The notes under the pieces are model-generated. The model saw only the letters and a list, made by a program, of their open reading frames with translations, was not told where the DNA came from and did no database searches. DNA of 31,150 nt. It comes from a virus. Location of the stretch: positions 1 through 31,150 of the IMG/VR virus record IMGVR_UViG_3300041809_003455, one strand, 5' to 3'. Shown here piece after piece: positions 1 to 31,150 of the stretch. The position numbers and the translations under genes were made by a program. How positions within the stretch are numbered: the stretch's first letter is position 1; each line of letters starts with the position of its first letter.

Positions 1-22
1 CTGGCGCCCCGCACGGGACATG

Positions 23-153
23 CCTATTTGCAGGTGCTTTTGGTGCCGGAGGCGGGGGTCGAACCCGCACGCCGCGTGAACGGCACCGGATTTTGAGTCC
101 GGCGCGTCTGCCAGTTCCGCCACTCCGGCTTTGCCCTATTTGCTGCGCTTTTG
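23..153. repeat. Imperfect direct repeat bracketing the tRNA gene
   Basis: CCTATTTGC-AGGT-GCTTTTG (23-42) lies just past the tRNA 3' end. CCTATTTGC-TGC-GCTTTTG (135-153) lies just past its 5' end, overlapping the integrase stop codon. The two copies match in all 16 bases outside a short spacer that differs by one base. They could be remnants of attachment sites or of an earlier insertion next to the tRNA. Function is inferred from position only. Confidence 0.45.
41..129 (-). tRNA. tRNA-Leu (anticodon CAA)
   Basis: Read on the minus strand, the sequence folds as a class II tRNA. The acceptor strands GCCGGAG (129-123) and CTCCGGC (51-45) pair, followed by discriminator A and an encoded CCA (43-41). 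The anticodon stem CCGGA/TCCGG closes a seven-base loop CTCAAAA, giving anticodon CAA at 95-93, which reads UUG. The T arm contains GGTTCGACCCC, and there is a long variable arm as expected for leucine. The 5' end faces the integrase gene, whose stop codon is only 6 bp away, so the tRNA has no room for its own promoter on that side. tRNA genes are common phage attachment sites, and this is the likely left junction. Confidence 0.95.
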
Positions 154-1497
154 TGTCCGACTGCTACTTAGGGCGACGACCTCAGTGCTAACCGAGTGCG
201 AATCTCGCTCGGCTTTCGCCATCGCCGCCTTGACGGCCTCGTCGTGAAGCGAGTGTACCTGCTCCAAGAGCGGCTCGGTGGCGTGCAGGTAGATTCTCGC
301 CGTGGTCATCGGATCGGCGTGGCCAGCAAGGCGCTGGGCTACCTTGAGCATCGACTCCCGCTGCTCGCCACCCCGATCGAAGATGCCCGTCGTGTAGCTG
401 TGGCGCAGGTCGTGGAAGGTGACCGCTGGCAGATTCTTGCGCCGGCAGAAGTCCGACCAGGCACTTGAGAGGTTGCGCGGCTTCATCGGTCGACCGTCCT
501 GCGTCGCCACCACGTAGCCTTGTGGGTTCCAGCGGGCTAAGGCCAAGCGCATCTCATCCTGAGCCGCCTTGTGCTCGCGGAGGATCTCGACGCCGCGAGT
601 AGGCAGAGGGAGCAGCCGCAGACCGGCGCGGCTCTTCGGCGGTTGGGTGTGGAGCACGCCGCCCTTCGTTTGCTCGAGAGCTTCGCACACATAGATACGA
701 CCGGACTCAAGGTCGACGTTCTCCCAGCGAAGTCCGCACACCTCCCCACGCCTCAGTCCTGCCCATGCGGCGAGCACGAGCGGAACGCGCACCTGCGTTC
801 CCTCTGAGAGGACCATCGCGCGAGCGACGTCGTCAGTGCTCCAGACCGAACGTTCAGCGCGATCCTGGGCAGGTGGATGCTTTACACGAAGCGCAGGGTT
901 GCGCTCGAGAAGCTCCTCGCGCACTGCCCAAGAGTACGCCGCCCGAATGGTGGCATGGACATGGTGCGCGGTCGTCAGGGAGAGGCCGCGATCAGCGAGG
1001 TCGGCATACAGCGCAGAGAGGTCGACCGGTCGCACATCTGCTGCCACGTTTGCACCGAGCGCAGGTGCAGCCAAACGCAGCTTCTCCTCATAGAACTCGA
1101 TTGTCGCCGGTCGCACGTCGAAGCGCAGGGCGGCGAGCCAGCGCCGACACATCTCGTTGACAGTGAGACGTGCTGGATCCGTGCAGTCGTGAGACTCGAG
1201 TTCGGCAATCCAGTCGTCCAACGCGCGCTCGGCCGCGCGCTTGCCCTTGGCTTCAACGATCTTCGTCGTGCGCGGGTAGGTCCGCCTGCCGCTGCGCACC
1301 ACGGGTGGGAGGTTAGCGACGAGGCGCCAGCGGTCACGTCCTGCCGGCTCCAAGTGGCCGGTCGGTCGGTCTTTCATGGCAGGCATCATATGCGCACGAT
1401 TCGGAGCAAGCCACCCTGGTGGCATCGGGGTCAGTTGCTGGTACGGCCGAAGCCCGACCTTGCCCGCCTCCCAGTGTGGCGACTGCGCGCTAGTCAT
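136..1497 (-). CDS. int: Tyrosine recombinase / phage integrase
   Basis: This is a site-specific recombinase of the lambda integrase family, which inserts and excises the element. In the 453-aa reading an N-terminal arm-binding region (about 41-100) is followed by a SAM-like core-binding domain (about 110-205) and a catalytic domain (about 215-415). The catalytic set is visible: R249 in AGLRRGE, K288 in the hairpin, H362 and R365 in FHDLRHSY, H393 in LAGHADP, and nucleophile Y403 in RIYLHAT. The first 40 residues look unlike coding sequence, and the real start may be a Met cluster ending at position 1377 (MKDRPTG); no clear ribosome binding site decides it. The 3' end abuts tRNA-Leu, the usual int-att arrangement. 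The upstream region to 1703 carries repeated dyads that may regulate it. Confidence 0.95.
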   Translation of the reverse strand: MTSAQSPHWEAGKVGLRPYQQLTPMPPGWLAPNRAHMMPAMKDRPTGHLEPAGRDRWRLVANLPPVVRSGRRTYPRTTKIVEAKGKRAAERALDDWIAELESHDCTDPARLTVNEMCRRWLAALRFDVRPATIEFYEEKLRLAAPALGANVAADVRPVDLSALYADLADRGLSLTTAHHVHATIRAAYSWAVREELLERNPALRVKHPPAQDRAERSVWSTDDVARAMVLSEGTQVRVPLVLAAWAGLRRGEVCGLRWENVDLESGRIYVCEALEQTKGGVLHTQPPKSRAGLRLLPLPTRGVEILREHKAAQDEMRLALARWNPQGYVVATQDGRPMKPRNLSSAWSDFCRRKNLPAVTFHDLRHSYTTGIFDRGGEQRESMLKVAQRLAGHADPMTTARIYLHATEPLLEQVHSLHDEAVKAAMAKAERDSHSVSTEVVALSSSRTQKRSK

Positions 1498-1561
1498 TTC
1501 GTGACGCTGTTCAGCCAGCGCCTGCGGGCTAGCAGAAGCTACAGAGGCCAGCCTATTGTCT

Positions 1562-1586
1562 AGGTGTCGTTAAACGATGGTTAACG
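1562..1586. repeat. Inverted repeat CGTTAA-7-TTAACG with AGGTGTCGTTAA box
   Basis: CGTTAA at 1568-1573 and TTAACG at 1581-1586 form a perfect 6-bp dyad with a 7-base gap. The word AGGTGTCGTTAA (1562-1573) recurs as its exact reverse complement at 3301-3312 and in degenerate form near 15067-15078. It is probably a protein-binding site, either an integrase arm site or an operator. Confidence 0.45.
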
Positions 1587-1630
1587 GAAGTCCGAGCCGC
1601 CTTGGCGCGGCGCCGGGAGCCGGGCTGTAT

Positions 1631-1651
1631 CTACGACTGCCAGAGTCGTAG
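1631..1651. promoter_or_regulatory. Perfect 8-bp dyad CTACGACT-5-AGTCGTAG
   Basis: CTACGACT (1631-1638), spacer GCCAG, then AGTCGTAG (1644-1651). It sits between the divergent integrase and the 1704 gene, with no T-run after it. An operator or attachment accessory site is more likely than a terminator. Confidence 0.45.
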
Positions 1652-1703
1652 TCTGGCGCTGTTCAGATAGCGCCCGACAGCAGTGCCCAAGGGGTGGCTA
1701 GTC

Positions 1704-2276
1704 ATGCGCGGCATCGTCAAGGTGGTCATCGGCGGCCTCATCGTGCTGGCGATCATCGTCATCGCAGCCGTGGCCATCAACCTGTTCGTCAGCAGCGGAG
1801 GTCACACGACCTCCGCGACAAGCGACCTCAGGACCTACACCAACAGCCAATACCGCTTCGCCGTCAGCTACGACGCCGACCGAGTCACCGAGGACACGAC
1901 CGAACTCCCGACGCAGGGTCCGACGCCTGACTTCGTCACCCTCTTGCACTTCACGGGCGGTTACGGCGGAGTCTGGTTGATCTACGGTCTGACGCAGCGC
2001 AAGGTGGACGCCGCGTACCTGCGCGGCCTGCTCAGGCGGAGCGTGAGGTCCTACGCTGGCTACGTTCGCCTCGGCCGGATCGATCCCGCCGTCCTTGGCA
2101 GCCTACCGGGGTTCGAGACGGGCGGCACGATCGGCAAGGACTTCGAGTACCTCACCTTCGCGGTCGGCCGGGGGCACAACGCCTACGTCATCTCGGCGCA
2201 GACCTACCCTGCCCAGTGGCGCGCGCGACAGGCGACCATCTTCCAGATCTTGCGCTCGTTCCACTTCACGGGATAG
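1704..2276 (+). CDS. Single-pass membrane-anchored extracytoplasmic protein
   Basis: Function unknown. The ATG at 1704 is preferred over the upstream GTG at 1683 because AAGGGGTGG (1689-1697) lies 6 bases before it; this gives 190 aa. Residues 4-31 form a strongly hydrophobic anchor (VVIGGLIVLAIIVIAAVAI), so the rest should lie outside the membrane. The external part contains YTNSQYRFAVSYDA, a pattern shared with the next gene (YTNAAFHFAISYDA), so the two are paralogous in this domain. It resembles small actinobacterial surface or lipoprotein domains with a FxFSYP-like opening. It stops 12 bp before the next gene and probably forms a two-gene operon with it. It is read away from the integrase and looks like bacterial cargo rather than a phage structural gene. 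Confidence 0.75.
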   Translation: MRGIVKVVIGGLIVLAIIVIAAVAINLFVSSGGHTTSATSDLRTYTNSQYRFAVSYDADRVTEDTTELPTQGPTPDFVTLLHFTGGYGGVWLIYGLTQRKVDAAYLRGLLRRSVRSYAGYVRLGRIDPAVLGSLPGFETGGTIGKDFEYLTFAVGRGHNAYVISAQTYPAQWRARQATIFQILRSFHFTG

Positions 2277-2288
2277 GCGGCCGTAGAG

Positions 2289-3248
2289 ATGAAGCCCGCC
2301 CTCGCCATCCTCGCCGCCGTGCTGCTGCTGGCCGGCTGCGGCCACACAAGCAAGCCGAGCGACCCCTTCGTCGGCACCTGGGTGCCCGCCTCTGCATCCG
2401 ACAACTGGGTCGTCATCAGCAGACACGGCGACGACTACCTGCTGATCGCGTACAAGCCGGCGGCGGGTACCATGCGCGGCATCTTCGTGCGGCATGACAA
2501 TCAGCTGATCGACTGCACAGTGCCGCCCGGCGAGACCGTCAAGCCGCGCGCGCAACTAACCACGGGTTCGAGCCGGCTGTACTTCGCACCGTTCGGAGTC
2601 AACGAGATGTTGACGAGAGTGTCCGACAGTACGACCGTGCCCACGCCGCCGCCGACCGCCGTCTCGCGTGCCGGGAGTTCGACCACGACCTACACCAACG
2701 CCGCCTTCCACTTCGCGATCAGCTACGACGCCAGGAAGCTCGCCGCCCACATCAACCAGAGCATCCCCTCGCCGGAGCAGTGGCTCTTCCCGGGGGCCGG
2801 TCACGTCAGCGGCCCGACGCAGGTGCTCGACATCATCATGAAGTCCCCGGCCAGCCTGCCGGTGGCAGACCGTGGTGCGGTCGAGCTGACGGCGGTCGGT
2901 CCGGTTCGACGGCTCCATGCGCCAACACTCGCCGCCTTCTCGCACGAGTCCTACCTGCGCAGCTTGGAGAAGGAAGGCCAGATCACAGGTCGCCCGCAGG
3001 CCGTGAAGCTCAACGGCCGGCCCGCGTTCCTGTACTCCATGGTGATCACGCCAGGTGACTTCGAGGTCAAGGGTGCCAGCCTCTCGCCCGCTCCCGGCCC
3101 CAGCTACGAGTCGGTCACCAACGCGAACTACGTCGTCTACCACGGTGGCTTCGTCTACGTGATAACCCTGGAGGCTCCGACCCCGAGTTGGCCATCGGTT
3201 GAACCCACGCTGAACCGCGTGGCCCAGACGTTCACCGTCACGCCCTAG
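2289..3248 (+). CDS. Putative lipoprotein with the same extracytoplasmic domain
   Basis: 319 aa, function unknown. The N-terminus MKPALAILAAVLLLAGC is a signal peptide ending in a lipobox (LAGC), so Cys-17 should be lipidated and the protein exported and membrane-tethered. Residues about 28-105 (FVGTWVPASASDNWVVI onward) look like a small beta domain. After a Thr/Pro/Ser-rich linker, residues from about 135 carry YTNAAFHFAISYDA and the domain shared with the upstream gene. The spacing of 12 bp suggests co-transcription. The pair is bracketed by a perfect 12-bp inverted repeat (1562-1573 and 3301-3312), compatible with arrival as one cassette. Confidence 0.8.
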   Translation: MKPALAILAAVLLLAGCGHTSKPSDPFVGTWVPASASDNWVVISRHGDDYLLIAYKPAAGTMRGIFVRHDNQLIDCTVPPGETVKPRAQLTTGSSRLYFAPFGVNEMLTRVSDSTTVPTPPPTAVSRAGSSTTTYTNAAFHFAISYDARKLAAHINQSIPSPEQWLFPGAGHVSGPTQVLDIIMKSPASLPVADRGAVELTAVGPVRRLHAPTLAAFSHESYLRSLEKEGQITGRPQAVKLNGRPAFLYSMVITPGDFEVKGASLSPAPGPSYESVTNANYVVYHGGFVYVITLEAPTPSWPSVEPTLNRVAQTFTVTP

Positions 3249-3250
3249 CC

Positions 3251-3292
3251 GATGAAGCCTGCCTTCCTCGCGCCGTCGGCTGGGTGCCGATA
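3251..3292 (+). pseudogene. Possible remnant of a lipoprotein gene start
   Basis: ATGAAGCCTGCCTTC at 3251 resembles the start of the preceding gene, ATGAAGCCCGCCCTC at 2289. It continues as MKPAFLAPSAGC-R-stop, a truncated signal-peptide-like string. It may be the leftover 5' end of a third paralogue. The similarity is short and could be chance. Confidence 0.25.
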
Positions 3293-3300
3293 ACGTGCGA

Positions 3301-3319
3301 TTAACGACACCTCGATCGG
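3301..3319. repeat. Intergenic motif TTAACGACACCTCGATCGG
   Basis: This 19-bp string recurs at 15067-15085 with 17 of 19 identities. Its first 12 bases are the exact reverse complement of 1562-1573. All three copies lie in intergenic DNA at the edges of non-phage-like genes. It is a candidate operator or cassette end. Confidence 0.5.
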
Positions 3320-3401
3320 CATCACCGGGTAGGGAGATGAATCAGCAGCACTCCCCCTGCTCGACTCTGCCCGCCTTACGGAAACTTCGTGTTCCCCATG
3401 G

Positions 3402-3413
3402 TAGGGTGCGCCC
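3402..3413 (+). promoter_or_regulatory. Candidate leaderless promoter -10 (TAGGGT)
   Basis: TAGGGT (3402-3407, fitting TANNNT) is followed by exactly six bases and then the ATG at 3414. This is the spacing of actinobacterial leaderless promoters. No ribosome binding site precedes the ATG. A GGAAACTT string at 3380-3387 lies near the -35 position. Confidence 0.45.
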
Positions 3414-4184
3414 ATGACCCTAGTGGCGACGACACGAGACCGTTCGCGGACGGCGGAGGCTGCACGTCGCACCAGGCCGACGGTTGTCGCCTTCGCGCTC
3501 CTGTGTCTCGTGCTTGCCTTGGTGGCTTGCGCCTCGTGGGAAGCTCACGCGGCCCTCAGCCTGCGGACGCCGGACATCTGGGGGCTAACAGCACTGGCTT
3601 GGATGCTGCTCGACCTGGTATTGGCGTTGCTCCTGACCGCGCTCGTCTGCGGCGCGCGGCCCGTGCTTGCGGTGGTTGCGTTCGCACTGATCGCGGTCAC
3701 TGCGCTCGTGCTGCTGGCCACCAGTCCCGCAGGTCGCCTGACGGGGGCGTTCAGCCTGCTCGCGCTTTTCGTGGCGGGCCTGGTTGCGCTCGGCGTCATG
3801 GGGAGTCGCCCAGCCCGCGGGCGGCGAGCAGTCCGGGATTCGATGCACCGCGGAGTGTTTCTTGGCTGTATCGCAGCCCTTGTCGCCGTTCCAGCCATGG
3901 CGACCTCGATCGTTGCACACGACTTCTATGAGGCAGCCAGCCGCACGTACGGCACCTCGCCCGATGGGCGCTGGACGTTGGTCTATATAAGACGCGGCGC
4001 TGGCGCCTACTTCCCTTCAGCGGCCGTGGTGCGAGAGTTCTCCGCAGTCGTTCAGGAGACGAGAGTCTTGTCGGTGACTGGCACCCCTGCACCCTCGGCG
4101 CGCTGGCTCAACAGCCGCACCGTCGAGGCTGATGGCGTGCGCCAGGATGTCGATACGCACCTGGACCTCACACCGCCCGCCTGA
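3414..4184 (+). CDS. Multi-pass membrane protein of unknown function
   Basis: 256 aa. Five hydrophobic segments are visible: about residues 24-45 (VVAFALLCLVLALVACA), 58-80, 83-105, 110-130 and 146-165. A hydrophilic C-terminal domain of about 85 aa follows, containing the TYGTSPDGRWTLVYIRRG region, which is probably extracytoplasmic given the odd number of segments. The DGRWTLVY piece resembles a beta-propeller or PD40-like strand, but there is only one, so no family is assigned. The start is the ATG six bases after a TAGGGT box, consistent with leaderless transcription. A hairpin at 4224-4240 lies downstream. It belongs with the envelope-type cargo between the integrase and the late operon. 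Confidence 0.7.
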   Translation: MTLVATTRDRSRTAEAARRTRPTVVAFALLCLVLALVACASWEAHAALSLRTPDIWGLTALAWMLLDLVLALLLTALVCGARPVLAVVAFALIAVTALVLLATSPAGRLTGAFSLLALFVAGLVALGVMGSRPARGRRAVRDSMHRGVFLGCIAALVAVPAMATSIVAHDFYEAASRTYGTSPDGRWTLVYIRRGAGAYFPSAAVVREFSAVVQETRVLSVTGTPAPSARWLNSRTVEADGVRQDVDTHLDLTPPA

Positions 4185-4223
4185 AAGTCGAGCGACGGAG
4201 GGTCCGGTGTCTGCGCTGTCCTT

Positions 4224-4240
4224 TCGAGCGTCCCGCTCGA
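4224..4240 (+). terminator. Hairpin after the membrane protein gene
   Basis: TCGAGCG (4224-4230), TCC loop, CGCTCGA (4234-4240): a perfect 7-bp stem about 40 bp after the stop codon. No T-tract follows, as is common in high-GC hosts. Confidence 0.45.
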
Positions 4241-4304
4241 GGGGGTAGGCGGGCCAGAAAGGGAATCCGCCGCACGCCGACCCTGCCCGCCCGGCGCCCG
4301 TGTG

Positions 4305-4324
4305 AAATCCCGAATCTGGGATTT
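4305..4324. terminator. AT-rich hairpin AAATCCC-6-GGGATTT
   Basis: AAATCCC (4305-4311) and GGGATTT (4318-4324) form a perfect 7-bp stem, flanked by T on the plus side and A in the stem. Its composition stands out from the surrounding DNA. It lies about 85 bp past the stop of the reverse-strand propeller gene and could terminate it, or act in both directions. Confidence 0.5.
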
Positions 4325-4349
4325 TCCGGTCTACGGGTTTCGGCGGCAC

Positions 4350-4375
4350 GGCGTGACGGGTTTCCCATGACGCAG
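4350..4375 (+). promoter_or_regulatory. 26-nt motif, copy 1, degenerate
   Basis: GGCGTGACGG-GTTT-CCCATGACGCAG. The left half equals the copy at 5638; the right half has drifted and no gene starts just after it. It is the left member of the 17-bp repeat pair around the propeller gene. Confidence 0.35.
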
Positions 4376-4408
4376 ACATCGCGGAGTCTCGCTGATGGAC
4401 CCCGACGC

Positions 4409-5527
4409 CTAGTGCAGCGGCCTCGAGACGGTGATGGCCAAGAGCAGACCCATCGACGGCCGCGCCGACTGCGTGGTCCACGTGGCTCCACCGTTGCTCG
4501 TCGCTAACACAACGACCGCATGTCCGCGCATGCCAATCGCCCACACGTGCCGCGAATCGGTGCAGCTCACGGCCGCGAGAACGACACGCGGGCCAGCGCC
4601 CGCACGAAGACTCCACTGAGCCTTCCAGGTCTTGCCCCCGTCCGCAGTTGCGACGATCACGGCGCGACTGGCGTCCATCGCACCGCCGACCGCCCAGGCG
4701 TGCGTGGCGTCGCTGCAAGTGACGCCTTGCAGGCAGGCGACCTCAGGCAGATGAAGCATCGTCCAGCTGGCGCCGCCGTCTGTGGTGCGCAAGATCTCGG
4801 CGCCGGCTCCGGCCACGGTCTCGTCGCCCACCGCCCAGCCGCAGCGGGCGTCGGCGAAAGCCACACCGCGCAAGTTGGCATTGGGCTCGCTGTACTGCAC
4901 TTTCCAGTGGACACCGCCGTCGCTGCTGGCGATGATCGCTCCCGGGATTGTCGTCCCTGACGCGGGGTCATGCGGTGAGCCCACCGCCCAGACATGGCGT
5001 GCGTCGCTGCAGGCGATGGCCATGAGGCTGCCCAGCTGCTTGACCAACGGTGAGGAGATCCAGGTGCGACCCCCGTTGGAAGTCCTAAGGACAAAGACGC
5101 CGCCGGGCGCCGTGCCCGCGGCGAACACGTGGCGGGCGTCGCTGCAGGCGACGCCGGCGAGTTCGCGGTTGTTCGTGTTGCGCCGTTGGAGAGCCCAGTG
5201 GGCGCCGCCGTCGCTCGTGGCGAGGATCTCGCCGCCGTCAGTCGCGAACCAGACGTGGCGCGCGTCGCTCGCGGCAATGCCCCACGAGAGGCCGTCGAGA
5301 GTGCGCTGGACCCGCCACGTGGCGCCGCCGTCGGCGCTCGTGAAGACGCGCGTGCCCGAAGCCCAAAGGCGATAGCCGGCAAGCGGCTGCGGAGACGCCC
5401 TAAGTGTCGGGGTGGGTGAGGTTTGAGAGGTGGTCGCAGACTGGCCGCAACCTGTGACGAGCCCAAGGGTGACGAGCAACAGCGATGCGGCCAGCGGCAA
5501 CGCCGCATGAGAACGCCGGAACCGCAC
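4409..5527 (-). CDS. YCF48/BNR-type beta-propeller lipoprotein
   Basis: Exported protein with repeated propeller blades; substrate unknown. The start is taken as the GTG at 5527 because GAAGG lies just upstream; an ATG at 5575 would add 16 residues unlike a signal peptide. The N-terminus RFRRSHAALPLAASLLLVTLG ends in the lipobox VTGC, implying a lipid anchor. About six blades follow, each with a core such as ATSDGGAHW, RTSNGGRTW, ASSDGGVHW, RTTDGGASW, ATADGGKTW or ATSNGGATW, and linkers of SDARHVWAVG type. Proteins of this kind are abundant in soil actinobacteria and are often annotated as sialidase-like or photosystem-assembly-like without a proven role. The gene runs against the phage operon and is bracketed by 17-bp direct repeats, so it appears to be inserted cargo. 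A hairpin at 4305-4324 may terminate it. Confidence 0.85.
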   Translation of the reverse strand: MRFRRSHAALPLAASLLLVTLGLVTGCGQSATTSQTSPTPTLRASPQPLAGYRLWASGTRVFTSADGGATWRVQRTLDGLSWGIAASDARHVWFATDGGEILATSDGGAHWALQRRNTNNRELAGVACSDARHVFAAGTAPGGVFVLRTSNGGRTWISSPLVKQLGSLMAIACSDARHVWAVGSPHDPASGTTIPGAIIASSDGGVHWKVQYSEPNANLRGVAFADARCGWAVGDETVAGAGAEILRTTDGGASWTMLHLPEVACLQGVTCSDATHAWAVGGAMDASRAVIVATADGGKTWKAQWSLRAGAGPRVVLAAVSCTDSRHVWAIGMRGHAVVVLATSNGGATWTTQSARPSMGLLLAITVSRPLH

Positions 5528-5637
5528 ACTACCTTCTTTCTTCTGGTAAGCGGTCTGTGTGGCCGCTCCGACCACTCCCGCCCCACCGAAGGCTTCATCG
5601 GCACGCCGTCACGCGGCAATTAGTCAGCGCGACAGAC

Positions 5638-5663
5638 GGCGTGACGGGTTTCTCATCATGGGG
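5638..5663 (+). promoter_or_regulatory. 26-nt motif, copy 2, at the start of the late operon
   Basis: GGCGTGACGG-GTTT-CTCATCATGGGG. The CATCAT part is followed by seven bases and then the ATG at 5667, which would suit a -10 element of a leaderless promoter. It is shared without gaps with sites at 4350, 9061, 10622 and 15124. The promoter role is inferred. Confidence 0.45.
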
Positions 5664-5666
5664 TGC

Positions 5667-6014
5667 ATGGACGCCTGTGCCTACTGCAAGGGACCGCTCC
5701 CGCCGAAGGGCTCGCGCGGGCCGGCTCCTGACTACTGCTCGCAGTCCTGCCGGCAGGCCGCATACCGCGCGCGCCGCCGGCGATCGGCGCGGCTCGAGTC
5801 GGCCGGCTTGCCCCAGCCGGCGCAAACGATTCCTCGGCTTACGCCTGCGGACGCCGACTCCCAGGTCGCGCGGGCCATCCTCGAGGCGCGCTCGGTCGCC
5901 GGCGCCTTCGTCCGTCTGGGACGCGAGGCGCGCGTCGAGCTCGCCTGGCGCTGCGGCAAGACCGGCGAGGCGATGCTCGACGCCATGGACCGCTACTTCC
6001 CCGAGGTGCGCTGA
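5667..6014 (+). CDS. Small zinc-finger-like protein at the head of the late operon
   Basis: 115 aa. MDACAYCKGPLPPKG followed by YCSQSCRQAAYRARRR gives two CxxC-type pairs, a compact zinc-binding fold seen in many actinobacterial and actinophage proteins with the ending CRQAAYR. Such proteins are presumed to bind nucleic acid. The rest is basic, then helical, with no recognised domain. The ATG at 5658 lies inside the promoter-like motif; 5667 is chosen because it fits the leaderless spacing, but the difference is only three residues. Its stop overlaps the ATG of the methyltransferase gene, so the two are co-translated. It carries one copy of GCGCAAACGATT (5820-5831). Confidence 0.75.
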   Translation: MDACAYCKGPLPPKGSRGPAPDYCSQSCRQAAYRARRRRSARLESAGLPQPAQTIPRLTPADADSQVARAILEARSVAGAFVRLGREARVELAWRCGKTGEAMLDAMDRYFPEVR

Positions 6015-7282
6015 TGTCGCTGACCCTTGAGACCGTGCCGGTCGGCTCGCTGGCGCTCGACCCCGACAACGCACGCAAGCACGGGCGCCGCAACCTCGAG
6101 GCGATCGCCGGCTCCCTGCGGCAGTTCGGCCAGCGCCGGCCACTGGTTTGTGTGCGGGTCGGTGAACAGACCCAGGTCATCGCCGGCAACGGCACCCTCG
6201 AGGCCGCGCGCTCGCTGGGCTGGACCGAGATCGTCATCACCGTCGTGCCCGACGACTGGACCGCCGAGCAGGCCAAGGCCTACGCGCTTGCCGACAACCG
6301 CACCGCGGAGCTTGCGACCTGGGACGAGGGCGTGCTCGCCGAGCAGCTAGGCGACCTCGACGCGCTCGGCTTCGATCTCAATTCGATCGGCTTCGACGGG
6401 CTGCCGGCGCTCGACATGCCGGGCGGGCTCGACGACCCAGGCGAGGTCCCGCTCGACCCTGTCTCCTCGCCGGGCGACCTCTGGATTTGTGGGCCGCACC
6501 GCGTGCTCTGCGGATCCAGCACCGACGTCGTGGCGGTGGACGACCTGTTCGCTGGCGACCACTGCCAGTGCGTCGTCACCGACCCGCCGTATGGCGTCGC
6601 CTACTCATCCGGGCATCACCGGGCGATCGTCGGAGACGACTCGACCGATGCCGAGCTCGAGACGCTTCTGCGCAGCTCCCTCGGCATCGCCTGCCAGCAC
6701 GCCACCGACGGCGCCGGCGCCTACGTCTTTCACTCCGACTCCAAGCGCGTCGTCTTTGAGGACGCCATGTGCCGCGCCGGGTTCTTCGTCCACCAGACGC
6801 TGGTGTGGGTCAAGCAGCGCCTCGTGCTCGGGCGGCTCGACTACCAGTCGCAGCACGAGCCCATCCTCTATGGCTGGAAGGCCGGCTCGCGCCACTCGTG
6901 GTACGGGGGCCGGCGCCGCACGGCACTCGTGGCAGACGAGGCGCCGGACCTTGAGCGGCTGACCGGCGACGAGGCGCTCGCGCTGGTGCGCGAGCTCTAC
7001 TCCGAGACCACGGTCATCCGCCACGACCGACCGGCCAAGTCGACAGAGCATCCGACCATGAAGCCGGTCGGTCTGCTGGCGCGGCTCATCGTCAACTCGA
7101 CCAAGAAGGGCGAGCTCGTTTACGACCCGTTCCTGGGATCGGGCTCGACGCTCATCGCCGCCGAGAGCCAGGGCCGGCGCTGCGTCGGCTGCGAGCTCGA
7201 CCCCTGCTACGTCGACGTCATCGTGCGGCGCTGGGAGAAGGCGACCGGCGGCAAGGCGGTGCTCGACCGTGGCGAAGGGTAG
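6014..7282 (+). CDS. ParB-like nuclease domain fused to DNA methyltransferase
   Basis: 422 aa. Residues about 4-110 match the ParB/Srx fold (VGSLALDPDNARKHG, VIAGNGTLEAARSLG, ALADNRTAEL). From about 155 follows an N6-adenine/N4-cytosine methyltransferase. Motif IV DPPY is at 190-193 and the AdoMet motif DPFLGSGST at 371-379; motif IV before motif I makes it beta class. Such fusions are common next to phage terminase genes and are thought to modify phage DNA against host restriction, perhaps marking packaging DNA. All key motifs are intact. The ATG overlaps the stop of the previous gene and the end overlaps the small terminase gene by 14 bp. The recognition sequence cannot be read from the sequence. 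Confidence 0.92.
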   Translation: MSLTLETVPVGSLALDPDNARKHGRRNLEAIAGSLRQFGQRRPLVCVRVGEQTQVIAGNGTLEAARSLGWTEIVITVVPDDWTAEQAKAYALADNRTAELATWDEGVLAEQLGDLDALGFDLNSIGFDGLPALDMPGGLDDPGEVPLDPVSSPGDLWICGPHRVLCGSSTDVVAVDDLFAGDHCQCVVTDPPYGVAYSSGHHRAIVGDDSTDAELETLLRSSLGIACQHATDGAGAYVFHSDSKRVVFEDAMCRAGFFVHQTLVWVKQRLVLGRLDYQSQHEPILYGWKAGSRHSWYGGRRRTALVADEAPDLERLTGDEALALVRELYSETTVIRHDRPAKSTEHPTMKPVGLLARLIVNSTKKGELVYDPFLGSGSTLIAAESQGRRCVGCELDPCYVDVIVRRWEKATGGKAVLDRGEG

Positions 7283-7772
7283 ACCGCCGGATCCCGGGCG
7301 TGAGCGCCGTGGCACTGGCAATCGCGCGACGGTCGGCCGCGCAAAGGCGTCTACCGCTCGGGCGCTGCCGGCGCCGACAGTCGTGGCGCAGGCCGAGCCG
7401 CCGGCCGACCTGCCGGGGGCGGTCGTTCCGCTGTGGACCGCCTGCATCAACGAGATGGCAGCCAACCGCCACCTGCGCGCGCCGGACCTCATCCTGCTCA
7501 AGGCGTACTGCGAGGCGATCTCGCTCCACGAGGAGTCCTCGGCGCAGATTCACCGACTCGGCGTGCTGGTCTCTGGACCTCAAGGGCCCATGGTGAACCC
7601 GCTCATCCGGGTGCAGAAGGACGCCGCGCAGACGATGCGGCAGCTCGCGGACGTGCTCGGCTTGAACCCGACGGCGCGCATCCGCGCGGGCCTGCAGGAG
7701 GTCGCCGGCGCGAGCCTCGTGCTCGGCATCCGGGATCGGCTGGTCGGCGAGATCGTGAAGGGCTCGAGGTGA
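7269..7772 (+). CDS. terS: Phage terminase small subunit (P27-like)
   Basis: 167 aa with a GTG start. After a basic N-terminus (MAKGRPPDPGRERR), the region of residues about 40-150 matches the P27 family: PPADLPGAVVPLWTACINEM, then a helical stretch (LILLKAYCEAISLHEESSAQ), GPMVNPLIRVQKDAAQTMRQ and LADVLGLNPTARIR. The small subunit recognises phage DNA and recruits the large subunit for packaging. It overlaps the methyltransferase by 14 bp and the HNH gene by 4 bp (GTGA). Its normal partner, the large terminase subunit, is not found downstream, where a reverse-strand lipoprotein gene sits instead. Confidence 0.88.
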   Translation: MAKGRPPDPGRERRGTGNRATVGRAKASTARALPAPTVVAQAEPPADLPGAVVPLWTACINEMAANRHLRAPDLILLKAYCEAISLHEESSAQIHRLGVLVSGPQGPMVNPLIRVQKDAAQTMRQLADVLGLNPTARIRAGLQEVAGASLVLGIRDRLVGEIVKGSR

Positions 7773-8053
7773 GCCGGGCGCGGCTCTACATCTCCATCGT
7801 GGCCGACGTCCTCGAGGCGCGCGACTTCCGCTGCGAGTCCTGCGGCGCGCCAGACGTAGAGCACGTCCACCACATCATCCCGGCGTCGGAGACCGGCATC
7901 GCTGCCGAGCTCGTGCTGGAGCCGGCGAACATGATGGTGCTCTGTAACGACTGCCACGTGCTGTTCCATCCCGGCTCCCGCAACCGCAACATGTGGTGGC
8001 ACATGCAGCTCGCCGCCGACGCGCGCGGGCGATCGCTCGGAGGCTTCCGGTGA
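7769..8053 (+). CDS. HNH endonuclease
   Basis: 94 aa with a GTG start overlapping the terminase stop. CESCG and CNDCH supply two zinc-binding pairs around VEHVHHIIPASE, the His-His core of the HNH motif, followed by NMMVLCNDCHVLFH. HNH proteins beside terminase genes in HK97-type phages assist the terminase in cleaving concatemers at cos sites (known for the family). The position between small terminase and portal fits that role. The stop overlaps the next GTG (8050). Confidence 0.9.
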   Translation: MSRARLYISIVADVLEARDFRCESCGAPDVEHVHHIIPASETGIAAELVLEPANMMVLCNDCHVLFHPGSRNRNMWWHMQLAADARGRSLGGFR

Positions 8054-8421
8054 CCGAGCCCGAGCGCCCGAAGGCCGGCGAGCCGCCGGACCTCTCCCGT
8101 CCGACCGAGGTGCTGCGCTACCTGCTTCAAATCGAGGCCGAGCGCCTGCAGGTCGCGCTTTCGGTCGAGCGCAAGCGCGAGCTCGTCTTCCCGGAGACCA
8201 CGGTCATCGTGCGCGACATCGAGCGCCTCACCGCCGAGCTCGAGCGCCGCGACGCAGAGGCCGGCGGCGCCGACGCGCAAAAGGGGACGCCAGAAAAAAC
8301 CGCGCAAACGATTTCCGGAGGCTGGGCGCCGGCCGACCTTGCGAGATGTGTCGTCGGTCAAGTACTGCGATCGAATACGGAGCGATGGTGTGCCCGCCGA
8401 GAAGCAGCTCCTTCTGGGTGA
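8050..8421 (+). CDS. Small phage protein, 3' end lost at a cargo junction
   Basis: 123 aa as read, starting at a GTG that overlaps the HNH stop. Residues 1 to about 80 look phage-coded and helical (LRYLLQIEAERLQVALSVE, RDIERLTAELERRDAE). After TAQTISGG (about residue 90) the sequence runs antisense to the reverse-strand lipoprotein gene and loses coding character. The original gene probably ended or continued differently, so this is likely a truncated frame. Function unknown; small helical proteins often precede the large terminase gene. A copy of GCGCAAACGATT (8302-8313) lies close to the apparent junction. Confidence 0.5.
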   Translation: MTEPERPKAGEPPDLSRPTEVLRYLLQIEAERLQVALSVERKRELVFPETTVIVRDIERLTAELERRDAEAGGADAQKGTPEKTAQTISGGWAPADLARCVVGQVLRSNTERWCARREAAPSG

Positions 8422-8983
8422 AGTGAAACCGCGGGTTCTGCTCCCATGCCGTATGCCAGTGTGCGCCGCCATCGGACGTGCACTCGATGATGCCCACAAA
8501 GCGAGCGCCGTGGGCAATTACCCCGGCGGCAATCCCGTGGAGACTGTCTGTGAAGGCCAACTCGGTTAGGGCCAGGCTGGAACCCAACCGCACGACCGAC
8601 CAGTGCTTGCCCCCATCTACAGTGCGTATCACCTCGTCGCCGCCGAGCAGCCAGCCGTGTAACTTGTCGCTGAAGGTGACAGCGAAGAGGTCCTCCGAGG
8701 TACCGCAGTCAACCCCGCGCCAATGAACGCCGCCGTCTGAGGTGGCAAGCAGGGTGCCCGCCTCGCCTATCGCCCACCCGTCGCTGACGCTGGTAAAGCA
8801 CACCCCCGTCAGGTCGGCGCCGGTGCCCGACTGCTGGGCAACCCAACCCATGCTTCGCGCGAGGCCCGTGGTCTTCGCTGGCGCACAGCCAGCCACGAGC
8901 AGCGAGAGTGCGGCCAAGGCGATCACGCACAGACAACCCGGGAGGTTCGCCTGCCACTTCGCTCTCGCTCGATGCGACGCCAT
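8228..8983 (-). CDS. YCF48-type propeller lipoprotein, C-terminally truncated cargo
   Basis: 251 aa as read. The ATG at 8983 is chosen because GGAGGG lies 8-9 bases upstream; a longer frame from 9079 lacks this. The N-terminus has a basic region, a hydrophobic stretch (CLCVIALAALSLLVAG) and the lipobox VAGC, so it should be a lipoprotein. Blades contain LLATSDGGVHW, IRTVDGGKHW and CTSDGGAHW, with linkers such as VSDGWAIGEAG. After about residue 208 (SIAVLD) the frame becomes Arg-rich and antisense to the upstream phage gene, so the natural C-terminus seems to be missing. It is read against the late operon and lies exactly where the large terminase subunit is expected. It is related in type to the gene at 4409-5527 but is not a near copy. 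Confidence 0.7.
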   Translation of the reverse strand: MASHRARAKWQANLPGCLCVIALAALSLLVAGCAPAKTTGLARSMGWVAQQSGTGADLTGVCFTSVSDGWAIGEAGTLLATSDGGVHWRGVDCGTSEDLFAVTFSDKLHGWLLGGDEVIRTVDGGKHWSVVRLGSSLALTELAFTDSLHGIAAGVIAHGARFVGIIECTSDGGAHWHTAWEQNPRFHFTQKELLLGGHTIAPYSIAVLDRRHISQGRPAPSLRKSFARFFLASPFARRRRRPLRRGARARR

Positions 8984-9060
8984 TCGCGGTCCCTCCAGCT
9001 CGGACGAGCCGAGTGCGGCTGATACTACAGGGTTGAGTCCCCCACCGACCTCAAGCTGAT

Positions 9061-9086
9061 GGCGTGACGGCACGCTCATCCTAGGG
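9061..9086 (+). promoter_or_regulatory. 26-nt motif, copy 3, before the portal gene
   Basis: GGCGTGACGG-CACG-CTCATCCTAGGG, aligned without gaps to the copy at 5638. It is 28 bp before the portal start and immediately after the reverse-strand cargo gene. It could restart transcription of the late operon after the insertion. One frame reads RDGTLILGSVIGSR-stop, which could instead be the tail end of a lost gene. Confidence 0.45.
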
Positions 9087-9114
9087 TCAGTTATCGGCTC
9101 GAGGTGAGGTGCCC

Positions 9115-10686
9115 GTGAACTTCAACCCGCTGCGCCTGTTCGCTGGCCGCGCTCCCCAGAAGCGCGCGCTGGACGAGTCCAGCGAGCTCTACCGCGCGCT
9201 CGCTGTCTACGCGCAGACCGCGTCCGGCTTCTCCGTCAACGACGAGACGGCGCTCACCTCTGTCGCGGTGCTCGGCTGCCTGCAGGTCCGCGCCGGCAGC
9301 ATGGGCGCGCTGCCGCTCAAGGTCCGCCAGCGCGTGGGCCGCGACCGCCTCGAGCGCGACGACCATCCCGTCTATCGGCTGCTATCGGTGGCGCCGAACC
9401 CCATCCTCACCGCGCCGCAGTTCTGGCGCTGGGAGCAGCTCCAGGAGGACCTCACCGGCAACGCCTTCGCTCGGGTCATCTGGGCGAAGGGCGACCCCAT
9501 CGAGGTCTGGCCGATGACCGGGCCGCTGCCGACCATGCGCACCACGCCGACCGGCCTGGCCTACGCCTACGGCGGCGACGTCATGGTGCCGGCCGGCGTC
9601 TATCCGGCGAGTGAGATCCTGCATTTCAAGGGGCAGATCCTGCGCAACCCCTACTGGGGCCGCTCGATCGTCAACTTAGCCCGCGACACCATCGGCCTCG
9701 ACATCGCCTCGGAGCAGTTCTTCGCGCGCTTCCTGGCAAACGGCACGCACTTCCCGGGTTACCTCTCGACCGACCAGGACTTAACCGACGAGGACTACGA
9801 GGCCCTGAAGGAGCAGTTCAAGGGCTCAAGCGGCGTGCTCACCGCCGGCGAGCTGCGCATCTTCGACCGCGGCCTGAAGCTCCTGCAGAACGCCATGTCC
9901 TTGAAGGACGCGCAGTTGGTCGAGGAGCAGCGGTGGCTCCTCGAGCAGTGCTGCCGGCTCTTCAGAGTGCCGCTGCCGCTCCTGCAGGACTGGACGCACG
10001 GCACCTACTCAAACGCCGAGCAGGCCGGCATCTGGTTTGCCCAGCACACGATCACGCCGCTTGCGGTCGACAAGGAGGCCGTGATCGGCCAGCGCATGTT
10101 CCTGGAAAGCGAGGTCAAGGCCGGCTACTTCGCCAAGTTCAACGTCGACGCGCTGCTGCGCGGCGACTTCCAGGCGCGCTCGCAGGGCTACTCCATCCTC
10201 ATCCTCTGCGGCGTGCTCGCGCCCAACGAGGCGCGCGCCTTCGAGGACTGGAACCCCTACCAGGGCGGCGACGAGTACCGGCTGCCGCTCAACACCGCCG
10301 CGGCTGGCGACCCGCTCGCCGCGCCGGCGCCGGTGCCGGCCGCGGACAAGGTCAAGGCGCAGGAGCTGCCGGCGGGGCCGGCCGACGACGAGGGCGACCG
10401 CAACCTGCAGGTCGACCAGGGCGCCCGCTTTGCGGTCGCCGCCATGATCCGCAACGCCGGCGATCTCATCGAGCGCCGCGCCGCCGAGGACGAGGCGCGC
10501 GGTCGGCCGGTAACCGACACCGAAGCGTTCGCCTACCGCGTGCTCGCGCCGGTCTGCGAGGCGTCCGCGCACCTCGGCCTGGTCATCTCGCCGGCCATGC
10601 TCGTGGACCAGTTCGTCGGCAGGCGTGACGGCCGACTCATCATGGCGCCAGGTTCGCCGGCGCAGAGGAAGGAGGGCGCTTCATGA
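9115..10686 (+). CDS. Portal protein (HK97 type)
   Basis: 523 aa. The dodecameric portal forms the channel at one capsid vertex through which DNA enters and to which the tail attaches. Family signs include the early SVAVLGCLQVRAGSMGALPL region, DDHPVYRLLSVAPNP, LTGNAFARVIW, ILHFKG, GRSIVNLARDTIGLDIASEQ and NAMSLKDAQLVEEQRWLLEQ, then FRVPLPLLQDWTHGTYSNAEQ. The C-terminal 110 residues are an Ala/Pro-rich linker and a charged helical segment, longer than the core needs. The start is the GTG at 9115, 6 bases after GAGGTGAG; a GTG at 9109 lies too close to it. It overlaps the protease gene by 4 bp. Confidence 0.93.
   Translation: MNFNPLRLFAGRAPQKRALDESSELYRALAVYAQTASGFSVNDETALTSVAVLGCLQVRAGSMGALPLKVRQRVGRDRLERDDHPVYRLLSVAPNPILTAPQFWRWEQLQEDLTGNAFARVIWAKGDPIEVWPMTGPLPTMRTTPTGLAYAYGGDVMVPAGVYPASEILHFKGQILRNPYWGRSIVNLARDTIGLDIASEQFFARFLANGTHFPGYLSTDQDLTDEDYEALKEQFKGSSGVLTAGELRIFDRGLKLLQNAMSLKDAQLVEEQRWLLEQCCRLFRVPLPLLQDWTHGTYSNAEQAGIWFAQHTITPLAVDKEAVIGQRMFLESEVKAGYFAKFNVDALLRGDFQARSQGYSILILCGVLAPNEARAFEDWNPYQGGDEYRLPLNTAAAGDPLAAPAPVPAADKVKAQELPAGPADDEGDRNLQVDQGARFAVAAMIRNAGDLIERRAAEDEARGRPVTDTEAFAYRVLAPVCEASAHLGLVISPAMLVDQFVGRRDGRLIMAPGSPAQRKEGAS
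10622..10647 (+). promoter_or_regulatory. 26-nt motif, copy 4, inside the end of the portal gene
   Basis: GGCGTGACGG-CCGA-CTCATCATGGCG. It is in the coding frame of the portal C-terminus (RRDGRLIMAP) and 35 bp before the protease start. It may be an internal promoter for the capsid genes, or a coincidental coding match. Confidence 0.3.
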
Positions 10687-11567
10687 AGACCGAGCTGCGC
10701 ATGAGAGTCGTGCCCGACCTGCGCTTTCTCGCCGCCGGCGACGGTGTGGCCGACCGCATCCAGGCCAAGGCGATCGTCTACGGCGCCGTCTCCGAGGACC
10801 TCGGCGGCTGGCGCGAGGTCTTCGCGCCGGGCTCTGTCACACTCGAGCCGGATCTGCGCATGCTGTTCGACCACCAGACCAGCATGGTCATCGGGCGCAC
10901 GAGCGCCGGCACCCTGGACGCCATGGACGACGGCTCGGGCATCACAGCGACCGGCTACCCGCCGGACACGCAGTGGGCACGTGACCTGCGCGTCTCGATG
11001 GAGCGCGGCGACATCAACCAGATGTCCTTCCGCTTCGTCGCCCTGGAGGACGACATCACCTGGGTGCCGTCTGAGACCGAGGCCGCAGACGGCGGCTACG
11101 TCCTGCGCACCGTCCTTGCGGCGATCGTCTCCGAGCTCTCTGTCGTCGCCATGCCTGCCTACCCGCAGACCGTGGCGCTGGCGCGCGCAAGCGTGACCGG
11201 CGAGTTGCGGCGGCGCGTCCTTGCCGCCATGCCGGCCGAGCTGCGCGAGGGCAAGGTCCTCTCGCAGGAGAACCTCACCGCGCTCATCCAGATCCACGAC
11301 TTGGCAGAGACCGTGCTGGACGGCGCCGACCCCAATTGGGCCGACGCCGGCGTGACGTCCGGCGAGGACGGCGGCGACGGCGACGCCGACGACACCGGCG
11401 CCGCCGGCAGCCGCGCAAACGATTCATCCCACAAGGACACCTCGGGCGGCGGCGGATCGCCGGCCGTCCGGTCCGGCGCGGGTTCCGCGCTGCTCCTGCC
11501 CAGCTCCGGCCGCATCTATCTGCCGGGCTTCGGGCTCCGTTCGGTCAAGCAGGAGGGCTCGAAATGA
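10683..11567 (+). CDS. Prohead maturation protease (HK97 type)
   Basis: 294 aa. It cleaves the scaffolding part of the capsid protein, and itself, inside the prohead. The catalytic pattern of the U35/S78 family is visible: H64 in FDHQ, S115 in QMSFRF, and the SELSVVAMPAYPQT motif with E151. The protease domain ends near residue 170. The last 125 residues include a helical segment and a Gly/Asp/Ser-rich low-complexity stretch (SGEDGGDGDADDTG), probably a scaffold-like extension removed on maturation. AAGGAGGGC precedes the ATG. The stop TGA overlaps the capsid ATG. It carries GCGCAAACGATT at 11413-11424. Confidence 0.92.
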   Translation: MKTELRMRVVPDLRFLAAGDGVADRIQAKAIVYGAVSEDLGGWREVFAPGSVTLEPDLRMLFDHQTSMVIGRTSAGTLDAMDDGSGITATGYPPDTQWARDLRVSMERGDINQMSFRFVALEDDITWVPSETEAADGGYVLRTVLAAIVSELSVVAMPAYPQTVALARASVTGELRRRVLAAMPAELREGKVLSQENLTALIQIHDLAETVLDGADPNWADAGVTSGEDGGDGDADDTGAAGSRANDSSHKDTSGGGGSPAVRSGAGSALLLPSSGRIYLPGFGLRSVKQEGSK

Positions 11568-12736
11568 GCACCGACTACCGTGAGCTGGACCGGCGCGCCA
11601 GCGAAATCCGCGCCGAGGTCGAGGGTGTCCTGGCCAAGGGTGCCGAAATGACCGCGGAGGACCGCGACCTCGTCAATGTCCGCACCGGCGAAATGCAGAC
11701 GCTGGAGCGCCTCGCGCTCGAGCTCCGCGACTCGCAGATCGACGACCTGCAGCGTCAGGTCGCCGCCGGCGCTCCGGTCGTGACCACGGGCAGCACGCCG
11801 GAGGAGCAGGCCGCGATCGAGGACTACCGCACCTACCTGCGCAGCGGCGAGCAGCGCGCGGGCCTGATCGCCGGCAGTGGCGCCTCGGGTGGCTTCATCG
11901 TGCCCGAGCCGGTCCACGCGCCGCTCATCGAGAAGTACCGCAAGCACTCCCCGATCATCGCCGACTGCACGGTCTTTGAGATGCAGGGCAACACCACGAT
12001 GTACCTGCCCTACAAGTCCTCGCACGGCGCCGTGACGTCCACCACCGAGACCGGCGCCCGCACCGAGCAGACCGAGCCGACCTTCGCCGGCGGCTCCGGA
12101 TCGCAGCTCCAGGCGTTCGACCACTACACCGACCAGCGCGCCACGCAGCAGCTCTTAGACGACGTGCCGGGCTTTGAGGAGACCCTGCTCGGCTGGGTCT
12201 ACCAGGACTTCATGGAGCAGCTCAACGCGGAGGCCTGCGTGGGCGCCGGCGCCGCCTCGCAGCAGCTCGCCGGCCTCTACGCCGCGAGCGGCACGTACCT
12301 GACGACCCTCTCGGGCTCGGCCGGTGCGATCGCCAACACCTCGTTCCTCACGCAATTCTTCAAGCTGCCGTTCAAGTACCGCCCGAACGCGAAGTGGTAC
12401 CTCTCGCCGGTCACGCTGGCGGTGGCCATGGGCTTCGCCATGCCCAACCTGAACAACACGCCGCTGGTCCAGCCGGACGCAAGCGACGGCTCGTTCAAGA
12501 TCCTCGGCAAGCCGGTCGTCGAGGTCGACGACGCTCCCGTCATCGGCGCCGCGAACTACCCCATCGCCTTTGGCGATCTGTCCGCGGGATATGCGGTCGG
12601 CATCCACAAGCAGCCGACCATCCTGCGCGACCCGTTCACCGCCAAGCCGCAGGTCATCTTCTACGGGCTCGGCCGCTTCGGTGGTGTCCCTTGGGACCCC
12701 AACGCGGTCGTGCTCATGAAGAGCAACAACGCCTAG
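11564..12736 (+). CDS. Major capsid protein (HK97 fold)
   Basis: 390 aa. Residues 1 to about 75 are a charged coiled-coil delta domain (RRASEIRAEVEGVLAKGAEM, LERLALELRDSQIDDLQRQV), expected to be removed by the upstream protease. The mature HK97-fold part starts near GSGASGGFIVPEPV. It continues with SPIIADCTVFEMQGNTTMYL, QAFDHYTDQRATQQLLDDV, an NAKWYLSPVTLAVAMG region, and a C-terminal FGDLSAGYAVGIHKQPTILR then FYGLGRFGGVPWDPNAVVLM. This order is typical of the family. GGAGGG precedes the ATG. It follows the protease with a 4-bp overlap. Confidence 0.95.
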   Translation: MSTDYRELDRRASEIRAEVEGVLAKGAEMTAEDRDLVNVRTGEMQTLERLALELRDSQIDDLQRQVAAGAPVVTTGSTPEEQAAIEDYRTYLRSGEQRAGLIAGSGASGGFIVPEPVHAPLIEKYRKHSPIIADCTVFEMQGNTTMYLPYKSSHGAVTSTTETGARTEQTEPTFAGGSGSQLQAFDHYTDQRATQQLLDDVPGFEETLLGWVYQDFMEQLNAEACVGAGAASQQLAGLYAASGTYLTTLSGSAGAIANTSFLTQFFKLPFKYRPNAKWYLSPVTLAVAMGFAMPNLNNTPLVQPDASDGSFKILGKPVVEVDDAPVIGAANYPIAFGDLSAGYAVGIHKQPTILRDPFTAKPQVIFYGLGRFGGVPWDPNAVVLMKSNNA

Positions 12737-12751
12737 CCTGGAGGCGCCGTC

Positions 12752-13066
12752 ATGGCTGACGAGGACAGGCTGGAGGAGGCCGGCGCCGAGCAGGCGCCGG
12801 AAAAGAAGGGCGAGCCGAAGGTCGCCGCGCCGCTGCACGCCGAGCGCCTGGTGACGGTGCGCTTCGTCCACGAGGCCAAGTGGTGTGTCGGCACCTTCGA
12901 GGGCGCCACCACGGAGGTCATCGCCGAAGGCGAGGAGCGCGAGCTCCCGCGCGAGACCGCGCTCGTCTTCGTGGGCATGGGTGCCGCCGTCCTGACGGGC
13001 GACCAGGAGCTCGGCGCCAGGCAGCACGGCGAGGTGGCGACCCGCAGTCGCCGCCGGCGCCGGTAG
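12752..13066 (+). CDS. Small head-associated protein
   Basis: 104 aa, no firm family. The N-terminus is acidic (DEDRLEEAGAEQAPEKKGE). A middle part, RLVTVRFVHEAKWCVGTFEG to VFVGMGAAVLTGDQE, looks like a small beta fold. The C-terminus is Arg-rich (RSRRRRR). Genes at this place, between capsid and connector, often encode decoration or head-closure accessory proteins; that is inference from position. GGAGG lies 7 bases before the ATG, and a strong hairpin follows 14 bp after the stop. Confidence 0.75.
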   Translation: MADEDRLEEAGAEQAPEKKGEPKVAAPLHAERLVTVRFVHEAKWCVGTFEGATTEVIAEGEERELPRETALVFVGMGAAVLTGDQELGARQHGEVATRSRRRRR

Positions 13067-13079
13067 CGACACCGTGAGA

Positions 13080-13113
13080 GGCCGCGGGAGCGTCTTCGGG
13101 CGCTCCCGCGGCC
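13080..13113 (+). terminator. Strong 13-bp hairpin after the capsid block
   Basis: GGCCGCGGGAGCG (13080-13092) and CGCTCCCGCGGCC (13101-13113) pair perfectly around an 8-base loop (TCTTCGGG). No T-run follows. It may terminate or attenuate transcription, or stabilise the capsid mRNA, before the connector gene 20 bp downstream. Confidence 0.65.
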
Positions 13114-13132
13114 GTGCCCGCTAGGAGGCGCC

Positions 13133-14029
13133 ATGGACCGTATCCGCCAACAGAGCGACGGGACCTACGCGCTCTCTGTCGCCACCATCGACCCGCTGAC
13201 CGAGGCCGCTTGCACGGCCACGGGTGACCTCTCTGTGACGATCACAGACGGCGACAGCGTGCAGGTCTACTCCGACGCCGCGAGCGCCGGCGAGGGCGTG
13301 CTCACCGCCGACGTGCCGGTCGCTTCCATGCCGCTCCTGGACACCTACGTCTGTACCTGGACCGGCACCGCCTCGGGCTCACTGACCCGCTGGACGAGCT
13401 GGGTCGAGGTCTGCGGCGGCTTTGCCTACGAGGTCGCCGACTTCCGCGCGTGGGACCCGACCTTCGCCGACCCGGCGAAGTACCCGGCGGCGGTCCTGCG
13501 CGCCGCGCGCACCGCCGGCGAGCAGCGGTTCGAGCGCCACGCGCGCGTCGCCTACGTGCCGCGCTGCGGTCGCTGGACCGGCAAGGTCAAAGGACACCCC
13601 GTGCCGATTGGCTACGGCATCGGCTACGACGCCGGTTGCCAGCGCCTCGAGACGCACTTCAACGCCGTGCGGGATCTGCGCGCCGTCTACGAGAACGGCG
13701 TGGCGATCGACCCGGCCACGTTCGCCACGCTGAGCGTCACCGAGTGGGGCGCCGTCGACCGCCAGCCGGGCGACTACTGGCTCGACGGGCGCAAGGTGAA
13801 GGTCGTGCTCGAGCACGGCTACGACCTCGCGCCGGACCCGGTGGCCACGGCGGTCATGATCCTGGCGCGCGAGTACATTCACCGCTCGGCTCTCACCAGC
13901 CGGGCCACGGTCGAGGCGACCGACGTCGGTTTCTTCCGCCTCTCTGTCGCCGGTCCGGGCAAGCCGACCGGCATCCCCGAGGTCGACACGGCCATCTTCG
14001 AGTTCGGCCGGCGGAGGCCGCGGACGTGA
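13133..14029 (+). CDS. Head-tail connector / adaptor protein
   Basis: 298 aa. Residues 1-100 are a beta-rich domain (DLSVTITDGDSVQVYSDA, TYVCTWTGTASGSLTRW) like those fused to actinophage adaptors. Residues about 105-298 resemble the gp6/gp15-like connector: a helical start (KYPAAVLRAARTAGEQRFER), a loop, DLRAVYENGVAIDP, then DYWLDGRKVKVVLEHGYDLAP and a final helix VATAVMILAREYIHR. Connectors of this type sit under the portal ring. GGAGG is 7 bases before the ATG. It overlaps the next gene by 4 bp. Confidence 0.78.
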   Translation: MDRIRQQSDGTYALSVATIDPLTEAACTATGDLSVTITDGDSVQVYSDAASAGEGVLTADVPVASMPLLDTYVCTWTGTASGSLTRWTSWVEVCGGFAYEVADFRAWDPTFADPAKYPAAVLRAARTAGEQRFERHARVAYVPRCGRWTGKVKGHPVPIGYGIGYDAGCQRLETHFNAVRDLRAVYENGVAIDPATFATLSVTEWGAVDRQPGDYWLDGRKVKVVLEHGYDLAPDPVATAVMILAREYIHRSALTSRATVEATDVGFFRLSVAGPGKPTGIPEVDTAIFEFGRRRPRT

Positions 14030-14469
14030 GCGGCTACATTCCGGCGGCGCCGGCCGTCCAGGACGCGCTCGTCGCGGCGATCGCCGCCGCGGTCGAGGAC
14101 GGCACCGAGGTCTCGCTGGGCTACCCGGCCGGCGGGCTCGCCGCCGAGCACATCTGGGTGGTGGGCGACTGCGACGTGCAGATCTCGCTCGAGGTCTCCG
14201 GCTACGAGCAGCGCCAGGAGGACGGCGCGCTCGAGGTCCGCGTCTCGGTCCTGCTCTCCGAGGTCGACTTCGCGCCGGCGCGCGACCGCGCCTTCGCGCT
14301 CTACCGTCTGGTCGAGTCGGTGCTCGCCGCCGACCGCACGCTGGGCGGCATCGTCGACCGCTGTTCGGTCTCCGCCTATAAGGGCCAGGAGGCCATCCCC
14401 GACGAGCACCAGCGCCAGTACGGGCTGACCGTGACCGTCTCCTGGGCGGGCACCGCGGTGCAGGGTTAG
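14026..14469 (+). CDS. Neck / tail-terminator-like protein
   Basis: 147 aa, GTG start overlapping the connector stop. The sequence (AVQDALVAAIAAAVEDGTEV, EHIWVVGDCDVQISLE, ARDRAFALYRLVESVLAADR, QYGLTVTVSWAGTA) fits the alpha/beta shape of tail-terminator or head-closure proteins, which cap the tail tube. The assignment rests mainly on its place between connector and tail tube. It ends 33 bp before the convergent stop of a reverse-strand cargo gene, so the operon is interrupted here. Confidence 0.6.
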   Translation: MSGYIPAAPAVQDALVAAIAAAVEDGTEVSLGYPAGGLAAEHIWVVGDCDVQISLEVSGYEQRQEDGALEVRVSVLLSEVDFAPARDRAFALYRLVESVLAADRTLGGIVDRCSVSAYKGQEAIPDEHQRQYGLTVTVSWAGTAVQG

Positions 14470-14501
14470 CGGGTGTCAGCCGGCGGGGCGCTCTCCCTGC
14501 G

Positions 14502-15011
14502 CTACAGCGGCGTTGGAGGGGTCGGCGCCGTGGGCGCCGATGGGACGATCGGCGTCTCATCGGAGTGCGGTCGGTCGACGCTCGGCTCCGTTGCCGGCGC
14601 CTGCGTCGCGCGGTCAGCTGGCTGCAGCTCGGCCGGCGCCTGCCAAACCGGTAGAGGCGCGTAGTCCTCGCGTGGCTTCCTTACGTAGACCCAGCCCGCT
14701 CCCAGGCACTTCCAGCATCCCGGTCCCGCGAACATGCGGCCCCGGCTCTGGCCGACGCCGTGGCAGACGTCGCAACGCACGCGTTGGTACTCCTCGGGAT
14801 TGACAGACCGGGAGGCGACCTCAAGCCGGTGCGCCACGACCCAGCGCCAAGCGACAAGCGCCGCGGCAACCCCGGCGATTGCCAACCCCATCGTCCAGTT
14901 GGCGGCGGCACCGATTCCGACGGCCATGGCACCGACGATGGCACCTCTGATGAGGACGCCCAGGCTGCGTGGCGGCCAACCGCTCGGCACCGGCAGCCAG
15001 TCTTCGGTCAT
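14502..15011 (-). CDS. Membrane protein with DnaJ-type zinc motif (cargo)
   Basis: 169 aa, read against the phage operon. Two hydrophobic segments lie at about residues 15-35 and 40-60 (MGLAIAGVAAALVAWRWVV). Residues about 80-106 contain CDVCHGVG and CWKCLGAGW, a pair of CxxCxGxG units as in the zinc domain of DnaJ. A Pro/Thr/Ala-rich tail follows. Such small proteins are seen in actinobacteria without known role. It is not a recognisable phage structural gene and appears inserted between the neck and tail-tube genes. Upstream on its own strand, TTGTTG, 18 bases and TAGGCT form a plausible promoter overlapping the motif shared with 3301-3319. No strong ribosome binding site is visible. Confidence 0.7.
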   Translation of the reverse strand: MTEDWLPVPSGWPPRSLGVLIRGAIVGAMAVGIGAAANWTMGLAIAGVAAALVAWRWVVAHRLEVASRSVNPEEYQRVRCDVCHGVGQSRGRMFAGPGCWKCLGAGWVYVRKPREDYAPLPVWQAPAELQPADRATQAPATEPSVDRPHSDETPIVPSAPTAPTPPTPL

Positions 15012-15066
15012 CGTCTGCGGTCTCGTGACGGCACTGTGCCGCAGAGCCTAGTTCTTAGGGACCACG

Positions 15067-15085
15067 TTCAACAACACCTCGATCG
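15067..15085. repeat. Third copy of the TTAACGACACCT-type motif
   Basis: TCAACAACACCTCGATCGG matches 3301-3319 at 17 of 19 positions. It lies upstream of the reverse-strand gene at 15011 and overlaps its candidate -35 region, which fits an operator role. Confidence 0.45.
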
Positions 15086-15123
15086 GGGAGAGCCGCTGCC
15101 CGCCAACGGGTGGTCGTCAGGAA

Positions 15124-15149
15124 GGCGTGACCGTCCTTTCACGATAGGG
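15124..15149 (+). promoter_or_regulatory. 26-nt motif, copy 5, before the tail genes
   Basis: GGCGTGACCG-TCCT-TTCACGATAGGG, gap-free against the copies at 5638 and 9061, ending five bases before the ATG at 15155. It follows a reverse-strand cargo gene, as copies 2 and 3 do, and may restart the tail operon. Confidence 0.45.
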
Positions 15150-15154
15150 CTGCA

Positions 15155-15367
15155 ATGAAGCGCACATACACAGTCACCCAGCAGGTCCGCGGCGATTTCC
15201 GCGGCGAGCTCTATTCGGGCGAGTTCTCGCTTCGCGCCGGCACGGTCACCGTGTCCGACCCGACTCGCGCGGAGCTGCTCGAGCACCTCGTCGGCCAGGG
15301 GCTGGCGCGGCGCGGCGCGCGCAAACCGTCCTCGCCCACCTCATCGAAGCCGGAGGTCACCCCATGA
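15155..15367 (+). CDS. Small tail-region protein
   Basis: 70 aa, unrecognised. RGDFRGELYSGEFSLRAGTV followed by TRAELLEHLVGQGLARRG suggests a short beta hairpin and a helix; the C-terminus is Ser/Pro-rich. AGGG lies 7-10 bases before the ATG. It overlaps the tail-tube gene by 4 bp, which supports it being translated. Similar short proteins precede tail-tube genes in several actinophages (inference from position). It holds a variant of the GCGCAAAC word at 15319. Confidence 0.65.
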   Translation: MKRTYTVTQQVRGDFRGELYSGEFSLRAGTVTVSDPTRAELLEHLVGQGLARRGARKPSSPTSSKPEVTP

Positions 15368-16344
15368 GCGGCGCTCTGCAGATCGGTAGGGACATCGTCG
15401 GCGTCGCCAAGCAGTCCGGCGCCGGTGTTCTGGCCGCCAACCCGACCTTCGCGCACGGCGTCTCGACGGCCTCCGACCCGTCGATCGCCATCAACCAGGC
15501 CGACGACCCACAGACCTCTGCGGCGCCGACCGCGCCGGGCGCCTACCGCTCGTCGGTGGATGAGAAGTTCACCTTCGACACGCGCGCCTGGCAGAAGGCC
15601 ATCGGGCTCTACATTCTCGCCGTGCTCGGCAACGACTCGGTGACCGGCACGGGGCCGTACACGCACTTGCTCACGCAGGCCCTCGCCGTGCCGTACCTCT
15701 CGCTGTTTGCCAAGAAGGGCGACGGCGCCATCATGGCCGTGCGCGACTGCAAGGTCTCCAAGCTCGAGTGGAGCTGGACCGACAACCAGCCAGTCGTGGT
15801 CTCGATCGAGGCCGCGGGCTGCGTGCTCTCGTTCCCGCTCACCTTCACGCCGGGCACCGACGAGTCGGGCACGCTCGGCTACTACACGCCGGTCGGCGGG
15901 ACCTTTAAGTACGACGTCGCCAGCGCCGTGCCGGTGGCCGCGTCGGTCGTCGGCGGCAAGATCAGCATCGCTCGCGACGTGAGCACGCCGGTCTTCTCGG
16001 GAGCGATCGAGCCCGGCGATGCGATCGAGGGCAACCTCACAGTCGACGTCTCGCTGGACTGCATCCCGGCCGACACCACGCTCTGGCACAAGATCGTGAC
16101 GGGCGCCGTGGGCGGCGCGGCGATCGCCACGACTCCGCAGTACGGCTCGTTTGAGTGCAGCTTCGTCAAGGGCGCCGACTCCATCAAGTGGGGCGCCTAC
16201 AACGTCGGCTTTTTGGCCGACCTGCCGGGCGGCGACGCCAAGGGCGGCGCTGCGACCATGACCATCGCCGGGTCGGCCTACCCCGCCCTCGCCGGCGGGA
16301 CGCCTATCACCGCGACGCTGGTCAACGCGGTCGCCAGCTACTAG
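15364..16344 (+). CDS. Major tail (tube) protein
   Basis: 326 aa. The position directly before the frameshifted chaperone pair identifies it as the tube subunit. The sequence is beta-rich, with features of tube proteins: an N-terminal GRDIVGVAKQSGAGVLAANP, EKFTFDTRAWQKAIGLYILA, a core DCKVSKLEWSWTDNQPVV, a later YDVASAVPVAASVVGGKISI, and WGAYNVGFLADLPGGDAKGG. Tube proteins stack as hexameric rings around the tape measure. AGGAGGGG follows the stop and serves the next gene. Confidence 0.85.
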   Translation: MSGALQIGRDIVGVAKQSGAGVLAANPTFAHGVSTASDPSIAINQADDPQTSAAPTAPGAYRSSVDEKFTFDTRAWQKAIGLYILAVLGNDSVTGTGPYTHLLTQALAVPYLSLFAKKGDGAIMAVRDCKVSKLEWSWTDNQPVVVSIEAAGCVLSFPLTFTPGTDESGTLGYYTPVGGTFKYDVASAVPVAASVVGGKISIARDVSTPVFSGAIEPGDAIEGNLTVDVSLDCIPADTTLWHKIVTGAVGGAAIATTPQYGSFECSFVKGADSIKWGAYNVGFLADLPGGDAKGGAATMTIAGSAYPALAGGTPITATLVNAVASY

Positions 16345-16354
16345 GAGGGGTCAC

Positions 16355-16735
16355 TTGAAGCGCGTCATCGTCCGCTACACAGACGGCTCGGCAGACGAAG
16401 CCTGGCTCCAGCCGTTCGACGACATGCTCAAGAACCGCGAGCTCAAGCGGCCGGCCTACCGCGACCCGGAGACCGGCGAGTCGTGGGTCACCGACGCCGA
16501 GCGCATGGCTTGCCAGGTCTACTTCTCGCTGCAGCGCGCCGGTCGTGTGCCCGGGGGCGACTTCATGAGCTGGTACGAGCGCGTCGACGAGCTCGAGCCG
16601 CACATGAAGCACCACGAGGTCGACGAGCTCCTGGCGACCGGCGAGGTCGACGCGCGGACCGCGGCGTTCCTGCACCGCCGGGTCGAGGAGCTCGGTGACG
16701 GCGCGGGGGAATCTCAGGCGCCGCCTTCGCAATAG
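16355..16735 (+). CDS. Tail assembly chaperone, short (G-like) product
   Basis: 126 aa from a TTG start with GGAGGGG just upstream. It is helical and acidic (ERMACQVYFSLQRAGRVPGG, SWYERVDELEPHMKHHEVDE). It lies between tail-tube and tape-measure genes, the fixed place of the G/GT chaperones that hold the tape measure during tail assembly. Near its end the run GCGGGGGAA (16703-16711) lies where a -1 shift would continue into an open frame, giving the long form. Confidence 0.85.
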   Translation: MKRVIVRYTDGSADEAWLQPFDDMLKNRELKRPAYRDPETGESWVTDAERMACQVYFSLQRAGRVPGGDFMSWYERVDELEPHMKHHEVDELLATGEVDARTAAFLHRRVEELGDGAGESQAPPSQ

Positions 16736-16884
16736 CGGACGCGGCGCTTGCCTGTGGCTTCGGGTTAGACCTGGAGCACTGCGACGGCGAGGTCTTCGCG
16801 GCGCTTGTGGTCCGCCTCGAGGAGGCCGAGCGCGAGCGCCGCCGGGAGGAACTGCTAGCGCGGTTCAATGAGACGAAGGCGTGA
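16355..16884 (+). CDS. Tail assembly chaperone, long form by -1 ribosomal frameshift
   Basis: A -1 shift at the G-rich run GGGGGAA (16705-16711) leads into an open frame of 58 codons that ends at TGA 16882-16884. The extension reads ISGAAFAIADAALACGFGLD, then GEVFAALVVRLEEAERERRR and LLARFNETKA. Without the shift, the 145 bp between the short product and the next gene would be empty in an otherwise gapless operon. Programmed -1 shifting at this locus is conserved across long-tailed phages. The exact slip point is inferred. Confidence 0.75.
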
Positions 16885-17396
16885 ACATCGGGACCAAGGC
16901 GACGGCCGGCGCGAAGGGCTTCTCTGCCGAGTTTCGCATCGAGGGCCTGGAGGAAACGCTCGCCGCGCTGCGCGCGCTTGACCGCGACATCTACGCCGGC
17001 CTGGTCCGCGGCATGAAGACCATCGGCAACCTCGTCGCCGACGCCGCCGACGCCTCGGCTCCACCTGAGGCCAAGGGCGGCTATGTCACCCGTATGTCGG
17101 TCCGCGGCAAAAAGGTCGGCGTCAAGGTCGCCGCCCGGGCGGGCTCGGTCGCCGGCCGCAATGCCGCCATCTTCGAGTTCGCCGGGACGCGCATGCAGTC
17201 GCGCCTCGGCGGGCCGATTACCAGCCAGGGCGCCGCCATGGTGCGCTGGCTGGACGGCTTCGCCAAACCGGGCCGCTTCCTCTGGGGCGCCTGGGACCAA
17301 AACAAGGACCGCGCCGAGCTGCAGATCCGCAACCTCATGGCCGAGGCCGAGCGCCTCTGCCAGGACCGGCTCAACGCCGCCGGCGAGGCGTTCTAG
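16881..17396 (+). CDS. HK97 gp10-like minor head-tail protein
   Basis: 171 aa, GTG start overlapping the stop of the frameshifted chaperone. FRIEGLEETLAALRALDRDI, then a helix-rich start and TRMSVRGKKVGVKVAARAGS to AAIFEFAGTR, resembles gp10-like proteins, which act near the head-tail joint. These are usually found before the tail-tube gene; here the gene sits after the chaperones and before the tape measure, which is less common. It ends 2 bp before the tape-measure ATG. Family confidence is moderate. Confidence 0.65.
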   Translation: MNIGTKATAGAKGFSAEFRIEGLEETLAALRALDRDIYAGLVRGMKTIGNLVADAADASAPPEAKGGYVTRMSVRGKKVGVKVAARAGSVAGRNAAIFEFAGTRMQSRLGGPITSQGAAMVRWLDGFAKPGRFLWGAWDQNKDRAELQIRNLMAEAERLCQDRLNAAGEAF

Positions 17397-17398
17397 CC

Positions 17399-19144
17399 AT
17401 GGCCGTCGTCGTCAACGTCTACGGCAAGGCGTCGCTCGCGCAGATCGACAAGGCGACGGCGCAGCTCGCGCTCATGCGCAAGGAGGCCACCTCTCAGGCC
17501 GGTCCCTGGAAGACCATGGGCTCGGCGATCTCCTCGACGTGGGCGAAGATCGGCTCAAGCCTCGCGGCGATCGCCGTGGTGAGGTGGCTCAAGGGTTCGG
17601 TCGACGCGGCGCGCTCGGCCCAGCTCGCGCAAAGCCAGCTGCGCACGGCCGTGCTCGCCACCAACAACGCCTCGAACCTGAGCTACGTCTCCTGGGGCGA
17701 GTACGCCAAGCGCATGAACGCCGTGGTGACGGCGCAGTCCAATCTCTCCGCCTACTCGCGCGGCGACTTAAAGAACGCGCTCGCCACGCTGACCACGGTG
17801 ACCGGCTCGGCGTCCAAGGGGCTCGACCTGCTCTCGCTGGCGACCGACCTGGCGCGCGGCCGGCACATGGACCTCTCCTCGGCGGCGCAGCTCGTCGGCC
17901 GGGTGGCCGACGGCAATGTCGGCATCCTCAAGCGGTACGGCATCGTGCTCGGCAAGGGCGCCACGGCCACGCAGGCGCTCGCCGCCATCCACCAGAAGTA
18001 CGCCGGCCAGGCCAAGGCCTTCGGCGACTCCTCGGCCGGCGCCGCGGCCAAGTTCGCAAACGCGCTGCGCCAGCTCCAGGTGACGGTGGGCACCGCACTC
18101 CTGCCGGCCATCAACCACCTGATGGGCGCGCTCAACGTCGGGCTCGGGCTGTTCCAGAAGCTCCCGGGGCCGGTGAAGGACGTGGTCGTCGGGCTGGGCG
18201 CCCTGGCCGGCGCGGCGGCGCTCCTGGCACCGTTTGCCACGAGCATCATCGCCGTGACCAAGGCCATGCAGCTCGCGCAGCTTGCCTCGAAGATGTGGGC
18301 CGCGGCGCAGTGGCTGCTGAACGCCGCCATGAGCGCCAACCCCATCGGCATCGTCGTGGTAGCCGTGGCCGCGCTCGTGGTCGCATTCGTCATCGCCTAC
18401 AAGAAGAGCCAGACCTTCCGCGACGTCGTGCTCGGCGCCTGGTCGGCCATCAAGTCCGCGACGCTCACCGTCTTTGGCGCGCTCGTCGAGTTCTTCAAGC
18501 GGTGGGGACCGCTCGTGCTTGCCGCCTTCACCGGCGGCCTGGGGCCGGCGGTGCTGTGGGTGGTCAACCACTGGTCGCAGATCAGAAGCGGCGCCTCAGA
18601 CGCCTTCGGCGCTGTGGTCTCGCTGGCTAAGGGCTTCGGCGGGCGCATCCTCGCGGCGGTCGGCAACCTCGGCTCGCTGCTCTATGGCGCCGGCCAGGCG
18701 ATCGTTCACGGCCTGGTCAGCGGCATCACGAGCGTCTGGCACACCGTCACCGACAAGATCAGCTCGCTGCTTTCCGGGCTCTCGAAGGCCGCGAAGAAGC
18801 TGCTGGGCATCGCCTCGCCGTCCAAGGTCTGGGCGCAGCTCGGCCGCTACATGGGGCTCGGCGTCGCCGTGGGCTTGGACGGCACGCGCTCGGCGGTGGC
18901 CGCGGCCGGGGCGCGCGTCTTCGCCGCGGCTGCCGGCGGCTCGTTGGGCGGCGGTTCGTTCGCGGGCGGCTCCGGCGGCGGCGGCGGGAGCGTCGTCATC
19001 GCGCCGGGCGCCGTCGTCGTCTACCTGGGAAGCGAGGGAGCGGCTACGCTCGCGCCGCAGGCGATCGGGCAGGCGGTCTCTGCGGCCGTGTCTCCTGCGC
19101 TCGACTCACTCGCACGCGAGGTCCGCCGGGTGGTGAGGCGCTGA
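17399..19144 (+). CDS. Tape measure protein
   Basis: 581 aa, the longest gene in the tail block. It sets tail length and is threaded through the tube. The N-terminal half is Ala-rich helix (LAQIDKATAQLALMRKEAT, LRTAVLATNNASNLSYVSWG). Hydrophobic segments follow at about residues 260-360 (VVVGLGALAGAAALLAPFA, IVVVAVAALVVAFVIAYKK). The C-terminus has KAAKKLLGIASPSKVWAQLG and MGLGVAVGLDG, the SPSK...GxxxxxGL pattern typical of these proteins, then a Gly-rich linker. It is short for the class, implying a short flexible tail. The stop overlaps the next ATG by one base. Confidence 0.92.
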   Translation: MAVVVNVYGKASLAQIDKATAQLALMRKEATSQAGPWKTMGSAISSTWAKIGSSLAAIAVVRWLKGSVDAARSAQLAQSQLRTAVLATNNASNLSYVSWGEYAKRMNAVVTAQSNLSAYSRGDLKNALATLTTVTGSASKGLDLLSLATDLARGRHMDLSSAAQLVGRVADGNVGILKRYGIVLGKGATATQALAAIHQKYAGQAKAFGDSSAGAAAKFANALRQLQVTVGTALLPAINHLMGALNVGLGLFQKLPGPVKDVVVGLGALAGAAALLAPFATSIIAVTKAMQLAQLASKMWAAAQWLLNAAMSANPIGIVVVAVAALVVAFVIAYKKSQTFRDVVLGAWSAIKSATLTVFGALVEFFKRWGPLVLAAFTGGLGPAVLWVVNHWSQIRSGASDAFGAVVSLAKGFGGRILAAVGNLGSLLYGAGQAIVHGLVSGITSVWHTVTDKISSLLSGLSKAAKKLLGIASPSKVWAQLGRYMGLGVAVGLDGTRSAVAAAGARVFAAAAGGSLGGGSFAGGSGGGGGSVVIAPGAVVVYLGSEGAATLAPQAIGQAVSAAVSPALDSLAREVRRVVRR

Positions 19145-20811
19145 TGCCGCAGTACACGAGCAAGGTCTACGAGGCCATCTACGCGGGCCGCACCAACAAC
19201 GGCTTCACGCCTACCGGAGCCGCGTCCGACATCGCCGCTCTGACCGATGGCTCGGACGCCAGCTACGGGCGCAAGAGCAGCGCCACCTTGCCCGGCGACT
19301 ACGCCGGCGTGCGGGGCGGCAACCTCTGGGCCGCGGGCGAGCGCGCCGTGTCGATCGTGCCCTACATCCGCTCCAAGACGCCGGGGGCCGGCGTCCTGAC
19401 CGTGAGCCTCGGCTCGTGGAACGCCAACACCTACGCGATCGCCGAGGGCGCTGTGCTGTCGCCGCCGGCCGCCTCCGGCGTCATCGCCAGCTATCAGCTC
19501 GCGCCCCAGGCCGGCCAGCTTCTCGACCCGATGACCGGCCAGGAGTGGAACCAGCCGGGCCAGGGCGGTCGCCTGGCGTCGCTGACCTTCCGCGACCCGA
19601 GCGCCGCCTCCAACGCCGGCTACGTCTATGAGGCCGGCGTCTACATCTACACGACAAAGCCGGCGGCGATCGCCGCGCCGACCATCATCGGCCTGAACGG
19701 CGGCACCATCACCACCACGCAGTACCCGACCTTCTCGGCCGTGGTCTCGGCCCTCGTGGAGAGCTGGCAGCTCTACAGCGGCGGCGAGTTCTACACGACC
19801 GGCCGCCTGGAGTTCTCGGTCTACCGCCAGGCCGACGCCGGCAACGGCGCCTCGCCGCCGGCGGGGGTCACTCCGGTCCTGCTCCAGGTGGTGCCGTTTG
19901 ACCTCAACACCTACATCGACGGCGTGACGCTCTCGACACTGACCGTCTCCGTGAAGGCGCCGGCGCCGATTCCGGACGACAGCTACGTGGTCTACGTGCG
20001 CGTGGTGCGCGATCACCCGAGCGGCTCAGACACGCTCAACGGCGTCTCGCAGTGGAGCTCCTACCAGCGCCTCGCCTGGAGCCAGCTCGTTGGCGGGCCG
20101 TATGCGCCGGGCTGCGGAATGCGCGCCGACGACGCGCCGCAGGGCATGCTGCTCAAGATCACGCCGAGCGGGCCGGCGGGTTACACCCAGACCTCGAGCG
20201 TCGCCTACGTGGAGCGCCTGGTGGGCGGCATCTGGCGCGCTGTGCGCGGCATGAGCGGGGTACCCGTCCCGGTCAACGTCGAGACGGCGCTGGGCTACGA
20301 CTGCGAGTGTGCGCGCGGCGCCTCGAACACCTACCGCTTCCGCCACACCATGGTGCTCACTGCCGACGGCACGCTGGCGAGCTCGCCCTGGACGCAGATC
20401 TCGCTTGCCGGGCCGAACCTCATCGGCACGGGCTGGAATCTCAAGGCCGTCAACCTGCCGGCGGCGTCGTGGCTTTCGGCGGGGATCCTCACCGAACCTG
20501 CGGAGTCCGACCAGACCCAGGCGACGATCTTCTACCCGCTCGACCGGCCTCATCCGGTCGTGGTGAAGGGCACCGCCGGCGGCTGGGCCGGCAGCTACGA
20601 CTTCATCGCAAGCGGCACCGCCGCGGTGGCCGCGCTGCGCGCCCTTGTCGACTACGAGGGCCTCGTGCTTATCGAGACCGCCTTCGGCGATGTCTTCTAC
20701 TGCTCGCTGACCGGCGTGAGCGTCAAGCGCCAGGGCACCTCGAGCTCGCCGCGCCTGGCCGGCACGCTGACCTTCGCCCAGGTCGACTGCGATCTGGCGA
20801 CGGAGAGCTAA
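19144..20811 (+). CDS. Distal tail / baseplate protein
   Basis: 555 aa, beta-rich, immediately after the tape measure, where distal-tail and baseplate proteins are encoded. Features: SKVYEAIYAGRTNNGFTPTG at the start, a jelly-roll-like N-terminal domain, fibronectin-like strands (SFDLNT, YVVYVRVVRDHPSGSDTLNG) and a C-terminal part from FYPLDRPHPVVVKGTAGGWA to LTGVSVKRQG that resembles phage tail domains. No catalytic motif was seen. It stops 12 bp before the chosen start of the next gene. Confidence 0.7.
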   Translation: MPQYTSKVYEAIYAGRTNNGFTPTGAASDIAALTDGSDASYGRKSSATLPGDYAGVRGGNLWAAGERAVSIVPYIRSKTPGAGVLTVSLGSWNANTYAIAEGAVLSPPAASGVIASYQLAPQAGQLLDPMTGQEWNQPGQGGRLASLTFRDPSAASNAGYVYEAGVYIYTTKPAAIAAPTIIGLNGGTITTTQYPTFSAVVSALVESWQLYSGGEFYTTGRLEFSVYRQADAGNGASPPAGVTPVLLQVVPFDLNTYIDGVTLSTLTVSVKAPAPIPDDSYVVYVRVVRDHPSGSDTLNGVSQWSSYQRLAWSQLVGGPYAPGCGMRADDAPQGMLLKITPSGPAGYTQTSSVAYVERLVGGIWRAVRGMSGVPVPVNVETALGYDCECARGASNTYRFRHTMVLTADGTLASSPWTQISLAGPNLIGTGWNLKAVNLPAASWLSAGILTEPAESDQTQATIFYPLDRPHPVVVKGTAGGWAGSYDFIASGTAAVAALRALVDYEGLVLIETAFGDVFYCSLTGVSVKRQGTSSSPRLAGTLTFAQVDCDLATES

Positions 20812-20823
20812 GGGGTGGCCGTC

Positions 20824-21942
20824 GTGAGCGACCTCGGCGTGCTTTCAAGCCAAGGTGCGCAGACCGTCCTTGTGACCTGCTCCGCTGCGCTTGCCGGCTC
20901 CGAGCTGGGCGACCTGCACGTGGTCGCGGGCTCGGTCACCGCCGACTGTCGGCGCGCGGCGACGCGCGATGCCACGGTCACCTTTGCGCCGGCGCCGGGC
21001 CAGAGCTACGACGCGCTCTACGACCTGCTGGCCACGCCGGGCCTTGAGCTCTCACTGGCGCGCGGCTTTCAGCTGGCCGACGGCACGCAGGTCACCGCGC
21101 CGCTCGGTGTCTTTGTGATCGACGAGCTCACCTACAAGCGCGTCGGCGCAGGGGCGGGCTGGGAGCTCACCGCGGCCTGCACCGACCGCTCGCAGCGGGT
21201 GACCCGGGCGCGCTGGACGCAGCCTTACCAAATCGCCGCCGGGACCGCGCTGGCCGACGCAATCAACGCCGCGGTGGCCTCGCGCTGGCCAGGTGCGCAA
21301 ACGATCGTCTCGGCGGCGGGTGTGCCCAACTCACTCGGCGCGCAGGCGGTCTTCCAGGCCGGCTCAGACTCCGACCCCTGGGCCGACATCTGCTCGCTTG
21401 CGACCTCGTTCGGCTACCTGCTCTCCTTCAATGCTGCCGGCCTGCTGCAGGCGCAGATCACAACGCCGCTCGCCTCACAGGGGCCGGTCTTCACCTTCGC
21501 CCGGGGCTCAGCGGCGATCATGACGAGCCAGTCCAAGGTGGTCGCCGCCGACCAGACCTACAACGGCGTGATCGTCACCGGCGAGGGCTCCGGCGTCGGC
21601 GATGCGCCGCCGCGGGGCGAGGCTTGGGATCTCAACCCGGCGTCGCCGACCTACGTAGCGGGGCCGTTCGGCTCGGTGCCGACCTTCTACAGCTCGCCGC
21701 TCATCACGACGGCCGACCAGGCCGCGGCGGTCGCCGCCTCGCTGCTGGCGCAGACGCTCGGCAAGGTGGAGCAGCTTTCCTGGGAGCAGGTCAGCCATCC
21801 CGGCCTTGCGCCGCTCGACGTCGTGGCGGTGGAGCTCCCGGACGGCACCACGCAGACCTTCATCTTGGACTCACTCACCGTGCCGCTGTCTGCGACCGAC
21901 GTCATGAGCGCCACGGCGCGCTCGACCCTGGGGCCGTGCTGA
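20824..21942 (+). CDS. Tail hub-like minor tail protein
   Basis: 372 aa. The GTG at 20824 is preferred because AGGGG (20811-20815) lies 8 bases upstream; a GTG at 20815 is inside that site. The sequence is beta-rich, with GSVTADCRRAATRDATVTF and LGVFVIDELTYKRVGAG followed by WELTAACTDRSQRVTRARW. These resemble the hub-type proteins of actinophages (such as those with a domain of unknown function 5047), which join tube to fibre. It overlaps the next ATG by one base. A GCGCAAACGAT word lies at 21295-21305. Confidence 0.65.
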   Translation: MSDLGVLSSQGAQTVLVTCSAALAGSELGDLHVVAGSVTADCRRAATRDATVTFAPAPGQSYDALYDLLATPGLELSLARGFQLADGTQVTAPLGVFVIDELTYKRVGAGAGWELTAACTDRSQRVTRARWTQPYQIAAGTALADAINAAVASRWPGAQTIVSAAGVPNSLGAQAVFQAGSDSDPWADICSLATSFGYLLSFNAAGLLQAQITTPLASQGPVFTFARGSAAIMTSQSKVVAADQTYNGVIVTGEGSGVGDAPPRGEAWDLNPASPTYVAGPFGSVPTFYSSPLITTADQAAAVAASLLAQTLGKVEQLSWEQVSHPGLAPLDVVAVELPDGTTQTFILDSLTVPLSATDVMSATARSTLGPC

Positions 21943-22712
21943 TGGACCTGCACGAAGTCGCTGCGATCATCGCAGGCGCCGGCGGCGGCTCGGACCTTCG
22001 CCTGCGCCTCGGCACCGTCACGGCCTTGGCCGGTGACGGCACGTTCTCGGCGACGATCGCCGGCTCAAGCGTCGCCGTCAGCGGGATCCGCGCCTTTGCG
22101 AGCGTCTCGCCGACCGTGGGCAAGGGCATTTGGCTCGCCATCCAGGGCGCCGATGTCTTCGGCGTGGGGTCGATCGGTGCGCCGGCTGGCGTCATTCCCG
22201 CGGGGCTCATCGCCATGTGGTCGGGCTCAATCGCCTCGATTCCGGCCGGCTGGGCGCTCTGCAACGGCGCAAACGGTACCCCGGACCTGCGCGACAAGTT
22301 CGTGGTGGGCGCCTCGCGCGACGTCGGCGGGCTGGCCGAGTCGACGGTCTCAGGCGCCGCAGCGCAGAGCGGCGGCTCAGCGAGCACCGGGAGCTCGAGC
22401 GCCGGTTCGCACCAGCACACCGACCCGGCGAGTGGCGCCTACCAGCTCCAGCTCGCCGACATCCCCAGCCACCGCCACGCCATCACGGTCAACCTGGAGC
22501 GCGCCGACTCCGCGGGCACGAGCAACACGCACCGCGGCACCGCCGCCGGCCGCGAGATCGACACGACCAGCACCTCGCCCATCGACTTCGCGGGCGGCAG
22601 CGGCTCGCACTCCCACCCGAGCGGTGGGCTGACCGACGCGCAGGGCAGCCACGCCCACACCACCGCCACGCTGCCGCCGTTCTACGCGCTCGCCTTCATC
22701 ATGAAGCTCTAG
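21942..22712 (+). CDS. Tail fibre / collar-type receptor-binding protein
   Basis: 256 aa. Residues about 1-80 form a beta domain with OB-like features (LGTVTALAGDGTFSATIAGS). A tail-collar domain follows: IPAGLIAMWSGSIASIPAGW, LCNGANGTPDLRDKFVVGAS. The C-terminal third has repeated His-x-His units (SHQH, SHRH, SHSH, SHAH) and ends ATLPPFYALAFIMKL, the usual end of collar-type fibres. Such HxH rows coordinate metal along the needle tip in known phage fibres. This should be the receptor-binding tip and so the main host-range determinant in the window. AGGGAGG follows the stop and serves the next gene. Confidence 0.82.
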   Translation: MDLHEVAAIIAGAGGGSDLRLRLGTVTALAGDGTFSATIAGSSVAVSGIRAFASVSPTVGKGIWLAIQGADVFGVGSIGAPAGVIPAGLIAMWSGSIASIPAGWALCNGANGTPDLRDKFVVGASRDVGGLAESTVSGAAAQSGGSASTGSSSAGSHQHTDPASGAYQLQLADIPSHRHAITVNLERADSAGTSNTHRGTAAGREIDTTSTSPIDFAGGSGSHSHPSGGLTDAQGSHAHTTATLPPFYALAFIMKL

Positions 22713-22724
22713 GGAGGTGCGGGC

Positions 22725-23072
22725 ATGACTGAGGAAGCGCCGCCGCCGGTCGGGGCCGTGCCGGGCTTCACGCCCGAGCAGGTCTGGGTGCTCGACGTGG
22801 TCGCCGAGCGGGCCGCCCAGAAGGCAATCGACGGTCTCGTGAGGCGCGACTGTCCGCTACCCTGCAGCCGCATGCTGGCAGTCGAACAGGTCGTCTTCGG
22901 TCGGGCCGAGTCGGGCCTTGCCGGTCTCGATGCGCGCATGCCGGCAAACGAGCGCGCCATCGCCGAGGTGGCCGACACGATCGTCTGGCTGAAGCGCACC
23001 ATCGCCGGCGCTCTTGCTGCCGGCGGCGTTGGCCTTGCCGTCTGGTCACTCGAGACGCTGCTGCGCCACTAA
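22725..23072 (+). CDS. XhlA-like membrane protein, lysis-associated
   Basis: 115 aa. The middle forms an amphipathic helix (LDARMPANERAIAEVADTIV) and the C-terminus one membrane segment (IAGALAAGGVGLAVWSLETL). This layout, a coiled region before a single C-terminal membrane span, is that of XhlA/hemolysin-type phage lysis proteins that work with a holin. It follows the fibre gene at 12 bp and begins the lysis block. Function is inferred from shape and place. Confidence 0.55.
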   Translation: MTEEAPPPVGAVPGFTPEQVWVLDVVAERAAQKAIDGLVRRDCPLPCSRMLAVEQVVFGRAESGLAGLDARMPANERAIAEVADTIVWLKRTIAGALAAGGVGLAVWSLETLLRH

Positions 23073-23100
23073 GGGGGAGGCTTTTCAGTCCACGCAACCT

Positions 23101-23622
23101 GTGACACTCCCAGCTGACACTTTGAGCCGGCCCTGGACGACAAGAGAGCTTGCTCAGCTGCGCGCCGAGCGCACGCTGGGGGCCGCGGCGCTGGCCGAGC
23201 GCCTCGAGCGCAGCCTCTGGTCTGTGAAGTCGCAGGCCAAGCGGGAACGCATCTCGCTGCGCCGCTGCGGCGAGGGCCGCGGTTTGGCGCTCGGTCAGCC
23301 GCGAGCCGTGCGGCTCAGCCTCGGGGTACATGCCGCCGCGGTGGCCGACCCGGACATGGCTGGGCAGAGAGCCTTGCTGTACCGCGAAGCTGCGCTCTGC
23401 CCGGACTGCGGCCGGCGGCGGGTCACCGTGCCGGAGACCGGCCTCTGCGAGCTCTGCCACGTCGAGTTCCTCGAGCAGAGCTTCTCGACCGCGCGGCCGG
23501 CCCTGCGCCAGGCCGAGGCGCTCTTTGTGGCGATCGCCGAGCACTTCGGCTCCCAGATGGACACCCAGCGCCTGCTCGCCCAGGCACGCAAGCGCCGCCA
23601 GCGGGCGCGAGGGCGCACATGA
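23101..23622 (+). CDS. HTH and zinc-ribbon DNA-binding protein
   Basis: 173 aa from GTG 23101, the first in-frame start after the previous stop; the good ribosome site GGGGGAGG (23075-23082) is rather far from it, so the start is unsure. Residues 10-60 (PWTTRELAQLRAERTLGAAA, LERSLWSVKSQAKRERISL) resemble SANT/Myb-like or GcrA-type HTH units. CPDCG and CELCH form a zinc ribbon at about residues 100-120, followed by helices. Such genes sit beside HNH genes in actinophages. The role could be transcriptional or in packaging. It overlaps the next gene by 4 bp. Confidence 0.65.
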   Translation: MTLPADTLSRPWTTRELAQLRAERTLGAAALAERLERSLWSVKSQAKRERISLRRCGEGRGLALGQPRAVRLSLGVHAAAVADPDMAGQRALLYREAALCPDCGRRRVTVPETGLCELCHVEFLEQSFSTARPALRQAEALFVAIAEHFGSQMDTQRLLAQARKRRQRARGRT

Positions 23623-24089
23623 GCCGCTTCGCGCGCCCCTGCCGCGTCTGCGGGGCGCGCTCCGAGCCTGGCCGGGACCGTTGCCGGCGCCACCTCTCGG
23701 GCTCGGGTCGCGCCTCGAGCTGTCGCAGCTGCGGGGCGCGCACCGACGGGGCGCCCTACTGCGCAGCCTGCGCCGCCGCCCTTGAGGCCGAGCGCCTCGC
23801 TACTCAGCCCTACCGCGCCGAGTACTCATCGGCCGAGTATCTGGGCAACCGCCGCCGCCGCTACGAGCTTGCCGGTGGCCTCTGCGAGGTCTGCGAGCAG
23901 CCACTGGACCCGCAGAACTTCGAGTGCCACCACGTCGTCGCTTTGGCAGACGGCGGCGACTCCAGCCTTGCCAACCTGCGCGTGACGCACGGACGACCAT
24001 GTCACCAGGACATGACCGCCGACCAGCGTCGCAGACGCAAGGCAAGGAGGAGAGTCGATGAGCACAGCGGACCAGATCGTCGCCCGTAA
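23619..24089 (+). CDS. HNH endonuclease with two zinc knuckles
   Basis: 156 aa. CRVCG and CRSCG with CAAC give N-terminal zinc-binding pairs. The HNH core is at about residues 90-130: GGLCEVCEQPLDPQNFECHH, VVALADGGDSSLANLRV, then HGRPCHQDMTADQRRRRKAR. It is a second HNH protein besides that at 7769 and, placed in the lysis block, could be a free-standing homing-type nuclease or a DNA-processing enzyme. It overlaps the endolysin start by 32 bp in another frame. Confidence 0.82.
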   Translation: MSRFARPCRVCGARSEPGRDRCRRHLSGSGRASSCRSCGARTDGAPYCAACAAALEAERLATQPYRAEYSSAEYLGNRRRRYELAGGLCEVCEQPLDPQNFECHHVVALADGGDSSLANLRVTHGRPCHQDMTADQRRRRKARRRVDEHSGPDRRP

Positions 24090-24810
24090 GGAGCGCATGG
24101 CCCTCTATGCCAGGGCGCACGGCCTGGCACTCGCGCCCGGCTTCAACCCGCAGGTCGGCATCTTCGGCGGGGCCGCGGTGCGCACTCTGAAGATCATCCA
24201 GACCTACCTCGACCTGCCGGCCAGCGGCAAGTGGGGGCCGGCGCTGCAGGCGGCGCTCTTTCCCGCTGTGCCACAGATCCGCCACGACTACCACGCGCTG
24301 CGCTCAAGCGGCACACGTCTGCTCGCGGCCGTGCGGCTCTTTGTGCTGCACGACATGGAGGACACCGCGCTGGACCAGGCGGCCGAGGACACCGGGAGGT
24401 TCTTCGAGAGCCGGGCGGCGCAGGGCTCGGCCCACTTCGGTATCGACGACGCGCATATCCAGCAGTACCTGAACCTGGACGTGATCCCCTGGGGCGCGCC
24501 ACACGCCAACGCGCAGGGCGTGCACATCGAGCAGATGGGGGCAGCAAGCTGGACCGCTGCGCAGTGGCTTACCCGGGCGCGGGGCACCCTCGACCGCGCC
24601 GGCTGGCTGCTTAGCCACCTGCACCGCCAGTTCCCGCGCGTGCCGCTCGAGATCCTCGGGGATGCGCAGCTGCGCGCCGGCGTGGCCGGCATCACCACGC
24701 ACCGCCAGGTCACCCGCGTCTTTGGGCCGGCCGGCGGCCATACAGACCCCGGGCCGCACTACCCGCTCATCTACGTGGTCGGCCAGGCGCGCTTTGTCGC
24801 CTCACTGTAG
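24058..24810 (+). CDS. Endolysin: N-acetylmuramoyl-L-alanine amidase
   Basis: 250 aa. It cuts the bond between muramic acid and the peptide stem at the end of infection. Residues about 20-75 resemble a peptidoglycan-binding domain (IFGGAAVRTLKIIQTYLDL, ASGKWGPALQAAL). The amidase-2 domain covers about 90-240, with likely zinc ligands H98 in VLHDME, H215 in TTHRQV and D230 in GHTDPGPHY, plus QGVHIEQMG. It has no signal peptide, so it would depend on a holin. AAGGAGGAG precedes the ATG, which overlaps the HNH gene. All key residues are present. Confidence 0.85.
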   Translation: MSTADQIVARKERMALYARAHGLALAPGFNPQVGIFGGAAVRTLKIIQTYLDLPASGKWGPALQAALFPAVPQIRHDYHALRSSGTRLLAAVRLFVLHDMEDTALDQAAEDTGRFFESRAAQGSAHFGIDDAHIQQYLNLDVIPWGAPHANAQGVHIEQMGAASWTAAQWLTRARGTLDRAGWLLSHLHRQFPRVPLEILGDAQLRAGVAGITTHRQVTRVFGPAGGHTDPGPHYPLIYVVGQARFVASL

Positions 24811-24819
24811 GAGGGATCC

Positions 24820-25584
24820 GTGATCTACCGCACCGGCAAGCTGGCCAAAGAGACCGACGAGCGCACCCTGCAGCTTGGGCGCTACCTCGCCCCGGCGCTG
24901 CCGGCGCCGCCGCCCGCCTGCGACTACGCCGCCAAGATCCTCGCCTGGCGCATGCTCGGTAACGACAGAGTCGGCGACTGCGCCCTGGCCGGCCAGGCCC
25001 ACGCCGACATGCTCTGGGCCAAATGCGCCGAGGGCCGCGAGCTGCGCATCTCTGAGGCCATGGTGATCGGCGCCTACGCCAAGCTGACCGGCTACGTGCC
25101 GGGGGAGGCGAGCACCGACCGCGGCACGACGTTGCTCGCCGCACTACGGTTCTGGCGCAAGTGCGGCATCGACGGCCAGCGCCTGCGCGCCTTCGTCGAG
25201 GTCGACCCGCGCGACACGGACAACGTGAAGCGCACGATCGACTGGTTCGGCTGCGCCTATGTCGGGGTCGAGCTGCCCGATGCGGTGCTGCCCCACGCGC
25301 TGCCCCTGCCGCCCTGGACCTGTTCACCGGACGGCACTCAGGCGCGCCAGCCCAACCGCGCAAACGGTCACTGCGTGATCTACGCGGCCTACAACGCAAG
25401 CGGTCCGGTGGCCGTCACCTGGGGCACCACGGTGCAGGTCTCCTGGGCCTTCCATGCGGCCTACTGCGACGAGCTCTACGCCATGCTCGCACCGTCCTGG
25501 CTGCGGGCCGGCTGGCTTGCGCAGATCAATCCGCTCTTTGACGCCGAGACGCTGGCGGCCGACCTTGCGGCGATCGCCGGCTAG
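24820..25584 (+). CDS. Papain-like cysteine protease-type protein in the lysis block
   Basis: 254 aa, GTG start with GGAGGGA just upstream. NDRVGDCALAGQAH places a Cys (C54) at a helix start, and ANGHCVIYAAY supplies a His (H184) before a strand, followed by AVTWGTTVQVSW. This Cys...His...(W/N) order matches the papain/NlpC-like fold. It has no signal peptide or membrane segment. Set between the amidase and a holin-like gene, it might be a second cell-wall enzyme or act on host proteins. The family is inferred from motif order. A GCGCAAACGGT word lies at 25358-25368. Confidence 0.55.
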   Translation: MIYRTGKLAKETDERTLQLGRYLAPALPAPPPACDYAAKILAWRMLGNDRVGDCALAGQAHADMLWAKCAEGRELRISEAMVIGAYAKLTGYVPGEASTDRGTTLLAALRFWRKCGIDGQRLRAFVEVDPRDTDNVKRTIDWFGCAYVGVELPDAVLPHALPLPPWTCSPDGTQARQPNRANGHCVIYAAYNASGPVAVTWGTTVQVSWAFHAAYCDELYAMLAPSWLRAGWLAQINPLFDAETLAADLAAIAG

Positions 25585-25601
25585 ACAGGGAGGGACTTTC
25601 C

Positions 25602-25841
25602 GTGAAAGCCAAGATCAAGGCCGCCCTTGCGGTGCTCGGTCGCGCCTTCGTCGTCGGGGCGGTCGGCGGCGTGGGCACCTACCTCACCGACAACGGCCTG
25701 CCGCACGACCTGCACGCCGCCGCTTCCGGCATGCTCTACGCCGCCGCCGGCGGCGGCCTGGCCGCGGTCTTTACGATCGTCGAGCAGTGGTTCGACACCT
25801 CGCAGAAGGCCTTCGGCCGGGTGGCAAAGGCAGCCCCCTGA
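25602..25841 (+). CDS. Holin-like small membrane protein
   Basis: 79 aa, GTG start with AGGGAGGGA upstream. It has a basic start (MKAKIKAALAVLGRAF), a Gly/Ala-rich hydrophobic segment (VVGAVGGVGTYLT), then a second one (AAASGMLYAAAGGGLAAVFT), and a charged C-terminus. Size, two possible membrane spans and place after the endolysin suggest a holin that forms membrane lesions for the endolysin. It is the last gene of the rightward late operon. Confidence 0.6.
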   Translation: MKAKIKAALAVLGRAFVVGAVGGVGTYLTDNGLPHDLHAAASGMLYAAAGGGLAAVFTIVEQWFDTSQKAFGRVAKAAP

Positions 25842-26163
25842 GCCACCACGTGGCAGTACGATTCGGCTGCTCGGACCCCGAAAACTAGTGCTAAGGCGCT
25901 AGGTTTGCATGCCCCCGCAGGGGCGCGATAGGGTCTTGCCCACGGCGCGCCGTTGGGCGGGGGACGTCTCCTCGGGCGCCGTCAGTTAGGGGAGTCAAAC
26001 CACCAAGGAAGCGACGCTTCGCACCGTCGCCGTCTTTTGCGACGACCGGCGCGGCCGGCGTGCCGAAGGAGGTGAGTGCCTGCTCGACTTGTAAGCGGCA
26101 ACCACCCTTTAGGGAGGCACGACCTTGCTCCTTCAAAAACGAAGGCGCCCCCGCCTGGACAGC
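25842..26163. other. Gene-free, dyad-rich region between lysis and early genes
   Basis: No convincing gene was found in these 322 bp. Several short dyads occur in a row: GCCAC-CAC-GTGGC just after the holin stop (25842-25854), GCCCC-CGCA-GGGGC near 25912-25925, the palindrome CGGCGCGCCG framed by GCCCA and TGGGC near 25937-25957, GAAGCG-A-CGCTTC near 26005-26017, and CGTCGC-8-GCGACG near 26025-26044. A perfect ribosome-site sequence AAGGAGGTGA (26066-26075) has no good gene after it. TTGCAT, 18 bases and TAGGGT near 25905-25936 could be a rightward promoter. Candidate roles are control region, cos site or small RNA. Confidence 0.5.
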
Positions 26164-26421
26164 ATGGGCGCCCCCGGTCCGCGTGTGAAGCGAACGTCAC
26201 CTATCGTTGACCCTCGCCTGGCCACTGTCAACCACTCTGCGGCGCTTGTGCGCCACTCTCCGCCACTCTCGGAGTCGGTCTTGCGAGCCGACACCGCCTC
26301 GCGTCTGGCGTGCCATCTCTCGCTTGCGAGCTACTGGCCGGGCCTCGGCCTGCTGATCCTCGCCGTCTGCCTGATCGCCTCGGTGCTGCTCGGCCTGCTC
26401 TTGGGCGGTGGTTGGTCGTGA
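26164..26421 (+). CDS. Small membrane protein opening the early operon
   Basis: 85 aa if the ATG at 26164 is used; no ribosome site supports it, and shorter starts (GTG near 26248) are possible. The N-terminal part looks weakly coding. The C-terminus is a clear membrane segment, YWPGLGLLILAVCLIASVLL followed by GLLLGGGWS. The stop TGA overlaps the GTG of the next gene (GTGA), the same coupling used elsewhere in this operon, which supports real translation of at least the 3' part. Function unknown. Confidence 0.45.
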   Translation: MGAPGPRVKRTSPIVDPRLATVNHSAALVRHSPPLSESVLRADTASRLACHLSLASYWPGLGLLILAVCLIASVLLGLLLGGGWS

Positions 26422-26648
26422 GCGAGCCGCGCCCGTATGAGGTCCGCATCGACCCCGCCGACCTCTTCAAGCTGCCCACCGTCTTAGACACCACCGACCT
26501 CATGAACGTGCTGCGCATCGGCGAGAACCACGTGCGCCAGCTCGTCGAGGCCGGCCAGCTGCACCGCCTTAAGTACAGCCGCGAGGTCAAGGTCTACCGC
26601 GGCGAGGTGCTGCGCTTCCTGCGCGAGCAGTCGGGGGTGATGGGCTGA
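26418..26648 (+). CDS. Excisionase-family HTH DNA-binding protein
   Basis: 76 aa, GTG start. VLDTTDLMNVLRIGENHVRQ, then LVEAGQLHRLKYSREVKVYR and GEVLRFLREQ, match the MerR-like winged HTH of excisionase proteins, in which the second helix reads DNA and the wing follows. It may direct integrase toward excision or regulate the early operon. It is far from the integrase in the linear map. It overlaps both neighbours by 1-4 bp, so it is translated in a chain. Confidence 0.8.
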   Translation: MSEPRPYEVRIDPADLFKLPTVLDTTDLMNVLRIGENHVRQLVEAGQLHRLKYSREVKVYRGEVLRFLREQSGVMG

Positions 26649-27067
26649 TGGGCTCCTTTGCCCGCCAGGCGGCTCGCCGGCGCAAGGCTGCCCTGCAACG
26701 CCACCACGACTTGCTTGCGCCGCGCCAGCCCGAGCGACGGCGCCTGCGCCTCGCCCTCCAGCGCCAGGGCATTGAAGGCGCCGCACTTGAAGCGGAGCTG
26801 GACCGCCGCCTCGGTGCGCTGAGCGACGAAGAGCGGCAGCTGGAGCTGCGCATCACCCGCGAGAACGAGCTCATCGCTCAAGCCCTGGTCGTCCTCGGCC
26901 CCGACCGTCTCCAGGCGGAACTGCGCCTGGTCTGCTATCTCGACGAACGCTTCGGCCCGTCGCCCTGTGGTCGGGTCTACGTCCGCGACCTCTCTGACGA
27001 ACAGCTCGACCAGCTTGAGCTCTGGCTTGCGGCGCGCGAGGCAGGGAGGCGCGATGCGGACCGCTGA
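26648..27067 (+). CDS. Unrecognised helical early protein
   Basis: 139 aa. The N-terminus is very basic (FARQAARRRKAALQRHHDLL), followed by long charged helices (EAELDRRLGALSDEERQLEL, ITRENELIAQALVVLG) and a C-terminal VRDLSDEQLDQLELWLAARE. No family was recognised. It overlaps the ERF gene by 14 bp and may serve in recombination or replication by association. Confidence 0.65.
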   Translation: MGSFARQAARRRKAALQRHHDLLAPRQPERRRLRLALQRQGIEGAALEAELDRRLGALSDEERQLELRITRENELIAQALVVLGPDRLQAELRLVCYLDERFGPSPCGRVYVRDLSDEQLDQLELWLAAREAGRRDADR

Positions 27068-27830
27068 CTGCCTGAGCGAGCTCGCCGGCGCCCTGGCTGC
27101 CTTCAACTCAGAGGTCTCAAACCCGGTCGCCGACCAGGTGGCCAATGTCCACTCCAAGCGCACCGGCGCCGACTTCAGCTACCCCTACGCCGACCTCGGC
27201 GGGATCTCCGAGGTCGTGCGGCCGGTGCTCGCCAAGCATGGACTCTCGGTCACCCAGCTCGTCTGCTACGAGCGTGAGCGCACCTGGGTCGGGGCCAAGA
27301 CCGTCCTTTTGCACAGCTCGGGTCAGTCGCTTGAGTTCCCGCCGGTCTGGGTGCCGGTGCCCGACGAAGGATCGGCCCAGGACATCGGTAAGGCGATCTC
27401 CTACAGCCGCCGCTACGGGTATCTGGCGGCGCTCGGCCTGGCTGCGCGCGAGGAGGGCGATGGTCCCGCCGCCGGCCGACGGCGCGAGGGCGCAAGCGAT
27501 TGCTCGCAGTCCCGGCGTGCGCGCCCAGGTTCGCGGCCGGCGGTGCCGGTCATCGGCGAGGCCGCGGCGCGCGAGCTCATCGCCGTGGCCAACCGCAAGG
27601 GCAAGACCGCCGAGGACCTCAAGGGGTTCCTTGAGGCGATCGGCTACCACGGCGCACTCGCCGGCGCCTCACCGCAGGTCGCCGGGCGGGTGGCCAAGCG
27701 CCTCGAGGGCCTGCCCGACCTCTACGACGAAAACGGCGAGGCGCTCGTGCCTGCGGTGCAGGGGCAGCTCGCCGCGCCGGCGCCCGACGGCGCAGACGAG
27801 CCGTTTCGCGACGAGGGGCCAGCGTCATGA
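27054..27830 (+). CDS. erf: ERF-family single-strand annealing recombinase
   Basis: 258 aa. The ATG at 27054 follows GGGAGG by 5 bases. ERF features: AFNSEVSNPVADQVANVHSK, YPYADLGGISEVVRPVLAKH, GLSVTQ, and the hallmark QDIGKAISYSRRYGYLAALG. These proteins anneal single strands and circularise or recombine phage DNA. A basic linker (about residues 145-165) leads to a C-terminal helical domain. The stop overlaps the ATG of a 25-aa gene. A GCGCAAGCGATT variant of the repeated word lies in the linker (27490-27501). Confidence 0.9.
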   Translation: MRTADCLSELAGALAAFNSEVSNPVADQVANVHSKRTGADFSYPYADLGGISEVVRPVLAKHGLSVTQLVCYERERTWVGAKTVLLHSSGQSLEFPPVWVPVPDEGSAQDIGKAISYSRRYGYLAALGLAAREEGDGPAAGRRREGASDCSQSRRARPGSRPAVPVIGEAAARELIAVANRKGKTAEDLKGFLEAIGYHGALAGASPQVAGRVAKRLEGLPDLYDENGEALVPAVQGQLAAPAPDGADEPFRDEGPAS

Positions 27831-27904
27831 CGGTCGACCTCGAGGACGGCAGCTACGTCACCGTGCCGCCGGCCCAGCAGGTCTACGTCGCGGTGGCGCC
27901 ATGA
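27827..27904 (+). CDS. 25-residue microprotein gene
   Basis: It reads MTVDLEDGSYVTVPPAQQVY followed by VAVAP. Its ATG overlaps the ERF stop and its TGA overlaps the next ATG, 4 bp each (ATGA), the coupling used through this operon. GAGGGG lies 9 bases before the ATG. Without it there would be a 70-bp gap in a gapless operon. Function unknown. Confidence 0.5.
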   Translation: MTVDLEDGSYVTVPPAQQVYVAVAP

Positions 27905-28272
27905 GCCGCCCGGCCGAGCAGCTCGACCTGCTTGGCGCCTCACCGGCACCGGCGCCGGAGCCGGCTCATCCCCAGTGGGAGGAGCGCGACCCGCTTGAGG
28001 GTGCCAGGGCCTGGAAGCGCGACCATCCGCGCGCCTGGGCGCTGCTCGTGCGCTGGGCGCGGGCCGACGCCGCCCGCGGCCGGCGCTGCTCGATCGGCTT
28101 CTACGCCGAGCTGCTGCGCCGCCCGGAGTGGTGGACCGGCGAGGCTGTTGCCGACGACGAGTACCGTCTCAACAACACCTTTCGGGCCGGCTTGGTGCGC
28201 CTCATCGTGTGGGAGCACGCCGAGCTCGCCGACGCCTTCGAGACGCGGCGCAGCCGGGCGGGTGTGGCATGA
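27901..28272 (+). CDS. Conserved-type early phage protein, function unknown
   Basis: 123 aa. After a Pro/Ala-rich start (LDLLGASPAPAPEPAHPQWE), a compact domain has HPRAWALLVRWARADAARGR, IGFYAELLRRPEWWTGEAVA and DDEYRLNNTFRAGLVRLIVW. The pattern FYAELLRR...YRLNN...RAGLVR recalls small proteins of actinophage replication regions. I cannot name a family. It overlaps the next ATG by 4 bp, so it is coupled to the initiator-like gene. Confidence 0.7.
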   Translation: MSRPAEQLDLLGASPAPAPEPAHPQWEERDPLEGARAWKRDHPRAWALLVRWARADAARGRRCSIGFYAELLRRPEWWTGEAVADDEYRLNNTFRAGLVRLIVWEHAELADAFETRRSRAGVA

Positions 28273-29120
28273 ACGGCTCCGAGCATCCCTATTTTCGCGT
28301 CTCACCGCGGGTCTGGGACGAGCGATGGAGCGAGGATGCCCGGGTGCTGTGGCTGTATCTTCTCACCAACCGGCACCGCCTGGCCGAGGGCCTCTACCGC
28401 CTGCCCAAGGGCTACATCGAGACCGACCTCGGCTGGAGCGCGCAACGGTTGGCCAAACCCTTCGCCGAACTGCTCGCAGACGGTTGTGTGCGCTACGACG
28501 AAAACGCCTCGGTCGTGCTGCTGGTCGGGGCGCTGGCCTACCAGGCGCCCGACAACCCGAACTGCCAGAAGGCGGCGCTGCGCAAACTCGCCGAGCTGCC
28601 GGCAACGCCACTTCTCGGTGAGCTGCTAGCCTCGGCAGAGAGCCTCTGCCCATCCTTTGCCGAACGGTTGCGGGAACGGTTCGCGCAACGGTTGGCCGAA
28701 GGGTACGCCTATTCTCCAACTCCAACTCCAGCTCCAACTCCAGAGAAAACCCTTTCACCGGCGCCGGCGGCGCCGGCGGACTTCGAGGTGCCCTTCGAGG
28801 ACTTCTGGTCGGCCTATCCCGACCGCAGCGACGTACGAAGGGCGCGTTCGCGCTGGGCTCGGCTGCCCAACCTGAGCCGCTGCCAGGTGGTCGCCGCGGC
28901 GCAGGTGGTGGGCCGCGCCGTGGCAAGCGGCGCGGTGGAGGTGAAGTACGTGCCGGGCGGCGCCGTGTTCCTCAACGAGCGATGGCCGGAGTGGCTTGCG
29001 GGCATCCCGGCGCGCTACGGGCGGCGCTCACTCAACGGCATGGACTTCGAGCGTGCCGCACGCGAGCTCGCCGCCGAGGCGAGCGGCGGCGCTCCTTTGG
29101 CGATCGGTGACGGACGATGA
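28269..29120 (+). CDS. Replication initiator-like protein with internal iterons
   Basis: 283 aa. Residues 1-110 look like a winged-helix replication domain (YFRVSPRVWDERWSEDARVL, WLYLLTNRHRLAEGLYRLPK, GYIETDLGWSAQRLAKPFAE) as in initiator O/DnaD-type proteins. A Pro/Thr linker (TPTPTPAPTPE) is encoded by hexanucleotide repeats. A C-terminal domain follows (FEDFWSAYPDRSDVRRARSR onward), of the kind that contacts the helicase. The gene precedes a helicase-loader-like gene. Inside it, three AACGGTT units at 12-bp steps and a pyrimidine-rich AT-richer stretch suggest an origin within the initiator gene, as in lambda O. Confidence 0.72.
   Translation: MNGSEHPYFRVSPRVWDERWSEDARVLWLYLLTNRHRLAEGLYRLPKGYIETDLGWSAQRLAKPFAELLADGCVRYDENASVVLLVGALAYQAPDNPNCQKAALRKLAELPATPLLGELLASAESLCPSFAERLRERFAQRLAEGYAYSPTPTPAPTPEKTLSPAPAAPADFEVPFEDFWSAYPDRSDVRRARSRWARLPNLSRCQVVAAAQVVGRAVASGAVEVKYVPGGAVFLNERWPEWLAGIPARYGRRSLNGMDFERAARELAAEASGGAPLAIGDGR
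28662..28752 (+). other. Candidate replication origin: iterons plus AT-richer stretch
   Basis: AACGGTT starts at 28663, 28675 and 28687, exactly 12 bp apart, within GAACGGTTG, GAACGGTTC and CAACGGTTG. A further copy, GCGCAACGGTTGGCC, at 28442-28456 is identical to that at 28685-28699. The Leu codon TTG is rare here, so the repetition is not simply coding. Directly after, 28710-28752 is a C/T-rich strand of CTCCAA/CTCCAG repeats with lower GC. The order iterons then AT-rich stretch matches lambda ori. Confidence 0.5.
28714..28743 (+). repeat. Five tandem hexanucleotides CTCCAA/CTCCAG
   Basis: CTCCAA, CTCCAA, CTCCAG, CTCCAA, CTCCAG in a row, encoding the Pro-Thr/Ala linker of the initiator-like protein. 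The codons ACT and CCA contrast with the G/C-ending codons used around it. Confidence 0.8.
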
Positions 29121-29581
29121 GCCCCGAGACGCTGGCCCGCATGCTGGGCGCCGCCAATCGCTGCTACCGCGGACGCTTCGGTTTCAGCGACCTGGCCGAC
29201 CTGAAGGAGACCGCCAAGGTCTGGTCGGCGGTGCTCGAGGAGATGGAAGACGCCGAGGGTGTCGCAGCCTTCCTTGAGCACTGCCGGCACTCGGTCCACC
29301 CGCCGACCCCGGCCGACATCAACGATCTCGTCGAGCTCACCAGGGTGCTCGAGCCGCAGCGGTGCGCGCGCTGCGAGAAGGTCCTGTCGGCCGACGACCT
29401 GCTCGAAGGCGAGGCCCTGGAGGACGGCTCGCGGCACTGTCCCGCCTGCTACATCGAGACGCACGGCGGGCTGCCCGCCGGGGAGCGTGCGCCGCTGCTG
29501 CTGCCCTCGCTCAAGGGGCTCGAGCGGGCAGGGGGCGCGGCCGAAGAGCTCCTTCGGTCTGAGAAGCGGAGGCCGCGATGA
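29117..29581 (+). CDS. Helicase-loader-like protein with zinc ribbon
   Basis: 154 aa. Residues 1-75 (LARMLGAANRCYRGRFGFSD, ADLKETAKVWSAVLEEMEDA, then AAFLEHCRHSVHPPTPADIN) match the G39P-type helicase loader/inhibitor layout: an aromatic helix, W...L, and a PPTxADI ending. Residues about 80-115 carry CARCEKV and CPAC, a zinc ribbon not usual in the short family members. It would load replicative helicase at the origin in the gene before it. It overlaps both neighbours by 4 bp. Confidence 0.62.
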   Translation: MSPETLARMLGAANRCYRGRFGFSDLADLKETAKVWSAVLEEMEDAEGVAAFLEHCRHSVHPPTPADINDLVELTRVLEPQRCARCEKVLSADDLLEGEALEDGSRHCPACYIETHGGLPAGERAPLLLPSLKGLERAGGAAEELLRSEKRRPR

Positions 29582-29916
29582 GGGCGGCCTCGCGCCAGGA
29601 TCCGGTCGGCGCCTTCGACGAGGCGACCGGGTCGCTCGATCGCATCCCGCTCGAGACGACGATTGGCTGCTGCGACGCCTATTCGATTCCCGGCTACGAG
29701 CGGCTCCCGCAGAACGCTCTCTCGCCGCACGTCGCCCAGGACATGCGCCTCGCCCGTCGCAAGCGGCAGGCGATTGCAGATGCCATCCACCGTTCGGGCG
29801 CGCAAGCCTGTTCGCGCGACAACAGCGTTCACGGCCGGCTCTGCCGTGAGCAAGTGATCGCGCTAGACCCGCTCATTTGTGAGTCGGGCCGGCGGTCGGC
29901 AGTGAGAAGGGAGTGA
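29578..29916 (+). CDS. Unrecognised protein at the end of the early operon
   Basis: 112 aa. The ATG overlaps the previous stop by 4 bp. The sequence (DPVGAFDEATGSLDRIPLET, RLARRKRQAIADAIHRSG, CSRDNSVHGRLCREQVIALD) matches no family I know. The last 15 codons overlap the end of the convergent reverse-strand gene, so its natural C-terminus may have been replaced at a junction. Confidence 0.5.
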   Translation: MRAASRQDPVGAFDEATGSLDRIPLETTIGCCDAYSIPGYERLPQNALSPHVAQDMRLARRKRQAIADAIHRSGAQACSRDNSVHGRLCREQVIALDPLICESGRRSAVRRE

Positions 29917-30538
29917 GATGGCCGACTTCCGTCGCATTCGCCGGTCCGTCGGTGAGACCGAATGCGTGGATGATGTGCGAGCTTGCATCGACAATGTAGG
30001 CAATGGTCGTCCCTTGCAGGACCGGACCTCCCCCGGGAGTGAACGCGTTGTCGGCGCTGAAGTGACCCGTGAGGACAACCAAGTAGACCCGTAGTGCGGG
30101 GTCCTCTACCACATCACCCGGCTCGCCGACAGCAGGAGCGGCGTCGCGCATGATCGTCAAGCTGAAGGTCGCCGACGTTGGGGCACCGTCTCCGTTGCTC
30201 ACTGCCACCCTTTGAGCCTGAGTGGCAAGCCACGCCGGCGGGCGCGGGGCGCTGGTCGCACTGCCAGACGGCACGAACTGGAAGCTGTGGACGCTCGACT
30301 GGGCTGTGGCGGCATGCCGGGTGCGCAGAAATGGGACGCCAAGGTAGACGGAGGCCGTCATGGCTCCAACCACGCAGAGACTGACCGTGGCCGCGACGAG
30401 CCATCGCCGTCGCTGGAGACTTGCAAGCACATTTCTTGAAGTGCGCTGGCGTGGCGCCACTTTCGCCAGCCCTTCGAACTGGCCGCGCAGTTCGACCGCG
30501 AATCGCAGGTCACGCAGCGAGTCAGCGTGCTCGGCCAC
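29873..30538 (-). CDS. Single-pass membrane protein coupled to a sigma factor, candidate anti-sigma
   Basis: 221 aa, GTG start at 30538, five bases after GGAGGTGA that also forms the end of the sigma gene, so translation is coupled. Residues 1-45 are cytoplasmic (SLRDLRFAVELRGQFEGLAK), 48-72 one membrane span (LVAATVSLCVVGAMTASVYL), and the rest extracytoplasmic and beta-rich. The position makes it the likely anti-sigma regulator. It lacks the HxxxCxxC zinc motif of the commonest anti-sigma class, so this is inference. It converges on the phage early operon with a 44-bp overlap. Confidence 0.6.
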   Translation of the reverse strand: MAEHADSLRDLRFAVELRGQFEGLAKVAPRQRTSRNVLASLQRRRWLVAATVSLCVVGAMTASVYLGVPFLRTRHAATAQSSVHSFQFVPSGSATSAPRPPAWLATQAQRVAVSNGDGAPTSATFSLTIMRDAAPAVGEPGDVVEDPALRVYLVVLTGHFSADNAFTPGGGPVLQGTTIAYIVDASSHIIHAFGLTDGPANATEVGHLTPFSLPTAGPTHK

Positions 30539-30541
30539 CGC

Positions 30542-31150
30542 TCACCTCCACGGTTCAAGGTCTCGGGCGAGGTGCCGCAGACCCCGGCTCACCCGGGCGC
30601 GGGCGGTCTCCTCGCTGCAGCCCAGAGTCTCAGCTACCAGTCGGAAGCTGTGCCCCTCGATCACCCTGAGGCGCAGCGCCTCACGCTGCTCAGGGGCAAG
30701 CCCGCCGAAGGCGGCGGCTACTGCCCGTCCCACCTCGGCAAAGTCAATCAACGCCTCGATACGCTCGACATCGTCCGTGCTGAGCTCTATGGATGGCAAA
30801 CCAAGGCGTCGCCGTGCTACGTCCTCGACCCGGCGGCGTCTCAGAAACCGGCCCAACTTGCGCTGGGCGATCGTATACAGCCAGGCTTGTGCCGAACCTC
30901 GGCCGCGGTCTCGAAAGCGGCTTCGTGAGGCGTAGGCATCGGCGAGCGTCTCAGCGGTGAGGTCGGCGGAGAGCTGGCCGTCCAGTGTTCGGCGCGCGAA
31001 GAAAGCCAAGAGCCCCGGCAGCGTCCGGTCGTAGAAGGCGATGAAGCACTCCGGCCGCTCACTCGAGCCAACCAGAAGCTCCTCGTCACTCCGCTCTTGA
31101 ATACCCTCCACGGCGTCCGCTTTCTGTAGCGCCGGATCTTCCTGTCCCAT
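30542..31150 (-). CDS. ECF-type RNA polymerase sigma factor (may extend beyond the window)
   Basis: 202 aa to the ATG at the window edge; an upstream start cannot be excluded. Region 2 covers about 35-105: FIAFYDRTLPGLLAFFARRT, DLTAETLADAYASRSRFRDR, AQAWLYTIAQRKLGRFLRRR. Region 4 is near 145-195: LAPEQREALRLRVIEGHSFR, LVAETLGCSEETARARVSRG. There is no region 1 or 3, as in extracytoplasmic-function sigma factors. It should direct polymerase to a small set of promoters, perhaps under control of the downstream membrane protein. Whether it belongs to the prophage or the host is unclear. Confidence 0.88.
   Translation of the reverse strand: MGQEDPALQKADAVEGIQERSDEELLVGSSERPECFIAFYDRTLPGLLAFFARRTLDGQLSADLTAETLADAYASRSRFRDRGRGSAQAWLYTIAQRKLGRFLRRRRVEDVARRRLGLPSIELSTDDVERIEALIDFAEVGRAVAAAFGGLAPEQREALRLRVIEGHSFRLVAETLGCSEETARARVSRGLRHLARDLEPWR

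Follow-up and report, generated by a model that had tools for sequence, protein, structure and literature searches.

What has become of the packaging motor in a prophage in which a reverse-strand lipoprotein gene lies directly upstream of the portal gene? The question is raised by the window, i.e., the whole stretch of DNA analyzed here, which is the entire IMG/VR virus record IMGVR_UViG_3300041809_003455 (31,150 bp, classed as linear). From left to right, it holds tRNA-Leu, an integrase, a few cargo genes, ParB/methyltransferase, the small terminase (TerS), an HNH endonuclease, a small frame (orfX), the reverse-strand lipoprotein, and the portal, followed downstream by protease, capsid, tail, endolysin, and early DNA genes. 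Pfam and PHROG matches confirm the positions given to the genes from TerS to portal in the initial annotation (Table 1). TerS, portal, protease, and major capsid of the HK97-type core are present in order, and the large terminase (TerL) is missing from the set. The tail, lysis, and integrase modules of an HK97-type tailed prophage are represented by tape measure, tail proteins, endolysin, and the integrase beside tRNA-Leu. The initial annotation proposed that cargo had replaced the packaging motor. We find it probable instead that the window represents an HK97-type siphovirus prophage from an uncultured host, and that packaging was lost recently through a single deletion.

Table 1. Features of the window at its left end and around the site of the missing large terminase
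Feature	Position	Strand	Evidence or remark
tRNA-Leu	41-129		left end of window
Integrase	136-1497		adjoins tRNA-Leu
Small terminase (TerS), intact	7269-7772	+	Pfam PF05119 (Terminase_4), E=1.5e-15; phrog_83
HNH endonuclease, intact	7769-8053	+	Pfam PF01844, E=1.3e-8
Small frame orfX	8050-8421	+	N-terminal part matches phrog_16652
YCF48-type propeller lipoprotein, 3´-truncated	8228-8983	-	PSII_BNR PF14870, E=8.3e-12; lipobox LLVAGC
Novel junction, at which homology to near relatives stops on the left side	8340-8341		blastn
Right border of cargo slot and conserved portal leader	9055-9108	+	homology to relatives resumes
Portal, intact	9109-10686	+	PF04860, E=1.3e-71

Results

Absence of the large terminase

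The earlier statement that no frame in the window resembles a large terminase ATPase is borne out by several searches. The Pfam profile PF03354 found no TerL in the record and gave matches in three control genomes. A profile built from the TerL of four relatives had no match in the window, as opposed to a match in 11 of 11 related records, with one TerL per prophage. The search of all six frames that the initial annotation had called for was run with this profile and with all HMMER filters off, and nothing was found in the window at E≤10. PHROG scans of the other predicted proteins of the window named no large terminase. With Pfam, relatives-based profile, and PHROG scans all negative, a hidden or divergent TerL within the record was rejected. 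TerL is thus absent from this record. The record probably lacks the far right of the prophage, where a TerL might still lie, because the tRNA region is not repeated at the right of the window (no attachment-site repeat of at least 10 bp was found between the two). A search for TerL in 395 genomes from the class of one actinobacterial match, run without a positive control, returned none. The portal had no match in GTDB genomes, and a promoter and terminator scan of 7700-9400 gave nothing.

An accessory slot between TerL and portal in related phages

With the portal as query, 21 viral loci were retrieved. The nearest, L009, has a portal 95% identical at the protein level over the full length, and L001, L003, L004, L005, L007, and L008 follow at 80-83%. 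The TerS of the window is 81-95% identical to that of near relatives over the full length, and its HNH endonuclease 90-92%. Where the contig covers the region, the order in relatives is TerS, HNH (seen in L001, L003, L005, and L009), orfX, TerL of 488-501 codons, a slot, and portal. The slot is empty in L004 and L007, with about 45-50 bp between the TerL stop and the portal start. L001 has a Na+/H+ exchanger in it, L008 has small ORFs, and L009 has two ORFs on the reverse strand that lack a Pfam match. In L003 and L005, it is occupied by a reverse-strand YCF48 lipoprotein gene that is uncut, longer than that of the window, and placed beside an intact TerL, whose stop lies about 50-70 bp from the 3´ end of the lipoprotein gene. 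To find a lipoprotein gene on the reverse strand ahead of the portal is therefore normal for this phage family. In most of the more distant relatives (L010-L021), only about 50-80 bp separate TerL from portal. These comparisons document an uncultured phage family with a cargo slot between TerL and portal, and they speak against the proposal that cargo took the place of the motor, since the accessory genes of relatives occupy a slot of their own beside an intact TerL.

The closest relative (L009, record G007, IMGVR_UViG_3300035696_002382) shares the gene order of the window, including an integrase beside a tRNA at the left end, and is 90-93% identical in DNA over TerS-HNH-orfX and from portal to 14457. 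It differs in having an intact TerL of 499 codons, other ORFs in the slot, a different integrase, and tRNA-Thr instead of tRNA-Leu. The tandem prophages of IMGVR_UViG_3300041809_002848 (L001/L005), together with IMGVR_UViG_3300041809_003448 (L003), are ~76-84% identical to the window in the main matching blocks. L003 and L005 share with it the type, strand, and slot of the lipoprotein gene, but their TerL is intact, and their lipoprotein is only about 25-35% identical in matching parts.

A junction between two truncated genes

In blastn comparisons with relatives covering the site, homology to the window stops at 8339-8345. At the base level, as read against L009 5100-5140, the window tracks L009 through GGCTGGGCGCCGGCCGACCTT, which ends at 8340, and then diverges. 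The orfX of relatives ends in ...GWAPADLPSLGD or similar, directly before TerL. That of the window diverges after ...GWAPADL and lacks its last five codons; it is native up to about 8340, and its last ~26 codons come from reading on into the lipoprotein gene in antisense. The TerL of relatives would sit at 8340/8341. On the other side of the lipoprotein gene, homology restarts at 9055 (L003, L005), 9061 (L009, L007), 9082 (L004), or 9095 (L001). The comparison with related prophages suggested in the initial annotation thus places the junction at 8340/8341 and the return of homology at 9055-9061, and its impression that both genes meeting at the left junction look cut was correct, orfX and the lipoprotein gene both being interrupted mid-gene. 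Elsewhere in the window, the junction region has no exact match longer than 14 bp, which is at background level. A repeat-driven misjoin was rejected: a 14-mer at the junction recurs at 25556, but matches of this length also arise by chance at other places in that region.

The full reverse-strand lipoprotein ORF extends over 8228-9079, with the likely start at 8983. Its part from 8341 to 8983 is a cargo remnant, and 8228-8340 is a chimeric tail antisense into orfX. PSII_BNR repeats behind a lipoprotein signal place the protein in the YCF48 type. Its blade set is incomplete, with three repeats and one that is cut, compared with about seven (counted by eye) in the slot protein of L005. No relative was found in viral contigs with the lipoprotein as query, nor any match in a 26-mer scan of these contigs. 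In GTDB genomes, only distant YCF48 proteins were found, at most 39% identical and spread over many phyla, for which reason no host is called from this gene. A second YCF48-type propeller lipoprotein gene, uncut, is found at 4409-5575 (reverse strand) among the cargo genes of the left end, and its product shares ~35% identity with the truncated protein where the two match.

State of the remaining genes

Over the length that they share with L009, the compared phage genes have open frames; the ORF near 27827 ends at 28272. In a branch test of 12 genes, for which L003 served as outgroup, the window branch received 136 nonsynonymous and 189 synonymous changes and the L009 branch 100 and 165 (dN/dS 0.25 versus 0.21; Fisher p=0.35), and no relaxed selection on the window branch was detected in this comparison. 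The genes bear no trace of long decay, which fits a recent loss as well as an element that is still spreading, two cases that dN/dS does not separate. From the open genes and the selection pattern together, it follows that the deletion is recent, that the element is helper-dependent, or that the junction is an assembly error.

Discussion

A single deletion is the history that we favor. In the ancestor, TerS, HNH, and orfX would have been followed by TerL, a lipoprotein gene as reverse-strand cargo, and portal. One deletion of about 1.6-2.1 kb would then have begun in the final codons of orfX, taken TerL entirely, and extended into the lipoprotein gene at its 3´ part. The lost DNA would comprise the end of orfX, TerL (1.46-1.5 kb), a short spacer, and ~0.1-0.5 kb of the lipoprotein gene; these sizes are estimated from relatives, and the last is a range because the alignment leaves open which blade was cut. 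The exact right end of the deletion is not fixed, since no close relative of this lipoprotein was found, and we infer the undeleted parent, as the viral contigs searched yielded no relative that combines this lipoprotein with an intact TerL. A single deletion explains why two genes are cut, why TerL is absent, and why the slot has its normal border on the right, and we count in its favor that homology with both L003 and L005, which hold a longer lipoprotein gene in the slot, resumes at one and the same position, 9055. By reaching into the 3´ part of the lipoprotein gene, it would have damaged the cargo as well. A prophage of this kind would still encode integrase, capsid, tail, and lysis proteins and should not fill heads with DNA alone. 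Against the deletion, the join rests on one assembly, and the record is without a right attachment site. Provided that the assembly is right, the window has lost an essential virion gene that its intact kin possess, as a defective prophage has. It would offer one recent loss of a packaging motor, caught while the remaining genome is intact.

It is rather unlikely that the join was made by the assembler, from an upstream part of one phage and a lipoprotein-portal part taken from that phage or a relative of it, with omission of a TerL that the real genome contains. Such an error would agree with the presence of TerL in all other family members and with the restriction of the join to one contig (a scan of viral contigs for the junction 25-mer found no second contig with the same join), and the metagenomes concerned contain several related phages, a situation in which assemblers misjoin. 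It is opposed by the lack of any long exact repeat across the join and by the similar divergence from L009 on its two sides (90.4% and 93.3% identity). We regard as improbable an arrival of the lipoprotein gene from elsewhere that displaced TerL in the same event. The lipoprotein is without a close match in the viral contigs searched, and the second gene of its type in the window indicates that such genes do enter this phage. However, the slot of relatives takes such genes without loss of TerL, the right border coincides with the normal border of the slot, and a deletion would leave just such a 3´ truncation on the side of the lost TerL, whereas an incoming gene would need to arrive already so truncated.

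The earlier conclusion that the element is defective or dependent on a motor in trans stands. Help in trans is possible in principle: one contig of 61.5 kb carries two tandem prophages of the family, both with TerL, and one cell can therefore hold more than one. A related prophage in the same cell might then supply TerL to pair with the element's own TerS, which is intact and close to the TerS of near relatives that have TerL, and the deletion would thereby be maintained. No relaxed selection was seen on the window branch, as such maintenance would have it, but a recent deletion accounts for the same pattern. The full head, tail, and lysis set is kept, unlike in known satellites. We consider such maintenance very improbable, and equally so the idea of an early step from phage to satellite, in which a nearly complete phage minus its packaging motor is sustained by the TerL of a related prophage, steered by the element's own TerS. 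The finding would gain weight only with proof that the element spreads by means of a borrowed motor.

SaPIs are phage satellites that bring their own TerS and use the TerL of a helper. The window resembles them in having TerS and no TerL. It differs in that it supplies portal, protease, capsid, tail, and lysis genes itself and in having the TerS that is usual in its phage family. SaPI/PICI-like elements are missing most virion genes of their own; the structural set of the window is present and open, and the retention of its other virion genes puts it outside the definition of a satellite. A parallel to the deletion proposed here comes from incomplete (cryptic) prophages, from which terminase genes are preferentially lost and in which integrase and tail genes are kept, as in the window (PMC7744054). 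Unlike these, the window has nearly everything else intact, so the loss looks recent, and it fits the known pattern as a fresh case. Most likely, then, the window is a recently broken prophage of a known kind.

Putative attachment sites and further inserts

Several minor observations concern the ends of these prophages and additional cargo. The record of the closest relative (G007, loci L075/L076) has a perfect 127-bp direct repeat at 2303-2429 and 37898-38024, which spans from the tRNA-Thr anticodon loop past the tRNA 5´ end into the end of the integrase gene; the second copy stops exactly at the contig end. It looks like an assembly-graph overlap (k=127) with a circular, excised form, hinting that this close relative of the window is an active prophage with its attachment core inside the tRNA. 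In record G001, two related prophages are found in tandem (L071-L074, about 30100-31421), and at their join a tRNA-like 5´ half (CAT anticodon region) precedes the second integrase. The clade therefore seems to use the 5´ halves of different tRNA genes (Leu, Thr, and Met/Ile) as attachment sites. The window has an insert at 14457-15124 (reverse strand) that is absent from near relatives and marks a second cargo site between head-tail genes; it includes a reverse-strand ORF of 169 codons (14502-15011) without Pfam or PHROG match. At the right end (29873-31150, reverse strand), beyond the part in common with L009, are a sigma-70 family (ECF-like) factor and a possible membrane-anchored anti-sigma protein, which may be phage cargo or host flank.
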